In this document: positions 1 through 64,000 of the stretch, piece by piece | Numbering within the stretch: position 1 is the first letter of the stretch | Layout of the letters: every line of letters starts with the position of its first letter | Assembly (NCBI RefSeq): GCF_041477585.1 | Contig: NZ_JBGNYA010000001.1 | Coordinates: forward strand, 868,001 to 932,000 | Length of the DNA stretch: 64,000 nt | From: Halobellus sp. MBLA0158 | Lineage (GTDB): Archaea > Halobacteriota > Halobacteria > Halobacteriales > Haloferacaceae | Direction: 5' to 3' | Translations under genes and position numbers: made by a program | Notes under the pieces: generated by a model | Seen by the model: only the letters and a program-made list of their open reading frames with translations | Database searches by the model: none | What the model was told of the DNA's origin: nothing

Positions 1-147
1 TCGCGGCTCGTCACCGACTCGCTGCACTTCTCGGTCTCGCACCACGTCGAGGCGTCGGTCCTGCTCGCCGAGCGGCCCTCCGACCGGACGCTCCGCGAGC
101 GGCTCTTCGGCCGCGGGAGTCGCTTCCGCAGCCGGGACTCGGAGTGA
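1..147 (+). CDS. C-terminal end of an unidentified protein (5' truncated by window edge)
   Basis: Frame 1 is open from the first base to a TGA at 145-147 and encodes 48 residues ending in GSRFRSRDSE. The stretch VEASVLLAERPSDRTLRERLFG loosely resembles the last strand and tail of universal-stress-type domains found at the end of some haloarchaeal permeases, but the fragment is too short to assign. The codon use is typical of the window. The start lies outside the window. Confidence 0.5.
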   Translation, partial: SRLVTDSLHFSVSHHVEASVLLAERPSDRTLRERLFGRGSRFRSRDSE

Positions 148-183
148 TCCCATCGCTTCGAGCGTCGTAGGGGTTCTGTCGCA

Positions 184-303
184 CTCGGGCGGATTCGAAC
201 TAATCGAGAGACGGTCGCCTCGCTCCGCTCGGCGCTGCGACTCTCTGAGTTCGAATCGCCCTCAGTAACAGAAATCCTGCTCGCTGTCGCTCGCAGATTT
301 CAG
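184..303. repeat. tRNA-derived palindromic remnant next to tRNA-Val
   Basis: Bases 184-200 are an exact 17-base copy of 308-324, the 3' acceptor/T-arm part of the neighbouring tRNA-Val gene. The copy (187-201) pairs with 248-261 in an imperfect inverted repeat (nine perfect pairs, then one skipped base), with further short complementary arms inside. A second hairpin follows: 271-280 pairs with 293-301, with one bulged base. The layout looks like the scar of an element that once used the tRNA 3' end as attachment site, or a small palindromic repeat seeded from a tRNA. No integrase is nearby. Confidence 0.6.
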
Positions 304-376
304 TGGGCTCGGGCGGATTCGAACCACCGACCTCTTCCTTGTAAGGGAAGCGTCATAACCACTAGACCACGAGCCC
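304..376 (-). tRNA. tRNA-Val (anticodon UAC)
   Basis: The reverse complement folds as a complete cloverleaf of 73 nt including an A discriminator. The acceptor stem is GGGCTCG/CGAGCCC, the T-loop is TTCGAAT, and the anticodon stem CTTCC/GGAAG carries the loop CTTACAA with anticodon TAC. This reads GUA and other valine codons. No intron is present and CCA is not encoded. The 3' end is partly duplicated at 184-200. Confidence 0.95.
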
Positions 377-463
377 GCAGGCGAAACGAGTCCGCTCACG
401 TGTATAACCGTTTCCAATCCCGAGCGACGGAACGCTTAGGCCCGTCCACTCGAACCCCGTCAT

Positions 464-988
464 ATGCCCGATCGACGGACGCTCTACGCGATCGCTCTCG
501 CTCTCGCCGTCCTCCTCGCGCTCGGCGCCGTCGCGGTCGCGACGAACCCCGGCCTGCTTCCGATCGGCGACTACGAGCGCACGACCGTCGCCGTCGTCGA
601 CGCGGACACCGGCGAGACGCTCGCGTCGGTCGACGCCCGCGTCGCCGACACCTTCCAGAAGCGCTACACCGGACTCAGCGACACCGACTCCCTGGGGCCG
701 AACGAGGGGATGCTCTTCGTCCACGACGCCGAGGAGCGCCACGCGTACGTGATGCGCGAGATGGCCTTCCCGCTCGACATCGTCTTCATCGGCGCCGACG
801 GGAGGATCACGCAGATCCACCACGCCGAGCTCCCGCCCGAAGGCACGTCTGACTCTGAGCTGACCCGCTACGCCGGCCGCGGGCAGTACGTCCTCGAAGT
901 CCCGTACAACTACACCGTCGACCGCGGCATCGAGATCGGCGACCGCGTCGAGATAGCGGGCCGCTGGGGACCGGACGAGGAGGCGTAA
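464..988 (+). CDS. DUF192 family membrane-anchored protein
   Basis: This 174-residue protein has one hydrophobic segment at about residues 7-28, which probably acts as a membrane anchor or uncleaved signal. A DUF192 domain (COG1430) follows. Typical family features are the region around QKRYTGLSDTDSLGPNEGML, the motif YVMREMAFPLDIVFI near the middle, and the C-terminal segment with VLEVPYN and GIEIGDRV. The family is widespread and small, often exported, and of unknown biochemical function. The ATG at 464 is the first start giving the hydrophobic N-terminus. It is transcribed away from the tRNA gene. Confidence 0.85.
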   Translation: MPDRRTLYAIALALAVLLALGAVAVATNPGLLPIGDYERTTVAVVDADTGETLASVDARVADTFQKRYTGLSDTDSLGPNEGMLFVHDAEERHAYVMREMAFPLDIVFIGADGRITQIHHAELPPEGTSDSELTRYAGRGQYVLEVPYNYTVDRGIEIGDRVEIAGRWGPDEEA

Positions 989-1056
989 TCGGTCGCGAAA
1001 GCGAAAAGCGAAAGAGAAGCGAAAGGCCGAGGGCGGTCGCGTCCGTGCGTCGGCGT

Positions 1057-1332
1057 ATGGCAGAGGACGACCGGGTCGACGCCCTCGACGCCCTCGACGG
1101 CTGGCACGCCGAGGGGTACGCGGCGCGGGCGCACTACGAAGGGGCGGGCGATCGGTACAGCATCGAGTTCTACGCGCCCTCCGCGTGCGTGCTCTACTGG
1201 AAGGTGAAGGGCGACGGCGAGACGGCCGTGCCCGTCGCCCGCGACACCGTGCCCGATCCGCTCCGGGCGCGGATCCGCGAGGACCTCGTCGAGGCGGGGA
1301 TCGACCCCGACGTCGAGGAGCGATCGCTCTAG
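1057..1332 (+). CDS. Haloarchaeal hypothetical protein (91 aa)
   Basis: A small acidic protein starting at the ATG at 1057 (MAEDDRVDALDALDGW). An upstream in-frame start at 1045 would add four basic residues and looks less likely. It has an alpha/beta pattern without membrane segments: the segment DRYSIEFYAPSACVLYWKVKGDG suggests a beta sheet, followed by a helical C-terminus with PDPLRARIREDLVEAG. No function is recognised. It lies between the DUF192 gene and the ABC exporter on the same strand, 75 bp before the latter. Confidence 0.7.
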   Translation: MAEDDRVDALDALDGWHAEGYAARAHYEGAGDRYSIEFYAPSACVLYWKVKGDGETAVPVARDTVPDPLRARIREDLVEAGIDPDVEERSL

Positions 1333-1406
1333 GCCCTCGTCGCCGATCACCGGGGAATTCGGCTCCGAACCGACCCTTTAGGTCCGACGAGCCCCGAGAG
1401 GCGACG

Positions 1407-3347
1407 ATGGACGTCCCCGCTGACGACGACGACCCCTTCGAGCGCCAACGCGAGCGCGCGGAGAACCCGATGCGGCGGCTCTTCGCGGAGTACGGCCGCG
1501 ACAACGCCACCGCGTTCCTCGTCGGGCTGGTCTCCAGCGTCGTCGCTCGCGTGCTCGACCTCCTGCCGCCGATCCTCCTGGCGGTGGCGGTCGACTCGAT
1601 CTTCTTCGACACGCGGCCCTTCTCGCTGTGGCTCGTGCCCGACGCGTGGCTCCCGGCGACGCAGATCGACCAGCTCTACCTCTCGGCCGGGCTCATCGCG
1701 GTCTCCTTCCTGGGCGGCGCGGCCTTCCACTGGACGCGCAACTGGGGCTGGAACGCCTTCGCCCAGCACATCCAGCACGCGGTCCGGACCGACACCTACG
1801 ACAAGATGCAGCGGCTGAACATGGACTTCTTCGCCGACAAGCAGACCGGCGAGATGATGTCGATCCTCTCGAACGACGTCAACCGATTGGAAAGATTCCT
1901 CAACGACGGGATGAACTCCGCGTTCCGGCTGGGCGTGATGGTGCTCGGCATCGCCGGCATCCTGCTGTACTGGAACTGGCAGCTCGCGCTCGTCACGCTC
2001 GTCGTCGTCCCGCTCATCGCCTTCTTCACCTACCGCTTCGTGCAGACGATCCAGCCGCAGTACGCCGAGGTCCGCTCGTCGGTCGGCCAGCTCAACTCCC
2101 GATTGGAGAACAACCTCGGCGGCATCGGCGTCATCAAGTCCGCCAACACCGAGGACTTCGAGTCCGACCGCGTCGACGACGTCTCACAGGACTACTTCGA
2201 CGCCAACTGGGAGGCGATCGGCACGCGGATCAAGTTCTTCCCCGGGCTGCGGGTCCTCTCGGGGATCGGCTTCGTGCTCACCTTCGTCCTCGGCGGCGTC
2301 TGGGTGCTCACCTACCAGCAGACCGGGAGCGCGCCGTTCTTCTTCACGGGCGGGCTCACTCCCGGGGAGTTCGTCGGCTTCATCCTCTTCACCCAGCGGT
2401 TCATCTGGCCGATGGCGCAGTTCGGCCAGATCATCAATATGTACCAGCGGGCCTACGCGTCGGCCGCGCGGATCTTCGGGCTGATGGACGAGCCCGCGCG
2501 GATCGAAGAGGCGCCCGACGCCGAAGCGCTGGCCGTCGACGAGGGCCGCGTCGTCTACGACGACGTCACCTTCGGCTACGACGCCGAGGAGACGACGATC
2601 GAGGACGTCTCCTTCGCGGTCGACGGCGGCGAGACGCTCGCGCTCGTCGGCCCGACCGGGGCAGGGAAATCCACGGTCCTCAAACTGCTGCTCCGGATGT
2701 ACGACGTCGACGAGGGATCGATCTCGATCGACGGAACCGACGTCCGCGAGGTGACGATTCCCAGCCTCCGGAAGTCGATCGGCTACGTCAGCCAGGAGAC
2801 GTTTATGTTCTACGGGACCGTCGCGGAGAACATCCGGTACGGCACCTTCGGCGCGACCCACGAGGAGGTCGTCGAGGCCGCGAAGGCCGCCGAGGCCCAC
2901 GAGTTCATCGAGAACCTCCCGGACGGCTACGACACCGAGATCGGCGAGCGCGGCGTGAAACTCTCGGGCGGCCAGCGCCAGCGGCTCTCGATCGCCCGCG
3001 CGGTGCTCCGCGACCCCGACATCCTCGTCCTCGACGAGGCGACCTCCGACGTCGACACCGAAACGGAGATGCTGATCCAGCGGTCGCTCGACCGCCTCAC
3101 CGAGGACCGGACGACCTTCAGCATCGCCCACCGACTGTCGACGATCAAGGACGCAGACCGGATCGTCGTCCTCGAAGACGGCCGGATCAAAGAGCGCGGC
3201 ACCCACGAGGAACTGCTCGCCGAGGACGGCCTCTACGCCCACCTGTGGGGCGTCCAGGCGGGCGAGATCGACGAACTGCCCGAGGAGTTCATCGAGCGCG
3301 CCAGCCGCCGGGCCTCCCGGACGGTCGAATCGGACGCCGACGACTGA
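1407..3347 (+). CDS. ABC exporter, fused permease and ATPase
   Basis: The 646-residue protein is a half-transporter of the MsbA/multidrug type that should work as a homodimer in the membrane. Residues of about 40-350 hold the six-helix transmembrane domain (hydrophobic blocks such as TAFLVGLVSSVVARVLDLL and AFRLGVMVLGIAGILLYW). The nucleotide-binding domain has Walker A GPTGAGKST at 415-423, signature LSGGQRQRLS from 519, Walker B ending LVLDEATSD, and the H-loop histidine in SIAHRLSTI. The start is the ATG at 1407. Further upstream the same frame is only antisense-like read-through. The substrate cannot be read from the sequence. Confidence 0.93.
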   Translation: MDVPADDDDPFERQRERAENPMRRLFAEYGRDNATAFLVGLVSSVVARVLDLLPPILLAVAVDSIFFDTRPFSLWLVPDAWLPATQIDQLYLSAGLIAVSFLGGAAFHWTRNWGWNAFAQHIQHAVRTDTYDKMQRLNMDFFADKQTGEMMSILSNDVNRLERFLNDGMNSAFRLGVMVLGIAGILLYWNWQLALVTLVVVPLIAFFTYRFVQTIQPQYAEVRSSVGQLNSRLENNLGGIGVIKSANTEDFESDRVDDVSQDYFDANWEAIGTRIKFFPGLRVLSGIGFVLTFVLGGVWVLTYQQTGSAPFFFTGGLTPGEFVGFILFTQRFIWPMAQFGQIINMYQRAYASAARIFGLMDEPARIEEAPDAEALAVDEGRVVYDDVTFGYDAEETTIEDVSFAVDGGETLALVGPTGAGKSTVLKLLLRMYDVDEGSISIDGTDVREVTIPSLRKSIGYVSQETFMFYGTVAENIRYGTFGATHEEVVEAAKAAEAHEFIENLPDGYDTEIGERGVKLSGGQRQRLSIARAVLRDPDILVLDEATSDVDTETEMLIQRSLDRLTEDRTTFSIAHRLSTIKDADRIVVLEDGRIKERGTHEELLAEDGLYAHLWGVQAGEIDELPEEFIERASRRASRTVESDADD

Positions 3348-3455
3348 TGACTCACGACTGACGACGATACTGCCGCGCGGCCGCACGTGACACCGCAGTT
3401 TCAGATCCGATACTCCGGAGGGAACACTGATCCGTGACGGGCGGGACCTCGGTCT

Positions 3456-3947
3456 ATGGACCCCTCCATCCGGGGCTCGACGCGTGCGGTTTCGCCCGCG
3501 ATCGGCACGGCGCTGATGCTGGCGATCCTCGTCGCGATCGTCGCGGTCTTCGGCGGCCTCCTCCTCGGCATCGAGATGCCGAGCGAACCCACGCCGCAGT
3601 ACCGCCACCAGACGGAGTACGTCGCCGACGGCGCCGGCAACACCGACGACCGCCCGTACGTGAACATCACGCTCACCGGGGGACGGATCGAACCCGGCGA
3701 GGACTTCTGCGTCGTCGACGGCGACGGCAACGCGGTGCGGTGGGACCAGGTCTGGACCACCGACGGCCCGCTCACCGCCGGCGACTACGCCCACATCGAC
3801 GGGTACGGCAGCGACGGCGCGCTCAATCACGCCTGCGAGGGCGAGGTCTACCGGATGGTCCACCGGCCCGACGACGGCCAGTCGGCGACCATCCTGGAAG
3901 TCGAGATCGACTCGCCGGCGGTCGGGCCCGCCGCGAGCCACTGCTGA
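3456..3947 (+). CDS. Type IV pilin-like protein (archaeal pilin N-terminal domain)
   Basis: This 163-residue protein has a class III signal. The short basic leader ends in RGSTRA, followed by VSPAIGTALMLAILVAIVAVFGG, so a prepilin peptidase (PibD) would be expected to cut between A11 and V12. The rest is a predicted extracellular beta-rich head with two cysteines (FCVVDGDG and NHACEGE) and a third near the C-terminus. The N-terminus matches the archaeal pilin/DUF1628 family. It stands alone, 108 bp after the ABC exporter, far from the pilus operon at 57-64 kb. It could supply a subunit to that or another pilus. Confidence 0.85.
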   Translation: MDPSIRGSTRAVSPAIGTALMLAILVAIVAVFGGLLLGIEMPSEPTPQYRHQTEYVADGAGNTDDRPYVNITLTGGRIEPGEDFCVVDGDGNAVRWDQVWTTDGPLTAGDYAHIDGYGSDGALNHACEGEVYRMVHRPDDGQSATILEVEIDSPAVGPAASHC

Positions 3948-3990
3948 CCCGTCGCCCGCCGAGAGCCACCCGTCGCCCGCGGCGTCCGCG

Positions 3991-4794
3991 TTACAGCTCC
4001 GCCCGCAGCGCCTCGTTCATCGCGTCGACCGGGGCGTCGCGGCCGGTCCAGCGCTCGAACGCCTCGACGCCCTGGAACAGCAGCATCCAGGCGCCGTCGA
4101 TCGTCGTCGCGCCCTCCGCTGCGGCCTCCCGGAGGAGCCGCGTCTCGATCGGCGCGTAGACGGCGTCCAGCACCGCGAGGTCGCCGTGGAGGTACTCGGC
4201 ATCGACGGGCGTCACGTCGTCGTCGGGCTCCATCCCGACGCTCGTCGCGTTGACCAGGACGTCGGCGTCTGCGACCCGATCGAGCGTGTCGAGGCCGCCC
4301 GCGGTCGCGCCGGGGACGTCCGCCGCCAGCGACTCCGCGCGCTCGACCGTCCGGTTCGCGACGTGGACGCTCGCGCCCGCGTCGGCGAGCGCGAACGCGA
4401 CCGCCCGCCCCGCGCCGCCCGCGCCGACGACGACCGCGTCTCGCTCTTCCAGGTCGACGCCGTGGTGGGCGAAGGAGCGCTCGACGCCCGCGACGTCGGT
4501 GTTGTGGCCGGTCGGCGGCGTCGTGGAGAAGTCGATCGTGTTCACGGCGCCGACGCGGCGGGCGACGTCGTCGGGCTCGACCGCATCGAGGACGTCCTGC
4601 TTGAACGGGATGGTGACGTTCAGCCCCGCGATCCCCAGCGTCTCGGCGCTCTCGACGGCCGCGGCCGCGGCGTCGCGGTCGGGCTCGAAGGTGACGTAGC
4701 GGGCGTCCAGGCCGAGCGCCTCGTAGGCCGCCTCGTGCATCGGCGGCGACAGCGAGTGCTCGACGGGGTTCCCGAGGAGTCCGAATACCTGCAT
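3991..4794 (-). CDS. aroE: Shikimate dehydrogenase
   Basis: 267 residues, normal length. It catalyses NADPH-dependent reduction of 3-dehydroshikimate in the chorismate pathway. Visible motifs are [11 protein letters not shown] at 14-24 (substrate binding), NVTIPFK ending at catalytic K65, NTDVAG with catalytic D100, the Rossmann motif GAGGAG at 124-129 and NRT at 147-149. The latter suits NADP recognition. The start is the ATG at 4794, immediately followed by a typical [15 protein letters not shown]-terminus. It converges on the pilin gene and diverges from the cation exchanger. Confidence 0.95.
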
Positions 4795-4918
4795 ACCCCT
4801 CCGTCGGCCGGCGACCGAATTAAATGGTGGCTCCGCGGCGGCTCTCGCGGTCGGGGCCGAAGCCGGGCGAATCTCCGAACCACAAGAAATAGGCGCGGAA
4901 GGGTCCGTAGCTCCGGTG

Positions 4919-6241
4919 ATGACTTCTCGCTTGCGCCATCCGCTCACCGCGCTGGGCGGCGCCGTCGCCCTGACGCTCCCGTGGGTCGCCGTCTGGGCGA
5001 CGGGCGTCGCCGAGGGGTTCGCCCCGCTGACCACCGTCGCCGTCAGCGGGCTCGCCGTCCTCGGCGCGTCGTTCCTGCTCGCGTGGGGCGCCGAGACGGC
5101 CGAGAAGGACGTCCCGCGGGCGTTCGCGCTCGCCGTCCTGGCGGTCCTGGCCGTCGCGCCCGAGTACGCGGTCGACGCGCTCTACGCCTGGCAGGCGGCG
5201 ACCGATCCTGCGAAGGCGAACCTCGCGGTCGCGAACATGACCGGCGCGAACCGGATCCTCATCGGGCTGGGCTGGTCCGGCATCGCGCTCTTTTCGATCT
5301 ACAAGGCCACCACGGGCACCGGCGACGACCGGAGCGTCGTCGACCGCGAGGGCCGCCTCCGCGACGCGGTCAAGCTCGACCCGAGCATCGCCACCGAGAT
5401 TCTCTTTCTGTTCCTCGCGACCGTCTTCGCCTTCTTCGTGCCGCTCAGCGGCGGCATCGGCGCCGTCGACACGATCGTCCTCGTGGGGCTGTACGCGACC
5501 TACATCGCGATCATCGTCCGCGGCGACGTCGACGACCACGACGAGCAGGTCGGCGTGCCCGCGTACTTCCAGGCCAAACCCCGCAACGCGCGGATCCCGG
5601 TCGTCCTCACGCTCTTCGTCTACTCCGGCTTCCTGATCCTCACCGCGGTCGAGCCCTTCGCCCACGGCCTCGAAGACCTCGGGCTCCAGTACGGCATCCC
5701 GGAGTTCTTCATGATCCAGTGGATCGCCCCGCTGGCCTCCGAGAGCCCCGAACTCATCGTCACGGCGTACCTGGTGAACAAGGCCCGCGCGACCGCGGCG
5801 TTCAACGCCCTGATCTCCTCGAAGCTCAATCAGTGGACGCTGCTCATCGGGACGCTGGCGGTCGTCTACAGCATCTCGCTCGGCCGCTACGGCGTCCTGC
5901 CGTTCGACTTCAAGCAGGCCGCCGAAATCTGGCTCACCGCCGCCCAGAGCTTCTTCGCCTTGGCGGTGCTCGTGAACTTCCGGATCAGCGTCCGCGAGGC
6001 GGTGGTCCTCCTCGTGCTCTTCGTCTCGCAGGTGCTCATCGAGTTCGCGTTCATCCGGATCTACCCCGAGGCGCTCGCGGAGACGTACTCGATCTACGTC
6101 CTGTTGGCCTACACCGCGCTGTACGTCGTCCTCGGCGTCGCGCTCCTCGCCACGCGCCGGGAGGAGCTCCGGCTGCTCGGCGAGCGCACGGTCGCGAACA
6201 TCCGCGGTCAGCCGATTCCGGAGCCCGAGCACGCGGACTGA
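4919..6241 (+). CDS. Sodium/calcium exchanger family membrane protein
   Basis: A 440-residue polytopic protein with about ten to eleven hydrophobic segments and two related halves, as in the CaCA superfamily. Acidic alpha-repeat-like segments are visible: [12 protein letters not shown] in the first half and [20 protein letters not shown] in the second. They correspond to the ion-binding repeats. It probably exchanges Ca2+ or another cation for Na+ or H+. A GTG three bases upstream (4916) is an alternative start. The family call is firmer than the ion specificity. Confidence 0.82.
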
Positions 6242-6248
6242 CGCCGAT

Positions 6249-6290
6249 CGCTCCATCGCTCCGGTCGCTCCATCGCTCCGGTCGCTCCAT
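6249..6290. repeat. Short tandem repeat, 17-bp unit, about 2.5 copies
   Basis: The unit CGCTCCATCGCTCCGGT occurs at 6249-6265 and 6266-6282, and its first eight bases again at 6283-6290. It lies directly after the stop codon of the cation exchanger gene, in the gap before dtdA. It is probably replication slippage in non-coding DNA. Confidence 0.8.
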
Positions 6291-6355
6291 CCCCCGATCG
6301 TTCCGACCACCGTCGCTTCGAGACCTTTTACACCGCCGAGCGATCAGAGCCGAGC

Positions 6356-7813
6356 GTGATCGGACTCGTAGTGAGCCGGGCGGACGACGCGTCGGTCGCG
6401 ATCGGCGAGGCGCTCCGCTCGCTCGTCGACTGGGAGGCGCGGACCGATGACGCCCGGAGCGACGCCGACGGCGGCGGGACGTACTACCGCCACGGCGACT
6501 TCGAGCTCCGGACCTTCGAGGAGTGGCACCTCGAACTCTCGGGCGTCGCCGACGCCTTCTCGACCGAGCCGGAGTTCGTCGCCTTCCTCTCGCGGCACGC
6601 GGGCGAGACCGGCCCGCTCCTGACGGCGCACTTCACCGGGAACTTCGGCCCCGCGGAGTTCGGCGGCGAGCGGGGCGAACTCGCCCGTGCCTGTCCGAAC
6701 GTCCAGCGCGCGATTCTGGCGGCGTTCGACCGCCACGCGCCCGACGGCTACGACGTCGGCATCGAGTGTACCCACCACGGCCCCTCGGACGTCGGCGCGC
6801 CCTCGCTGTTCGTCGAACTCGGCAGCAGCGAGTCCGAGTGGAGCGATCCCGACGGCGCCGAGGCGGTCGCCCGCGCGGTGCTGGAGCTGTCGGGCGTCGG
6901 GGCCGACGCCGAGGCGGCCGAGTCAGAGTCGGAGTCGGAGCCGCCGCAGCGCCGCCACGTCGTCGGCTTCGGCGGCGGCCACTACGCCCCGCAGTTCGAG
7001 CGGGTCCTCCGCGAGACCGACTGGCGCGTGGGCCACGTCGCCGCCGACTGGGTCCGGCAGTCGATGGGCGCGCCCGAGGCCAACGCCGAGATCGTCCACC
7101 GGGCCTTCGCGCAGTCGGCGGCGACCCGGGCGCTCGTCGCCGACGGCGACTCCGGCTCCGATTCTGACCTCCGGGCCGTGATCGAGGACCTGGGCTACCG
7201 CGTCGTCGACGAGACGTGGCTCCGCGTCACGAGCGGCGTCGACCTCGCGCTCGTGGACGCGCTCGACGGCGCCGACGACCTGGATTCGATCGACGACGGA
7301 CTGCGGTTCGGCGCGCCGGCCGAGGCCGCCTCGTCGAGTGCGGCCGACGCGGTCACCGTCGTCCCCCTCCCCGACGACCTGCTCGCGGAGGCCGCCGGCA
7401 TCGACCGGGAGGCGACGTTCGACGCGGTCGCCGAGCGCGTCCTCGCCTTCGAGACGGTCGAGGGCGGCACGAAGCCGCGCGGCCGCGCCGCCGTCACCGA
7501 CGCAGACTCCCTCGACGCGCTCGTCGACGCGGTCTGTCGAATCCTCCGCGAGAAGTACGACGACGTCGCGGCGACCGACCGCGAGGTCGCCGCGACCCGG
7601 GAGACGTTCGACCCGGCGGCCGCCGCGGAGGCCGGCGTCCCGGAGGGCCCCGCCTTCGGCCGGCTGGCCGCGGGGGAGGCCGTCGAGGTCGACGGCCGGG
7701 AGGTCGCCCCCGAGGAGGTCCGGACGACCGAGACCGCGCGGTTCCCGCTTCCCGAGCCCGATATCAGTTCTGAGTCCGCTCCGGGCGTCGGATCCGCGGC
7801 CGATTTCGAATAA
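6356..7813 (+). CDS. dtdA: D-aminoacyl-tRNA deacylase, archaeal DtdA type
   Basis: The 485-residue protein hydrolyses D-aminoacyl-tRNA and so protects translation from D-amino acids. The N-terminal half carries the DtdA/GEK1 pattern: LLTAHFTGNFGPAEFGG, IECTHHGPSDVGAPSLFVELGS and RRHVVGFGGGHYAPQF, whose histidines are the likely metal ligands. The C-terminal 200 residues are more acidic and less conserved, and the protein is slightly longer than many relatives. The start is a GTG at 6356 giving MIGLVVSRADDAS. A TATA-like TTTTACA precedes it closely, which fits a leaderless message. Confidence 0.92.
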   Translation: MIGLVVSRADDASVAIGEALRSLVDWEARTDDARSDADGGGTYYRHGDFELRTFEEWHLELSGVADAFSTEPEFVAFLSRHAGETGPLLTAHFTGNFGPAEFGGERGELARACPNVQRAILAAFDRHAPDGYDVGIECTHHGPSDVGAPSLFVELGSSESEWSDPDGAEAVARAVLELSGVGADAEAAESESESEPPQRRHVVGFGGGHYAPQFERVLRETDWRVGHVAADWVRQSMGAPEANAEIVHRAFAQSAATRALVADGDSGSDSDLRAVIEDLGYRVVDETWLRVTSGVDLALVDALDGADDLDSIDDGLRFGAPAEAASSSAADAVTVVPLPDDLLAEAAGIDREATFDAVAERVLAFETVEGGTKPRGRAAVTDADSLDALVDAVCRILREKYDDVAATDREVAATRETFDPAAAAEAGVPEGPAFGRLAAGEAVEVDGREVAPEEVRTTETARFPLPEPDISSESAPGVGSAADFE

Positions 7814-7874
7814 TTCCCGCGAACGGCCGCCTCGAACCGTCTGCGCGTCAGACGCGCGTCAGACAAAAGGGGGA

Positions 7875-7887
7875 AAGATAATTAGGC
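7875..7887 (+). promoter_or_regulatory. TATA-like element of ftsZ1
   Basis: The AT-rich run AAGATAATTAGGC lies about 33 bases before the ATG at 7913, in otherwise GC-rich DNA. The spacing is typical for a haloarchaeal promoter driving a leaderless or short-leader transcript. Confidence 0.5.
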
Positions 7888-7912
7888 TGTATCCGGTACG
7901 GATGGCCATACA

Positions 7913-9112
7913 ATGGACTCCATCGTCGACGACGCAATAGACGAGGCCGAGGAGACGGGGGATGGGAGCCCCGTCGACGCCGACGACGAGGCGCCACGAA
8001 CCGGGACGATGACCGACGAAGAACTCCAGGAGGTCCTGGTCGACCTCCAGACCGACATCACGGTCGTCGGCTGCGGCGGTGCCGGGGGGAACACCGTCAA
8101 CCGAATGCACGAGGAGGGCATCGAGGGCGCGACGCTCGTCGCCGCCAACACCGACGTCCAGCACCTCGTCGAAATCGAGGCCGACACCAAGATCCTGATG
8201 GGCGAACAGAAGACCCAGGGGCGCGGCGCGGGCTCGCTCCCCCAGGTCGGCGAGGAGGCCGCACTGGAGTCCCAAGACGAGATCTACGAGGCGATCGACG
8301 GCTCGGATATGGTGTTCGTGACCGCCGGTCTGGGCGGCGGCACCGGCACGGGCTCGGCCCCGGTCGTCGCGAAGGCCGCCCGCGAGGCCGGCGCGCTCAC
8401 CATCGCCATCGTCACGACGCCGTTCACCGCCGAGGGCGAGGTCCGCCGCACCAACGCCGAGGCCGGCCTGGAGCGGCTCCGCGACGTGGCCGACACCGTC
8501 ATCGTCGTCCCCAACGACCGCCTGCTCGACGCCGTGGGCAAGCTCCCGGTCAAGCAGGCGTTCAAGGTGAGCGACGAGGTCCTGATGCGCTCTGTGAAGG
8601 GCATCACCGAACTGATCACGAAGCCCGGCCTCGTCAACCTCGACTTCGCCGACGTCAAGACCGTGATGGAGCGCGGCGGCGTCGCGATGATCGGCCTCGG
8701 CGAGTCCGACTCGGAGTCGAAGGCCCAGGACTCGGTCAAGAGCGCGCTCCGCTCGCCGCTCTTGGACGTCGACATCTCCGGCGCCAACTCCGCGCTCGTG
8801 AACGTCACCGGCGGGTCGGACATGAGCATCGAGGAGGCCGAGGGCGTCGTCGAGGAGATCTACGACCGGATCGACCCCGACGCCCGGATCATCTGGGGGA
8901 CCTCCGTCGACGAGGAGATCGACGGCACGATGCGGACGATGATCGTCGTCACCGGCGTCGAGTCGCCGCAAATCTACGGCCGCAGCGAGGAAGAGGAGGC
9001 CCAGCAGCGGGCCCCGCCGCAGGGTGGGAGCCAGGGTCAGACACAGGGCCGGAAGCAGAACCAGAGCCAGGGCGGTCAGGGCGGCGAGCCCGAGATCGAC
9101 TACGTCGAATAG
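7913..9112 (+). CDS. ftsZ1: Cell division GTPase FtsZ, FtsZ1 type
   Basis: The 399-residue tubulin homologue polymerises at midcell. In Haloferax volcanii FtsZ1 forms the scaffold ring with FtsZ2. Visible features are an acidic N-terminal extension of about 45 residues, [15 protein letters not shown], the tubulin signature [10 protein letters not shown] (from about residue 141), the T7-loop region with [11 protein letters not shown], and a C-terminal Gln/Gly-rich linker ending in EIDYVE. The assignment to FtsZ1 rests on the sequence and on secE and nusG directly downstream, the order known from other haloarchaea. Confidence 0.95.
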
Positions 9113-9292
9113 CCGCCTCACCGGAGTCCACTCCCGATCCCGCGCGTTTTTCGCGTTCGTTCGGTCTCGCTCCCCATCCGATCGTCTCTCCTACGCCCGT
9201 CTCGACGGCTGAGCCGCGGCTTTGGCCGATCTCGCGGTCCGGTCGGCGCATCAATAGATAGAAAAAGCCCGACGCACTACTGGGGAGACAAG

Positions 9293-9466
9293 ATGGACGT
9301 CAAGTACGACCTGACCAGCTACGTGCGGGTGCTGAAGCTGGCCAGCACGCCCTCGTGGGAGGAGTTCTCACAGATCGGTCTCATCGCCGGCGCCGGCATC
9401 GTCCTCGTCGGCTTCCTGGGCTTTCTCATCTACGCGATTATGAGCTTCCTCCCGGGAGGTGTCTGA
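9293..9466 (+). CDS. secE: Protein translocase subunit SecE (Sec61 gamma)
   Basis: A 57-residue protein starting [20 protein letters not shown]. It has an amphipathic N-terminal half and a single C-terminal membrane helix ([25 protein letters not shown]). It clamps the SecY channel in the cytoplasmic membrane. The length fits archaeal SecE. A TATA-like run lies at about 9253-9266. The gene is translationally linked to nusG: the GTG of nusG follows its TGA after one base. Confidence 0.93.
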
Positions 9467-9467
9467 G

Positions 9468-9920
9468 GTGCCGATCTACTCGGTCAAGACCACCGCCAGC
9501 CAGGAGCGCACCGTCGCGGACATGATCGCCAACCGCGAGGAAAACGAGATCCACGCCGTCCTCGCGCCGGACTCGCTCACGAGCTACGTGATGGTCGAGG
9601 CCGACAACGACGCCGTGATCACGCGCGTCCTCGAGGAAATTCCCCACGCCCGCGGCCTCGTCGAGAGCGGCGGCCAGGCCGGGCAGTCTTCGATGGCCGA
9701 GGTCGAGCACTTCCTCTCGCCGACGCCCGACGTCGAGGGCATCGCCGAGGGCGACATCGTCGAGCTGATCGCCGGCCCGTTCAAGGGCGAGAAGGCCCGC
9801 GTCCAGCGGATCGACGAGACGAAAGACCAGGTCACCGTCGAGCTCTACGAGGCGACGGTCCCGATCCCGGTCACCGTCCGCGGCGACCAGATCCGCGTCC
9901 TCGACAGCGACGAGCGCTGA
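9468..9920 (+). CDS. nusG: Transcription elongation factor Spt5/NusG
   Basis: 150 residues with an NGN domain ([19 protein letters not shown] at the N-terminus, then [11 protein letters not shown]) and a C-terminal KOW domain ([23 protein letters not shown]). It binds the RNA polymerase clamp and keeps it closed during elongation. The GTG at 9468 gives the usual family start. A GTG at 9459 is in frame but would overlap secE and add SEV. The secE-nusG pairing is conserved in archaea. Confidence 0.94.
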
Positions 9921-10013
9921 GCGGCCGATCGGCTCCCGAGGGTCTGTCTCTTCTCGATTCGCTATGTCACGTCACGCTCAGGGCGGCCTGCGGCGGGAGG
10001 GCGCGGCGGGTCC

Positions 10014-10316
10014 TCACAGCGCGTCGCGGCGCTTCAGTTCCTCGACGACGGTCCGGAGGTCGGCCTCGTCTTCGATCTCGGATTTGACGTCCTCGCGGAC
10101 GCGGACGGCCGTCGAGTCGGCGTCGTAGGCGCGGACGTACTCCGCGCGGGAGTGCTCCTCGAAGGCGTGGCGGATCGCGAAGTAGCCGTCGGGGACGACG
10201 CTGCCGCAGACCGCACACTCGTGGCGGTCGTGGTCCACCGTCTGGTGGATGATGGCGGACTCGATGTCCTCGAAGCGCTCCGCGCAGCCGCCGATGCCGC
10301 ACTTCCACAGGGACAT
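10014..10316 (-). CDS. Small C2H2-type zinc-finger-like protein
   Basis: 100 residues, starting at the ATG at 10316 (MSLWKCGIGGC). Two paired zinc motifs are visible: C6-x4-C with H/H about 20 residues on (ESAIIHQTVDHDRH), and CAVCGSVVPDG followed by IRHAFEEHSRAEYVRAY. This resembles two degenerate C2H2 fingers. The C-terminal helix is charged. Such proteins are common in haloarchaea and uncharacterised. It could bind nucleic acid, but that is inference. It diverges from the PHP-domain gene. Confidence 0.75.
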   Translation of the reverse strand: MSLWKCGIGGCAERFEDIESAIIHQTVDHDRHECAVCGSVVPDGYFAIRHAFEEHSRAEYVRAYDADSTAVRVREDVKSEIEDEADLRTVVEELKRRDAL

Positions 10317-10366
10317 ACCGGAACGCACGGCCAGGGGTGACAAAACCGTTCCGCAGCCGCCGGCGA

Positions 10367-11311
10367 ATGGAAATCACTAACCGGACGCCGAGCGGATCGG
10401 TGGACGTGACCGACACGGCCGCGCCCGGAGGGGAGCCCGCATCCGCCGAGCCGGCAGCGGCGGCGGGCGGGCGAGCGGACGACGTCGACCGAGGCGCCGA
10501 CGTTGATGCCGATACTGAGGCCGACACCGACGCCGACGCCGACCCCGACCCCGACGCGGCGTCGACCCGCGTGGACCTCCATGTGAAGATCCTGAACGAA
10601 CGCGTGGTCGCCCGCGCGAAGGCCCGCGGCCTCGACGTTCTCGTGTACGCCCCCCACTTCACCCGACTGCCGGAGATCCGCGAGCGCGCAGAGCGCTTCT
10701 CCGACGAGGACCTGCTCGTGGTCCCCGGCCGCGAGGTGTTCACCGGGTCGTGGCGGAACCGCCGCCACGTCCTCGCCGTGGGACTCTCCGAGCCGGTCCC
10801 GGACTTCATCACCCTCGACGGCGCCCTGTCGGCCTTCGAAGAACAGGGCGCCGCGGCGCTCGTGCCGCACCCCGAGTTCCTCACGGTGAGCCTCGACGCC
10901 GACGCGGCCGCCGAACACCGCGACCGACTCCACGCCGTTGAGACGCACAACTTCAAGGCCTGGCCGCGGCAGAACCGCCGCGCCCGGGCGGTCGCCACCG
11001 ACGTCGACCTCCCCGGGTTCGGCTCCTCGTACGCCCACCTGCTCGGGAGCGTCGGCGAGGTCTGGACAGTCTTCGAGCGCCGGATCGAGAGCGAGGCCGA
11101 CCTCGTGTCGGCGCTCCGCGAGGGCGCGCCCCGACGCGTCCTGCGCCGCGACGGCCTCCGCCATCGGGCCCGGGCAGCGGTCGAGTTCGCGCACCTGGGA
11201 TACGAGAACACCTGGAAGAAGATCGAGCGGATCTTCCTCTCGGGCACGGAGCCGACCCATCCCGACCACATCGCGTACGACGGTCGTTTCGACGCTGTGA
11301 GCGTGTACTAG
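10367..11311 (+). CDS. PHP-domain metal-dependent phosphoesterase-like protein
   Basis: About 314 residues from the ATG at 10367. The first 60 residues are Ala/Asp-rich and low in complexity (a run of DADTEADTDADADPD type), then the PHP core begins with RVDLHVKILNERVVARAKARG. VYAPHFTRLPEI, VVPGREVF and LVPHPEF follow, together with ETHNFKAWPRQNRRA, which supplies further metal ligands. DLHVK replaces the usual DLHxH, so one histidine ligand is changed. The C-terminal LGYENTWKKIERIFLSG is typical of the haloarchaeal subgroup. The substrate is unknown. A GTG at 10337 is a possible earlier start. Confidence 0.8.
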   Translation: MEITNRTPSGSVDVTDTAAPGGEPASAEPAAAAGGRADDVDRGADVDADTEADTDADADPDPDAASTRVDLHVKILNERVVARAKARGLDVLVYAPHFTRLPEIRERAERFSDEDLLVVPGREVFTGSWRNRRHVLAVGLSEPVPDFITLDGALSAFEEQGAAALVPHPEFLTVSLDADAAAEHRDRLHAVETHNFKAWPRQNRRARAVATDVDLPGFGSSYAHLLGSVGEVWTVFERRIESEADLVSALREGAPRRVLRRDGLRHRARAAVEFAHLGYENTWKKIERIFLSGTEPTHPDHIAYDGRFDAVSVY

Positions 11312-11317
11312 CCGGCC

Positions 11318-11881
11318 TCAGACGCCCATCGCCGTCCGGAAGACGTTCCCGGCGTCCGCGAGCGACGTGTCGAGCGCGAAGGCGTAGTAGTGGACGAGCG
11401 CGAGCGCGAGCAGTTCGACTCCCGTCACCGCGATCGTCACCGGATTCGCCCACTGGCTTGAGGTCGCCACGCCGGTCGGGAAGCCGTACTCCTTGCTGGA
11501 GAATGGGTAAAACAGCGCGATGCCGCGCTTCGAGCCCAGGACGTCGAGCACGTAGTGCGTCGCGACGCCGATCCAGACGAACTGGAGGTTCCCGAAGAGG
11601 TACGGAAACGCCACGAAGACGACCAAAAGCGGCAGATTGTGCAGCGTCTTGCGGTGGCGGCCGAACGCGGTGTCGACGTCCGGAAAGAGCGCGCCGAGGA
11701 CGACCGGCAGCGACAGCTCCGCGACCATCCAGGCCGTGTCGCCGGCGACGGTCGCCAGGTCCCGCGAGGCGCCGCCGTCACCGCCGCTGAGGAGCGATCC
11801 GGTCGTCGGGTCGATGGTGAGGATGACGCCCAGGCCGACCGCCAGGAGCGCGCCGTTCAGCACGTGTCCCTCTTTGTTCAT
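11318..11881 (-). CDS. YdjM-like membrane-bound hydrolase family protein
   Basis: 187 residues with four to five membrane segments. The family histidine/aspartate pattern is visible: NKEGHVLNGALLA at the N-terminus, LFPDVDTAFGRHRKTLHNLP and VATHYVLDVLGS. It belongs to the LexA-binding/YdjM (DUF457) family, annotated as inner-membrane metal-dependent hydrolases without a proven reaction. It converges on the PHP gene with a six-base gap. Confidence 0.82.
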   Translation of the reverse strand: MNKEGHVLNGALLAVGLGVILTIDPTTGSLLSGGDGGASRDLATVAGDTAWMVAELSLPVVLGALFPDVDTAFGRHRKTLHNLPLLVVFVAFPYLFGNLQFVWIGVATHYVLDVLGSKRGIALFYPFSSKEYGFPTGVATSSQWANPVTIAVTGVELLALALVHYYAFALDTSLADAGNVFRTAMGV

Positions 11882-11970
11882 CGGATGTGGCTCCGCTCCC
11901 GGGCCCTACAAACGTTGTGCCTTCCCGATCCCGCGGGAAACGCCCCGTCGCGTCGCCCCCGCTCGCGCCG

Positions 11971-12486
11971 TCACGACTCTGCGACCGCCTCGCGGAGCGT
12001 CGACAGCGCGCGCCTGGCGATCTGTTCTTTGACCTGCGTCCGGGAGCCGTCGAACTCGTGGCGCTCGACGCGGGTGTAGGAGTCGCCGGTCCCCCACTCG
12101 CCCCGGTAGGCGAGGCCGACGAACACCGTGCCGACCGGTTTCTCCGGGGTTCCGCCGTCGGGGCCCGCGATGCCCGTCGTGGCGAGGCCCCAGTCCGTCC
12201 CGGCGACGTCGCGGACGCCGGCGGCCATCTCGCGCGCGACGGGCGCCGAGACCGCGCCGTGGTCGTCCAGGGACTCCCGCGCGACCCCCAGAGACGTCAG
12301 CTTCGCCTCGTAGGAGTAGGTCACGAGCGACCGGTCGAAGTAGTCCGAGGAGCCGGGCACGTCGGTCAGGAGCGAGCCGATCAGGCCGCCGGTGCAGGAC
12401 TCGGCGACGGCGACGGTCGTCCCGGCGTCGCGCAGGGCGTCGTCGACGCGGCGCTCGATCGGCGGGTCGGAAGCGAACTCGCGCAT
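11971..12486 (-). CDS. CinA C-terminal domain protein (nicotinamide-nucleotide amidase type)
   Basis: 171 residues covering a stand-alone CinA-C domain. The motifs VAVAESCTGGLIGSLLTDVPGSS, SLVTYSYEAK, GLATTGIAGPDGGTPEKPVGTVFVGLA and QVKEQIARRAL are all present. The domain deamidates NMN in bacteria and is used in pyridine-nucleotide recycling. The activity here is inferred from family. The ATG at 12486 is chosen because it starts shortly before the first conserved helix. An upstream in-frame start at 12570 would add unstructured sequence. Confidence 0.88.
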   Translation of the reverse strand: MREFASDPPIERRVDDALRDAGTTVAVAESCTGGLIGSLLTDVPGSSDYFDRSLVTYSYEAKLTSLGVARESLDDHGAVSAPVAREMAAGVRDVAGTDWGLATTGIAGPDGGTPEKPVGTVFVGLAYRGEWGTGDSYTRVERHEFDGSRTQVKEQIARRALSTLREAVAES

Positions 12487-12599
12487 ATCCGCGGCAACGA
12501 CGCCGACGGGTAAAGGTGCGGCGTCCGCGTCGGGCCCGCGGTCGCGTCCGCCGACGAGAGCGAAACACACACCTACGCCGCTTCCCTCACCGAAGACGA

Positions 12600-13721
12600 A
12601 TGACCGACACGGACGACGCGTACGACGAGCCGCTCTTCTACCGCGTCATCCAGTACGCCGTCGACGCCGACCGCGACGTCGTCGATATGGTGTCCGGGAA
12701 CCCCGACTGGGAGCCGCCGACGGCGCTCCGCGAGGGGCTGAAGACCTACGCCGACGGCGAGCCGCGGGACTTTCAGTACCAGGCGAGCGAGGGCCTGCGC
12801 GTCCTCCGCGAGGAGATCGCCGCCCGCCGGAACGTCGACGCCTCGCGACTCGTCGTCACCAACGGCGCCGGGGAGGCCAACTACCTCGCGATGGCGGAAG
12901 CGATGGAACGGGACGCCGGCGCGGAGTTCCTGCTCACGGACCCCGTCTACCCGTACTACCCCGGGAAGGCGACGATGCTCGGCGGCGAGGCGACCCGCGT
13001 CCCCGTCCACGACGACGGCCACGTCGACGTCGCGGGGATGCGCGCGGCCGCCTCGGCGGACACGGCGGCGATCGTCCTCAACACGCCGAACAACCCCACG
13101 GGAGCGGTCTACGACATCGACGCCGTCGCCGAGATCGCCGACGTCGCGGCCGAGGTGGACGCGCTCCTGATCGTCGACGAGGTGTACGACCACTTCGACT
13201 TCTCGGGCCGGTTCGAGAGCGCGCTCACCCTCGATCGGGACCACGTCGTCGTCACCTCCTCGTTCTCGAAGTCGATGGCGATCACGGGCTTTCGGGTCGG
13301 CTACGCGGTCTTCCCCGAGGATCTCGTCGAGGCGGCGCGGACCCGACACATGCTCGTGAACGTCACCGGCAGCCGCCCCGCCCAGGCCGCCGTCGCCCAG
13401 GCCCTCGACGAGACGCCGCCGTCGTACTACGAGTCCGTTCGCGACACGCTCCGCGAGCGCATCGATGCCTTCACGACCGCGCTCGACGCCGCGGGCGCGG
13501 AGTACACCACGCCCGAGGGCGCCTTCTACGTCCTCGCCCGGTTCGATGGCTTCCCCGGGACGATGGACAACGTCGAGCGCCTGATCGACGAGGCCGGCGT
13601 CGCGGGGATGCCCGGCGAGGCCTTCGGCGACGCCTACGACGACTGGATCCGCTTTTCGCTCTGCACCGACCGCGCCGCCGAGGCCGCAGACCGCCTCGCC
13701 GAGTACTTCGCCGGTCGGTAG
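12600..13721 (+). CDS. Pyridoxal-phosphate aminotransferase, class I/II
   Basis: 373 residues of the AspC/HisC fold. LVVTNGAGEANYLAMAEAM binds the PLP phosphate, LNTPNNPTGAVY and LLIVDEVYDHF give the cofactor-ring contacts, K224 in SSFSKSMAITGFRVGY is the Schiff-base lysine, and the C-terminal arginine lies in WIRFSL. It probably transfers amino groups between an amino acid and 2-oxoglutarate. The substrate is not predictable. The start is the ATG at 12600, divergent from the CinA-C gene. Confidence 0.92.
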   Translation: MTDTDDAYDEPLFYRVIQYAVDADRDVVDMVSGNPDWEPPTALREGLKTYADGEPRDFQYQASEGLRVLREEIAARRNVDASRLVVTNGAGEANYLAMAEAMERDAGAEFLLTDPVYPYYPGKATMLGGEATRVPVHDDGHVDVAGMRAAASADTAAIVLNTPNNPTGAVYDIDAVAEIADVAAEVDALLIVDEVYDHFDFSGRFESALTLDRDHVVVTSSFSKSMAITGFRVGYAVFPEDLVEAARTRHMLVNVTGSRPAQAAVAQALDETPPSYYESVRDTLRERIDAFTTALDAAGAEYTTPEGAFYVLARFDGFPGTMDNVERLIDEAGVAGMPGEAFGDAYDDWIRFSLCTDRAAEAADRLAEYFAGR

Positions 13722-13997
13722 CCGGTTCGACGCCGCGCCCCTCGGCACCCAACACGGCCCCTTCGACGGGCGGGGAGTTTATGCGGATCAGCGCGCATCT
13801 TCGAAGCGGGTACCGATACCGTACCCACCCGGTCCGCGGACGCTGACCACGTCCGCCGCCGGATCCTGACCACGGTCGGGGGCGCACGTGTTGTCTCCAG
13901 ACCCACACGCGGTGAAGGTGCCCCCGACCACCCCGACGCGCGATGGCTCTGTCTCGCGACCGAGAAGTACACAAGTCCCCACCCCGTCGTGCCGCGT

Positions 13998-15248
13998 ATG
14001 TCGAGCATCGACGTCGACGCCGTCGACGAGGCCGACGACGCCGGCGATGACGACAGCGACGCACCCGAGGCAGACCACGATCACACCGTCGACGTCGAGC
14101 CGGTCGACCGCGTCGAGACCGACGACGCGACGGACCTGCCGGACGAGATCGACGCTCCGGACTACGTCCTCTACGGCGGGAAGGGCGGCGTCGGCAAGAC
14201 GACGATGGCCGCCGCGACGGCGCTGGCCTCGGCCGCCTCCGGCGTCGCGACGCTCGTCGTCTCGACCGACCCCGCGCACTCGCTTTCGGACACCCTCGAC
14301 GTCGACGTGCCCGCCGACCCGACGCGCATCCGCGAGGAGGTCCCGCTGTACGCGGCCGAGATCGACCCCGACTCGGTCGTCGCGGGGCCGTTCGGCGGCG
14401 AGTCCGCGGCGGGCGACGCGGCGAGCGGCCCGGGCGGCGCCGGCGACGCGACCGGGAGCGGCTTCGACCAGAACGCCGACGTTGAGGGCAACCCCTTCAC
14501 CGGGGCAGGCGCCGGCGCGGGTGCGGGCGCCGAATCGCCCTTCGGCGACCTCGGCGGGATGGAAGAGTTCCTCGGCGGCGCGATGGGCCCGGGCTCGATG
14601 CCCGGCGCCGACGAGGCCGCGGCGATGCAGCAGCTGCTTGAGTACCTGGACGACCCTCGGTTCGACCGCGTCGTCGTCGACACCGCGCCGACGGGCCACA
14701 CGCTCCGGCTTCTGGAGCTCCCCGAGATGATGGACTCGATGCTCGGGAAGATCGCGAAGGTCCGCCAGCAGTTCTCCGGGATGATGGAGGGCGTGAAGGG
14801 GATGTTCGGGATGGGCTCGGACGACGCTGCGCCCGAGATCGATCTCGACGAACTCCGCGAGCGGATCGAGCGCCTGCGGACGGTGCTTCGGGATCCCACG
14901 AAGACCGACTTCCGGGTCGTGATGATCCCCGAGGAGATGAGCGTCGTCGAGACCGAGCGCCTCGTCGAGCGCCTCGACGGCTACGGCATCCCGGTCCAGA
15001 CGCTCGTGGTCAACCGCGTGATGCAGGACCTCGCGGACGTGACCGACGCCGCCGTCGACGACCGCTGGATCGTCGCGCCCGACCTGGAGCACTGTGACTT
15101 CTGCCAGCGGCGCTGGCAGGTCCAGCAGGACGCGATCCAGCGCGCAACCGACCTCTTCCGCGGCCGGGACGTAAAGCGCGTGCCGCTGCTGGCCGAGGAG
15201 GTCCGCGGCGAACAGGCGCTTCGGGTCGTGGCGTCCTGCCTGGAGTAG
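13998..15248 (+). CDS. Get3/ArsA-family ATPase
   Basis: 416 residues. The P-loop GGKGGVGKTT occupies 60-69, after an acidic 50-residue N-terminal extension. Switch I is STDPAHSLSDTLDVDV, and DTAPTGHTLRLLELPEMMD gives switch II. The cysteines C366 and C369 (EHCDFCQRRW) match the CxxC that links Get3 dimers through zinc. A Gly/Ala-rich insertion with GAGAGAGAESPFGDLGGME lies at about 130-200. Get3 proteins deliver tail-anchored membrane proteins, while ArsA energises arsenite export. The CxxC and the absence of ars genes favour the Get3 role. The start is the ATG at 13998. Confidence 0.88.
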   Translation: MSSIDVDAVDEADDAGDDDSDAPEADHDHTVDVEPVDRVETDDATDLPDEIDAPDYVLYGGKGGVGKTTMAAATALASAASGVATLVVSTDPAHSLSDTLDVDVPADPTRIREEVPLYAAEIDPDSVVAGPFGGESAAGDAASGPGGAGDATGSGFDQNADVEGNPFTGAGAGAGAGAESPFGDLGGMEEFLGGAMGPGSMPGADEAAAMQQLLEYLDDPRFDRVVVDTAPTGHTLRLLELPEMMDSMLGKIAKVRQQFSGMMEGVKGMFGMGSDDAAPEIDLDELRERIERLRTVLRDPTKTDFRVVMIPEEMSVVETERLVERLDGYGIPVQTLVVNRVMQDLADVTDAAVDDRWIVAPDLEHCDFCQRRWQVQQDAIQRATDLFRGRDVKRVPLLAEEVRGEQALRVVASCLE

Positions 15249-15289
15249 CGAGTCGCGAACAGCGGACTGCGAATCAGGCCGCCGGTCCG

Positions 15290-16165
15290 TCAGAGCTTCC
15301 GCAGGTACCGGTATCCGGCGTCGAGCCACGCGTCGGGCAGGAACCGCGCCAGGACGGTGAGCCGCGCGGCCGTTCCGGGCTGGTAGCGCGCCCGCGGCTT
15401 CGTCGAGGAGGCGGCGTCGACGATGTCCTCGGCGACGCGCTCGGGCGTGATCGCGCCGAGCCCGCCCCCGCCGATCAGCTGCGTGTCGCTGAAGAGCTCG
15501 TAGAAGGACTCGTAGGCGCCGGAGCGGTCCAGTCCGGAGATGTCGGTATCGGCGTCGTCGCTCCCGTCGTCATCGCTCGCGTCCTCGCCCAGCACTTCGC
15601 GCTCGGCGCGGTCGCTGAAATTGGTCTCGACCGGTCCGGGTTCGATCACCGCGACGTCGATGCCGTACTCGTCGACCTCGTTGCGGAGCGCGTCGCTCAT
15701 CGCCTCCAGGGCGAACTTCGAGCCCGCGTACACGCCGCCCCCGGGGAACGAGAGCCGGCCCGCGGCGCTGGAGACGTTCACGATGGTCCCCTCCTCCTGC
15801 TCGCGCATATGCGGGAGCACCGCGCGGATCAGCCGGTGGGGGCCGTAGACGTTCACGTCGAACTGGCGGTGGACGCGCTCTGTGGGCACGTCCTCCAGCG
15901 GCCCCATCTGCCCGAAGCCGGCGTTGTTGACGAGACAGGAGATGTGGCCCTCCTCCTCGATGATCCGGTCGACGACGCGGTCGACGTCGGTCTGGTCCGT
16001 CACGTCGAGCGTCGCGATCTGACACCCCTTCTCGCCGAGGGTCTCGACGTCCGCAGGGTTGCGGGCGGTCGCGTAGACCTGCCAGTCCTCTTCGAGGAAG
16101 GCGAGCGCGGTCGCGCGACCGATCCCGGACGAACAGCCAGTGATGAGGACCGTCTTCGGATGCAC
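15290..16165 (-). CDS. Short-chain dehydrogenase/reductase
   Basis: 291 residues with the classical SDR pattern: TVLITGCSSGIGRATALAF for the dinucleotide fold, LVNNAGFGQMG (NNAG), the catalytic serine in IVNVSSAAGRL, and the YxxxK pair in YAGSKFALEAM. PGPVETNF follows. An acidic, Asp-rich insertion (DASDDDGSDDADTD) sits before the C-terminal membrane-associating part. The start is a GTG at 16165, because no ATG lies upstream in frame within the gap. It diverges from malQ. The substrate is unknown. Confidence 0.88.
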   Translation of the reverse strand: MHPKTVLITGCSSGIGRATALAFLEEDWQVYATARNPADVETLGEKGCQIATLDVTDQTDVDRVVDRIIEEEGHISCLVNNAGFGQMGPLEDVPTERVHRQFDVNVYGPHRLIRAVLPHMREQEEGTIVNVSSAAGRLSFPGGGVYAGSKFALEAMSDALRNEVDEYGIDVAVIEPGPVETNFSDRAEREVLGEDASDDDGSDDADTDISGLDRSGAYESFYELFSDTQLIGGGGLGAITPERVAEDIVDAASSTKPRARYQPGTAARLTVLARFLPDAWLDAGYRYLRKL

Positions 16166-16279
16166 GGCCGGAGCAACGACCCACGCGGTGTTAACTGTGC
16201 GGTCCTCGCGCCGTCGGCGCGGCACCGCTCCGTCGCCGCCCGGCCACACCCTTAACTGCCTGCCAGAGTTGGTCCGAGT

Positions 16280-17779
16280 ATGCAGTTCGATCGACGCGCC
16301 GGCGTCTTCCTCCACGTCACCGCGCTGCCCGGCCCGCACGGGATCGGCGACCTGGGCGAGGGCGCCCGGCGGTTCCTCGACTGGCTCGCGGCCGCCGAGC
16401 AGTCCTACTGGCAGTTCTGCCCGCTGGGGCCGACGGCGTCGGTCCACGGCGACTCGCCGTACCAGGCGTACTCGGCGTTCGCGGGGAATCCGCTCCTTGT
16501 GAGCCTCGACCGACTCGTCGCGGCCGGACACCTCGACGAGTCTGACCTGGAGCCGGTCCCCGAGTTCTCGGCCCACGAGGTCGACTACGACCGCGTCCGC
16601 GAGTACAAGACCGACCGCCTCCGGACCGCGGCGGAGCGCTTCCACGCCGGCGACGGGCCGGGCGTAGACGAGGACGAACGCGACGCCTTCGCGCGCTTCC
16701 GCGAACGCGAGTCCGCGTGGCTCGCCGACTACGCGCTGTTTATGGCGCTCCGAACGCGCCACGACGGCGCGTGGACGTCGTGGCCGGAGCCGATCCGGGC
16801 CCGCGACTCCGAGGCGCTCGCGGCCGCACGCGAGGACCTCGCCGACGAGATCGCCTACCGGGAGTACGTCCAGTTCGTCTTCGACCGACAGTGGCGGGCC
16901 GTCCGCTCGTACGCCCACGACCGCGGCGTCGACCTCGTCGGCGACCTCCCGATCTACGTCGCCCTCGACAGCGCCGACGTCTGGGCGAACCCCGAGGTCT
17001 TCGACCTCGACGCGGACGGCCGTCCCGCGGCCGTCGCGGGCGTTCCGCCGAATCCGGGCGACGACGGTCAGCGGTGGGGGAACCCGGTCTACGACTGGGA
17101 GACGCTCCGCGCGAACGACTACGGCTGGTGGGTCCGGCGGCTGGAGCGGCTCTTCGACCTCGCCGACGTCACCCGCATCGACCACTTCAAGGGGTTCGAC
17201 GAGTTCTGGGCGATCCCCGCCGAGGCGGACTCGCCCGCGGCGGGCGAGTGGCGCGACGCGCCCGGTCACGACCTCTTCGAGACCCTCCAGCGACGGCTCG
17301 GCGACCTCCCGTTCGTCGTCGAGGACCTCGGCTTCCTGGACCAGGGGCTCGTCGACCTCCGGGACCGGTTCGGCTTCCCGTCGATGCGGGTGCCGCACTA
17401 CGCCGACTGGTGCCGCGAGGGCGATATGTACCAGCCGATGCACTACCCCGAGAACAGCGTCGCCTACACCTCGACCCACGACACCGACACCCTCGTTGGC
17501 TACTACGAATCGCTGTCGGACGAGCAGCGCAGCTGCCTGGAGTACAACATCGGCGCCGGCGCGGAGCTCACCTGGTCGATGATCGAGGCGGTCTGGCGCT
17601 CGGACTCGGTGCTGGCGTTCACGACGATGCAGGACGTCCTCGGCCTCGACTCCCACGCGCGGTTCAACGAGCCGGGGACGACCGACGGGAACTGGGCGTG
17701 GCGCGCCACCGACGCGGCGTTCGACGAGGACCTGGCCGCGCGGCTCGCCCGCGTGACCGACGAGCACATCCGGAACTGA
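16280..17779 (+). CDS. malQ: 4-alpha-glucanotransferase (GH77)
   Basis: 499 residues, the normal length for the bacterial-type amylomaltase. It transfers alpha-1,4-glucan segments and releases glucose in maltodextrin or glycogen metabolism. Visible features are GDSPYQAYSAFAGNPLLVSLD, DLPIYVALDSADVWANPEVFDLD, the nucleophile aspartate in TRIDHFKGF, the acid/base glutamate in FVVEDLGF, and the third carboxylate in YTSTHDTDTLVG. The gene stands alone. Its presence suggests the cell stores or uses alpha-glucans. Confidence 0.95.
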   Translation: MQFDRRAGVFLHVTALPGPHGIGDLGEGARRFLDWLAAAEQSYWQFCPLGPTASVHGDSPYQAYSAFAGNPLLVSLDRLVAAGHLDESDLEPVPEFSAHEVDYDRVREYKTDRLRTAAERFHAGDGPGVDEDERDAFARFRERESAWLADYALFMALRTRHDGAWTSWPEPIRARDSEALAAAREDLADEIAYREYVQFVFDRQWRAVRSYAHDRGVDLVGDLPIYVALDSADVWANPEVFDLDADGRPAAVAGVPPNPGDDGQRWGNPVYDWETLRANDYGWWVRRLERLFDLADVTRIDHFKGFDEFWAIPAEADSPAAGEWRDAPGHDLFETLQRRLGDLPFVVEDLGFLDQGLVDLRDRFGFPSMRVPHYADWCREGDMYQPMHYPENSVAYTSTHDTDTLVGYYESLSDEQRSCLEYNIGAGAELTWSMIEAVWRSDSVLAFTTMQDVLGLDSHARFNEPGTTDGNWAWRATDAAFDEDLAARLARVTDEHIRN

Positions 17780-17934
17780 CTCGCGAAAGGCGAACAGTCG
17801 GCACTCCCGCTCCCGCTCTACTTCCGCGCCGGTCGTGCCGAGCAACCGCGGGCCGACGCGGGACAGCTCTCAGCGCATACGCGCCGTGGTCCCGCTCTCG
17901 TACATAAACGCACGGCCCGAGCCCGCCGTTTTTT

Positions 17935-18915
17935 GTGTCGAGCCGACGTGTGGCGAACGTGGTACGTCGCTCCGTCGGTTACCTCTCGCTCGTCGCCGCC
18001 GCGGTGCTCGCGGTCGCGTCCGCGCTCGTCCCCTCGATCGGGCTGCTCGCCGACGCTGCGCTCGGCGACATCGCCGTCCAGCCGCTCGTCGTCCGCGGGC
18101 TGAACGCCGCCGCCGTGCTCTCGGCCACGGCCGGCGCCTACCTCGTCGTCGAGTCGGTGCTCGTCGCCCGCGTGGCGAACAAGCGCCGGAGTCACGACGC
18201 CCGCAACGTCCTCCGTCTCGCCTTCGGCGCGGTCGCAGCCGTCGGCGTCGCCGGCGCGCTCACAGAGCAGTGGCTCGGCGTCCTCTTCTCGCTTGGCGTC
18301 GTCGGCTTCGCCGTCACCTTCGCGCTCCAGCAGCCGCTGCTCTCGCTCATCGGGTGGTTCTACATCCTGGTGAAGCGCCCCTACGCGGTGGGCGACCGGG
18401 TCGAGATCGCCGACACCCGCGGCGACGTCATCGAGGTGGGCTTCCTCACGACGACGCTGTGGGAGGTCGGCGGCCGGCTGGTGACGTCGGGCCAGCCCTC
18501 CGGCCGGGTCGTGACCGTCCCCAACGCGCAGGTGCTGTCGGCGCAGGTCGTCAACGACACGACGCTCTTCGAGTTCGTCTGGACCGAGGTGACGATCCAG
18601 GTGGCCTACGAGACCGATCTCGCGTTCGCCCGCGAGGTGATGGTCGAGGAGGCGGACGCGCTCTTGGGCGAGGAGATGCGCCGCGGCATCAAGGCCTACC
18701 GGAACCGCCTCGATCGCACCGCCGTCGACCTGGACGTGCGCGAGGGCCCCTCCGTCAACGTCGTCCAGACCGAGTCGTGGGTCGAACTCCGGCTCCGCTT
18801 CCTCTCGCGGTCGCGGCAGGCGACCCGCAACCGCAACGCGCTCTACGAGCGGATTCTCGATCGCTTCAACGACGAGCCCGAGCGCGTGAAGTTCCCGATC
18901 GGGCGGAACCGGTAG
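17935..18915 (+). CDS. Small-conductance mechanosensitive channel (MscS family)
   Basis: 326 residues. Three or four hydrophobic segments come first (VGYLSLVAAAVLAVASALV, VVRGLNAAAVLSATAGAYLVVES and LGVLFSLGVVGFAVTFALQQPLLSLIGWFYILVKRPYAVGDRV). The last is the pore helix running into the MscS beta domain, with GDVIEVGFLTTTLWE and TVPNAQVLSAQVVND. The protein opens under membrane tension to release solutes, which matters in variable salinity. The start is a GTG at 17935. GTG at 17950 is an alternative. Confidence 0.9.
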   Translation: MSSRRVANVVRRSVGYLSLVAAAVLAVASALVPSIGLLADAALGDIAVQPLVVRGLNAAAVLSATAGAYLVVESVLVARVANKRRSHDARNVLRLAFGAVAAVGVAGALTEQWLGVLFSLGVVGFAVTFALQQPLLSLIGWFYILVKRPYAVGDRVEIADTRGDVIEVGFLTTTLWEVGGRLVTSGQPSGRVVTVPNAQVLSAQVVNDTTLFEFVWTEVTIQVAYETDLAFAREVMVEEADALLGEEMRRGIKAYRNRLDRTAVDLDVREGPSVNVVQTESWVELRLRFLSRSRQATRNRNALYERILDRFNDEPERVKFPIGRNR

Positions 18916-18983
18916 GCCGCAGAGCCCCGGGCGACCGGCCGCGCATCGAAACCCCGATACCCGCCGGTCCCTACCCTCTGTCG

Positions 18984-19916
18984 ATGACCGCTTCGCCGAC
19001 GTTCGAGTCCGGCGCGATCCCGCTGTCGTCGATTCCGGGCCCCTTCGACCTCCAGGCGACCCTGGAGAGCGGCCAGTCGTACCTCTGGGACCGCGCGGAC
19101 GGGCGGATGTACGAGTCGATGGACGTCCACGGCGGCGACGCGTGGTACGAGACGGTCGTGCCGCCGATCGAGGGCGTCAGCGACGAGGACGTCGTCGTCC
19201 GCGTCCGCCAGCGCGACGGCGCCCTGGAGTGGGAGGCGACGACCGATCCCGTCCCGCTCCTGACGCACCTCCTCCGCTTGGACGACGACCTCGACGCGAT
19301 CTACGACGCGACGCCCGACGACGACCTCATCGAGTCCGCCTACGACGCCTATCGGGGGATGCGGCTCGTCCGCGACCCGCCGTTTCCCTGCCTGATCTCG
19401 TTCATCTGCTCGGCGCAGATGCGCGTCTCGCGCATCCACGGGATGCAGACGGCGCTCGCCGAGGCGTTCGGCACGCGCCACGAGGCCGACGGCGAGTCGT
19501 TCGCGGCGTTCCCCCGCCCCGAGCAGCTGGCCGCCCGGACCGAATCGGAGCTCCGCGACCTCAAGCTCGGCTACCGCGCGCCCTACGTCCAGCAGACCGC
19601 CCGGATGGTCGCCGACGGCGAGGCCCACCCCCGCGAGGCGGTCGGCCTGCCGTACGAGGAGGCCCGCGAGTCGCTGACGCGGTTCGTCGGCGTCGGCGAC
19701 AAGGTCGCCGACTGCGTCCTCCTCTTCTCGCTGGGCTACCTGGAGGCGGTCCCGCTGGACACCTGGATCCGGAGCGCGATCGCCGAGCACTACCCCGACT
19801 GCGACCGCGGGAGCTACGCGGAGACGTCGCGGGCGCTCCGCGAGCGGCTCGGCGGCGAGTACGCCGGCTATGCGCAGACGTACCTCTTCTACTACCTGCG
19901 GGCGCGCGGCGCGTAG
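18984..19916 (+). CDS. 8-oxoguanine DNA glycosylase/AP lyase (OGG1-like)
   Basis: 310 residues. An N-terminal OGG domain (PFDLQATLESGQSYLWDR) is followed by an HhH-GPD domain. The catalytic lysine is K240 in FVGVGDKVADCVLL, and the conserved aspartate is D259 in VPLDTWIRSA. PFPCLISFICSAQMRVSRIHGM is the matching helix with the damage-recognition residues. The enzyme excises oxidised guanine from DNA. The ATG at 18984 lies 66 bases after the channel gene. Confidence 0.92.
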   Translation: MTASPTFESGAIPLSSIPGPFDLQATLESGQSYLWDRADGRMYESMDVHGGDAWYETVVPPIEGVSDEDVVVRVRQRDGALEWEATTDPVPLLTHLLRLDDDLDAIYDATPDDDLIESAYDAYRGMRLVRDPPFPCLISFICSAQMRVSRIHGMQTALAEAFGTRHEADGESFAAFPRPEQLAARTESELRDLKLGYRAPYVQQTARMVADGEAHPREAVGLPYEEARESLTRFVGVGDKVADCVLLFSLGYLEAVPLDTWIRSAIAEHYPDCDRGSYAETSRALRERLGGEYAGYAQTYLFYYLRARGA

Positions 19917-19960
19917 ACCCGGGCGAACCTTTGATGCCGTCGGCGCCGCTACGTACACGT

Positions 19961-20419
19961 ATGGACTGCAGAGTCGTCGTTGAGGCCGCCATCCCGGTGT
20001 ACGACGTGACGACGCCCGACGAGGCGATCCGTATCGCCATCTCGAAGACGGGCGAGATGCTCAACCCCGACCTGAGCTACGTCGAGATCTCGATGGGGTC
20101 GCGGACCTCGCCCGACGGCGAGGAACTCCCGCCCGCGTTCATCGCCGCCGACGAGGCCCTCGTCGCCCTCGAACTGGAGATGACGGTGTTCAACGTCGAG
20201 CAGCAGGAACACGCCTCCCGGATCGCCCGCAAGGAGATCGGCCAGCGCCTCGAAAACGTCCCGCTCAAGGTGCTCTCCGTCGAGACCGTCGAGGACGCGG
20301 ACGACGAGGAAGACGACCACGGCGACGGAGCGGACGACGGCGACGACGCCACGGGCGACGACGGAGACGAAGACGACGATCTCATCCCCGAGTTCGACGA
20401 CCTGGTCGAAGACGGGTGA
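19961..20419 (+). CDS. UPF0212/DUF555 family protein
   Basis: 152 residues. Residues 1-110 match DUF555: VVVEAAIPVYDVTTPDEAIRIAISKTG, MLNPDLSYVEISMG, ALVALELEMTVFNVEQQEHASRIARKEIG and VPLKVLSVE. The methanogen relatives carry a zinc ribbon with CPxC in the middle. Here the cysteines are missing (SPDGEELPPAF). The last 40 residues are an acidic haloarchaeal tail of DDEEDDHGDG type. The function is unknown. The ATG at 19961 suits the family start, and another at 19934 is in frame. Confidence 0.85.
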   Translation: MDCRVVVEAAIPVYDVTTPDEAIRIAISKTGEMLNPDLSYVEISMGSRTSPDGEELPPAFIAADEALVALELEMTVFNVEQQEHASRIARKEIGQRLENVPLKVLSVETVEDADDEEDDHGDGADDGDDATGDDGDEDDDLIPEFDDLVEDG

Positions 20420-20536
20420 GTCGTCCCTCACGGACTGGGCCCTTGATCACTTCTCGGCCTCTTGGACTTTCGGTTCCGTTCTCGATCGGCGGCTCCAACC
20501 GACACTCTCGTATGAATCGACGAGATACCCGTACGT

Positions 20537-20914
20537 ATGGCACAATCGACGCTGTACGAGCGGCTCGGCGGCCGCGAGGGGATCCGCGCCGTCGTCGACG
20601 ACTTCTACGACCGACTGCTCGACGACGAGGAGATCGGTCCGTTCTTCGCGGACGCCGACCTCGAAATGCTCCGGCGGACCCAGACCGACTTCCTGTGTGA
20701 GGCCGCCGGCGGCCCGGAGACCTACGACGCGGCCCCCGTCCGGGAGGCGCACCTCCACGTTCCGTTCACCGAGGCGCACATCCAGCGGGCCGTAGAGCAC
20801 CTCGCCGACAGCCTCGACGCCTTCGACGTCCCGGAGGACGACGCCCAGCTCGTGATCGGGGCCGTCGCCGACTACGAGGAGGAGCTGCTCGCGCGCCCGG
20901 ACGAAGAGACGTAA
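20537..20914 (+). CDS. Group 1 truncated haemoglobin
   Basis: 125 residues with the 2-over-2 globin pattern: STLYERLGGREGIRAVVDDFYDRLLDDEEIGPFF at the N-terminus, then the distal-side helix with the aromatic F in QTDFLCEAAGG and the proximal histidine in EAHLHVPFTEAHIQR. It binds haem and O2 or NO, and truncated globins often detoxify NO. It is soluble and monocistronic. Confidence 0.9.
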   Translation: MAQSTLYERLGGREGIRAVVDDFYDRLLDDEEIGPFFADADLEMLRRTQTDFLCEAAGGPETYDAAPVREAHLHVPFTEAHIQRAVEHLADSLDAFDVPEDDAQLVIGAVADYEEELLARPDEET

Positions 20915-21019
20915 CTCGGGGTCGCGGTCCGAATCGGAAGGAGGGAGGATAGAAGCGAGGAGGCGGCGACGCCGTCGCTAGCGGGCGTGGGGTCCTGAGG
21001 AACGGCGAAGTCGTCGTGA

Positions 21020-21256
21020 TCAGTCGGCGGCCGCTGGGACGCGGTCCTGCTCGACTTCCTCCATCGAGGAGGTGATTCCTTTGACCAGTTTGAAGACGGC
21101 GGCTTTGTGGTCGGTCTTCGACTTGTGGATCGAGGTGGGTCGGACGCCGAGTTCGTTATACGCTTCGAGCGGTACTTCCTCGTCTTCCCACGCCTCGACC
21201 TGTGTGTGTACCTCCGCAAGCAGGCCGTGAAGGTGGATGAGCTCCTGCTTCTTCAT
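21020..21256 (-). CDS. UPF0058 family protein
   Basis: 78 residues starting MKKQELIHLHGLLAEVHTQVEAWE. It is a mostly helical small protein with three histidines, and it ends in the acidic tail EVEQDRVPAAAD. The family is conserved in Euryarchaeota and structurally known as a small helical bundle, with no established function. The ATG at 21256 gives the standard start. It diverges from the aIF2-beta gene. Confidence 0.85.
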   Translation of the reverse strand: MKKQELIHLHGLLAEVHTQVEAWEDEEVPLEAYNELGVRPTSIHKSKTDHKAAVFKLVKGITSSMEEVEQDRVPAAAD

Positions 21257-21280
21257 GAGCAACCCTGACTTGCGACTGGA

Positions 21281-21298
21281 AGGATATATTATTATCCT
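21281..21298 (-). promoter_or_regulatory. TATA region with overlapping palindrome, UPF0058 gene
   Basis: AGGATA at 21281-21286 and TATCCT at 21293-21298 form an inverted repeat around an AT core, centred about 33 bases before the ATG at 21256. The AT core is the likely TATA box, and the flanking arms could bind a regulator. Confidence 0.45.
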
Positions 21299-21418
21299 GA
21301 GTCTCGTTAACACACACCTGTCGGATATCCGCCCGAAACGCCCGTATTCGCCCGATTTGCTGTGTTCAATGATGAGGGATACACCGCCGTTCCGTCGACG
21401 GGGTCGTCTCGGGCGCGC

Positions 21419-21429
21419 GGTATATGAAC
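21419..21429 (+). promoter_or_regulatory. TATA-like element of the aIF2-beta gene
   Basis: GGTATATGAAC lies about 38 bases before the ATG at 21461, the only AT-rich run in that part of the gap. Confidence 0.45.
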
Positions 21430-21460
21430 GCTTTACACCACGCGTCTCCTACCCCGCCGT

Positions 21461-21868
21461 ATGGACTACGAGGACCAACTCGACCGAGCGCTCGAACAGG
21501 CTCCCGAGATCGCCGAAGGCGGCGAGCGGTTCGAGGTCCCCGACCCGGACGTCCGCCCCGAAGGGAACGTCACGGTCTGGGAGAACTTCGAGGCGACACA
21601 CGATCGCCTCGCGCGCGACCCCGATCACCTGGTCCGGTTTATGCAGTCCGAACTCGGAACGAGCGCGCAGATCGACGACCGCGACCGCGCCCGCTTCACC
21701 GGCGACTTCAAACAGCGGCGCGTCGCGGACGCGCTCGACGCCTACGTCGAGGATTTCGTCACCTGCAGCGAATGCGCCTCTCCGGACACGCGACTCGTCG
21801 AAGAACAGGGGACGACCGTGCTGAAATGCGACGCCTGCGGCGCGCTCTCGTCGGTTCCCGACCTCTGA
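21461..21868 (+). CDS. Translation initiation factor aIF2 subunit beta
   Basis: 135 residues, as usual in archaea. The N-terminal helix binds the gamma subunit. The core domain shows VTVWENFEATHDRLARDPDHLVRFMQSELGTS and a basic-to-acidic helix RFTGDFKQRRVADALDAYVEDFV. The C-terminal zinc ribbon has CSECASPDTRL and CDACGALSSV. With alpha and gamma subunits encoded elsewhere it delivers initiator tRNA to the small ribosomal subunit. Confidence 0.94.
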   Translation: MDYEDQLDRALEQAPEIAEGGERFEVPDPDVRPEGNVTVWENFEATHDRLARDPDHLVRFMQSELGTSAQIDDRDRARFTGDFKQRRVADALDAYVEDFVTCSECASPDTRLVEEQGTTVLKCDACGALSSVPDL

Positions 21869-21872
21869 TCGG

Positions 21873-22052
21873 TTACTCGAACTGTTTTACGGTTTCGAGG
21901 TCGTGTTCGGTCCGCATAAACTCCGCGAGCCGGCGGGTCGCCCCGCAGGCCGAACACGTGAAGTTCTCGCGGTGACCGGGGAGCGCCGTCGGTTGGGCCT
22001 CCCAGTCTTTGCTGCACTCGGGACACAACAGCCGCACAAACGCTTCGACCAT
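21873..22052 (-). CDS. Small zinc-ribbon protein (59 aa)
   Basis: A 59-residue reading frame starting MVEAFVRLLCPECSKDWEAQ. Two CxxC pairs are present: CPEC at 10-13 and CSAC in NFTCSACGATRRLAEFM. They make a single zinc ribbon, with a helical tail LETVKQFE. Codon use fits the window, and the gene converges on the aIF2-beta gene with a gap of only four bases. Similar small zinc ribbons are conserved in haloarchaea near aIF2-beta genes, to my recollection. The function is unknown. Confidence 0.75.
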   Translation of the reverse strand: MVEAFVRLLCPECSKDWEAQPTALPGHRENFTCSACGATRRLAEFMRTEHDLETVKQFE

Positions 22053-22119
22053 AGCCGAGTCGAATCCCGGTACGTCAATAAATGTTGGCAGTCGGCCGCC
22101 TCGCGGCCCGCCTCCCCGC

Positions 22120-23154
22120 CTACGCGACCGCGCCGGCGTCGTCTGGCTCTTCGACTTCCAGGAGCTCCTTGTAGCGGTTCCGGATCGTCACCTCGGAGAC
22201 GTCGGCGACCTCGCTGACCTGGCTCTGGGTCACCTTCTCGTTCGTCAGCAGGGCCGCGGCGTAGACCGCGGCCGCCGCGAGGCCGACCGGCGACTTCCCG
22301 GAGTGGATGGCCGCGCGCTTTGCCTTCTTGAGCAGTTCGCGGGCCGTCCGCTCGGCCTCGTCCGAGAGGTCGAGGTCCGAGGCGAACCGCGGGACGTACT
22401 GCTCGGGGTCGGCGGGCTCTACCTCCAGCTTGAGCTCGCGGACGATGTAGCGGTACGTCCGGGTCAGCTCCATCTTGTCCACGCGGGAGACGCGCTTGAT
22501 CTCGTCGAGCGAGCGCGGCGTTCCCGCCTGGCGCGCGGCCGCATAGAGGGCCGCGGTCGCGACGCCCTCGATGGAGCGGCCGGGCAGCAGGTCCTCGCTG
22601 AGCGCGCGGCGGTAGATGACCGATGCCGTCTCCCGGACGTTCTCGGGGAGGCCCAGGGCCGAGGCCATCCGGTCGATCTCGCCGAGCGCCTGCTTGAGGT
22701 TGCGCTCTTTCGAGTCGCGAGTGCGGAACCGCTCGTTCCAGGTGCGCAGCCGCTGCATCTGCTCGCGCTGGCGCGCCGACAGGGAGTTGCCGTAGGCGTC
22801 TTTGTTCTGCCAGCCGATGTTGGTCGACAGGCCCTTGTCGTGCATCAGGTTCGTCGTCGGCGCGCCCACGCGGGACTTGCGGTCCCGCTCGGCGCTGTCG
22901 AAGGCGCGCCACTCGGGGCCGCGGTCGATCGAGTCCTCGTCGACGACCAGTCCGCAGTCCGCACAGACCGTCTCGCCGCGGGCGCTGTCCGTGATGAGCG
23001 TGCCGCTACACTCGGGGCAGACGCGCTCTTCCTCGCTCGCCTGTTCGGCCTCGTGTTCGTGTCGGTGTTCGTGTTCCTGTTCGTCCGTCCGCGTTCGCTC
23101 CGTCTCCGGCGCGTTGCGGTCCTCTACGTGTTCTGTGGTGCGTGTGTCACTCAT
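22120..23154 (-). CDS. tfb: Transcription initiation factor TFB
   Basis: 344 residues. A His/Glu-rich N-terminal tail (about 45 residues) precedes the zinc ribbon CPECSGTL and CADCGLV, the B-finger region DRGPEWRAFDSAERDRKSRVG, and two cyclin-like repeats. The C-terminal recognition helix is VSEVTIRNRYKELLE. TFB recruits RNA polymerase after binding TBP and the BRE. Haloarchaea carry several TFBs, and this one's specific role cannot be told from sequence. The ATG at 23154 gives MSDTRTTEHVED. Confidence 0.94.
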   Translation of the reverse strand: MSDTRTTEHVEDRNAPETERTRTDEQEHEHRHEHEAEQASEEERVCPECSGTLITDSARGETVCADCGLVVDEDSIDRGPEWRAFDSAERDRKSRVGAPTTNLMHDKGLSTNIGWQNKDAYGNSLSARQREQMQRLRTWNERFRTRDSKERNLKQALGEIDRMASALGLPENVRETASVIYRRALSEDLLPGRSIEGVATAALYAAARQAGTPRSLDEIKRVSRVDKMELTRTYRYIVRELKLEVEPADPEQYVPRFASDLDLSDEAERTARELLKKAKRAAIHSGKSPVGLAAAAVYAAALLTNEKVTQSQVSEVADVSEVTIRNRYKELLEVEEPDDAGAVA

Positions 23155-23241
23155 ACTGGGGAGGGGGCTCGTCCGCGGCCGGGGAAAGCAGATCAAAAAA
23201 CGACCCGGCCCGAACTGACCTTACTATGTGTAAGTACCTGA

Positions 23242-23252
23242 AGTACTTAAAC
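23242..23252 (-). promoter_or_regulatory. Proximal TATA-like element of tfb
   Basis: On the minus strand the sequence reads GTTTAAGTACT, about 90 bases before the tfb start, implying a leader of some 65-70 nt. The hexamer AAGTAC recurs 11 bases away (23232-23237 and 23241-23246), giving a direct repeat over the start region that could be an operator. Confidence 0.45.
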
Positions 23253-23375
23253 CTTTCTTAGGCACGAAACGCGGTTTTACACGATCTTTGCGCCCGAATT
23301 CCAGCGTATTCGCGGATTTGCGGACGCGGACCCGGCGCGTCGCTAGGGTATATATACGTTCCGTGCCCGCGCCGG

Positions 23376-24374
23376 TCAGATCCACCCCTCCCGCCGGAAG
23401 TGGACGAGCAGGATGCCGGTGACGAGCGCCATCCCGACCACGACCGCCGGGTAGGCGAACGGCCAGGTCAGCTCGGGGAGGTTCGTCGCGTGGTCGCCGA
23501 AGTTCATCCCGTAGACGCCGACGACGAACGTGAGCGGGATGAAGATGGTCGCGACGACGGTCAGGCGCTTCATCACCTCGTTCGTCGACTGGGAGAGGAC
23601 GTTGAGGTAGATGTCCCGCGTGCCGCGCGTGAGGTCCCGGTAGGTCTCGGTGAGGTCGACGATCTCGACGAGGTGGTCGTAGACGTCGCGGTAGTACTTC
23701 TCGGTCTCCTCGCGCACGCCGTCGGCGTCGCCCCTGGCGAGGGTCCCCACCGCCTCCCGCATCGGCCAGACCACCTTCCGGAACGAGAGCAGATCCCGGC
23801 GGACGGCGTTGAGGTCCTCGATGAGCGCCTCCTCGGGGTTCGAGAGGATCGCCTCTTCGAGCTCCTCGATGGTCTCGCCGACGGTGTCCAAGAGCGCGAA
23901 GTACTCCGTGACCGTGCGGTCGATCACGCGGTAGGCCGCGAAGTCCGGCCCCTGTTTCAGGGTCCGACCCTCCTGATTTTCGACGGACTGCCAGACGTCC
24001 GAGACGACCGCGACCTGCCGGTCTTCGGCGGTCACGGTCACGAGCCAGTCCTCGCCCAGGAACAGCCCGATCGGCTGGGTACGGATCTCCTCTTCGAAGG
24101 TCGTCTCGCCGCGTTCGAGCGCGGCCGTCTTCACGAGGACGAAGGTGTGGCCGTCGAACTCCTCGGTCTTCGGCCGGACGTCGTCGCGGACGTCCTCCAT
24201 CGAGAGCGGATGCAGCCCGAACGCCTCGGCGACTCGCTGCTGTTCTTCCAGCGACGGCGCGCTCACCCGGATCCAGGTCGTCCCCGCCGCCTCCCTGGCC
24301 TCCCGGAGGTCGGCCTCGCTCTCGATCGTGTAGTGTTCGACGCGTCCGACGTCGTAGACGATCGCCGAGATCAC
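23376..24374 (-). CDS. corA: Magnesium/cobalt transporter CorA
   Basis: 332 residues. A long cytoplasmic domain with SLEEQQRVAEAFGLHPLSMEDVRDDV type motifs, typical of CorA, is followed by a long coiled helix and two C-terminal membrane helices. The signature GMN lies in GVYGMNFGDH, and a basic tail HFRREGWI follows. The protein forms a pentameric channel for Mg2+. The start is a GTG at 24374 that overlaps the TGA of the upstream micro-protein (GTGA), so the two are translationally coupled. Confidence 0.93.
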   Translation of the reverse strand: MISAIVYDVGRVEHYTIESEADLREAREAAGTTWIRVSAPSLEEQQRVAEAFGLHPLSMEDVRDDVRPKTEEFDGHTFVLVKTAALERGETTFEEEIRTQPIGLFLGEDWLVTVTAEDRQVAVVSDVWQSVENQEGRTLKQGPDFAAYRVIDRTVTEYFALLDTVGETIEELEEAILSNPEEALIEDLNAVRRDLLSFRKVVWPMREAVGTLARGDADGVREETEKYYRDVYDHLVEIVDLTETYRDLTRGTRDIYLNVLSQSTNEVMKRLTVVATIFIPLTFVVGVYGMNFGDHATNLPELTWPFAYPAVVVGMALVTGILLVHFRREGWI

Positions 24375-24532
24375 GCCGTCCCCTCCTCGTAGCCGATCGC
24401 ATAGAGCGTCACGCCGACCATCACGCCGATCAGCGTGGTCGACCGCCCCGGATAGGGCGCGGCGACCCCGACCGCGTACCCGACGACGGCGAGAGCGGTG
24501 AGCGCGATTCCGAACGCCCGCGTTCGTCGCAT
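24371..24532 (-). CDS. 53-residue membrane micro-protein coupled to corA
   Basis: The frame starts MRRTRAFGIALTALAVVGYA and ends YEEGTA. It encodes two short hydrophobic segments separated by the loop PYPGRS. Its TGA overlaps the GTG of corA by four bases, which argues that it is a real translated gene. It may be a CorA accessory subunit or simply an operon passenger. No family is recognised. Confidence 0.65.
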   Translation of the reverse strand: MRRTRAFGIALTALAVVGYAVGVAAPYPGRSTTLIGVMVGVTLYAIGYEEGTA

Positions 24533-24621
24533 AGCCCACACTCACGGAGTGCGCACAAAAGCGTTGTTCGCCCGGGCCCCCGCGTCCGGGCGGCCGTTCC
24601 CGATCCGGCGACCGCCGGCGG

Positions 24622-25275
24622 TCAGTCCTCGACCGGGTGCTCGATCGCCCGCATCATCGAGAGGACGTTCTCCTCCTCGCCGCTCAGCCGCTGCGGGTAG
24701 ACGCCCAGCGCGAGGATGAAGTCGTCGCCGTCGCGGTACTTCGTCACGTGGACGTAGACGTCGACTTCCTGCCCCTGGAGCGTCGTGGTCCCCGAGAACT
24801 TCGTCACCGTCGTCTCGGTCCCCTGGACGGTGATGTTCTGCGAGCTCTCCTGCTGGACGTCGCTCAGCCCCTCGTACTGCTGTTGGACGAACTGAATCAG
24901 CCGCTGATTCGAGAACTGTGCGATCGGGTTGAGCGTCTGACCGGCGACCTCGACCGCGGGCGTCGAGACCACGGTGAAGATTCCGACTTCGGTCTCGCCT
25001 AGCGGCCCGAGTTCCATACTCTTCGTGTACCCGGTGAGTTGGTTAGTGGCCACGACCCGACGCTCTTGGCCGGCGACCTCGAAGGTGCGGTTCACCTCGA
25101 TCGACCGGGTGCCGTTGGACTCATAGCCCGCCTCCTGGGCCGCCGAATCGGCGACGGCCGCGGGCTCTGCCGTGAACGAAAGCGCCTCATCCCCCGTGAG
25201 AAAGCCGATGCAGCCGCTCGTCGCGAGCAGCACTGCGAGCGCGACGGCGACCAACGCGCGACGGTTCGGTGCCAT
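24622..25275 (-). CDS. DUF6517-type lipoprotein
   Basis: 217 residues. The N-terminal signal ends in the lipobox LATSGC with C22 as the lipidated residue, so the mature protein is anchored on the outer face of the membrane. The rest is a beta-rich domain with many Gln, Thr and Asn residues (QNITVQGTETTVTKFSGTTTLQGQEVDVYV). The architecture matches haloarchaeal DUF6517 proteins, whose role is unknown. The ATG at 25275 gives MAPNRRALVAVAL. An upstream ATG at 25329 would bury the signal peptide. Confidence 0.8.
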   Translation of the reverse strand: MAPNRRALVAVALAVLLATSGCIGFLTGDEALSFTAEPAAVADSAAQEAGYESNGTRSIEVNRTFEVAGQERRVVATNQLTGYTKSMELGPLGETEVGIFTVVSTPAVEVAGQTLNPIAQFSNQRLIQFVQQQYEGLSDVQQESSQNITVQGTETTVTKFSGTTTLQGQEVDVYVHVTKYRDGDDFILALGVYPQRLSGEEENVLSMMRAIEHPVED

Positions 25276-25432
25276 CGACTCCTGTTCCCGACTAAACGGT
25301 GTTAAATCCGCGGGCTGTTGTATTGACACTTCGCCCTCTCGGAGCGTGGCTTCCCGTCTCTCACCGCTCCGTCGCGTCCGCCCCGCGGTCGCGACAGAAC
25401 TCAGCCGCCCTCTGGAGCAATGTTCGATCGTC

Positions 25433-25924
25433 TCACAGATACGAGATCGAGACGGACTGTGCGCCCGCTTCGGTCTCGATTTCGACGTCCGCGACCAGGC
25501 GCTCGCGGACCCGCTCGCGCCACGCCTCGACGGCGCGCTGGTGGCGCCGCCGGTGCTCCTCGCGGGAGTACGCCGTCGACGACGCCCGCAGTTCGTCTTC
25601 GGTATCGTCGACCGTCGGATACGGGGGCGCGTCGGCGACGAACCGCTCCGGGGGGAGGTGAATCGGCTCCAGACCGCCGTTTCCCTCGCCCGCGTCGCCG
25701 TCCGCCTCGACGACGCCGGCGTCGTGGAGCCGCGCCCGCATCCGGCCGGAGAAGGGCGGCGTCACCCGGAGGACGAGCCGGTCTCGCCCCCGCGCGTTCG
25801 CCTCCAGCGCGTCGACGACGTCGTCCCCGGTCACCGCCAGCGAGCGGATCCGGCGCGGGTCCGACGAGGTCGGATCCGCCTCGACGCGGTCGCTCGCCGG
25901 CGTCTCGTCGTCCTCCGTGCCCAT
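25433..25924 (-). CDS. Haloarchaeal hypothetical protein (163 aa)
   Basis: Acidic protein without membrane segments. It shows IRSLAVTGDDVVDALEANARGRDRLVLRVTPPFSGRMRARLH, then IHLPPERFVADAPPYPTVDDTEDELR and a charged helix rich in His/Arg (YSREEHRRRHQRAVEAWRE). The C-terminus is VSISYL. I recognise it only as a lineage-specific conserved type. Its ATG follows the stop of the 43-residue zinc-ribbon gene as TGAAATG, so the two form an operon. Confidence 0.75.
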   Translation of the reverse strand: MGTEDDETPASDRVEADPTSSDPRRIRSLAVTGDDVVDALEANARGRDRLVLRVTPPFSGRMRARLHDAGVVEADGDAGEGNGGLEPIHLPPERFVADAPPYPTVDDTEDELRASSTAYSREEHRRRHQRAVEAWRERVRERLVADVEIETEAGAQSVSISYL

Positions 25925-25925
25925 T

Positions 25926-26057
25926 TCACCGCGTATCCCAGTGGGCCGCGTCGGTCGTCCCCAGTTCGCCGTCGCACTCGGGGCACCGCGCGCGGAACGA
26001 GCCGGGAGTGACGCGGCAGCCGCAGTCCCGACAGACGAAGGAGCGTCGACTACTCAT
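25926..26057 (-). CDS. 43-residue zinc-ribbon micro-protein
   Basis: Starts MSSRRSFVCRDCGCRVTPGS and contains CRDCGC and CPECDG, a complete two-knuckle zinc ribbon, then ends AAHWDTR. The stop is one base before the start of the next gene on the same strand. It is too short for longer domain families. It is comparable to rubrerythrin-like or ribosomal-type ribbons. Whether it binds metal or nucleic acid is unknown. Confidence 0.7.
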   Translation of the reverse strand: MSSRRSFVCRDCGCRVTPGSFRARCPECDGELGTTDAAHWDTR

Positions 26058-26205
26058 CACACGGCGGTATGCGTTCGGGTATGTTAACTCTTATCGTGGT
26101 ATCGATTCAGCGTCGTTCGTATGGAATCCGAATTTCTCCGATATCTGCCGTTTCTCGGGCGAGAACCGTCGATATCTTCATTGTTGCACCGGACCAACGT
26201 CTACC

Positions 26206-27402
26206 ATGAGTGTGGGTGACGAACCGGCGGGTGCCCACGTCGATGCGGTGGTCCATCGGGTCCACAGGGCGCTCGTCGCCGCGGATACGCGCGCAGATCT
26301 GGAGTCGGCGAGCTGTCGCGCCTTCGTCGGCGACGAGCCGTACGCGCTCGCGTGGATCGGCGTTCACGACGACGCGACCGACAGGATCGTCCCGACGGCG
26401 AGCGCGGGCGAGGACGCCTCCTACCTCGACGGGCTCGCGATCCAGGTCCACGACGCGCCGACCGCGACCGAGCCGAGCGCCACCGCCCTCAAAACCGCGA
26501 CCACGCAGGTGCGTCGTCGCCTCCGAACGGACCCCGACGCCGAGCCGTGGCGCGATCGGGCCCTCGCCCACGGCTTCGAGTCGAGCATCGCGATCCCGCT
26601 CGTCACCGACTGGGTCGCCTACGGCGTGTTGAGCCTCTACTCGCGGCGGCCGGACGCCTTCGACGACGCCGAGAGCGCGCTGCTGACCGAACTCGGAGAG
26701 ACCATCGCGACCGCGATCGTCGGGATCGAGGCCCGCACGGAACTCGAAGCCCAGCGCGACGGGCTGGACCTCCTGAACAAGGTCGTCCGCCACGACATCC
26801 GCAACACCCTCCAGGTCATCTCGGGGTACGGCGACCTCCTCGAACCCCACGTCGACGCCGACGGCGCGGATCACCTGCGGCGGATCCTCACGAGCGCGCA
26901 GTCGGCCACCGAACTCACCCACACCGCGGCCGACCTCGCGGAGGTGATGCTCGAACGGCGGCGCGAGCGGACGTCGGTGCCGCTGGCCGAGACGCTCGAA
27001 GCCCAGATCGCCGACGTCGAGACGACGTTCGGGCCGGCGTCGATCACCGTCGACGGGAGCCTCCCGCAGGTCCGGGTCCTCGCCGACGGGATGCTGCCGT
27101 CCGTCTTCCGGAACCTCCTGAAGAACGCCATCCAGCACAACGACGCGGCGTCCCCCGAGGTCGTCGTCTCCGCGGTCGCCGACGGCGAGACGGTCACGGT
27201 CAGGGTCGCCGACAACGGCCCGGGCGTCCCCGAGCACCTCCGATCGACGATCTTCGGGCAGGGGGCCAAGGGGCTCGCCAGCGGCGGGACCGGGATCGGG
27301 CTCTACCTCGTGCGGACGCTCGTCGAGGCCTACGGCGGGTCCGTCGCGCTCGAAGACAGCGAGTCGGGGGCGGTCTTCGCCGTCGAACTGCCGGCGGCGT
27401 GA
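26206..27402 (+). CDS. Sensor histidine kinase with GAF domain
   Basis: 398 residues, no membrane segment, so a cytoplasmic sensor. Residues of about 20-180 form a GAF domain (AFVGDEPYALAWIGVHD, FESSIAIPLVTDWVAYGVLSLYS). The phospho-accepting histidine is H196 in VVRHDIRNTLQVISGYG. The catalytic domain shows the N box FRNLLKNAIQHND, G1 DNGPGVP and G2 GGTGIGLYLV. No response regulator lies next to it, which is usual for haloarchaeal kinases. The signal is unknown. Confidence 0.92.
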   Translation: MSVGDEPAGAHVDAVVHRVHRALVAADTRADLESASCRAFVGDEPYALAWIGVHDDATDRIVPTASAGEDASYLDGLAIQVHDAPTATEPSATALKTATTQVRRRLRTDPDAEPWRDRALAHGFESSIAIPLVTDWVAYGVLSLYSRRPDAFDDAESALLTELGETIATAIVGIEARTELEAQRDGLDLLNKVVRHDIRNTLQVISGYGDLLEPHVDADGADHLRRILTSAQSATELTHTAADLAEVMLERRRERTSVPLAETLEAQIADVETTFGPASITVDGSLPQVRVLADGMLPSVFRNLLKNAIQHNDAASPEVVVSAVADGETVTVRVADNGPGVPEHLRSTIFGQGAKGLASGGTGIGLYLVRTLVEAYGGSVALEDSESGAVFAVELPAA

Positions 27403-27461
27403 GCAGTCCGCGCCGACCGGCTTCGCGAATACATATACGAGGCCGCACGCAACAGGAGCGT

Positions 27462-28316
27462 ATGACCGACGAGCGTCCCGCACGGGCCGGGTGGTTCGCC
27501 GACGTCGACCCCGGCAACGTCGACGCGGCCGCGGCGGCCGTCCGGGAGGGATCGGCCGACCGCCCCCGCGCGTGGCCGAGCGAGGCCGTGGCGGCGGGGT
27601 TCGCGGACGACGAAGACGCGTACTACGACGCGCTCCGGGCGGCGACCCTCCGGGCGACCCGCGAGGCCGTCGCCGAGCGCGAGCGCGCCGACGACCAGCA
27701 GCTGAAACACGCCGTCCGCGCGATGGACGACGTCGAGCGGACCGCGAACGAGCTCGCAGAGCGGCTCGCCGAGTGGGCCGGCTCCGTCGACCGCGACGTC
27801 CCCGCCGGGATCGACGGCGCGCGCGAGGTCGCCGCGTGGTCGCCCGAGACGCCCGCCGAGGAGCGGATCGTCTCACTGGCCGAGCACGTCGTCGACCTCG
27901 ACGCCGAGCGCGCCGAGCTCCGGTCGTTCGTCGAGTCCCACGCGCCGGAGGCGGCGCCGAACCTCGCGGCGATGGCCGGCCCCGTCCTGGCGGCGCGGCT
28001 GATCTCGCTCGCGGGCGGCCTGGAGCCGCTGGCGAAGAAGCCCGCGGGGACGGTGCAGGTGCTCGGCGCCGAGGACGCGCTGTTCGCGCACCTCCGCGGC
28101 CGGGGCTCCTCGCCGAAGCACGGCGTCATCTTCACCCACGAGCACGTCCGCGGGACGCACCCCGAACACCGCGGGTCGGCCGCGCGCGCCTTCGCGGGCA
28201 AGCTCGCGCTCGCGGCGCGGATCGACCACTACTCGGGCGAGTACAAGCAGTCGGTCCACGACGACCTCGAAGACCGGATGGCGACGATCCGCGCGCGGGA
28301 GGGCGGCGATGAGTGA
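27462..28316 (+). CDS. nop5: NOP5/NOP56 family protein of the C/D-box RNP
   Basis: 284 residues, shorter than many archaeal NOP5 proteins. It has a coiled-coil of alternating charge in the first half (RATREAVAERERADDQQLKHAVR), then the Nop domain APNLAAMAGPVLAARLISLAGGLEPLAKKPAGTVQVLGAEDALFAHLRGRGSSPKHGVIFTH. Nop domains bind L7Ae-kink-turn RNA and fibrillarin. Its stop overlaps the flpA start by eight bases (ATGAGTGA), the conserved nop5-flpA operon. Confidence 0.94.
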   Translation: MTDERPARAGWFADVDPGNVDAAAAAVREGSADRPRAWPSEAVAAGFADDEDAYYDALRAATLRATREAVAERERADDQQLKHAVRAMDDVERTANELAERLAEWAGSVDRDVPAGIDGAREVAAWSPETPAEERIVSLAEHVVDLDAERAELRSFVESHAPEAAPNLAAMAGPVLAARLISLAGGLEPLAKKPAGTVQVLGAEDALFAHLRGRGSSPKHGVIFTHEHVRGTHPEHRGSAARAFAGKLALAARIDHYSGEYKQSVHDDLEDRMATIRAREGGDE

Positions 28317-28947
28317 CGCGCTCCCCGACGGCGTCCGTCGGCTGTCGATCGACGGCCGCGAGCGGCTCGCGACGCGCGGCGCCCCGGTCTACGGCGAGCC
28401 GCAGACGGACGAGGGCTGGCGCGCGTGGGACCCCGGCCGCTCGAAGCTCGGCGCGATGCTCGAACTCGGGATGGACCTCGGCCTCGACGGCGGCGAGCGC
28501 GTGCTCTACCTCGGCGCGGCGTCGGGGACGACCGTCTCCCACGTCGCCGACTTCGCGGGCCCGACCTACGCCGTCGAGTTCGCGCCGCGCCCGGCGCGCG
28601 ACCTGGTCGGCGTCGCGGAGGACCGGGACAATCTCTTTCCCCTCCTGAAGGACGCCCGCGAGCCCGAGACGTACGCCCACGTCGTCGAGTCCGACCTCGA
28701 CTGCCTGATCCAGGACGTCGCCACCCGCGGGCAGTCGACCGTCGCCGTCCGGAATCGACAGTTCCTCGCGCCCGACGGGCGGCTGCTCGCGGCGATCAAG
28801 GCGCGGAGCGAGGACGTCCTGGTGGACCCCTCGGAGGTCTTCGGCGACGTCCTCGACGAGCTCAGGGAGGGGTACCGAATCCTGGAGACCGAGCGGCTGG
28901 ACCGCTTCCACGACGACCACCTCGCGGTCGTCGCCGAGCCGAAGTGA
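28309..28947 (+). CDS. flpA: Fibrillarin-like rRNA/tRNA 2'-O-methyltransferase
   Basis: 212 residues. The SAM-binding fold is seen in RVLYLGAASGTTVSHVADFAGPTYAVEFAPRP, the K-D-K-H catalytic set includes the KLGAMLELG lysine and the AIKARSED lysine, and LDCLIQDVA carries the aspartate. The enzyme methylates riboses in rRNA and tRNA, guided by C/D-box RNAs with NOP5 and L7Ae. It directly overlaps nop5. Confidence 0.95.
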   Translation: MSDALPDGVRRLSIDGRERLATRGAPVYGEPQTDEGWRAWDPGRSKLGAMLELGMDLGLDGGERVLYLGAASGTTVSHVADFAGPTYAVEFAPRPARDLVGVAEDRDNLFPLLKDAREPETYAHVVESDLDCLIQDVATRGQSTVAVRNRQFLAPDGRLLAAIKARSEDVLVDPSEVFGDVLDELREGYRILETERLDRFHDDHLAVVAEPK

Positions 28948-29023
28948 CGCGGCGGGGCGAGGCGTCGGCCGGGCGGCCGCCCGCGACGCCGCCGTTTGGC
29001 GAAGCCTTCGCCGGAGCCCGCGA

Positions 29024-29032
29024 CATATTTAG
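29024..29032 (+). promoter_or_regulatory. TATA-like element of gshA
   Basis: CATATTTAG is centred about 29 bases before the ATG at 29057, in a GC-rich gap, as expected for a leaderless haloarchaeal promoter. Confidence 0.5.
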
Positions 29033-29056
29033 TCGGCGGCGCCAAACGACGGCCCG

Positions 29057-30133
29057 ATGGACCTAGGGTCGGCTGACGCCTTCGACCGGATGGGCACGCT
29101 CGGCGTCGAAGAGGAGTTCTACATCGTCGACGAGCGCGGCCGCCCGGTCTCGGGCATCTCTGATCTCGTCTACGACCACCCGCCGACGGGCGTCCTCGAA
29201 GACCGCATCGACCACGAGCTGTTCCAGTTCACGATCGAGACCCAGACGCCGCTGATCGAGGACGTCGGCGCCGCGGGCGCCGTGATCCGCGAGGTCCGCG
29301 AGGCGCTCGTCGACCACGCGGACGCGCACGGCTACCGCATCGCCGCCGCGGGGCTCCACCCGACGGCGGAGTGGTACGAGGAAGACCACGCCACGAAGCC
29401 GCGGTACCAATCCCAACTGAACCGGATCCGGTACCCCCAACACCGGAACATCACCTCGGGACTCCACGTCCACGTCGGCGTCGACGACCCCGAAAAGGCG
29501 ACCTGGATCGCGAACGAGCTCCGGTGGTACCTCCCGCCGGTGCTCGCGCTGTCGGTCAACTCTCCCTTCTGGTGCGGGTACGACACCGGCCTGGCCTCCG
29601 CCCGCGCGAAGATCTTCGAGGCGCTCCCCAACACGGGGATACCGACCCGCTTTTCGGACTTCGAGGCGTACCTCGACTTCGAGCGGCGGATGGTCGAACT
29701 CGGCTCGATCGAGGACCGGGGCGAACTCTGGTACGACGTCCGCCCGCACACCGGCCACGGGACCGTCGAGGTCCGGACGCCGGACGCCCAGACCGACCCC
29801 GCCGCGACGGCCGACTTCGTCGAGTACGTCCACGCGCTCGTGACGGACCTCGCCGCGCGCTACGAGGACGGCGAGTCCGGGACCGACGTCCGCCGGGAGA
29901 TCCTCGATGCCAACAAGTGGCACGCGATGCGCTACGGCTACGACGCCGAGTTCATCACGCGGGACGCCGAAGACACCGTGACCCTCGCGGAGTTCGTCGC
30001 GGCCGAGACCGACCGCCTCGCGACCGACGCGCTCCGCCGCCGGTTCGACGCCGAGAGCGACGCCGCCCGGCAGCGACACCTCGTCGACGAGCGGGGGTTC
30101 GACGCGCTCTGTGAGTCGCTCTGTCTCGATTGA
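29057..30133 (+). CDS. gshA: Glutamate-cysteine ligase, haloarchaeal GshA
   Basis: 358 residues of the carboxylate-amine ligase (GCS2/YbdK) family. It makes gamma-glutamylcysteine, the main low-molecular-weight thiol of haloarchaea, which generally lack glutathione. Visible motifs are [42 protein letters not shown] with metal-binding histidines, [20 protein letters not shown], and [17 protein letters not shown]. See also the glutathione-transferase-like gene at 42.3 kb, which could use this thiol. Confidence 0.92.
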
Positions 30134-30201
30134 GAGCGGGCGCGAAGACGCCGCGAGAAAGGCTTTTGCCTCACGAGATCTGACCTCACGAGTAGAACAC
30201 G

Positions 30202-30855
30202 ATGTCCTCCGACGATCCACACGACGGCGACGACAGCACCGAGCGCGGAGCGGGCGATTCGGACGCCGAGCCCGAGGAGGGAACCGTCGACGTCGAGGTC
30301 GGCGACGTCGGCGGCGCCGCAGAGGCGGACGCGGACGGCGAGTCCCAGAGCGCGCGCGAGCGACTGGAGGCGGAGGCCGACCGCGCCGTCTCCGAGTTCG
30401 ACGAGGGGATCGTCGACCTCTTGGCGTGGCTGCTCGACACGGAGACCCGCGCCCGGATCTACGTGTACCTCCGGAAGAACCCCCACTCCACGAGCGAGGA
30501 GGTCGCCGACGGGACGGGGCTGTATCCGAGCACCGTCCGCGAGGCGCTGGCGGAGCTCCACGACGAGAGCACGGTATCGCGGCGCAAGCGCGAGAGCGCG
30601 GGCGCCGGCAACAACCCCTACGAGTACACCGCGATCGCGCCGAGCGACCTGGTCCGCAGCGTCGCCGAACAGGTTCAATCGGAGCTGAACACGGTGTTCA
30701 ATCTGGACCGACGGCTCGGCGGGTCCGACGAGGACGGCGGGACCGGCCCGGTCAGCATCACCGTGGGTGAGAGCGACGACGAGCCCGACCATTCGGAGAC
30801 CGACGCCGACGGCGCCGACGACACGGATGACGCCGGCGATGCCGACGAGGCGTAG
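30202..30855 (+). CDS. Winged-helix transcriptional regulator
   Basis: 217 residues. Acidic disordered tails flank the core (about residues 1-60 and 185-217). The core is FDEGIVDLLAWLLDTETRARIYVYLRKN, then a helix-turn-helix TSEEVADGTGLYPSTVREALAELHDESTVSRRKRE, ending in YEYTAIAPSDLVRSV. This is an ArsR/MarR-type winged helix with an attached C-terminal helix. The target genes are unknown. It precedes the GGGP synthase gene by about 75 bases on the same strand. Confidence 0.82.
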   Translation: MSSDDPHDGDDSTERGAGDSDAEPEEGTVDVEVGDVGGAAEADADGESQSARERLEAEADRAVSEFDEGIVDLLAWLLDTETRARIYVYLRKNPHSTSEEVADGTGLYPSTVREALAELHDESTVSRRKRESAGAGNNPYEYTAIAPSDLVRSVAEQVQSELNTVFNLDRRLGGSDEDGGTGPVSITVGESDDEPDHSETDADGADDTDDAGDADEA

Positions 30856-30930
30856 TCCCCAGACCGGCGCTCGACGTCGATCACCGGCCGTTTCGCGTCA
30901 TTTTTAACGCTTCCCGGCGACGTGTCGCTA

Positions 30931-31653
30931 ATGACCGGGCCTTGGACCGAGTGGGACCACGTGCTGAAAGTGGACCCGGACAAAGACCTCGTCGACGGAG
31001 AGACGTTCGAGGACGTCTGCCGGACGGGCACCGACGCCATCGAGATCGGGGGCACCCTCGACATCACGACCCAGAAGATGCAGAACGTCGTCGACGCCTG
31101 CGCGCGCTACGACGTGCCGCTCTACCAGGAGCCCTCGAACCCAGGCGTCGTCATCGAGTCCGAGGACCTCGACGGCTACCTCGTGCCCACCGTGTTCAAC
31201 GCCGACTCCTCCTTTTGGGTCACCGGCGCGCACAAGGAGTGGGTCCGGATCGACGGCCCGCTCGACTGGGACCGCACCACGACCGAAGCCTACATCGTCC
31301 TCAACCCCGAGGCGTCGGTGGCGGAACTCACCGAGGCCGACACCGACCAGAGCGCCGAGGACGTCGCCTCCTTCGCGGCCGTCGCCGAGAAGATGTTCGG
31401 CCAGGAGATCGTCTACATCGAGTACTCGGGGACCTTCGGCGACCCCGAGAAGGTCGCCGCCGCCCGCGACGCCCTGGAGGAGTCGACGCTGTTCTACGGC
31501 GGCGGCATCGGCGACTACGACAGCGCCTACGAGATGGGCAAGCACGCCGACACCATCGTCGTCGGCGATCTCCTCCACGACGAGGGCGTCGACGCCGTCC
31601 GCGAGACCGTCGAAGGTGTGAAGGACGCCCACGCCGAGGCCGTCGTCGAGTAG
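30931..31653 (+). CDS. Geranylgeranylglyceryl phosphate synthase (PcrB-like)
   Basis: About 240 residues. The enzyme makes the first ether bond of archaeal lipids from geranylgeranyl diphosphate and sn-glycerol 1-phosphate. TIM-barrel features are [93 protein letters not shown] and [15 protein letters not shown] with the phosphate-binding glycines. The ATG at 30931 is preferred to the GTG at 30922. A TTTTTAACG run at about 30900 is the likely TATA. Confidence 0.93.
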
Positions 31654-31739
31654 CGCATCCTTTCCACTCGGCCAGTCGCGTTCGGCTGAATCAGCCGTCT
31701 GATCCTGCCTGCGTACTGACCGATCTCACACTGCCAAAC

Positions 31740-32078
31740 TCATCCGTCTGTGAGAAAGATTCGGCACTGTTCGGCCATCCGGTCTGTGAACGCTTTTGAG
31801 ATCTTTCCTTGGGGATTCGCCACAGCTCGGTGTTTGATGGTTCCGATAACCCACGGGGAGCAGTACGACGTCTTATCGGGGTCACGCCCTGCCTCCCAGT
31901 CGTCACCCACTTCGTAGTTCGCCGGCAGATCGCTCGTCGTGAGCGCTGCGCAGATGTACTCTTCACCCGGATAGGGCAGATTCTGGGCGGCGAGGACCAA
32001 CCAGAGCCGGGGATTTGAACCCCTTCTAAACGGGTCGGGTGCCCAAAATACATCGCCCTTCTGGTAGGGCTCACTCAC
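31740..32078 (-). CDS. PemK/MazF-like toxin
   Basis: 112 residues. The N-terminus, [17 protein letters not shown], and the strand LWLVLAAQNL followed by YICAALTTSDLP match the PemK/MazF fold, a ribosome-independent mRNA endonuclease in its characterised members. The C-terminal helix is SKAFTDRMAEQCRIFL. The gene overlaps the HTH gene upstream by eight bases, typical of a toxin-antitoxin pair. AT content is higher than its neighbours, suggesting transfer. Activity is inferred. Confidence 0.78.
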   Translation of the reverse strand: MSEPYQKGDVFWAPDPFRRGSNPRLWLVLAAQNLPYPGEEYICAALTTSDLPANYEVGDDWEAGRDPDKTSYCSPWVIGTIKHRAVANPQGKISKAFTDRMAEQCRIFLTDG

Positions 32079-32433
32079 GTTCCTTACGGGGATCGACTGC
32101 GTGTTCCTGCCACTCGTCGTACGCCATCGGCTCGTCTTCGTAGCTCGCGGCGACGTCGTCTGTGTGAGCGGCTGCAGCGTCCAGACTCCGGACGTGATCG
32201 CTCACCCGCCAGTACACCCCTTTGTGATCAACCCGGCCAGTGTCGCGCAGCCGAGTGAGCGTCGGTCCGACTGATCCTTTGTTGATCCCGGTCGCTTCTG
32301 CGATCTCGCTTTGGGTGAACGCTTCCTCAGCGTGAGCTTCGAGGAACGAGAGTATCTCGTATGCGTTCGTCCCCGGCGTCGGGCCATCATCCGACTCCGT
32401 TATCGATTCGAACTGCTCGGCACTGATTGGCAT
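32071..32433 (-). CDS. MarR-like winged-helix protein, probable antitoxin of the PemK/MazF pair
   Basis: 120 residues. The winged helix spans [43 protein letters not shown], followed by the wing [12 protein letters not shown]. The acidic C-terminal tail, [25 protein letters not shown], could wrap the toxin. MazF toxins more often pair with AbrB or MazE folds, so a MarR-like partner is less common. The hexamer TGTATT at 32449-32454 and again at 32458-32463 lies just before the start and may be an operator. Confidence 0.72.
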
Positions 32434-32501
32434 CTCTACTGTACTATTTGTATTGAATGTATTAATTCGTTGGGCTGGCCGATCATTACTCGGTATCCGT
32501 G

Positions 32502-32601
32502 CCGACGAGCGGCCTTCGGCCGCGAGTCGGCGATTCTTTTTGGTCCAGCTTTTTGCAACGAGCGGTGTGCCTTCGGCGCACCCGAGTCAGCAAAAAGGTG
32601 G
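32502..32601. repeat. Two tandem related hairpins upstream of aspS
   Basis: Hairpin 1 (32502-32530) pairs CCGAC with GTCGG and CGGCC with GGCCG around a TTC loop, and is followed by TTTTT. Hairpin 2 (32545-32601) pairs CCAGCTTTTTGC with GCAAAAAGGTGG (11 of 12) and GGTGTGCC with GGCGCACC. Both share the frame CGAGCGG...CCTTCGG...CGAGTC. They sit between the toxin-antitoxin pair and aspS, ending 46 bases before its ATG. They could be leader structures or a small repeat. Confidence 0.6.
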
Positions 32602-32647
32602 GATCGAATCGCCCGTTTTTAAGACCGGCCGGCCGGAAGGACGGTGT

Positions 32648-33952
32648 ATGAACGGCAGAACGTACACGGCCGACGCCGAGCCGGGCGAGACGGTCACCGT
32701 CGCCGGCTGGGTCCACGAGGTCCGCGACCTCGGCGGCATCGCCTTCCTCATCCTCCGCGACAAGTCGGGCAAGATCCAGATCAAGCTCGAAGAGGACTCG
32801 ATGGACGACGAGCTCGTCGAGACCGGTCTCGGCGTGGCGCGCGAGAGCGTCATCACCGTCACCGGATCGGTGAAGGAAGAGCCGCGCGCGCCGACCGACG
32901 TCGAGGTCGTTCCGGAGTCGATCGAGGTGCTCGCCGAGTCCGACACCGAGCTCCCGCTGGACCCCTCCGGGAAGGTCGACGCCGAGCTCTCGACGCGGCT
33001 CGACAACCGGACGCTCGACCTCCGGAAAGAAGAGGTAAAGGCGATCTTCGAGATCCGCTCGGAGATCCTTCGGTCCGTCCGCGACGCCTTCCGCGACCTC
33101 GGCTGCACGGAGATCAACACGCCGAAGATCGTCGCCACCGGGACCGAGGGCGGCACCGAGCTCTTCCCGATCACCTACTTCGGCGAGGAGGCGTTTATGA
33201 ATCAGTCGCCGCAGCTGTTCAAGCAGCTGATGGTCGGCTCCGGCCTCGAACGCGTCTTCGAGATCGGCCCGATATTCCGCGCCGAAGAGCACAACACGCC
33301 GCGACACCTCAACGAGGCGACCTCGATCGACTTCGAGTCCGCCTTCGTCGACCACACCGAGGCGATGGACGCCTGCGAGCACGTCGTCAAGAGCGCCTAC
33401 GAGGGCGTCGCCGAGAACTGCCAGTCGCAGCTCGAAACCCTCGGCCTCGGCGAGGAGTTCGAGGTCCCCGAGGGTGAGTTCCCGCGGCTCACCTACGAGG
33501 AGGCCATCGAGCGCATCAACGCCACGGGCGAACTCGACGAACAGCTCGTGTGGGGCGACGACCTCCCCACCGAGGGCGAGCGCGCGCTCGGCGACGACGT
33601 GGGCTCCCACTACTTCATCACCGACTGGCCCAGCGAGATCAAGCCGTTCTACATCAAGGACCACGACGACGACGAGCAGCTCTCGACGGGCTTCGACATG
33701 ATGCACCCGCGGATGGAGCTTGTCTCCGGCGGCCAGCGTGAGCACCGCTACGACCACCTCGTCGCGGGCTTCGAGCAGCAGGGCCTCGACCCCGACCAGT
33801 TCGAGTACTACACCAAGATGTTCAAGTACGGGATGCCGCCGCACGCCGGCTGGGGCCTCGGCGGCGAGCGCCTCGTGATGACGATGCTCGGCCTGGACAA
33901 CATCCGGGAAGCGGTGCTGTTCCCGCGCGATCGCCAACGTCTGAGCCCGTAG
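32648..33952 (+). CDS. aspS: Aspartyl-tRNA synthetase
   Basis: 434 residues, class II synthetase of the archaeal type. The N-terminal OB-fold anticodon domain includes [26 protein letters not shown]. The catalytic core has motif 2 [20 protein letters not shown] and motif 3 GGERLVM, with [12 protein letters not shown] in between. The C-terminus is the usual [11 protein letters not shown]. The ATG at 32648 lies seven bases before the conserved TYTADAEPG. The last seven residues and the stop are echoed 70 bp downstream (34000-34023). Confidence 0.96.
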
Positions 33953-33999
33953 GCGAAGACTTGGCGAACCAACGAGACGAGCGAATGCGAGTCTCGTCA

Positions 34000-34023
34000 G
34001 ACCGGCAGCGCCTGTCGCCGTAG
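34000..34023 (+). repeat. Second copy of the aspS C-terminal codons
   Basis: The 24 bases at 34000-34023 translate as DRQRLSP plus a TAG stop, identical in protein to the true end of aspS at 33929-33952. The nucleotides agree at only 17 of 24 positions and every difference is synonymous. The frame continues upstream as V-S-S, without further aspS similarity. The copy is best read as the relic of a second, diverged aspS 3' end left by recombination or integration. Confidence 0.8.
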
Positions 34024-34055
34024 GCGACGGCGCAACTACGAGTGCGGGAGTTCCT

Positions 34056-34640
34056 TCAGATACTACCGTCGTGATCTCTTGCGGCCTCGTCGATGAGAGA
34101 GAACGCCGTGTCTCGAAGCTCTCCGGTCAGGTGTAGCCCTTCGGAGTCGAGCGCTCGTACTATCGACTTGGCTTCGTCGGCGCCGATTCCCTCGCGGACG
34201 GCGCGTATCACGACTCCCAGCGTTCCCGTTACCGTCGCATCGAGCCCGTCGGCGACGGTTCTGACTCGGCGATCGTCGGAGACCACGCCGATCTCCCGTC
34301 CGCGGTCTCGTGCTCGGAGGACGTTCGCGATCAGTTCAACGTCGCCGTTTCGGTCTTCCTCCCCGAGAAGGTCAGCGGCGGGTGTCACGTAGCGCTCCGG
34401 AATCGCCCGCTGGAAACGGATCCGAACGACGTCGTCGAAACGACTGTTCTCGGATCTGTCACGGCCGCCTTCGTCCCCCTCGCCGAGTACCTGATCCACT
34501 CGGTATCGCGCTGGCTCGGTCGTCACCTCGTCGACGACCCGCGGAGTCGTGACGAGCGGGCCGTCGAGAGCCCCGAGGAGTCCGAGTTCACCGACGCTCC
34601 CTAGGGCAATGAGCGTCGTCGCGTCCAGATACGTCTCCAT
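34056..34640 (-). CDS. PIN-domain-like protein, probable toxin
   Basis: 194 residues. METYLDATTLIALGSVGELGLLGALDGPLVTTPRVVDEV is the typical PIN-domain start with D6 as the first metal ligand, and the acidic pair in VVDEV and the aspartates in GVVSDDRRVRTVAD are the others. A charged insertion (GEGDEGGRDRSENSRFDD) lies between the first and second halves. PIN domains are Mg2+-dependent RNases in VapBC systems. Its ATG follows directly on the TAG of the UPF0175 gene, as in a toxin-antitoxin operon. Confidence 0.75.
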   Translation of the reverse strand: METYLDATTLIALGSVGELGLLGALDGPLVTTPRVVDEVTTEPARYRVDQVLGEGDEGGRDRSENSRFDDVVRIRFQRAIPERYVTPAADLLGEEDRNGDVELIANVLRARDRGREIGVVSDDRRVRTVADGLDATVTGTLGVVIRAVREGIGADEAKSIVRALDSEGLHLTGELRDTAFSLIDEAARDHDGSI

Positions 34641-34943
34641 CTACAGCTCGGTCGCGCTCTCGGCATCGCGTTCGACGTCCTCCGGACGCAACTGCGTCGT
34701 CAGATTTCGCTCCCGCGCGATCTCCAGCCACTCCGCGAGCGAGACGCCGGCCAGGCGCGCGGCCTCGTTGACGGACACCGCCCCGGACTGATACCGCTCG
34801 GCCGCGATGCGGACGCGGATCGACCTGAGCCCCTCGTCGAGGGCCTTCCGGATCGTCGTGCTCTTGTCTTCGTCCAGTAGATCGGCCACTTCCTCCAGTT
34901 CTTCCCGTTCGTCGTCCGGGATCCGAGCGCTGATCGAGGGCAC
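34641..34943 (-). CDS. UPF0175 family protein, probable antitoxin
   Basis: 100 residues from a GTG at 34943. The N-terminal half is ribbon-helix-helix-like (SISARIPDDEREELEEVADLLDEDKSTTIRKALDEGL), then UPF0175 features AAERYQSGAVSVNEAARLAGVSLAEWLEIARE. UPF0175 proteins are usually encoded next to PIN-domain toxins and act as repressors and antidotes. Two 9-bp direct repeats just upstream support autoregulation. Confidence 0.8.
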   Translation of the reverse strand: MPSISARIPDDEREELEEVADLLDEDKSTTIRKALDEGLRSIRVRIAAERYQSGAVSVNEAARLAGVSLAEWLEIARERNLTTQLRPEDVERDAESATEL

Positions 34944-34946
34944 GTA

Positions 34947-34965
34947 TACAACGTACTACAACGTA
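34947..34965 (-). promoter_or_regulatory. Direct-repeat operator candidate for the UPF0175/PIN operon
   Basis: TACAACGTA occurs at 34947-34955 and again at 34957-34965, ten bases apart (one helical turn), directly upstream of the GTG at 34943. Antitoxins of the ribbon-helix-helix class bind such repeats to repress their own operon. Confidence 0.5.
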
Positions 34966-35055
34966 TTCGTATTTCAACTTACGGGCGCGCGGCGTCCCGT
35001 CGCCATCCCGTTGAAACCGCGCCCGATTTAACGCGGCCCGCGCAATCGACACGCG

Positions 35056-35922
35056 ATGACAGACGAGGCGACGGCGTTCGTGCCCGGCCACATCACCGGC
35101 TTCTTCAGCGCCCACCCCGCTGACGACCCGTCGGCCGCGGGCTCGCGCGGCGCCGGGATCACGCTGTCGCACGGCGTCGACGTCCGGGTCCGGCGCGGCG
35201 ACGCCCGTGACGATCACGACGAGTCCGGGCCTGCGGTCGCGCTCAACGGCGACGCCGTCGAAATCGACGCCGTCGGCGCCGTCCTCCGCGAACTGGACGC
35301 GACCGATGCCGTCGTGACCGCCGAGACGCCGCTCCCGCTCGGTGCGGGCTTCGGCGTCTCCGGCGCGCTCGCGCTCGGGACCGCCTACGCCGTCAACGCG
35401 GTCTACGACGCCCGACAGACCGAGAACGGTCTGGTGGGGATCGCCCACCGCGCCGAGGTCGAGGCGGGCACCGGCCTCGGCGACGTGGTCGCGCAGGCCC
35501 GCGGGGGACTCCCGATCCGCCTCGATCCCGGCGGACCCGACCACGGCCGACTCGACGGCGTCCCGGCCAGCCCGCGCGTCGAGTACGTCACCTTCGGCTC
35601 GGTCTCGACCGAGGCCGTGCTCTCCGGCGACACGGACGCGCTCACCGCCGCGGGCGAGCGTGCGCTCGCGGATCTCCGGGAGGATCCCACGACCGAGCGC
35701 TTCGTCGCGCTCTCGCGACGCTTCGCCAGCGAGGCGGACCTCCTCACCGACCGCGTCGCCGAGGCCGTCGCGGACGTCCGGGACGCGGGCGGCGACGCCG
35801 CGATGGCGATGCTCGGCGACACGGTCTTCGCCTTCGGCGACGGCCTCTCGGCGGCCGGCTACGACCCCGCCGTCTGCTCGGTCCACGCCGCCGGCGCCAC
35901 GCTGCGGTCCGAGTCGGACTGA
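35056..35922 (+). CDS. Pantoate kinase
   Basis: 288 residues of the GHMP kinase superfamily. It phosphorylates pantoate to 4-phosphopantoate, the archaeal route to CoA. Features are AFVPGHITGFFSAHPADDP, the glycine-rich loop TPLPLGAGFGVSGALALGTAYAV, and VEAGTGLGDVVAQARGGLPIRLDPG. The phosphopantothenate synthetase gene follows after 60 bases, the expected partner, which secures the call over other GHMP kinases. Confidence 0.92.
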   Translation: MTDEATAFVPGHITGFFSAHPADDPSAAGSRGAGITLSHGVDVRVRRGDARDDHDESGPAVALNGDAVEIDAVGAVLRELDATDAVVTAETPLPLGAGFGVSGALALGTAYAVNAVYDARQTENGLVGIAHRAEVEAGTGLGDVVAQARGGLPIRLDPGGPDHGRLDGVPASPRVEYVTFGSVSTEAVLSGDTDALTAAGERALADLREDPTTERFVALSRRFASEADLLTDRVAEAVADVRDAGGDAAMAMLGDTVFAFGDGLSAAGYDPAVCSVHAAGATLRSESD

Positions 35923-35982
35923 CGGCTCACCGGACCCCGACGAACCGTCCCGCTTTTCCCGTCACCTCCCGATTCCGGGCGT

Positions 35983-36744
35983 ATGAGCGAGATCGACGTG
36001 CCCGAGAGTCACCCCCGATACCAGTCGCTGCTCACGCGACACCGGATCGAGGCGGGCGTCGAGAAGGGCATCACGAGCAAGCAGGGTCTGATCGCCGAGG
36101 GCCGCGGCGAGGCCTTCGACTACCTGCTGGGCGAGCGCACCATCGCGTCGGCCGACGAGGCCGCGCGGGCCGCGGCGGCGCTGTTGCTCCTCGCCGAGCG
36201 CCCGGTCCTCTCGGTGAACGGCAACGTCGCGGCGCTCGTGCCCGGCGAGATGATCGACCTCGCGGCCGCGGTCGGCGCCGACGTCGAAGTGAATCTCTTC
36301 AACCGAACCGACGAGCGGATGCGCGCGATCGTCGATCATCTCCGCGAGCACGGCGCCGACGACGCGGGCGTCCCGATCAAGGGCCTCGCCGCCGACGGGC
36401 GCATCCCCGGCCTCGACCACGAGCGCGCGACGGTCGACGCCGACGGTATCGGGAGCGCGGACGTCGTGCTCGTCCCCCTGGAGGACGGCGACCGCGCGGA
36501 GGCGCTCTCGGCGATGGGCAAGACCGAGATCGTGATCGACCTGAACCCCCTCTCGCGGTCGGCCCAGACCGCCGCGGTCCCGATCGTCGACAACATCCTC
36601 AGAGCGATCCCGAACATCACCGAACACGCCCGGGAACTGTCGGCCGCGTCCGACGAGGAACTGGAGCGGATCGTCCGGGAGTTCGACCCAGAGCGCGCGC
36701 TCGCGGCCGCCGAGGACGTGATCCGGTCTGGCGACCTCGACTGA
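35983..36744 (+). CDS. 4-phosphopantoate-beta-alanine ligase (phosphopantothenate synthetase)
   Basis: 253 residues. It joins phosphopantoate and beta-alanine with ATP. Family features are PESHPRYQSLLTRHRIEAGVEKGITSKQGLIAEGRGEAFDYLLGE, VLSVNGNVAALVPGEMIDLA, NLFNRTDERM, and AMGKTEIVIDLNPLSRSAQTAAVPIVDNILRA. Together with the preceding pantoate kinase it replaces bacterial PanC and PanK. Confidence 0.94.
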   Translation: MSEIDVPESHPRYQSLLTRHRIEAGVEKGITSKQGLIAEGRGEAFDYLLGERTIASADEAARAAAALLLLAERPVLSVNGNVAALVPGEMIDLAAAVGADVEVNLFNRTDERMRAIVDHLREHGADDAGVPIKGLAADGRIPGLDHERATVDADGIGSADVVLVPLEDGDRAEALSAMGKTEIVIDLNPLSRSAQTAAVPIVDNILRAIPNITEHARELSAASDEELERIVREFDPERALAAAEDVIRSGDLD

Positions 36745-36754
36745 GTCGCGACCG

Positions 36755-37477
36755 CTACTCCTGCAACTCGGCCTCTTTGAGCGCGTCGTTGAGGTCATCG
36801 CGGACGAACTCGCCCGTCTCCCTGTCCATCGCGGTCGTGACGATCCGGTTCTCCTGGACGCTCGATCCGTCGCGGAGCAGGAGTCGGACGTTGCCGTTGT
36901 CGTCGGCGCGGGTGACCTTCGCCCGCAGGCCCGTCCGGGAGCCGGTGCCGCCGGCGTCGATCGGCCCGGGGACGATCTTCTTCACGTGCGGGTGGTCGGC
37001 CACGACGCCGATCGCCCGCCGGCCGTCGCGGCCGCCGATGAGCGTCGAGTGCGACCCGCCGAGCTTCTCTCGCGGCGGCGTGTCGACGACCTCCAGCGAG
37101 CGGTCGCCGCGGCGTTCCAGCACGCGCTCGACGGGGTCGTCGCCGGCGATCCGGTAGAACTCGTGGTGCAGTTGCGCGCGGGCCTCCCGCAGCACGTCGC
37201 GGTCGCCGGCGGCGAAGACGGTCTCGGGGCGCTTGCGCCTGATGTCGTCGGCGACCTGGCCCGCGAAGTTCCGGAGTTCGACGACCTCGGCCTCGGGGTC
37301 GTCCTCGGGGAGGGTCGTCACCGTCGTCCGGCCGACGACGTCCTCGCCGTCGAGCATCGTCAGCTCCGCGCGGTCGCGCTCGAAGACGACCACGACGGCG
37401 TCGCAGTTGGCGGTGTCGCAGACCAGGCAGTAGTCGCCCGGGCGTTCGAGCGGGGTCCCGCACCGCCGGCAGTCCAT
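36755..37477 (-). CDS. DUF2103 family protein with N-terminal zinc ribbon
   Basis: 240 residues. The N-terminus MDCRRCGTPLERPGDYCLVCDTANC has two CxxC pairs, then a family domain with VVELRNFAGQVADDIRRKRPETVF, HSTLIGGRDGRRAIGVVADHPHVKKIVPGPI and the C-terminal VQENRIVTTAMDRETGEFVRDDLN. The family (COG4031) is archaeal. Its role is unknown, though the ribbon and basic surface suggest nucleic-acid binding. It is transcribed toward the PPS gene with a gap of 10 bases. Confidence 0.82.
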   Translation of the reverse strand: MDCRRCGTPLERPGDYCLVCDTANCDAVVVVFERDRAELTMLDGEDVVGRTTVTTLPEDDPEAEVVELRNFAGQVADDIRRKRPETVFAAGDRDVLREARAQLHHEFYRIAGDDPVERVLERRGDRSLEVVDTPPREKLGGSHSTLIGGRDGRRAIGVVADHPHVKKIVPGPIDAGGTGSRTGLRAKVTRADDNGNVRLLLRDGSSVQENRIVTTAMDRETGEFVRDDLNDALKEAELQE

Positions 37478-37561
37478 AGCGGCAGGAGTCGACGCGAAAA
37501 TAAAAGGACGGCTATCGAGGGCCGGAGCGGTCCTCTCGCCGGTCCGGGATTCGGCGGCGAT

Positions 37562-38968
37562 TCAGAGATCCTGCGAGTCGACCTTCAGGTACTCCCGGAG
37601 CAGGACGGTCGCGTACGAGCCCGACGGAAGCGAAAACGAGAGGTCGTAGGCATCGGCGGGGCGTTCGATCTCGTCGCCGGCGTCGCTGTCGCCGACCGCG
37701 ACCTCGACGCCCGTCCGCACGAACACCGCCCGCCGCGTCCCCGTCGAGTGGAACTCGCCCGGGAGGTCGAAGTCGCCCGGTTCGAGCCCGAGGTCGTCCA
37801 GCACCGCGCGCTCGATCTCGCCGGGTTCGCCGTCGGCGAGGTCGGTCTCGGTACCCACAAGCGGCGCCGTCACGAACGCCCGACCTCGCTCGCAGTGCCG
37901 GGTCATCACGTCGACGCGGCGCTCGGTCGCGACCTGCGTCCGGTTGGGATCAGGTCGGTAGAGCCCCTCCGGGGCGTCGGTGTCGGCGAAGCACACCACG
38001 TCGCCCTCGACGGGGCGCGCCAGCGGGAGCCCCCGCGAGAGGCGCTCGCTGACGATGCGGTTGAACGCGAAAGACTGCGCCGCGTTGACGAACAGCCGCT
38101 GGAGGTTCGTCGGGACCGCCTCCAGCGCGCGTCGCCAGTCGTCCGGCGACTCGGCGCCGTCCTCCCGCAGGCGGTGGATCATCGACCGCTCGAAGCGGAG
38201 CGCGCCGGGCATCCGCTCGATCGCTTCCGCCCAATCGGGATCGGCCGTCTCGGCCTGCTCGTCGACGAAGGTCCGGGCTTCCTGTGTCGCCTCGGGCTCG
38301 GCGTCGAAGGGGTTGCCGACGTAGGTCAGGACCGCCTCGCGCCACTCGCCGCGGGCGATGCGGAGGCCGACCTCGTGGGTGACGGGCCGGCGGCTCCCGA
38401 AGCGCTGGTGGCCGAAGTAGTTCGGTACCGCGACGTCGAGGGGGCTGGCTCGGTCCCCTCCGCTGTCCGAACCGCCCTCGAACGGCGCGTGCAGTTCGGC
38501 GGTGATCGCCTCCACCGACCCGATGTCGGCGTCGCGGACGCGGATCTCGAAGGCGTTCCCCGCCAGGTCGCCGAAGTGGAGCGCGCGCCCGACCCGGCCG
38601 AGCGCCTCGATCTCGGCGCCGTCGACGTCCGGGAGGTCGTCGGGGTCGATCTCGGCGAGGGAGAACAGCTGTGTCGTGACCGCGTGCTTGTCCTTCGTGC
38701 CCGCCCACGACACCCGCTCGCGGCTGATTCCGAGCGCGCCAGAGAGCCGGCGCGCGAAGTCGTTCGTGTCCCACTCCCGGAGCGTCGCGCGGACGAGCAG
38801 GTGGGGGTAGTCTCCGACGTCCGCCGACAGCGGCTCCGGACCGACGGTCTCCAGTTCCCGGACGCGAAAGTCCTCGGGGGTCGCGCGGAGCCGACCGCCG
38901 GTCCCGGCGGCGTCGCTCAGGTAGTACTCGATGCCGACGCGCCGTTCCCGCGGGTGTGCCTCGCGCAT
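37562..38968 (-). CDS. truD: tRNA pseudouridine(13) synthase TruD
   Basis: 468 residues. It isomerises U13 of tRNA. Visible motifs are [54 protein letters not shown], the catalytic region [20 protein letters not shown] with the aspartate of KDKH, and the TRUD domain [31 protein letters not shown]. An earlier start (TTG at 39001) is in frame, but the ATG at 38968 is preferred. The gene lies 72 bases downstream of a histidine kinase gene that separates it from pth2. Confidence 0.93.
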
Positions 38969-39040
38969 CCGATCGGGTTCGGGTTCCCGCTCGACGGTCA
39001 AGGCCGCTCCGGTTCGGCGCTCCCCCGATCGCCGATCGGC

Positions 39041-40117
39041 TCACCGCCGGCCGTCCGCCCGCTCGGCCCCGACCGCGTCCATCCCGGTGATCTCGAAGCG
39101 GGCTCCCCCCGATTCCGACTCGCAGACGGCGATCTCCCAGCCGTGGGCCTCGACCGCGGCGGCGACGATGTTCAGGCCGAAGCCCGTCCCGTCGTCGGCC
39201 GTGGTGTACCCGTGCTCGAAGATCCGGCCTCTATCCCCGGCCGGGATGCCCGGGCCGTCGTCGACGACGGCGACGCCCCCGCGGTCGAGCGGGGCGACGC
39301 GGACGCTGACGCCGCCGTCGCCGGCGTGTCGGAGCGCGTTCTCGAAGAGGTTCTCGAAGAGCCGGCCGAGCCGCCGCGCGTCGCCGACGACCGTCCCGAG
39401 CGAGCCCTCGATGCTGAACTCACAGCGCCCCACGTCGCCGCAGTCCGCGCCGGCCCGGTCGTCCTGGCACTCGCTGACGGCCGCCCAGGCGTCGGCGACG
39501 ACCGCGTCGAGGTCGACGCTCTCGGGGTCGTCGATGCGGCGGCCGTCGCTGACGAGCGCGTGGACGTCGCCGACGATGTCGCGCATCCGGGCGTGGACCC
39601 GGTCGAGCCGGTCCAGGAACTCGCGGCCACCCTCGACCTCGGTCCTGAGGATGCCCGCCTGGGCCTCGGCCGCGTTCAGGGGGTTCCGGAGGTCGTGGAC
39701 GAGCGTCTCCGCGAGGCGTTCGAGCCGGTGCTCGCGCTCGGCTCTCGCCGTGACGTCCCTGACGACGCACGCCAGGCACGCGCGGCCGTCGACGGCGGTC
39801 CGGGAGACGGTCGACTCCGCGGTGAAGGTCGTGCCGTCCGCCCGCCGGGCCCGCCAGCGGTACGTCCCGCTGCCGCCGTCTGCGGCGTCCCGCGCGGCCG
39901 CCGCCCGCGAGGCGGCCTCGCGCTCCGGGTCGTCGGCGTACGCCGCGGGGTCGAGGTCGCGGAACCGCTCGCAGGAGTAGCCGAAGACGTCGTCGACGCC
40001 GCCGGTCGCGTGACGGAGCGCGCCGCTCTCGGCGTCGTACAGCAGCACCGCGTCTCCGAGGTCGGAGGCGACCTGCGAGAACGCCGCTGCCGCGTCCGAT
40101 CCCGCGGGGTCCTTCAT
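39041..40117 (-). CDS. PAS-domain histidine kinase
   Basis: 358 residues. A PAS domain occupies residues of about 10-125 (VLLYDAESGALRHATGGVDDVFGY, TYRWRARRADGTTFTAESTVSR). Phospho-acceptor H141 lies in TLVHDLRNPLNAAEAQ, and the ATPase domain shows FENLFENALRHAGDGGVSV, VDDGPGIP and GTGFGLNIVAAAVEAHG. It is cytoplasmic and has no adjacent response regulator. The ATG at 40117 and a GTG at 40120 are both possible. It sits between pth2 and truD on the same strand, so it may be expressed with them. Confidence 0.9.
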   Translation of the reverse strand: MKDPAGSDAAAAFSQVASDLGDAVLLYDAESGALRHATGGVDDVFGYSCERFRDLDPAAYADDPEREAASRAAAARDAADGGSGTYRWRARRADGTTFTAESTVSRTAVDGRACLACVVRDVTARAEREHRLERLAETLVHDLRNPLNAAEAQAGILRTEVEGGREFLDRLDRVHARMRDIVGDVHALVSDGRRIDDPESVDLDAVVADAWAAVSECQDDRAGADCGDVGRCEFSIEGSLGTVVGDARRLGRLFENLFENALRHAGDGGVSVRVAPLDRGGVAVVDDGPGIPAGDRGRIFEHGYTTADDGTGFGLNIVAAAVEAHGWEIAVCESESGGARFEITGMDAVGAERADGRR

Positions 40118-40201
40118 CACGTCGTTCTCCGTCGGGAGAGTTGGTAAGTGGTTCGGCCGTTTGTCGCCTCGGCCGCTCCGCCGGCCGCTCTGGGCCGCCG
40201 T

Positions 40202-40540
40202 TCAGTACAGCGAGAGGTCGCCCGTCACGCGGTCGACATCGTCGTCGGCGGCCGGGCCGACCGCCAGACAGGTCACGGTTCCGGGGTCGAGCTGGGTGTG
40301 GCCGGCGTCGCGGACGACGGCGTTCGGCAGGCCCAGCCGCTCGGCCTCGTCGGCGAGGCGGAACAGCGTCTCCTCGCCGTCGGCCTTGAGGACGACCTTC
40401 TTCTGCCCCTCGCCCTTCCAGCGCTTCCGGGTCCGGTCGTCGGTGTCCTCGTACGCCGACAGCGACGCGTGGGCGACCTGTGCGGCCAGCTTCCCGCGGC
40501 CCATCCCGAGGTCGGTCCGGGCGACGATGGCCTGCTTCAT
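40202..40540 (-). CDS. pth2: Peptidyl-tRNA hydrolase Pth2
   Basis: 112 residues, archaeal/eukaryotic type. It frees tRNA from peptidyl-tRNA that drops off ribosomes. Motifs are [81 protein letters not shown]. The ATG at 40540 is the family start. An upstream in-frame start would add 19 residues unrelated to the family. It is upstream of the histidine kinase and truD genes. Confidence 0.95.
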
Positions 40541-40636
40541 ACGCGGGGATGTCGGTCGCGCGGCTATATACTGTCGGTACTCGACGCGCTCCGGCAACGG
40601 ATGGCTTTACGTCCCTCGCTCACGGTACCCCGGACA

Positions 40637-41284
40637 ATGATACTCTCGGACGACGACATCCTCGCGCGCCTGGAGGCCGGCGATCTCGTCGTCGAGCCCA
40701 TCGACGACCTCGATATGCAGGTCCAGCCGGCCAGCCTCGATCTGCGCCTCGGCGAGGAATTCCTGGAGTTCCAGCGCACGAACATCTCCTGTATCCACCC
40801 CAACCGGGAGTCCGAAGTCTCCGAGTACGTCACCGAGACGCGGGTCCCCGAGGGCGAGGAGTTCATCCTCCACCCGGGCGATTTCGTCCTCGGGACGACT
40901 AAAGAGCGCGTCGAGATCCCCCCCGATCTCCTGGCGAGCGTCGAGGGCCGCTCGTCGCTCGGCCGGCTGGCGGTCGTGATCCACGCCACTGCCGGCATCG
41001 TCGACCCGGGCTACGAGGGCCAGATCACGCTGGAGCTCTCGAACCTGGGCACCGCGCCGGTCGCGCTCACGCCCGGGATGCGCGTCTCACAGCTCATCTT
41101 CACCGAACTGAAACAGCCCGCGGCGCGCCCCTACGGCGTCGAGCGCGGCTCGAAGTACCAGGGCCAGTCGGGCCCGCAGGCCTCGCGGATCGGCGCCGAC
41201 CCCGAGTTCGCGGCCGGCGGCGACGGTGACGAGGCCGGGACCGCTCCCGACGCCCGCAACGCCCCCGACTCAGAGCCACGATGA
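40637..41284 (+). CDS. dcd: dCTP deaminase
   Basis: 215 residues. It deaminates dCTP to dUTP, feeding dTTP synthesis. Features are [102 protein letters not shown], with the catalytic glutamate in the last part. An acidic tail of about 30 residues follows the conserved core. Its TGA overlaps the ATG of thiR (ATGA). Confidence 0.94.
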
Positions 41285-42189
41285 GATTCATCGAGGAGGT
41301 CGTCGTCGACGAGTTCCTCCCCACCTTTCGGTCGATGCTGGCCGAGGCGCTCCGCGAGCGCGGCCTCACCCAACACGAGGTCGCCGAGGCGCTCGGCATC
41401 AGCCAGAGCGCCGTCTCGAAGTACGCCCACGGCGACGTGAGCCGGCGCGAGGAGGTCCTCGACGACGAGCGCGTGCAGGACTTGGTCGAGCGCGTCGCCG
41501 ACGGCCTCGCGACCGGCGATATGAGCCGCGTGCAGGCGCTCGTCGAGGCCGAGGTCCTGATCCGCCGGCTGGAGGCCGGCGACCTCCTCGCGAGGCTCCA
41601 CGAGGAGGCGATGCCCGAACTCGCCGACTACGAGGGCTACGAGCGGATCCACGACCCCGAGAGCGGCCTGCGGACGAGCGAGCAGGTCCGCTCGTCGGTC
41701 CGGCGGGCGCTCCGCCGACTCACGAACGCCAGCGGCTTCGCCGGCCTGATCCCGAACGTCGGCTCGAACCTCGTGGAGTGCCTCCCCGACGCGGCGACCG
41801 TCGACGACGTCGCGGGCGTGCCCGGCCGGATCTTCGACGTGAAGGGCCGCGCCACGGTCCCCGGCGACCCGGAGTTCGGCGTCTCCGAGCACGTCGCGAG
41901 CGTGCTTCTCTCGGCCCGCGAGGCCGGTCGCGACGTCCACGCCGCCGTCAACATCCGCTACGATCCGGACCTCGTCGCCGACCTCGACGCCGCGGGCTAC
42001 GACTGTATCGAGTTCGACGCCGACGCGCCCGCGGACCCGATCCGGGAGGCGCTCGCCGACCGCGAGGGTCTCTCGGACACCTTCGTCTGCTACCAGACCG
42101 GCGGGTACGGCATCGAGCCGATCACCTACGTGCTCGGCCCCGACGCCGACGCGGTCGTCACCGCGGTTAAGGCGCTCCTCGATCGGTGA
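41281..42189 (+). CDS. thiR: HTH-ThiN protein, thiamine-responsive repressor ThiR type
   Basis: 302 residues. An N-terminal helix-turn-helix ([32 protein letters not shown]) is followed by a linker with repeat helices and a ThiN domain (about residues 130-302: [52 protein letters not shown] and [19 protein letters not shown]). In haloarchaea such fusions are known or predicted thiamine-phosphate-sensing repressors. ThiN is a thiamine-phosphate synthase domain, here serving as ligand sensor. It overlaps dcd by four bases. Confidence 0.88.
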
Positions 42190-42288
42190 CGCTCGCCGCG
42201 TCGCGGCCGGGTCCGAGCCGGCGGTCGTGCGCGACCCGCGGCAGGTGGCGAACGACTTAGGCCCGTTCGGGTGCAAGGTCCAGTACCG

Positions 42289-43284
42289 ATGAATATGCTC
42301 GTCGACGGCGAGTGGCGCACCGACGCCTACGAGGCGACGAACGAGGACGGAGAGTTCGACAGGGACGAGACGTCCTTCCGCGACCGGATCCAGGACGACC
42401 CCGACGCGGAGTTCCCCGCCGAGTCCGGCCGCTACCACGTCTACATCTCCCGGGCGTGCCCGTGGGCCCACCGCGTGGCGATGACCCGGCGGCTGCTCGG
42501 CCTCGAAGACGACATCACCCTCTCGATCGTCGAGCCCGAGCGGTACAACGACGGCTGGGAGTTCTCCGAGGAGTACCCCGATCCGCTCTACGGCGCGGAG
42601 TACCTCCGGGACATCTACGTCCGCGCCGACGCCGACTTCACGGGGCGCGTGACGGTCCCGGTGCTCTGGGACAAGGAAGCAGAGACCATCGTCAACAACG
42701 AGTCCCGCGAGATTATGCGGATGCTCAGCACGGAGTTCGACGACCGGAACGACGTCGACCTCCTGCCGGAGGGCCGCGAGGACGAGATCGACGACATCAT
42801 CGACGACGTCTACGAGTCGATCAACAACGGCGTCTACCGCGCGGGCTTCGCCGACGCCCAGGACGCCTACGAGCGGGCCGTCGACGACCTCTTCGACGCC
42901 TTGGACCACTGGGAGGAGGTCTTCGACGACCAGCGCTTCCTCGCGGGCGAGGTCTTCACCGAGGCAGACATCGCGATGTTCGCGACGCTCGTCCGCTTCG
43001 ACCACGTCTACCACACCCACTTCAAGTGCAACCGCCGCGCGATCCACGAGTACCCGAACCTCTGGAACTACACGAAGGAGGTCTACCAGCTGGGCGACAT
43101 CTCCGAGACGGTGAACGTCGACCACATCACGCGCCACTACTACAAGAGCCACGGCGACATCAACCCCAAGCGGCTCGTCCCGACCGGCCCCGACATCGAC
43201 TTCTCGGCGCCGCACAACCGCGACCGCCTGCCGGCCGATCTGCCCGCTGAACTCCGCGGGGACGCCGCCGTCGCCGACGACTGA
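42289..43284 (+). CDS. Glutathionyl-hydroquinone reductase-like protein (Xi-class GST)
   Basis: 331 residues. Residues 50-62 give the thioredoxin-fold active site HVYISRACPWAHR with redox cysteine C57. The GST C-terminal helical domain starts around 170. Xi-class enzymes reduce glutathionyl-hydroquinones in bacteria. Haloarchaea use gamma-glutamylcysteine instead, made by GshA in the same window, so that is the more plausible cofactor. The reaction is therefore inferred. The ATG at 42289 gives MNMLVDGEWRTDAYE. Confidence 0.88.
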   Translation: MNMLVDGEWRTDAYEATNEDGEFDRDETSFRDRIQDDPDAEFPAESGRYHVYISRACPWAHRVAMTRRLLGLEDDITLSIVEPERYNDGWEFSEEYPDPLYGAEYLRDIYVRADADFTGRVTVPVLWDKEAETIVNNESREIMRMLSTEFDDRNDVDLLPEGREDEIDDIIDDVYESINNGVYRAGFADAQDAYERAVDDLFDALDHWEEVFDDQRFLAGEVFTEADIAMFATLVRFDHVYHTHFKCNRRAIHEYPNLWNYTKEVYQLGDISETVNVDHITRHYYKSHGDINPKRLVPTGPDIDFSAPHNRDRLPADLPAELRGDAAVADD

Positions 43285-43346
43285 ATCTCCTCCTACCTCG
43301 CTCCCGACGCGTCGCCTTCTTATCCGCGCCCTCCGTCCGTGCCCGT

Positions 43347-44069
43347 ATGACAGACAGCGATCCGGCGACGTCCGAGCGGCCGGCCTCGGAGACGACGCCG
43401 GAGCAGACCCGACGCGAGACGCCCGGCGGCGGCGTCCGCCCGACCGCCGATTCGATCGAGCCGGCCGCGCCCGCGGAGTTCGGCCTGGTCCAGGCCTGGT
43501 GGGGCGGCGGCAAGGGCAAGACCACGGCCGCGCTCGGGATGGCCTTCCGGGCCGCGGGCCACGGCTACCGCGTCCACGTCCTGCAGTTCCTGAAGGGCGG
43601 CGCCGACTCCGTCGAGGGCGTCCGCGGCGAGTACAACGCCATCGCGGCGGTCCCGGGGATCTCCTACGAGAACACCGGCCACTACGGCTGGCACGGCCTG
43701 CTCGACGGCTCTGACGACGACGAACACCTGGCGAAGGCCCGCGGCGCGCTCGCTCGCGCCGAGGAGATCCTCTCGGGCGCCGCCGACGCGGACCTGACCG
43801 AGCCGCTCGACCTCGACGGGGACCTGACGGACGGCGTCCACCTGCTCGTCCTCGACGAGGTGCTCTACGCGGTCGACCAGGGACTCCTCGACGAATCGGA
43901 CATCCTCGATCTCCTGGAGCAAAAGCCCGACAGTTTGGAACTGGTCCTGACCGGGAGCCACACCGAACCGACGTACCTCCTCGATTCCGCCGACCTCGTG
44001 ACAGAAGTGCGGAAGGTGAAACACCCCTTCGATCGGGGAGTCCGCGCGCGGAAGGGCACCGAGTACTGA
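43347..44069 (+). CDS. cobO: Cob(I)yrinic acid a,c-diamide adenosyltransferase
   Basis: 240 residues, with a disordered N-terminal 45 residues. The P-loop-like GLVQAWWGGGKGKTTAALGMAFRAAGHGYRV is the CobA/BtuR signature, and LLVLDEVLYAVDQGLL and LVLTGSHTEPTYLLDSADLVTEVRKVKHPFDRGVRARKGTEY complete the family. It transfers the adenosyl group from ATP to cobalt. Three bases separate it from the cobyric acid synthase gene. Confidence 0.94.
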   Translation: MTDSDPATSERPASETTPEQTRRETPGGGVRPTADSIEPAAPAEFGLVQAWWGGGKGKTTAALGMAFRAAGHGYRVHVLQFLKGGADSVEGVRGEYNAIAAVPGISYENTGHYGWHGLLDGSDDDEHLAKARGALARAEEILSGAADADLTEPLDLDGDLTDGVHLLVLDEVLYAVDQGLLDESDILDLLEQKPDSLELVLTGSHTEPTYLLDSADLVTEVRKVKHPFDRGVRARKGTEY

Positions 44070-44072
44070 GCG

Positions 44073-45722
44073 ATGGTCGACGATCCCGACGACCCAGACG
44101 ACGCGACGGGCGGGGACGCGGCCGAGACGATCCTCGTCGCGGGTACGGCGAGCCACGTCGGCAAGAGCACCGTCGCCGCGGGGCTCTGCCGCCGACTCGC
44201 GGACGCCGGCGTCGACGTCGCGCCGTTCAAGGCGCAGAATATGAGCAACGAGGCGCGCGCGGTCCTCCGGCCGGAGGCGGTCCGCGGCGGCGATAGTGGG
44301 ACGTCGCGGACGGGCGCCCCTGACCGCGAGGATCCGGTCTTCGGCGAGATCGGCGTCTCGCAGTACGTCCAGGCGCGCGCGGCGGGCGTCCGGCCGACGA
44401 CCGACCACAACCCCGTCCTCCTGAAGCCCCGCGGCGAGGGCGAGTCTCAGCTCGTCGTCGACGGCGTCGCGGTCGGTCACTACGCCGCCGGCGACTACTA
44501 CGACGAGCACTGGTCCGATGCTCGGGCGGCCGCCGAAGCGGCCCACGCGCGCCTCGCGGCCGCCCACGACGTCGTCGTCGCCGAGGGCGCGGGCTCGATC
44601 GCGGAGATCAACTTCCACGACCGGGACCTCGCGAACGTCGAGACCGCGCGCTTCGCCGACGCCCGGATTCTGCTCGTCGCGGACATCGAGCGCGGCGGCG
44701 TCTTCGCCTCGATCGTCGGGACGCTCGAACTCCTCCCCGACGACGTCCGCGAGCGCGTCGCCGGCGTCGCCATCACCAAATTCAGGGGCGACCGCTCGCT
44801 CCTCGACCCTGGGATCGAGGCCGTAGAGGAGCGGACCGGCGTTCCCGTTCTCGCGGTGCTGCCCTACGACGACCCCGGACTCCCCGACGAGGACAGCGTC
44901 TCCCTCCCCGCCCCGGACGAGCGCGAGGTCCGCGGCGCCGACGACGGCGTTCCGGACTCCCGATCCGTTACCGTCGCCGTCCCCCGCCTCCCGCGGGCGT
45001 CGAACACGGCCGACGTCGACCCGCTCGCCGACACCCCGGGCGTTCGGGTTGCCTTCGTCCCCCTTGACGCCCCGCTCTCCGATGCCGATGCGGTCGTCCT
45101 CACCGGCACGAAGAACACCGCCGACGACCTCCGGGCGGCCCGTGAGGCCGGCCTCCACGAGCGACTGCGGGACTTCGGCGGCCCGGTCGTCGGCCTCTGC
45201 GGCGGCTACCAGCTCCTCGGCGAGCGCCTCGTCGACGCCGACGTCGAGGGCGTCGGCGCGGAAGCGACGGTCGAGGGCCTCGGGCTCCTGCCGGTCGAGA
45301 CCGCGTTCTCGGAGGCGAAGCGCGTCGCGCCCGCCGAGTGGACGATAGACGGCTGCGCTCCGCTCGCGGGCGTCTCGGGCGTCGTCGAGGGATACGAGAT
45401 CCACGCCGGCGAGACGCGCGTATCGGGCGCGGCGGCCGATTCCATCGAGACGCCGTTTTCGGCTCCCGACCGTGAGCCCGTGACGCTCGGCGCCGCCGCG
45501 GGCGACGTCCTCGGCACGTACCTCCACGGACTCTTCGAGAACGACGCGGCGCGCGAGGCGTTCGTGGATACCGTCTTCGAGCGCGCCGGTGTCCCGCGTC
45601 CGAGCGAGCGGCCGTCCGCGGACAGGAGCGATCGAGACCCGTACGCGCGCGCCGCCGACCTCGTCGCGTCGGTTCCGCTCGATCCGCTCCTCGCCGCGTC
45701 GCCGTCGGAGAATCAGCGCTGA
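44073..45722 (+). CDS. cbiP: Cobyric acid synthase
   Basis: 549 residues. The N-terminal dethiobiotin-synthetase-like domain ([39 protein letters not shown]) binds ATP. The C-terminal class I glutamine amidotransferase has nucleophile C376 in [14 protein letters not shown] and the histidine of [11 protein letters not shown]. It amidates cobyrinic acid side chains in adenosylcobalamin synthesis. It forms an operon with cobO. A family extra loop (GVPDSRSV) sits between the domains. Confidence 0.94.
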
Positions 45723-45767
45723 GACGCGGACTCGAAGACTTTTGAAGGGGTACCCCGTGGGGAGCCT

Positions 45768-46541
45768 ATGGTCGAGGCGTTCGCCGTCGCCAGCGGGAAG
45801 GGCGGCACCGGGAAGACGACGAGCACGCTGGCGCTCGGGATGGCGCTCGCAGAGCGGTACGACGTGACGGTGATCGACGCCGACACCGGGATGGCGAACC
45901 TCCTCTTTCACGCCGGCCTCGACGACGCCGACGTCACGCTCCACGACCTCCTGGTCGCCGAGCGCGACGTCCCGGTCTCCGAGGCCGTCTACGAGCGCTT
46001 CGGGATGTCGGTCGTCCCCTGCGGGACGAGCCTCGCGGACTTCGAGTCGGCCGACCCGGGTCGGCTCCGGGACGTCGTCGCCGAACTCGCCGCCGACGCC
46101 GACGTGCTCCTCCTGGACTCGCCCGCGGCGCTGGGCTCGAAGAGCGCCGTCCTGCCGATCGTCCTCGCCGATCGGGTCGTCGTCGTCCTCCAGCCGACGG
46201 TCCCCTCGCTGTCGGACGGGCTCAAGGTCCAGGAGTACGCCCGCTCGTACGGCACCGAGACCGCGGGCGTGCTGTTCAACCGCGTCCGCCCCGACGAGGA
46301 CGTCGAGACGATCGCCGACCAGGCGAGCCGGTACTTCGGCGGGACGGCACTCGCGAGCGTGCCCGAGAGCGACGCGGTGCGCGCGGCCCGCCGGGCGGGC
46401 GAACCCTTGCTCGCACACGCGCCGGAGGACCCAGCCGCCGACGCGTTCCACGAGGCGGCCGCGGCGCTCGACGTCCGCGCGGGCGACGCCGACGGCGTCG
46501 CGGACCGCTTCCGGAGCGCGGTCGTGCCCGACCGAGTGTAA
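45768..46541 (+). CDS. MinD/ParA-type ATPase
   Basis: 257 residues. Deviant Walker A GKGGTGKTTSTLALGMAL is near the N-terminus. VTVIDADTGMANLLFHAGL, LLLDSPAALGSKSAVLPIVLADRVVVVLQPTVPSLSDG and LFNRVRPDED follow. It belongs to the haloarchaeal MinD homologues; H. volcanii MinD4 controls polar positioning of motility and chemosensory complexes, but which paralogue this is cannot be told here. No obvious amphipathic membrane-targeting helix is seen at the C-terminus. The gene downstream starts one base after its TAA. Confidence 0.88.
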   Translation: MVEAFAVASGKGGTGKTTSTLALGMALAERYDVTVIDADTGMANLLFHAGLDDADVTLHDLLVAERDVPVSEAVYERFGMSVVPCGTSLADFESADPGRLRDVVAELAADADVLLLDSPAALGSKSAVLPIVLADRVVVVLQPTVPSLSDGLKVQEYARSYGTETAGVLFNRVRPDEDVETIADQASRYFGGTALASVPESDAVRAARRAGEPLLAHAPEDPAADAFHEAAAALDVRAGDADGVADRFRSAVVPDRV

Positions 46542-46542
46542 G

Positions 46543-47103
46543 ATGCTCGCCGACGGCCACATCCCCGAGGGCGAACTCCGCCGCTCCCGGACCGACGCCG
46601 ACGTCGGGGCGACCCTCGCGGACGTCCTCGATCGGGAACTCACCGGCTACGTCGTCTTCGAGCCGCAGGGCTCGATCCTCTTCGGCGACGGCGAGCGCGC
46701 GGTGCTCACCTTCGAGTCGGGCGTTCCCGTCCTGGCGTACCACCCCGCGAGCGACGCCGGCGGCCCCGACGCGCTGGCGGCACTCACCGGCGACCTCTTT
46801 CACGCCGAACTGTACGAACTCCCCGCCGAGTCGCTGTCGGCGGCCCACCGCGTCGAGGAGCTCCGCGTCCCGCCCGCCGCGCCAGCCCGGGAGCTCGCCG
46901 GCGACGACGCGCTCGCGGAGCGGACGCGGGCCGCCGCGCCCGACGACCGGCTGGACGCCGACCGGGGGAGCGCCGTCGAGGCGTTCCTGGCCGACGCCGA
47001 CCGGATCGAGGCCATCCGGGAGGAGGCCCGCGCGGAGGCCCGCTCCCGCGCCGACGAGTGGGGGCTGGCCGACCAGCTCGACGACGAGCGCTCGCGGGAC
47101 TGA
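46543..47103 (+). CDS. Hypothetical protein coupled to MinD-like ATPase
   Basis: 186 residues, no membrane segment. The first 100 residues have a beta pattern (LTGYVVFEPQGSILFGDGERAVLTFESGVPVLAYHP), the remainder is a charged helical region with many Ala/Glu/Arg (REEARAEARSRADEWGLADQLDD). No domain is recognised. The ATG follows the MinD-like stop after one base, so the two are probably co-translated and may act together. Confidence 0.75.
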   Translation: MLADGHIPEGELRRSRTDADVGATLADVLDRELTGYVVFEPQGSILFGDGERAVLTFESGVPVLAYHPASDAGGPDALAALTGDLFHAELYELPAESLSAAHRVEELRVPPAAPARELAGDDALAERTRAAAPDDRLDADRGSAVEAFLADADRIEAIREEARAEARSRADEWGLADQLDDERSRD

Positions 47104-47150
47104 CGCCTCGGGAACCGACGGTATAAACCGCTCGCCCGCCTACCGCGACC

Positions 47151-47885
47151 GTGAGCGTCCTCTCGCTACTCCGCGCGCGGACTCCCGCGGACTTCGCCGA
47201 TTGGTTCCGCCCCGGCGGTGACTACCTCCTCCGCGTCGCCGACGGAATGGGGTTCCACACCGGCGACCTCGCCGGCTTCCTCGACGAGGCCGAGACCGCG
47301 ATGCGGGCGGGCCGGACCGGCGCCGACGTCGCCCCCGCGGTCAATCGGCTCGTCGCGGCCGACCTGTACGCCGACGCCGCCTTCGGGCTCCCGTTCCTGG
47401 AGTGGACGCCCGCGTGGTACGAGCTCCCGCTGACCGCGCCGGTCGCGTACGCCGACTGGCGGCTCAGGCGCGTCGCCGACCAGTACGCGCGCACGATCGA
47501 TCACGTGTCGGTCCCGCGGTTCAGCCGCCCGAAGGACGTCGTCGCCCGCGGCGCGCCCGCGATCGAGTCGGTCTCGGGCTTCGCCGATCGGTTCGCTTTC
47601 GCCGATGCCGTCCTCCACCTGGAGTGGTTCGACTACGTCGCCGGCGAGTGCGGGATCGGGGTCCCGCCCGAACTGATCGCCGAGACCAGAGCCCAGACCG
47701 TCGGCTACTACGTCGGCGACCTCGCGCTCGACGACCTGGACCCGACGGTCCGCCGCTTCCAGTACCTGCTCTTCACCGACGACGAGTGGGTCCGGGCGAT
47801 CGACGAGCGGTACGGCCTCGACAGTTCCCTGCTCTCCCTGTGGGCGCGGATCTGTCGCCGCGAGCGCGAACGGTTCGGCAACTGA
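47151..47885 (+). CDS. Haloarchaeal hypothetical protein (244 aa)
   Basis: Starts at a GTG at 47151 (MSVLSLLRARTPADFADWFRP). It is an alpha-helical, aromatic-rich protein: LLRVADGMGFHTGDLAGFLDEAETAM, VAADLYADAAFGLPFLEWTPAWYELPLTAPVAYADWRLRR and FADAVLHLEWFDYVAGECGIGVPPELI. No family is recognised. Its stop codon overlaps the first base of the hairpin element at 47885. It faces the terpene-synthase-like gene. Confidence 0.72.
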   Translation: MSVLSLLRARTPADFADWFRPGGDYLLRVADGMGFHTGDLAGFLDEAETAMRAGRTGADVAPAVNRLVAADLYADAAFGLPFLEWTPAWYELPLTAPVAYADWRLRRVADQYARTIDHVSVPRFSRPKDVVARGAPAIESVSGFADRFAFADAVLHLEWFDYVAGECGIGVPPELIAETRAQTVGYYVGDLALDDLDPTVRRFQYLLFTDDEWVRAIDERYGLDSSLLSLWARICRRERERFGN

Positions 47886-47965
47886 TAGTGAGTACTCTCA
47901 CTGTGTATCGCCGAACGCCGTCACCAGGGGTGCGTTCGGCGGTACGAGACGAGAGTACTCACTAT
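47885..47965. mobile_element. MITE-like palindromic element between convergent genes
   Basis: Perfect 15-bp terminal inverted repeats (ATAGTGAGTACTCTC at 47885-47899, its complement at 47951-47965) enclose a second inverted pair, 47906-47918 with 47932-47944 (12 of 13). The 81 bases could fold into one long hairpin. No clear target duplication is visible at the flanks. It may be a miniature transposable element, or a bidirectional terminator for the two convergent genes. The perfect termini favour a mobile origin. Confidence 0.6.
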
Positions 47966-48008
47966 GAGGCCGTCGAAATCGCCGGTCGAGCCGCAGGCGA
48001 CCTGACGA

Positions 48009-49064
48009 TCAGGTGAACCACCGGCTCGCGAGGTAGTAGCGGAGCACCTCCTCGGTCCCGTCGATGAACGGGCCGAGGTCGACCGTGTCGGCCTCGCGAT
48101 CGAGCGCGACGAGCCGGCGGTACTTGTCGTTCCACGTCGAGAGGAGCGCCGACTCGACGTCGTGGTCGTTGATGCGCGAGATCACGCGGTCGGCGGCCGC
48201 TGGATCCGGGTCCTCGGGGTCCGGGAGGTCACCGACGTCGACGATGCCGCGTTCGAGCGCCGACACGACCACGCCGGAACTGACGTCGCCCTCGCGGACC
48301 TCTCGCTCCCAGGTGCTGAGCCAGTTGCCGATCCGCGCCATCTCCTGGGCGATCTCGACCGCGTCCCGCAGGACCGGCAGGTCCTCCTGCTGGCTCGCGG
48401 GCGCGTACATCAGGTCGATGTCGAGGAAGCTGTGCATCCCCATATTGTGGGACTCGTACCGTTCGAGGTCCTCGACGGACGCCAGCTCCGGGTGTTCGAT
48501 GACGAGCATACTGTACTCGATCGACGTGACGATCTGGCTCACGTCGAACCGGAACAGCGGCGCGTAGCGGTCGAACTCCGGGCTCCGTTCGAGCCGATCG
48601 AGCAGCGTGTCCCACACCCGGACGGCGAAGGCCGCGTACGGTTCGTCGATGGCGGTCCCGTCCGACGCTCCCCCGTCGGTCCGCCCCGGGCCGTGACCGA
48701 ACGCGGTCCCGTCCGACCAGCCCTTGAGCCGAACGAGGCTGGTGATGGCGTCGAACGTCTCGTAGTCGCGCCGCTTCTCGATGAGGTCGTCCAACAGCGT
48801 CACGAAGATCACGAGCATCGTGTTGTTTATCGCGACCGTGTCGCGGTCGGACTCGTCGACGAACGGCATCACGTTCTTCGGCGCCAGGTGGTGGATCCAC
48901 TTCCACAGAAAGGTCGACCGGTCCCCGTCGAGGCGCCCGTACTCGGCGACGAGTTCCTGGATCTCCGGCGGCAGATCGTGCTCGTAGACGGACTCCAACA
49001 GCGCGACGGCGCGGTCCCCGTCGACCGAGCGGACCACGCTCGCGGCGGGTTCTCTGAGGGCCAC
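48009..49064 (-). CDS. Class I terpene-synthase-like protein
   Basis: 351 residues from a GTG at 49064. It carries the layout of a class I terpenoid cyclase. D92-D93-L-I-E96 fits the aspartate-rich DDxxE motif. N247, T251 and E255 in IGNWLSTWEREVREGD fit the NSE/DTE magnesium triad, followed by EGDV as in known cyclases. R202, about 45 residues before the triad, fits the pyrophosphate-sensor arginine, with the MGMHSF segment after it. All are helical contexts. The product and activity are inferred. The usual second triad aspartate is replaced by W248. Outward of the gene on the promoter side is the AT-rich region of the ABC operon. Confidence 0.62.
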   Translation of the reverse strand: MALREPAASVVRSVDGDRAVALLESVYEHDLPPEIQELVAEYGRLDGDRSTFLWKWIHHLAPKNVMPFVDESDRDTVAINNTMLVIFVTLLDDLIEKRRDYETFDAITSLVRLKGWSDGTAFGHGPGRTDGGASDGTAIDEPYAAFAVRVWDTLLDRLERSPEFDRYAPLFRFDVSQIVTSIEYSMLVIEHPELASVEDLERYESHNMGMHSFLDIDLMYAPASQQEDLPVLRDAVEIAQEMARIGNWLSTWEREVREGDVSSGVVVSALERGIVDVGDLPDPEDPDPAAADRVISRINDHDVESALLSTWNDKYRRLVALDREADTVDLGPFIDGTEEVLRYYLASRWFT

Positions 49065-49181
49065 TTTCGGAGTGACTTGCCTCTTCCTACCTAAGCGGTA
49101 TGGTACCGACAACCGACTCCGGCCGCCGGCGCACCCGCGGGCGCGCTATCGATCCGAACACTCCATTGACAGGATATTACC

Positions 49182-49195
49182 ACTTTTCGAAACGT
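49182..49195. promoter_or_regulatory. Near-palindromic operator candidate before the sugar ABC operon
   Basis: The 14 bases ACTTTTCGAAACGT form an almost perfect palindrome (one mismatched pair) with core TTTCGAAA, inside the AT-rich gap 49113-49335. A regulator of the downstream ABC transporter or of the divergent gene could bind here. Confidence 0.35.
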
Positions 49196-49300
49196 ATGTA
49201 TTATTAATTAAGTACCAACGCCCTATCTGACACCTCTGAGGCGCTATACTGTACGAAACAGATATACCGGCCCTCGATGGGGGTATTCGATGATTGCTAA

Positions 49301-49320
49301 CATAAAAATTTATTATATGC
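49301..49320 (+). promoter_or_regulatory. TATA-like region of the sugar ABC operon
   Basis: CATAAAAATTTATTATATGC lies 16-35 bases before the ATG at 49336, in a gap far richer in A/T than the rest of the window. It is the most likely promoter of the substrate-binding protein gene. Confidence 0.5.
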
Positions 49321-49335
49321 GTCGTAAAAAATCGT

Positions 49336-50700
49336 ATGCGTATGTCTCTCAACGGTGACGATCAGAAATCGCGGACCAGACGGACGTTCATTCGGGCGTC
49401 CGGCGTCGCGGCGCTCGCCGGACTCGCCGGATGTAGTGGCGGTGGCGGCGGAGACGGTGGCGGCGACGGCGGCGGTGACGGCGGCGGAAGCACCACCACC
49501 GAGGGCAGCGGCGGAGGCGGCGGCTCCAGCGGCCCCGTCGAGGTGCTCCACGGCTGGACCGGCGGCGACGGCGCCCGGGCGGCCGAGGCGCTGACCGCGG
49601 CCTTCGAGGAGGCCCACCCCGACGTCGGCCTCGACATGAATCCCATCGGCGGCGGCGGGAACCAGAACCTCGACGCGGTCGTCGCCAACCGACTCCAGAG
49701 CAACGACCCGCCGGGATCCTTCGCCAACTGGCCCGGCCCGAACCTCCTCCGCTACGAGGGCGTCCTCGGCAGCGTCGACGACGTCTGGGAGGAGAACAAC
49801 TTCGAGGAGGTGATGGTCGACGAGGCCGTCGAACTCCACCAGCAGAACGGCACCTTCCGGGCCGTCCCGCTCGGCTCCCACCGACTGAACTGCCTGTTCT
49901 ACAACGTCTCGGTCGTCGAGGACGCCGGCATCGACGTCGGCTCGCTCAACAGCGTCTCGGCGCTGATCGACGCCTTCGAGACGGTCCAAAACGAGACGGA
50001 CGCGGTCCCGATGACCCACGCGATGTCCGGCACGTGGACGACGACGCAGCTGTGGGCCGCCGTGATGCTCGGCGTGAACGGCTATCAGTCCTATATGGAC
50101 TTCATCGAGGGCAACGGCTCCGAGAGCGACGTCCGCGCGGCCTTCGAGTCGACCGCGGAGATGCTGGAGAACTACATCTCCGACGACGCGGCCTCGCTGA
50201 ACCTCACCGCCTCGAACCAGAACATCATCAACGGCAACGCCGCGTTCATCCACCAGGGCAACTGGGCGGCCGGCGCCTACCGCAACACCGAGGACTTCGC
50301 CTACGACGAGGACTGGGGCTTCAAGACGTTCCCCGGCACGGAGGGGATGTACACGCTCCACTTCGACTCGTTCCTCTACCCCGCGAACAACCCGACGCCC
50401 CAGGCCTCGAAGACCTGGGAGGCGTTCGTCGGCAGTCCGGAGGCCCAGATCGCGTTCAATCAGTACAAGGGCTCGATCCCGACCCGGACCGACGTGAGTA
50501 TGGACGCGTTCGGTCCGTACCTCCAGGAGACCGCCGAGGACTTCGCCAACGCGGAGTACCGCCCGCCGACGCTCCAGCACGGGCTCGCGGTCCCCTCCGA
50601 GACGATGACCCAGCTCAACGAAGTCATCTCCTCGGAGTTCACCGGCCCGTACAACGTCGACGCGGCGACGCAAGGCTTCCTGGACGCGGTCTCGAACTGA
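49336..50700 (+). CDS. Sugar ABC transporter substrate-binding lipoprotein
   Basis: 454 residues. A twin-arginine Tat signal (RTRRTFIRAS, R15-R16) ends in the lipobox with C33 (LAGLAGC). A Gly/Ser-rich linker of about 40 residues separates it from the binding domain, which begins VEVLHGWTGGDGARAAEALTAAFEEAHPDV. The family is extracellular solute-binding protein 1 (COG1653). TLHFDSFLYPANN and SKTWEAFVGSPEAQIAF are typical. It captures a sugar or glycerol-type solute for the permeases that follow. Confidence 0.9.
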   Translation: MRMSLNGDDQKSRTRRTFIRASGVAALAGLAGCSGGGGGDGGGDGGGDGGGSTTTEGSGGGGGSSGPVEVLHGWTGGDGARAAEALTAAFEEAHPDVGLDMNPIGGGGNQNLDAVVANRLQSNDPPGSFANWPGPNLLRYEGVLGSVDDVWEENNFEEVMVDEAVELHQQNGTFRAVPLGSHRLNCLFYNVSVVEDAGIDVGSLNSVSALIDAFETVQNETDAVPMTHAMSGTWTTTQLWAAVMLGVNGYQSYMDFIEGNGSESDVRAAFESTAEMLENYISDDAASLNLTASNQNIINGNAAFIHQGNWAAGAYRNTEDFAYDEDWGFKTFPGTEGMYTLHFDSFLYPANNPTPQASKTWEAFVGSPEAQIAFNQYKGSIPTRTDVSMDAFGPYLQETAEDFANAEYRPPTLQHGLAVPSETMTQLNEVISSEFTGPYNVDAATQGFLDAVSN

Positions 50701-50710
50701 ACGCAGCCGT

Positions 50711-51760
50711 ATGCTGGATTTTTATCGACGGTTGTACCACGCGCTCAGCCCGTCGTCGCGGGACGGCGGTGACGGCGACGAGGTCCGCCCCGACGGCGGC
50801 GTCGTGAGCGACGGCTCCTCCCGGCAGCCGGCCGAGTCCGACCCGGGCCCGCTCGCCCGACTCAGTTCGGCGCTCGACCAGCGCCTGGGGAGCGACTTCC
50901 TCGAGTCGTCGGTGTTCTGGCTCCCGCCGTTCCTGCTGATGGCGCTTTTCGTCTACGGCGCCATCATCTGGAACCTCCTCATCTCCCTGACCGACTACCA
51001 GGGCTTCGCGAACGCCCCCGACTACTCCGACCTCGACTTCGAGATGTACGCCCGGGCGCTCGCGGACGCCGGCTTCGTCGACGCCGCGATCAACACCTTC
51101 GTGCTGCTGATCGCGTTCACCGTCGCGACGCTCCTTGTGGGGCTCGTCCTGGCGATCCTCGTCGACAGGGGGATCCGGTTCGAGAACACGTTCCGGACGA
51201 TCTACCTCCTGCCGATGAGCCTCTCGTTCGTGGTGACCGCGCAGTTCTGGCTGTGGATGTACAACTACAACAACGGGATCGTCAATCGGGTGATCGGCAC
51301 CGTCGGCCTCGGCCCGGTGAGCTGGCTCGGGAACCAGGGGATCGTCCTCTGGGCGATCATCTTCGCGCTGATGTGGCAGTTCTCGGGGTACGCGATGGTC
51401 GTGTACCTCGCGGGGCTGCGCGCGATCCCGACAGAGCACTACGAGGCGGCCAAGGTCGACGGCGCGTCGACGCTGAAGATGTACTGGCGGGTCATCATCC
51501 CCCAACTCAAGGGCGCGACGATCAGCGCGGCGGTCGTGCTGATGGTCTTCGCGATGAAGGCCTTCGACTTCCTCTACTCGCTCGTCGGGGGGTACCGCCC
51601 GCCGAACGGATCCGACATCCTCGCGACGAAGATGGTCCGCGAGGCCTACGCGAACCTCAACTGGGCCTACGGGGCGGCCATCGCCATCGTCCTCTTCGGG
51701 ATGGCGCTGGCGGTCATCGGCCCGTATCTCGTCTACGAGTACCGGAGGGACAACCTATGA
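50711..51760 (+). CDS. Sugar ABC transporter permease (MalF-like)
   Basis: 349 residues. Six hydrophobic segments and the EAA motif EHYEAAKVDGASTLKMYWRVIIPQL are visible, with a disordered acidic N-terminal stretch of about 60 residues before the first helix. It forms the import channel with the next permease. Its TGA overlaps the ATG of that gene (ATGA). Confidence 0.93.
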   Translation: MLDFYRRLYHALSPSSRDGGDGDEVRPDGGVVSDGSSRQPAESDPGPLARLSSALDQRLGSDFLESSVFWLPPFLLMALFVYGAIIWNLLISLTDYQGFANAPDYSDLDFEMYARALADAGFVDAAINTFVLLIAFTVATLLVGLVLAILVDRGIRFENTFRTIYLLPMSLSFVVTAQFWLWMYNYNNGIVNRVIGTVGLGPVSWLGNQGIVLWAIIFALMWQFSGYAMVVYLAGLRAIPTEHYEAAKVDGASTLKMYWRVIIPQLKGATISAAVVLMVFAMKAFDFLYSLVGGYRPPNGSDILATKMVREAYANLNWAYGAAIAIVLFGMALAVIGPYLVYEYRRDNL

Positions 51761-52698
51761 GCGACCAGGAACTCAGAGCCGACGGCGGCGCGACGGTAAC
51801 GGCGCGGCTGCGCCGGAACCTCGACCAGATGACGATCGAAGACGCGGGGCTCTACGCCGTGTTGCTCCTGATGGCGGGGTTCTACCTCGTTCCCATCGAG
51901 TCCGGGCTCGTCACCTCGATCAAGACGGGCACGGCCGTCGTCGAGACGGCGCCCTTCGCGCCGCCGGGGCCGCAGGGGTTCACCGTCGAGAAGTGGCAGA
52001 CGGCCATCGACGCGCTGCTCCGCGGGATGGGCAACAGTCTCCTGTACGCCGTCCCGGCGACGATCATCTCCGCGCTCATCGGCAGCCTGACGGCCTACGG
52101 GCTGACGATCCCCGACTGGAAGCAGTCCTACAAGGCGCCGCTGCTCGCGATCATCGTCGCGGGCATCTTCATCCCGTACCAGGCCGTGCTGGTGCCGCTG
52201 ACCCAGTTCTGGTCGCAGTGGGTCCAGCTCACCCAACACCTCTCGTTCGTCTGGGCGCTCGGCGTCCCCGACGACTACGCCGGCATCATCGAGCTGGTCG
52301 TCACCCACGTCGCGTACGGGATCCCGATCTGTACGCTCCTGTTCCGGACGTACTACAAGACGATGAGCGAGGAGATGGTCGAGTCCGCGCGGCTCGATGG
52401 GGCCTCGCTCCGCCGGGTCTACCAGCGGATCATCCTCCCGCTCTCGGGGCCGATGTTCGCCGTGGTGCTGATCTATCAGTTCACCCAGATCTGGAACGAC
52501 CTGCTCTTCACGCTGGTCTTGGTCTCGACGGAGTCGAGCCCGGCCGCGCCCGTCGTGTTGATCCTCGCGGGCCTCGGGACCTCGATGGAGGGCCAGGACT
52601 TCGCGCTCCGGATGGCCGGGGCGTTCTTCGCGGCGCTGCCGACGCTTGCGGTCTACATCTTCTTCGGCGACGAGTTCGCCGAGGGGGTGGCAGCGTGA
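51757..52698 (+). CDS. Sugar ABC transporter permease (MalG-like)
   Basis: 313 residues. The EAA loop ESARLDGASLRRVYQRIILPLSGP and six membrane segments (DAGLYAVLLLMAGFYLVPI at the start) place it with the MalG/UgpE group. It is the second half of the transmembrane pore and overlaps the MalF-like gene by four bases. Confidence 0.93.
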   Translation: MSDQELRADGGATVTARLRRNLDQMTIEDAGLYAVLLLMAGFYLVPIESGLVTSIKTGTAVVETAPFAPPGPQGFTVEKWQTAIDALLRGMGNSLLYAVPATIISALIGSLTAYGLTIPDWKQSYKAPLLAIIVAGIFIPYQAVLVPLTQFWSQWVQLTQHLSFVWALGVPDDYAGIIELVVTHVAYGIPICTLLFRTYYKTMSEEMVESARLDGASLRRVYQRIILPLSGPMFAVVLIYQFTQIWNDLLFTLVLVSTESSPAAPVVLILAGLGTSMEGQDFALRMAGAFFAALPTLAVYIFFGDEFAEGVAA

Positions 52699-52788
52699 CC
52701 CCGAGCGCGGGGCGTCGCGGGCAAAGAGCCTTCCCGACGCGAGACGTGGCGTGGCGTGCGAACGACTTCCCTACGACAACTCACAGAT

Positions 52789-53937
52789 ATGGCAACGCTT
52801 GAACTCGATTCGGTAACGAAGACCTTCCAGGACGGCAGCGACGAGATCGTCGCCGTCGACGACGTGTCGATGTCGATCGACGACGGCGAGTTCGTCGTCG
52901 TCGTCGGTCCGTCCGGGTGCGGAAAGTCGACGACGCTCCGGATGATCGCCGGGCTGGAGACGATCTCGTCGGGGACCATCTCGATCGGCGACCGCGTCGT
53001 CAACGACGTCAAATCGCAGGACCGCGACATCGCGATGGTGTTCCAGTCCTACGCGCTGTACCCGCACATGAGCGTCCGCGGGAATATGTCGTTCGGCTTA
53101 GAGGAGTCGACGGACCTCCCGGACGACGAGATCGAATCGATGGTCACGGAGACGGCCGAGCTGCTCGGCATCTCCAATCTGCTGGACCGGAAGCCGAGCG
53201 ACCTCTCGGGCGGCCAGCAGCAGCGCGTCGCGCTCGGCCGCGCGATCGTCCGCGACCCCGAGGTGTTCCTGATGGACGAGCCGCTCTCGAACCTCGACGC
53301 GAAGCTCCGCGCGCAGATGCGCACCGAGCTCCAGCGGCTCCAGGACGACCTCGACGTCACCACCGTCTACGTGACCCACGACCAGACGGAGGCGATGACG
53401 ATGGGCGACCGCATCGCGATCCTCGACGGTGGCGAACTCCAGCAGATCAGCACGCCGCTCGAGTGCTACCACGAGCCCGCCAATCAGTTCGTCGCGGGCT
53501 TCCTCGGCGAGCCGTCGATGAACTTCTTCGACGTGACGCTCGCGGACGGTCACCTGCGCGGGGACGACTTCGAGTACCCGATCGGGTCCGAGATCCAGTC
53601 CGCCGTCGGCGACACGACGGAGCTCGTGCTCGGCATCCGCCCCGAGGCCGTCGAGCTCGTCGAGGACCCGAGCGGCGACCACGACTTCGAGACGGTCGTC
53701 GACGTCGTCGAGCCGATGGGCGACGAGAACACCGTCTACCTCCGCTTCGACGCCGACGCCGGCGAGGAGGACGCGACCCTCGTGGCCACGGTCGACGGTT
53801 TCACCCGCGTCTCCGCGGGCGACACCGTCGCCGCGCGAATCCCCGAGGACGCGATCCACGTCTTCGACCGCGCCAGCGGCGAGGCGCTCCACAACCGCTC
53901 GATCGACGACGACGTCGAGCCGGTCGAACTGAGCTAG
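52789..53937 (+). CDS. ABC transporter ATP-binding protein (MalK/UgpC-like)
   Basis: 382 residues. Walker A GPSGCGKST occupies 40-48. LSGGQQQRVALGRAIVRDPEVFLMDEPLSNLDAKLR contains the signature, Walker B and D-loop. TMGDRIAILDGGELQQI and the C-terminal TOBE-like region (FLGEPSMNFFDVTL, LVLGIRPEAVELVEDP) are those of sugar importers. It energises the two permeases and closes the four-gene operon. The ATG at 52789 is preferred to an upstream start at 52756. Confidence 0.95.
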   Translation: MATLELDSVTKTFQDGSDEIVAVDDVSMSIDDGEFVVVVGPSGCGKSTTLRMIAGLETISSGTISIGDRVVNDVKSQDRDIAMVFQSYALYPHMSVRGNMSFGLEESTDLPDDEIESMVTETAELLGISNLLDRKPSDLSGGQQQRVALGRAIVRDPEVFLMDEPLSNLDAKLRAQMRTELQRLQDDLDVTTVYVTHDQTEAMTMGDRIAILDGGELQQISTPLECYHEPANQFVAGFLGEPSMNFFDVTLADGHLRGDDFEYPIGSEIQSAVGDTTELVLGIRPEAVELVEDPSGDHDFETVVDVVEPMGDENTVYLRFDADAGEEDATLVATVDGFTRVSAGDTVAARIPEDAIHVFDRASGEALHNRSIDDDVEPVELS

Positions 53938-53994
53938 GCGGCCTCGCGGTTCCTTTCTCGCTTCGTTTACCCGCTCGAATCCCGTATCTCTCGG

Positions 53995-54690
53995 CTACGA
54001 CGACCAGTAGTTCGCCCGGTCGACGCCCTCGGCCACCAGCGCGGCGGCGGCGACGTGGGCGTAGGCGAACACACAGAGCGCGACGAGCGCGGCGGCGCTC
54101 CGGGAGGCGGTCGTCGCGACCAGGCTCCACGAGATGACGACGAGCACGGCCGCGCCGACCCACGCGAGAAAGTACGCGCCCGAGGCCGTCCCGGCGAGCG
54201 CCTCGCGCCGGAGGCCGGCCCGGAGCCCCTCGCGGACGGCGGCGACGGCCGCCGCCGGCAGGAGGTACGAGCAGACGACGACCACGAGCAGGGCGACCGT
54301 CGCCAGCGTCGCGGTCGTCACGCCGCTGATCACGGCCGGGATGGCGCCGGTCGCGGCGACGTAGCCGACGGCGACGACGGCGAGCGCCGGGGGAACGAGG
54401 TAGACGACGGCGACGCCGAGCAGCCGACCGGCCACCGTCGCCGTCGCGGGCGACAGCAGTTCGGGAAAGCCTTCGCCCGCGAGGACGCCGCCGACGAGCC
54501 CGAGGAACGCGAGGACCGGGACGACGGCGAGCAGGGCCGGAGCCGCGAACGCCCAGTCGGGCCAGAGCGCGCCGGCGACGCGCAACAGCGCGCCGGCGAG
54601 CAGCACGGCGACGAGGCAGATCGCGGTGCCGTCCAGCCGCGCGCGGTCCCGAACGGGGTAGCGGAGGGCGTCGACGAACAACTCAGTCAC
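53995..54690 (-). CDS. DUF4013-type membrane protein
   Basis: 231 residues, GTG start at 54690. It has six or seven hydrophobic segments rich in Ala/Val/Leu. The N-terminus LFVDALRYPVRDRARLDGTAICLVAVLLAGALL and the pattern of segments fit DUF4013 proteins of haloarchaea and methanogens, which have no known function. The gene converges on the ABC operon. Confidence 0.72.
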   Translation of the reverse strand: MTELFVDALRYPVRDRARLDGTAICLVAVLLAGALLRVAGALWPDWAFAAPALLAVVPVLAFLGLVGGVLAGEGFPELLSPATATVAGRLLGVAVVYLVPPALAVVAVGYVAATGAIPAVISGVTTATLATVALLVVVVCSYLLPAAAVAAVREGLRAGLRREALAGTASGAYFLAWVGAAVLVVISWSLVATTASRSAAALVALCVFAYAHVAAAALVAEGVDRANYWSS

Positions 54691-54825
54691 CCCGCGGCGG
54701 GGTCGCTGTCGGGGTCAGGCGCCGATCCGCGGACGTTCCGAACACGTCTCGTCGGGTCGGTAGCGCGTCTCAAAACGATGTCGGTCAGGAGTCGGAGCGG
54801 GGTCGGAACCGGAGCCGACGCCCAC

Positions 54826-55809
54826 CTACCACCGCTGGTGGACGTGCTCGCGGACGTGCTCGTCGTAGATCTCCCGGACCGTCGCGTGGCGGTCCGCGGA
54901 GAGCCGCGGCAGGGCCGCGGCCGCGACGTTGTCGCGGATGTGCTCGGGGCTCGACGACCCCGGAATGACGGTCGTCACGGCGTCGTGATCGAGGATCCAC
55001 CGGAGCGCGAACTGCGCCATCGACTGGCCCTCGGGGACGATCGACTCCAGCTCGTCGACCGCCTCCAGCCCCCGCTCGAAGGGGATGCCCGCGAACGTCT
55101 CGCCGACGTCGAACGCCTCGCCCTCGCGGTTGAAGTTCCGGTGGTCGTTCTCCGGGAATTCCGTGTCCGCCGAGAGCGTCCCGGTCAGGAGCCCCGAGGC
55201 CAGCGGCACCCGCACGATGACGCCGACGTTCCGCGCGGCGGCCGCCTCGAAGAACCGCTCCCGGGGGCGCTGTCGGAAGGGATTGAAGATGATCTGGACC
55301 GTCTCGACGCCGGGGTACTCGATCGCCTTCAGCGCCTCCTCGACGCGCTCGACGCTCACGCCGTAGTGGTCGATCAGCCCCTCGTCGCGGAAGTCCGCCA
55401 GCGCGTCGAACACGGCGGGCTGGTAGTAGACGTCGGTGGGCGGACAGTGGAGTTGGACCAGGTCGAGCGAGTCGACATCGAGGCGCTCCCGGGAGTCGTG
55501 GATAAATCCTCGAAGGTTCGCCTCGTTGTATCCCTCCGCGGTGTGGGGATCGAGCCGCCGCCCGGCCTTCGTCGCGACGAACGGGTCCTCGTCGCGCTCG
55601 GCCAGCACCTCGCGGATGAGCCGCTCGCTCCGGCCGTCGCCGTACACGTCGGCGGTGTCGAGGAAATCGATGCCCGAATCGAGCGCGGCGTGGATCGCCT
55701 CCCGCGCCTTCCCCTCGTCGACGTCGCCCCAGTCGCTGCCCAGTTCCCAGGTGCCGAGACCGATTTCGGTGACGCTCGCGCCCGTCGTTCCGAGTGGTCG
55801 CTCGTCCAT
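54826..55809 (-). CDS. Aldo/keto reductase
   Basis: 327 residues, TIM-barrel NADP-dependent reductase. The catalytic tetrad is visible: D and Y in DFLDTADVYGDGRSERLI, K in FVATKAGRRLDP and H in VQLHCPPTDV. The nucleotide end has IPGSSSPEHIRDNVAA. It could reduce a sugar or aldehyde. Its position beside the sugar importer suggests a carbohydrate substrate, but that is inference. It is transcribed with the Gfo/Idh gene upstream (87-base gap). Confidence 0.9.
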   Translation of the reverse strand: MDERPLGTTGASVTEIGLGTWELGSDWGDVDEGKAREAIHAALDSGIDFLDTADVYGDGRSERLIREVLAERDEDPFVATKAGRRLDPHTAEGYNEANLRGFIHDSRERLDVDSLDLVQLHCPPTDVYYQPAVFDALADFRDEGLIDHYGVSVERVEEALKAIEYPGVETVQIIFNPFRQRPRERFFEAAAARNVGVIVRVPLASGLLTGTLSADTEFPENDHRNFNREGEAFDVGETFAGIPFERGLEAVDELESIVPEGQSMAQFALRWILDHDAVTTVIPGSSSPEHIRDNVAAAALPRLSADRHATVREIYDEHVREHVHQRW

Positions 55810-55896
55810 ACCTCCGTCTCGGTCCCAAATTCCCCTAACGCTTCGGGAACCGGCGGCAGCGAGGGGTTCGGCGACCCCGCGATCGCCCGACGGCGA

Positions 55897-56868
55897 CTAC
55901 TCGACGTCGACGGGGAGGCCCCGCTCGGCGCTCTCGTAGAGCGCGTCGATGACGCGCATGTTCGCGATCGCCTCGTCGCCGCCGGTCCGGGGCTCGTCGC
56001 CGCGCTCGACGCACTCGGCGAAGGCGTCGACCTCCGCCCGGTACTGGTCGACCGGCTCGAACTCCTCGCTGCCGCGCTCGCCGTCGATCTCGTACTCCAG
56101 GATCGCCGGCGCGTCGGCGTCGACGTTGAACGCCGGCTGGGCCTCGACCCAGCCGTTCTCGGCTTCGACCCGGTACCGCTGGACCTCCGGGGCGTCGAAC
56201 GAGCCGTCGACGTGCGCCATCGCGTCGCCGTACTCCAGGATGCCCATCAGGTCGGTGTCGACGCCCGACTCGCGGGAGTCGCGCTGGTGGGCGTACACCC
56301 GGTCCGGCTCGCCGAGGAAGAGCCGCGCCGCCGAGACCGCATAGCAGCCGACGTCCATCAAGGCGCCGCCGGCGAGGTCGGGATCGAGGCGGACGTCCTC
56401 CTCCCAGTCGAGCCGGAACTTGAACGAGGCGTTCACCGAGTGGACGCCCTCCAGTTCCTCCTCGACGAGCTCGGCCGCGCGCTCGGTCCGCGGGTGGTAG
56501 CGGTACATGAAGCCCTCCATCAGCGTCACGCCCGCCTCGCGGCAGTGCTCGACGACCTCCTCGGCCTCGTCGGCGTCGGCGGTGAGGGGCTTCTCCGAGA
56601 GCACGTCGAGCCCCGCGTCGGCGGCGCGCTTCGTCCACTCGCCGTGGAGGCCGTTCGGGAGGGGGTTGTACACCGCGTCGATCTCCTCGGAGGCGAGGAG
56701 GGCCTCGTAGGAGCCGTAGGCGTGCGGGATTCCGAGGTCGTCGGCGACGTCGCGCGCCCGCGACTCGTCCCGGGAGGCGATGGCCGCGACCGTGTGCTCG
56801 CTCTTCTGGACTGCGGGGATCAGCGCCGTTCGGGCGATGTCCGCGGTACTGATGATGCCGAATCGCAT
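55897..56868 (-). CDS. Gfo/Idh/MocA family oxidoreductase
   Basis: 323 residues. The N-terminal Rossmann fold is FGIISTADIARTALIPAVQKSEHTVAAIASRD, and the conserved LSEKPLTADADEAEEVVEHC carries the EKP motif. MEGFMYRYHP and GGALMDVGCYAVSAARLFLGEPDRVYA belong to the C-terminal substrate domain. Relatives in haloarchaea include xylose and glucose dehydrogenases. With the sugar importer nearby a sugar dehydrogenase role is plausible. The substrate is not fixed by the sequence. Confidence 0.88.
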   Translation of the reverse strand: MRFGIISTADIARTALIPAVQKSEHTVAAIASRDESRARDVADDLGIPHAYGSYEALLASEEIDAVYNPLPNGLHGEWTKRAADAGLDVLSEKPLTADADEAEEVVEHCREAGVTLMEGFMYRYHPRTERAAELVEEELEGVHSVNASFKFRLDWEEDVRLDPDLAGGALMDVGCYAVSAARLFLGEPDRVYAHQRDSRESGVDTDLMGILEYGDAMAHVDGSFDAPEVQRYRVEAENGWVEAQPAFNVDADAPAILEYEIDGERGSEEFEPVDQYRAEVDAFAECVERGDEPRTGGDEAIANMRVIDALYESAERGLPVDVE

Positions 56869-57039
56869 ATCCGTACCTCCCGATCCGTCCGCATAAGTCT
56901 CCTGTTGGGCGACGCGGCCTGATTCTGACCGAGACCGGACGCCGCCCGATTCTCGATCGCGATACCTTTCGTGTGAGTTTATATACCACTACGCGGGACT
57001 CGAAGCTATGCACGACCGCCTTTCCGCCGCGAGGACCGG

Positions 57040-59436
57040 ATGAGTCCGGGCCGGCAGACGAGGGAGACAGGCACCGAACCGCCAGTCGTACCGGCCCCGG
57101 AACCGCCGGACAGCAGCGAGGCGTGGTACGCGGACGACGTCCGCTCGCAGCGGGAAGTCGCGCCGGGCGTCGTCGTCACCGTCCGGGACGCCTCCGCCGG
57201 CGTCGGCTTCGCGTATCAGATCAGAGAACCGACGCTGAGCGCGGCCGCGGAGCGGGCGCTCGAAACCGTCCTGGAGTACTTCGCCGGGGTCGAGAGCCGC
57301 CGGCCGCTCACCCGGCAGGGCGCGGCCGAGCGGGCGGCCCGGGGGCTCCCGCCGAAGTACCGGCGCGTCATCGACCGGCTCGTCGACGTCTCGCCCGCGG
57401 CGCGCCGCCGCATCGACTACTACGCGATGTGCGAACTCCGACTCCTCGGGTCGCTCACGCCCATCGCGCTCGACGACCGGGTCGACGTGGTCGACCTCGA
57501 AGGCGGGACCGACGGCGCGCTCGTCGTCCACACCGAGAACTACGCGCCCGCGGTCACCGGCTTTCGCGCCGACGCCGACTTCGCCAGTTCGGTCGCGGGC
57601 GAGCGGCTCCGGCGCTATACGGTCCCCTTCGCCGGCTTCGACGTCGAGGTCGTCGTCCACCGCGACCGGCTGCTCGGCGACGACCGCTTCGAGGCCAAGT
57701 ACGCGGTCCTCGAACCGGATCTGCTCCCCGGCGACGAGGCGCTCATCGCCGAGTGCAAAGAGCGGATCTGGGAGGCGAACGTCGAGGAGGTCGTCGAGGA
57801 TCGGACGGCGTTCATCCGCGAGCGCGCCCGGCGGTTCCTCTCCCGACGGCTCACCGCCCGCAACACCCGCGCGTGGCTCGCGGCGACGCGCTACCGCGCC
57901 CGGAGCGCGCTCTCGGCGTACGGCCTCGGCGTCCCGCCGGTCGATCGCCGATACGCCCAGGACCGCCTCGACGACCTCGTCTACTACGTCCTCCGGGATT
58001 ACGTCGGCGAGGGCGTCCTCACAGTCCCGATCCGGGATCCCAATCTGGAGGACGTCGAGGCCAACCGCGTCGGTGAGCGAGTGAAGGTGGTCCCCCGCGC
58101 CGACGTCGTCCGCGCGGGCGAGCGCGTCCCGACGAACCTCGCCTTCGAGACCGAGACCGCGTTCGTGAACGTCGTCACCCAACTGGCCGCCGCCGACGGC
58201 GTCGAACTCAGCGCGAGCCAGCCCTCCGCGAAGGTGAACCTCCGGCCCGCGGGCGTCGCGCCCGACGCCTCCGGTCACGGCGAGACGATCCGATGCGCCG
58301 TGGCGTTGCCGGTCATCTCCGAGGACGGCCCGCACGTCTCGATCCGCAAGCAGTCCGCCTCGCCGCTGACGCCGATCGACCTCGTCGGCTTCGGGTCGAT
58401 TCCTACTGAACTGGTGACGTTGCTGTGGCTCTGCTACGAGCACCACCGCGTCGTCCTCTTTTCGGGCCCGACCGGTGCGGGAAAGACGACGCTGATGAAC
58501 GCCCATATGCCGTTCATCCCCTACGACCACCGGCCGATCAGCATCGACGAGGGCTCCCGCGAGGTGTATCTCCCCCACGAGACCGGCGTGTCGCTGACGA
58601 CGCGCGAGCACGAGAACGCCTACAAGCGCGTCTCGATGGCGGACCTGATGACCGAGGCCAATTATTTGAATCCCGACGTCGAGGTGATCGCCGAGGTCAA
58701 CACGCCCGAGTCATTCGAGACTTTCGCCGAAGTGCTGAACACGGGCCACGGCGTCGTCGGCACCACCCACGCCGAGGACGTCGAGACGCTCGTGAACCGC
58801 GTGGTCGAACAGGGGCTCCCCGTGTACCTCCTGCGCGAACTCGACCTGGTCGTCTTCCCCCGCCGCGTCGACGGCGAGCGGTACGTCGGCTCGGTCGTCG
58901 AACTCCTCTCGGAAACGGACTACGAGGCGCTCCCCGCGTCGGCCCGGACCGGGATCGTCGAGAAGGACGGCGCGACGCTCTACTACAACACGCTGCTGTG
59001 GCGCGAGACCGACGGCTCGTTCGCGATGGCGTACGACCACCCAACGCTCGGCGGCGACGGCGCCGCCACGGACGGCGCGGCCCACCGGCTCGCGCTCCGG
59101 GTCTTCGACCGGATCGCCGCCGCGACCGACCGGGAGGTGGAAGCCATCGAACGGGAGTTCCGGCGCAAGCAGGGATACGTCGAGTATCTGGTCCAGGAGG
59201 AGGTGACAGACGTCGACAGCCTGTTCGGGTTCCTCTCGGACCTCCGGACCGACGAGGCGGCCACGGTCGAGCGGGTCCGCCGGCAACGCGCACACCAGTC
59301 GGCGGCCGCTGAGGGGACCGGCGGCTCCTCCCCTGCCGACGCGTCGCGGCCGGACGGATCGGCGTCGGGCGGCGAGACGCGACCGGGCGGCGCGTCCCCG
59401 GATCGCACCGACGGTCGGCGAGGACGGGGCCGGTGA
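57040..59436 (+). CDS. Type IV pilus assembly/secretion ATPase (PilB/GspE-like)
   Basis: 798 residues. An N-terminal domain of about 380 residues is followed by the hexameric ATPase: Walker A GPTGAGKTT at 476-484, aspartate box STYDEG type in PISIDEGSREVYL, Walker B region in VIAEVNTPESFETFAEVLNTGHGVVGTTHAEDVETLVNRVV with the His box. A C-terminal disordered tail of about 60 residues ends the protein. It powers pilin assembly. Its TGA overlaps the GTG of the platform gene. Confidence 0.92.
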   Translation: MSPGRQTRETGTEPPVVPAPEPPDSSEAWYADDVRSQREVAPGVVVTVRDASAGVGFAYQIREPTLSAAAERALETVLEYFAGVESRRPLTRQGAAERAARGLPPKYRRVIDRLVDVSPAARRRIDYYAMCELRLLGSLTPIALDDRVDVVDLEGGTDGALVVHTENYAPAVTGFRADADFASSVAGERLRRYTVPFAGFDVEVVVHRDRLLGDDRFEAKYAVLEPDLLPGDEALIAECKERIWEANVEEVVEDRTAFIRERARRFLSRRLTARNTRAWLAATRYRARSALSAYGLGVPPVDRRYAQDRLDDLVYYVLRDYVGEGVLTVPIRDPNLEDVEANRVGERVKVVPRADVVRAGERVPTNLAFETETAFVNVVTQLAAADGVELSASQPSAKVNLRPAGVAPDASGHGETIRCAVALPVISEDGPHVSIRKQSASPLTPIDLVGFGSIPTELVTLLWLCYEHHRVVLFSGPTGAGKTTLMNAHMPFIPYDHRPISIDEGSREVYLPHETGVSLTTREHENAYKRVSMADLMTEANYLNPDVEVIAEVNTPESFETFAEVLNTGHGVVGTTHAEDVETLVNRVVEQGLPVYLLRELDLVVFPRRVDGERYVGSVVELLSETDYEALPASARTGIVEKDGATLYYNTLLWRETDGSFAMAYDHPTLGGDGAATDGAAHRLALRVFDRIAAATDREVEAIEREFRRKQGYVEYLVQEEVTDVDSLFGFLSDLRTDEAATVERVRRQRAHQSAAAEGTGGSSPADASRPDGSASGGETRPGGASPDRTDGRRGRGR

Positions 59437-61394
59437 CCGAACGCGCCTCGACGTCGGTCGACGCGACGGATCCCGGACTCGGCGAGGCCCGCCGATCCTT
59501 CGGCCCCTTCGACCGCGCGGCGTACGCGCTGTTCGCGAGCCGCGCGGACGCCCGCCGCCACGAGCGCGACCGCCGCGCGTACCGCGGCACCACGCTGACG
59601 GTCACGTTCGACCTCTACCTCGCGCGGGTCTACGCGCTCTCGTGGCTCGTCGGCGCCGCGCTCGCGTTCGCCGTCGCCGCGGCGGTGCTGTCGCTGCCGC
59701 CTGCCGCACTCGACTCGGTCGCGGCCGGCGTCCTCGACGGCGTGGCCCGCGTCGGCGACGGCGGACTGGCCGGTGCCCTTCCCGACGCGGTCGCCATCAC
59801 GACGCGGACTCCGGCGGTTCTCGCCGGCGCGCTCGGCCTCGCTGTCGCGCTCGGCGTCCACTGGGGCGTCGTCTACGCCGGGGGGCGCTACCTCCGGTGG
59901 CTCGCCGCCGCTCGGCGCGCGAACATCGGTCGGACGCTCCCGAGCGCGGTCCGGTACCTGAACGTCCTCGCCTCGGGGAGCGACGGCCGACGGGCGATGC
60001 TCGCGCGCGTCGCCGACACCGACGCCTACGGCGAAACCGCGGTCGCGCTCCGGAAGGCGCTCAACACCGCCGCGATGACCGGGAACGTCGACGAGGGGCT
60101 CCGCCGGGTCGCCCGCGACACCCCCGCCCAGGACTCCCTCGCGCCGTTCCTCCTGAAGTTCCGCGAACACGCCGAACAGGGGCCCGACGCGCTCTCGGAG
60201 TACCTGGCGATGGAGAGCCGGATGCTCCGCCACCAGCAGGACCGCGACCGCAGCCGCGCGCAGGGCTTCCTCGAACTGCTGGCAGAACTCTTCGTCGTTC
60301 TCCTGGTCCTCCCGGCGCTGCTCGTGATCGTCCTGACGGTGATGAGCGTCGTCTCGCCGTCGCTGTCGTCCGCGGTCGGAACGCCGCTCGGCCCCGTCAC
60401 GGTCCGTGCGCTGGCGGTCTACGGGAGCGCGGCGTTCATCGTCCTTGTCGGCCTCGGGACCGCCGGCCTCGTCGCGCGACTCCGCCCGCCGGACCAGCAG
60501 GTCGACTACGACCAGCCGGCGACGACGCTCGGCGTCCTCCGGACCGCGACGATGAACCCCGCGAGCGCCGTCGTCGCGTTCGCGCCGCTCGGCGTCGCGG
60601 CCTGCGTCGCGTCGCTCCTCCTCGGCGTCGACGCCGTCGTCTCGCTGCTCGTGGGCTACGTTGGCTTCGCGATCCCGGTCGGCCTCGTCGCCGTCCGCCG
60701 CTCCCGGCTCGACGACGGCAAGGACCACGAACTGAAGGACTTCGTCCACGCGATCTCCGGCCACGTCAACCTCGGCCGGCCTTTCCCCGAGGCGGTCGAA
60801 CACGTCGCCCGCGACGTCGACCTCGGGCCGCTGAACCGCGACGTCGCCGACCTCTCGCTCAATCTCCACCTCACGACGCCGACCGACCGGACCGAGACCG
60901 ACCTCCGGACCGCCGCTCTGGACCGCTTCGTCGACCGCGTCGGCACGCCGATGGCCGAGCAGACGGTCGGGCTCGTGATCGGCGCGCTCGACGCCGGCAG
61001 CGACACGGGCGTCGTCTTCGAGACGCTCCAGGGCGAGGTCGGCCGGCTGTACCACGAGAAGCGCGCGCTCCGCTCGGCGATGCTCGTCTACGTCGCCGTC
61101 GGCTGGACGACGGCGCTGCTCGTGATCGGGATCAGCGTCGCCACGAGCGCGACCGTCTTCGCGGGCTTCGACCGGCTGGCCTCGATGTCGTCGCTCTCGG
61201 GCGTCGCGGTCGACCCCGCCGGCGTCGACCTCGCGCGAGACCAGTACCGCGTGTACGTGGCGACGCAGGCGACGATGCTCGCCTCGGGGTGGTTCGCGGG
61301 CGTCGCTAGCCGCGGGCGGTACGAGGCGCTCCTCCACTCGGGCTGTCTGGTCGCGGTCTGTCACCTGGTCTTCGCGGGAGCGGGGTTGGTGTGA
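59433..61394 (+). CDS. Type IV pilus inner-membrane platform (PilC/TadC-like)
   Basis: 653 residues, GTG start in a GTGA overlap. About nine hydrophobic segments occur in two groups, with two T2SF domains: the first around LPSAVRYLNVLASGSDGRRAMLARVADTDAYG, the second around KDFVHAISGHVNLGRPFPEAVEHVARDV. This double arrangement is usual for archaeal FlaJ/PilC proteins. It anchors the ATPase and passes pilins outward. Confidence 0.9.
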   Translation: MTERASTSVDATDPGLGEARRSFGPFDRAAYALFASRADARRHERDRRAYRGTTLTVTFDLYLARVYALSWLVGAALAFAVAAAVLSLPPAALDSVAAGVLDGVARVGDGGLAGALPDAVAITTRTPAVLAGALGLAVALGVHWGVVYAGGRYLRWLAAARRANIGRTLPSAVRYLNVLASGSDGRRAMLARVADTDAYGETAVALRKALNTAAMTGNVDEGLRRVARDTPAQDSLAPFLLKFREHAEQGPDALSEYLAMESRMLRHQQDRDRSRAQGFLELLAELFVVLLVLPALLVIVLTVMSVVSPSLSSAVGTPLGPVTVRALAVYGSAAFIVLVGLGTAGLVARLRPPDQQVDYDQPATTLGVLRTATMNPASAVVAFAPLGVAACVASLLLGVDAVVSLLVGYVGFAIPVGLVAVRRSRLDDGKDHELKDFVHAISGHVNLGRPFPEAVEHVARDVDLGPLNRDVADLSLNLHLTTPTDRTETDLRTAALDRFVDRVGTPMAEQTVGLVIGALDAGSDTGVVFETLQGEVGRLYHEKRALRSAMLVYVAVGWTTALLVIGISVATSATVFAGFDRLASMSSLSGVAVDPAGVDLARDQYRVYVATQATMLASGWFAGVASRGRYEALLHSGCLVAVCHLVFAGAGLV

Positions 61395-62140
61395 CGGACC
61401 TCGTCCGGCGGGGGCCCGACCCCGACCCCGACCGGGCCCAGACGGCCGTCGTCGGCGTCGCGATCCTCCTCGGGCTCACCGTCCTCGCCGTCGCCGGCCT
61501 GTCGGCAACCGCGGGCTCGATCGTCGAGGACGGCGCCGCGTCGGCGACGGCGACCCGGGTCGCGGACGATCTCGAAACCGCGCTCGGGCCGGCGTCCGGC
61601 GCGCGGACGACGACGCTCGCGCTCGATTCCGGGTCCGTGCGCGTCGTGAACCGCTCGGTGTGGGTCCTCGGCGAAGACGGAGTCGTCTGGGCCGGCCACG
61701 CCGGGGCGATCGTCTACGCCGACGGCGGCCACCGCGTCACGGGCTTCGCCGGCGCTGTCGTCCACCGCGACGACCGCGGGCGCCGCCTCCTCGCGCCGAG
61801 TCGGCTCGCGCCCGCGGACGACGCGCTGTACCTCGGCGTCCCGGTGTTGAACGCCAGCGGCGCCGACGGCGTCGCCACCGGCGGCCACGGGCTCGACGTC
61901 GCGCTCCGGACCGACGCGCGGGCCCGCCGGATCGACCTGCCGCCCGGGCGCTACCGCGTCGGCTTCGAGACCGAGACCCCGGCCGCGTGGGAGCGCCACC
62001 TCCGCGAGCGCGGGGCGACGACGACTCGCCGCGACGTCGACGGCGACGGCGTCTCGAGCGTCGTCGCCGCGTTCGACGGGCCGCGGCGGGTCCACCTGAT
62101 CGTCCACGACGTCCGGCTCCGGGTGGCGGTGGGCCGATGA
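61391..62140 (+). CDS. Pilin-like protein 1 of the pilus operon (DUF7289 type)
   Basis: 249 residues, GTG start overlapping the platform stop. After the short polar leader RAQTAVVGVAILLGLTVLAVAGL is the single hydrophobic segment. The extracellular domain is beta-rich (VLGEDGVVWAGHAGAIVYADGGHRVTGFAGAVVHRDDRGRRLLAPS) and ends in VHLIVHDVRLRVAVGR. It resembles haloarchaeal proteins in pilB-pilC operons. It is probably a minor pilin or accessory subunit. Confidence 0.78.
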   Translation: MTDLVRRGPDPDPDRAQTAVVGVAILLGLTVLAVAGLSATAGSIVEDGAASATATRVADDLETALGPASGARTTTLALDSGSVRVVNRSVWVLGEDGVVWAGHAGAIVYADGGHRVTGFAGAVVHRDDRGRRLLAPSRLAPADDALYLGVPVLNASGADGVATGGHGLDVALRTDARARRIDLPPGRYRVGFETETPAAWERHLRERGATTTRRDVDGDGVSSVVAAFDGPRRVHLIVHDVRLRVAVGR

Positions 62141-62691
62141 GCCGGCGGGCTTGCGGACCGGGAGCGCGGTCGACGACACCAGCGCAGTGCCGCGGTTCCG
62201 GACGCGACCGCGGGCTCTCGCCGGTCGTCGGCAAGACGCTCGAACTTGGGGTCGGCGTGCTGTTCGTCGCGCTCCTGACGGCGACGTTCTTCGGCGGGCT
62301 CGTCCCGGAGTACCGCACCGCCGTCGGTGCCGAACTGGGCGAGCGGGCGACCGTGGCGGCCGCCGAGCGGGTCGAGGCTGCCGTTCCCGGGGACCGCCCG
62401 GTCGGCGTCGACCGCCGCGTGACCGTTCGACTCCCGCCGACGATCCGAGGCGACCCGTACCGAATCGTCGCCGTCGCCGCGGACGGCGGGCCCGCGCTCC
62501 GGCTCGTCCATCCCGACCCCGCGATCGGCGGGCGCGTCCGGCTCGCCGTTCGGGCCGACGCGTCGGTCTCCGGGTCGTGGACCAGCACGTCGCCCTCCCG
62601 GGTTCTGGTCTCGACGACCGACCGTGCGGAGGGGACGGTCTCGGTACGTCTCGTCGACGCCGAGGCGGACCGATCGGGGGACGCGCCGTGA
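62137..62691 (+). CDS. Pilin-like protein 2 of the pilus operon (DUF7266 type)
   Basis: 184 residues, ATG overlapping the preceding TGA. A longer basic N-terminus leads to GLSPVVGKTLELGVGVLFVALLTATFFGGLVPEYR. The motif RGLSPVVG is close to pilin cleavage sites. The outer part shows YRIVAVAADGGPALRLVHPDPAIGGRVRLAVRA. A minor pilin role is inferred from context. Confidence 0.78.
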   Translation: MSRRACGPGARSTTPAQCRGSGRDRGLSPVVGKTLELGVGVLFVALLTATFFGGLVPEYRTAVGAELGERATVAAAERVEAAVPGDRPVGVDRRVTVRLPPTIRGDPYRIVAVAADGGPALRLVHPDPAIGGRVRLAVRADASVSGSWTSTSPSRVLVSTTDRAEGTVSVRLVDAEADRSGDAP

Positions 62692-63392
62692 CGGACCGCG
62701 CGCAGGCGAACCTGATCGGTTTCGCCGTGGCGGTGATCGTCGTCGTGACGGTCACCGTCGGCGGCGCGGGGCTCGCGACCGACGCCCTCGCCGACGCCGA
62801 GCGCGAGCCGGCCGCCATCCACGCCGCGGAGCGCCTGGCCGACTCCCTCGTCGCCGGCGACAGCGCGCACGCTCGGGGTCCGAACGTCCTCGACGCGGCG
62901 GCCACCGCGAATCTCACGCTCGTCGACGTCGACGCCGCGGCTCCGCCCGTGCGCGGCCGCCCGGTTCGGATCTCGCTCGGCGACGACGTGCTCCTGGCCC
63001 GAGGCGCGTTCGGGGATCGGCACTCCGCTGGCGACGAGCCGGTACGGATCGCCCGTCGCGTCCGGGTCGAACGCGACGCGGCCCGCACCGAGCGGCTCGA
63101 CCTCCGGACCGAGCGATCGGTCACGCTCGACGACCACGGCGGAAACGCCGCGGTGACGATCGACCCGGCTCCGGGCCAGTCCGTCACGACGGTCCGCGCC
63201 GGCGGGCGCGTCGTCCTCCACGACCGGTCCGGACTCGACGGCGAATACGCGGTCCGGCTTCCGTCGACGCGGCCGCTCGCGGTTCGGTTCGAGGTCCGCG
63301 GCTCCGGCCTCGGGAGGGCGGGCACGGCGACCGTCGCCTGGGCGGCGCCGACCGGCCGGGACGAACGGCTGGTGGTGGTCGTCGGTGTCTGA
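62688..63392 (+). CDS. Pilin-like protein 3 of the pilus operon (DUF7263 type)
   Basis: 234 residues, GTG start in a GTGA overlap. The N-terminus RAQANLIGFAVAVIVVVTVTVGGAGLATDALADAE has the class III signal plus helix arrangement. The domain shows repeated Arg/Val beta strands and ends in ERLVVVVGV. It overlaps the next gene by eight bases. Confidence 0.76.
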   Translation: MTDRAQANLIGFAVAVIVVVTVTVGGAGLATDALADAEREPAAIHAAERLADSLVAGDSAHARGPNVLDAAATANLTLVDVDAAAPPVRGRPVRISLGDDVLLARGAFGDRHSAGDEPVRIARRVRVERDAARTERLDLRTERSVTLDDHGGNAAVTIDPAPGQSVTTVRAGGRVVLHDRSGLDGEYAVRLPSTRPLAVRFEVRGSGLGRAGTATVAWAAPTGRDERLVVVVGV

Positions 63393-63804
63393 GTCCGCCG
63401 ATCGCGGACAGCTCGCGACGTCGCTCGTCGAGGCCGTGGTCGGCGCGCTGCTGGTGCTGGCGGTCGTCGCCGGGTTCCTCTGGGCTCCCGTCGACGACGG
63501 CCGGGCCGACGCCGAGCCGGACCGCCTCGCGGCCGACGCGCTGGCCGTGCTGCACGCCGAGGCGCCCGCGGGCTCGGGTCGCAGTCGGCTGACGGCGGCC
63601 TGCCGGTCGCCGGCGTCGTTCGCGACCGAGCGCGCCCCCCTGCGGGCGCGTCTGGAAGCGGTGCTTCCTCCCGGGGCGTTCGGACGCGTCGCGACGCCGC
63701 ACGGATCGGTCGGACCGCCGGCCCCGACTACCGTCGTCCAGTCCGGCCGGGCGAGGCTCGACGTCGGGCCGTGTGCGGTCACCCTTCGGGTGTGGTTCCC
63801 GTGA
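63385..63804 (+). CDS. Pilin-like protein 4 of the pilus operon (DUF7262 type)
   Basis: 139 residues, GTG start. The N-terminus is DRGQLATSLVEAVVGALLVLAVVAGFLWAPVDDG. The SLVEAVVGALLVLAV segment resembles bacterial type IV pilins, with E at about position 5 of the mature helix. Two cysteines (TAACRSPA and VGPCAVTL) could form a disulphide. It is probably a minor pilin. Confidence 0.76.
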   Translation: MSESADRGQLATSLVEAVVGALLVLAVVAGFLWAPVDDGRADAEPDRLAADALAVLHAEAPAGSGRSRLTAACRSPASFATERAPLRARLEAVLPPGAFGRVATPHGSVGPPAPTTVVQSGRARLDVGPCAVTLRVWFP

Positions 63805-64000
63805 TGCGTTCGCCACTCCGCGGGCGCGCCGACGACCGCGGCCAGATCGTCCTCGTCTCGGCGGCGGTCGTCGCGGTCGCGCTCCTCGCGATGACGGTCG
63901 CGTACGCGCAGTTGGGCTACGACGGCGACCGAGACGCGGCGGCCGACGTCGAAGTGGCGTCGCTCGGGGAGATCGATCGCAGCCTCGCGGGCTCCGTTCG
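63804..64000 (+). CDS. Pilin-like protein 5 of the pilus operon (DUF7261 type; runs off the window)
   Basis: The ATG at 63804 shares one base with the preceding TGA (TGATG). The visible 65 residues start MRSPLRGRADDRGQIVLVSAAVVAVALLAMTVAYAQLGYDG, the same leader-plus-helix layout as the three preceding proteins. The 3' end lies outside the window. Confidence 0.75.
   Translation, partial: MRSPLRGRADDRGQIVLVSAAVVAVALLAMTVAYAQLGYDGDRDAAADVEVASLGEIDRSLAGSV

Follow-up and report, generated by a model that had tools for sequence, protein, structure and literature searches.

The question raised by this locus is whether a haloarchaeon carries a gene for a terpene cyclase, and if so what the enzyme would act on and when its product would be made. 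In plants, fungi and bacteria, compounds resembling scents and resins are made by class I terpene synthases. Cyclic terpenes are, to our knowledge, seldom considered in archaea, where the isoprenoids under discussion are membrane lipids, carotenoids and quinones. The gene lies in a stretch of 64,000 nucleotides (hereafter the window) from a Halobellus genome of 3.29 Mb, for which Halobellus clavatus, 72% identical, is the nearest named relative, and the original prediction had read it from its motifs as a terpene synthase of class I. Our profile and fold searches agree on that reading. The gene very likely belongs to a family of class I terpene synthases found in haloarchaea and some methanogens, and its product is predicted to cyclise an acyclic prenyl diphosphate in a Mg2+-dependent manner. 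The assignment to class I follows from homology, from the predicted all-helical fold and from metal ligands conserved at the expected places. The features on which the argument draws are as follows.

48009-49064, minus strand: terpene synthase-type open reading frame of 351 amino acids plus stop (GTG start at 49064, stop at 48009-48011), from the translation
48777-48791, minus strand: D92-D93-L-I-E96, a DDxxE metal-binding motif that closes helix 71-96 of the model on its C-terminal side, from conservation
48441-48446, minus strand: N207-M208, candidate linker and effector, where helix G breaks between model helices 197-202 and 210-218
48333-48335, minus strand: R244, candidate sensor of the diphosphate; it lies on helix H, precedes N247 by three positions, is Arg in 82 of 88 relatives and occupies the position of Arg220 in Sat1646
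48300-48326, minus strand: NSE-type metal-binding motif N247-W-L-S-T251-W-E-R254-E255 on helix 223-257 of the model, from conservation

Metal-binding motifs and homology

The family alignment sets in near the GTG at 49064, and not near the upstream TTG at 49112. Translation of 48009-49064 on the minus strand bears out the positions of the DDxxE motif (D92, D93 and E96) and of the triad (N247, T251 and E255) named in the original prediction. Taken alone, this motif pair is weak evidence for a terpene synthase. Defined as DDxx[DE] followed 130-180 residues on by [ND]xxx[ST]xxxE, both motifs occur together in 2.2% of 20,000 shuffles of the window protein and in six of 300 unrelated neighbouring open reading frames of 250-450 amino acids. 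The pair stands out beyond chance because it is conserved among 88 non-redundant relatives (less than 95% identity), and it is homology that decides. Within this set, D92 is kept in 84 members (three have Asn), D93 in all 88, and Glu or Asp at position 96 in 86; the triad is kept in 87 (N247), 88 (Thr or Ser at 251) and 87 (E255). Conservation extends to Arg or Lys at 254 (87/88), W252 (88/88), D260 (87/88) and D217 (88/88), and to N207 (75/88), M208 (79/88) and R244 (82/88).

A search with terpene synthase profiles, proposed along with the original prediction, matches Pfam PF19086 (Terpene_syn_C_2) to 28 of 33 relatives, with a best E of 2.6e-8. The Haloarcula salina relative scores 28.0 bits, over the curated cut-off of 23.7 bits, and the window protein itself reaches 21.9 bits (E 1.7e-4) over residues 86-274, just 1.8 bits under that cut-off. 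As in the PF19086 family (terpene synthase family 2), both metal motifs fall within the matched segment; unlike that family, the archaeal members carry NWxxTWERExxEGD in place of NDxxSxxxE. Searching NCBIfam with the window protein gave no match.

Among sequences in the PDB, the sole terpene synthase found with the window protein is Sat1646 (about 120 aligned residues, E 0.025), which together with Stt4548 represents the bacterial diterpene synthases of class I (PDB 7e4n/7e4o; PMC9814573). The wider family alignment again places Sat1646 at the top (E 0.077), along with three other terpene synthase sequences (E about 0.5). These E-values are individually weak yet concordant. A profile-profile comparison against three terpene synthases from bacteria, reached through a Sat1646 fragment, gives E 0.0022 at an HHalign probability of 13% and is supportive only.

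Predicted fold and active site

The AlphaFold2 model of the window protein, built from 33 alignment rows, is almost wholly helical (pLDDT 87, pTM 0.86), and that of the Haloarcula salina relative, built from 67 rows, scores somewhat higher (pLDDT 92, pTM 0.90). Both are consistent with the terpenoid synthase alpha fold that the original prediction had led us to expect. Every one of the 50 PDB matches listed for the window model is an isoprenoid or terpene synthase of class I (best E 1.6e-3, TM about 0.5). For the Haloarcula salina model, the top eleven are terpene cyclases (best E 4.2e-4), including 10-epi-cubebol, aristolochene, tolypothrichol, T-muurolol and geosmin synthases, VenA and AriE; lower in that list, T-muurolol synthase gives TM 0.62. 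The Foldseek E-values of both models are modest, at TM about 0.5-0.6 and rmsd 5-13 Å. In a viral structure library, which serves as a control, the sole high-probability match is a giant-virus protein named 'Terpenoid synthase'.

We further note that the fold matches also include FPP and GGPP synthases, as would be expected if the protein were a prenyl diphosphate synthase or another member of the fold that is not a terpene synthase. We regard this as highly improbable. The second DDxxD motif is absent and an NSE-type triad, NxxxTxxxE, stands in its place; Pfam polyprenyl_synt (PF00348) does not match the window protein even at E 10, and two clear PF00348 genes lie elsewhere in the genome.

In the window model, D92, D93 and E96 close helix 71-96 and the segment N247-E255 lies on helix 223-257. 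From these helix positions, both metal motifs of the putative terpene synthase would face one cavity. In canonical bacterial class I enzymes, the Arg that senses the diphosphate lies on helix G, about 46 residues before the triad Asn. The original prediction had assigned this role to R202. That residue is present, but it is Arg in just 37 of the 88 relatives, and such poor conservation leaves that role unsupported. R244 is the better candidate, because it is Arg in 82 of the 88 and its spacing to N247 equals that of Arg220 to Asn223 in Sat1646. A sensor Arg on helix G is not universal in the class, since both Sat1646 and Stt4548 have one on helix H (PMC9814573). In Sat1646, Arg220 on helix H is accompanied by the linker Asn182 and the effector Tyr183 (PMC9814573). 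Residues N207-M208 may be the corresponding linker and effector, although the alignments to Asn182-Tyr183 disagree with one another by at least one residue at this point.

The resemblance to Sat1646 extends from the Arg three residues before the NSE Asn (Arg220 and R244) into the motif itself, where NDLASYERD (residues 223-231) aligns with NWLSTWERE. The family differs in having Trp where Sat1646 has Asp, and the Asp after the Asn in Sat1646 is reported to serve Mg2+ (PMC9814573). The original prediction was right that W248 takes the place of the consensus Asp, but the doubt it cast on activity for that reason is not borne out by the family, in which the Trp is conserved together with the Asn, Thr and Glu of the triad. 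W248 is a family feature rather than a sign of decay, because Trp occupies the position in 82 of the 88 relatives. Even with the reported role of the Asp in Sat1646, the alignment suggests that W248 alone is no argument against activity.

Proposed reaction and substrate

In the mechanism that we propose, D92, D93 and E96 together with N247, T251 and E255 would hold three Mg2+ ions that bind the diphosphate of a prenyl substrate, with R244 and R254 assisting in holding it. Departure of the diphosphate would leave an allylic cation that cyclises in a hydrophobic pocket, and the cyclised product would be released as a hydrocarbon or an alcohol. The Halobellus genome holds two polyprenyl synthase (PF00348) genes and two squalene/phytoene synthase genes. 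A search of the genome with PF13243, which covers one kind of class II cyclase (the squalene-hopene type), gave no match. Given the two prenyl diphosphate synthases and the lack of a PF13243 match in the genome, the enzyme most likely acts on FPP, GGPP or GFPP, each an acyclic prenyl diphosphate.

A class I fold could also ionise its substrate without cyclising it, either releasing an acyclic terpene alcohol or olefin or transferring the prenyl group to a small-molecule acceptor. Acyclic synthases share the same motifs and fold, the linalool/nerolidol synthase 5nx5 is among the fold matches, and tailoring genes are absent nearby. Against this, Sat1646, the closest solved relative by sequence, is a cyclase, and we found neither an acceptor-binding domain nor a partner gene. 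We judge non-cyclising chemistry to be unlikely, though well worth keeping in mind beside the cyclase that we prefer.

The kinship with Sat1646 also bears on the substrate, as Sat1646 acts on copalyl diphosphate. A diterpene synthase of this type, fed with bicyclic copalyl diphosphate by a class II cyclase, would fit with Sat1646 being the closest PDB sequence and with R244 at the sensor position of the Sat1646 type. On a Micromonospora plasmid, moreover, a Sat1646-like gene adjoins a P450 gene and a gene with squalene-cyclase repeats. The window genome differs in that no squalene-hopene-type class II cyclase was found in it with PF13243, and the weak matches beside the second Halobellus copy of the family are toroid proteins without DxDD. 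Supply of copalyl diphosphate by a class II partner is very improbable in our estimate, and an acyclic substrate is preferred. A pairing of class I and class II genes was considered for these toroid proteins and rejected: their matches to SQHop_cyclase_C are weak, they have 429-476 residues and no DxDD, and they sit in an apparent polysaccharide cluster. The genes for these weakly squalene cyclase-like proteins (L129, 10837-12123, minus strand; L130, 10246-11673, minus strand) adjoin the second Halobellus terpene synthase copy as well as apparent sulfatase and nucleotide-sugar genes.

Distribution, genomic neighbourhood and sensor linkage

The family is found in 11 of 17 Halobellus genomes and in 120 of 391 sampled Halobacteria genomes (about one third), spread over 39 of 86 genera. 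In our sample of the phylum, 18 genomes outside Halobacteria also carry it; their families fit the methanogens Methanosarcinaceae and Methanocella. A quick tree gives one supported clade for the main Halobellus copy, nested in a haloarchaeal clade of 76 rows; the methanogen copies fall outside that larger clade together with one bacterial copy. The second copy present in some Halobellus genomes (L013-L015) falls in another haloarchaeal clade. The bacterial member, which groups with the methanogen copies, lies at 3260-4405 of an 8-kb contig from a metagenome-assembled genome (L036) and reflects either transfer or a misbinned contig. One further genome (G272) has two terpene synthase genes in tandem (L094, 7826-10208). 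Six haloarchaeal plasmid records carry a copy, all annotated as 'hypothetical protein'.

Rare archaeal enzymes are counted in MARTS-DB (PMC12797696), which cites a study that by its title deals with terpenoid biosynthesis in archaea (Samusevich et al., bioRxiv 10.1101/2024.01.29.577750); another, later paper citing that study states that yeast served as the expression host for characterising archaeal terpene synthases (PMC13235557). As far as the title and the citing papers allow a comparison, the present family resembles those enzymes in being archaeal terpene synthases. Archaeal terpene synthases are already known, and the variant described here consists, relative to what these sources convey of Samusevich et al., of the NWxxTWERE motif, the candidate helix-H Arg and the linkage to sensors. 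A conserved family in about one third of sampled haloarchaeal species and some methanogens suggests that a class of archaeal metabolites has been missed, and the variant active site, with Trp after the Asn and a candidate sensor Arg on helix H, broadens the targets for genome mining.

The window gene is flanked on one side by a convergent open reading frame (47151-47885), a MinD-like ATPase and apparent cobalamin genes, and on the other by a sugar ABC transporter. Neither a terpene-tailoring gene nor a sensor is found among these neighbours. The original prediction had seen no function in the neighbourhood, which holds for the window and fails elsewhere, where relatives adjoin PAS/GAF sensor-regulators. 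Across 62 neighbourhoods, no shared tailoring gene (P450, oxidase or transferase) stood out and regulators were the commonest shared neighbours, so we rejected a reading of the locus as part of a biosynthetic cluster.

Outside the main Halobellus clade, a large Bat-type protein is encoded within 1.5 kb of the terpene synthase gene in 25 of 56 loci, which are related and not independent. Its gene lies upstream on the same strand in 12 of these 25, usually separated by a small HalOD1 gene, and is divergent in nine. By Pfam, these neighbours carry PAS, GAF, BAT and HTH_10 domains. Genomes of 3.3-4.6 Mb hold 8-42 BAT domains each, so that adjacency by chance would be expected in a few percent. The Methanosarcina-like copies adjoin PAS proteins, one of which is a PAS histidine kinase. 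No neighbour of the Bat or PAS type is found at the window or at four main Halobellus loci (L016 and L102-L104). Many relatives, unlike the window copy, have PAS/GAF sensor-regulators linked to the gene, so the terpene product is probably made on an environmental cue. Sensor-regulator linkage offers a direct route to learning when the product is made.

The linkage of many relatives to sensor-regulators would also suit a catalytically dead terpene-synthase fold serving as a sensor or binder of isoprenoids. The distant Methanosarcina-type branch has Met in place of R244 and Ser or Thr in place of N207, which could be read in the same way. The metal ligands, on the other hand, are kept in 95-100% of the 88 relatives, which would be unexpected if catalysis were absent, and we hold a dead enzyme to be very improbable. 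For a catalytically active family, we tentatively suggest a broader and rather speculative picture: an old terpene synthase family of the Halobacteriota, making a terpenoid on cue from PAS/GAF sensors that are Bat-type in haloarchaea and histidine kinases in methanogens. If true, archaea would possess a terpene under sensor control, acting as signal, pigment or membrane modifier, for which there is no described product.

Two further observations concern the sequence next to the window gene. The convergent open reading frame at 47151-47885 encodes a 244-amino-acid protein that has no match in Pfam or NCBIfam and is kept beside the terpene synthase gene in the Halobellus loci examined. Just past its stop lies a near-perfect inverted repeat of 81 bases (47885-47965; -59.1 kcal/mol, z -8.2), which the other Halobellus loci checked lack at this position. 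Several dozen copies of it are scattered over the genome, mostly 72-90% identical, and the 20 copies inspected are intergenic, in all gene orientations. The repeat belongs to a MITE- or REP-like family.
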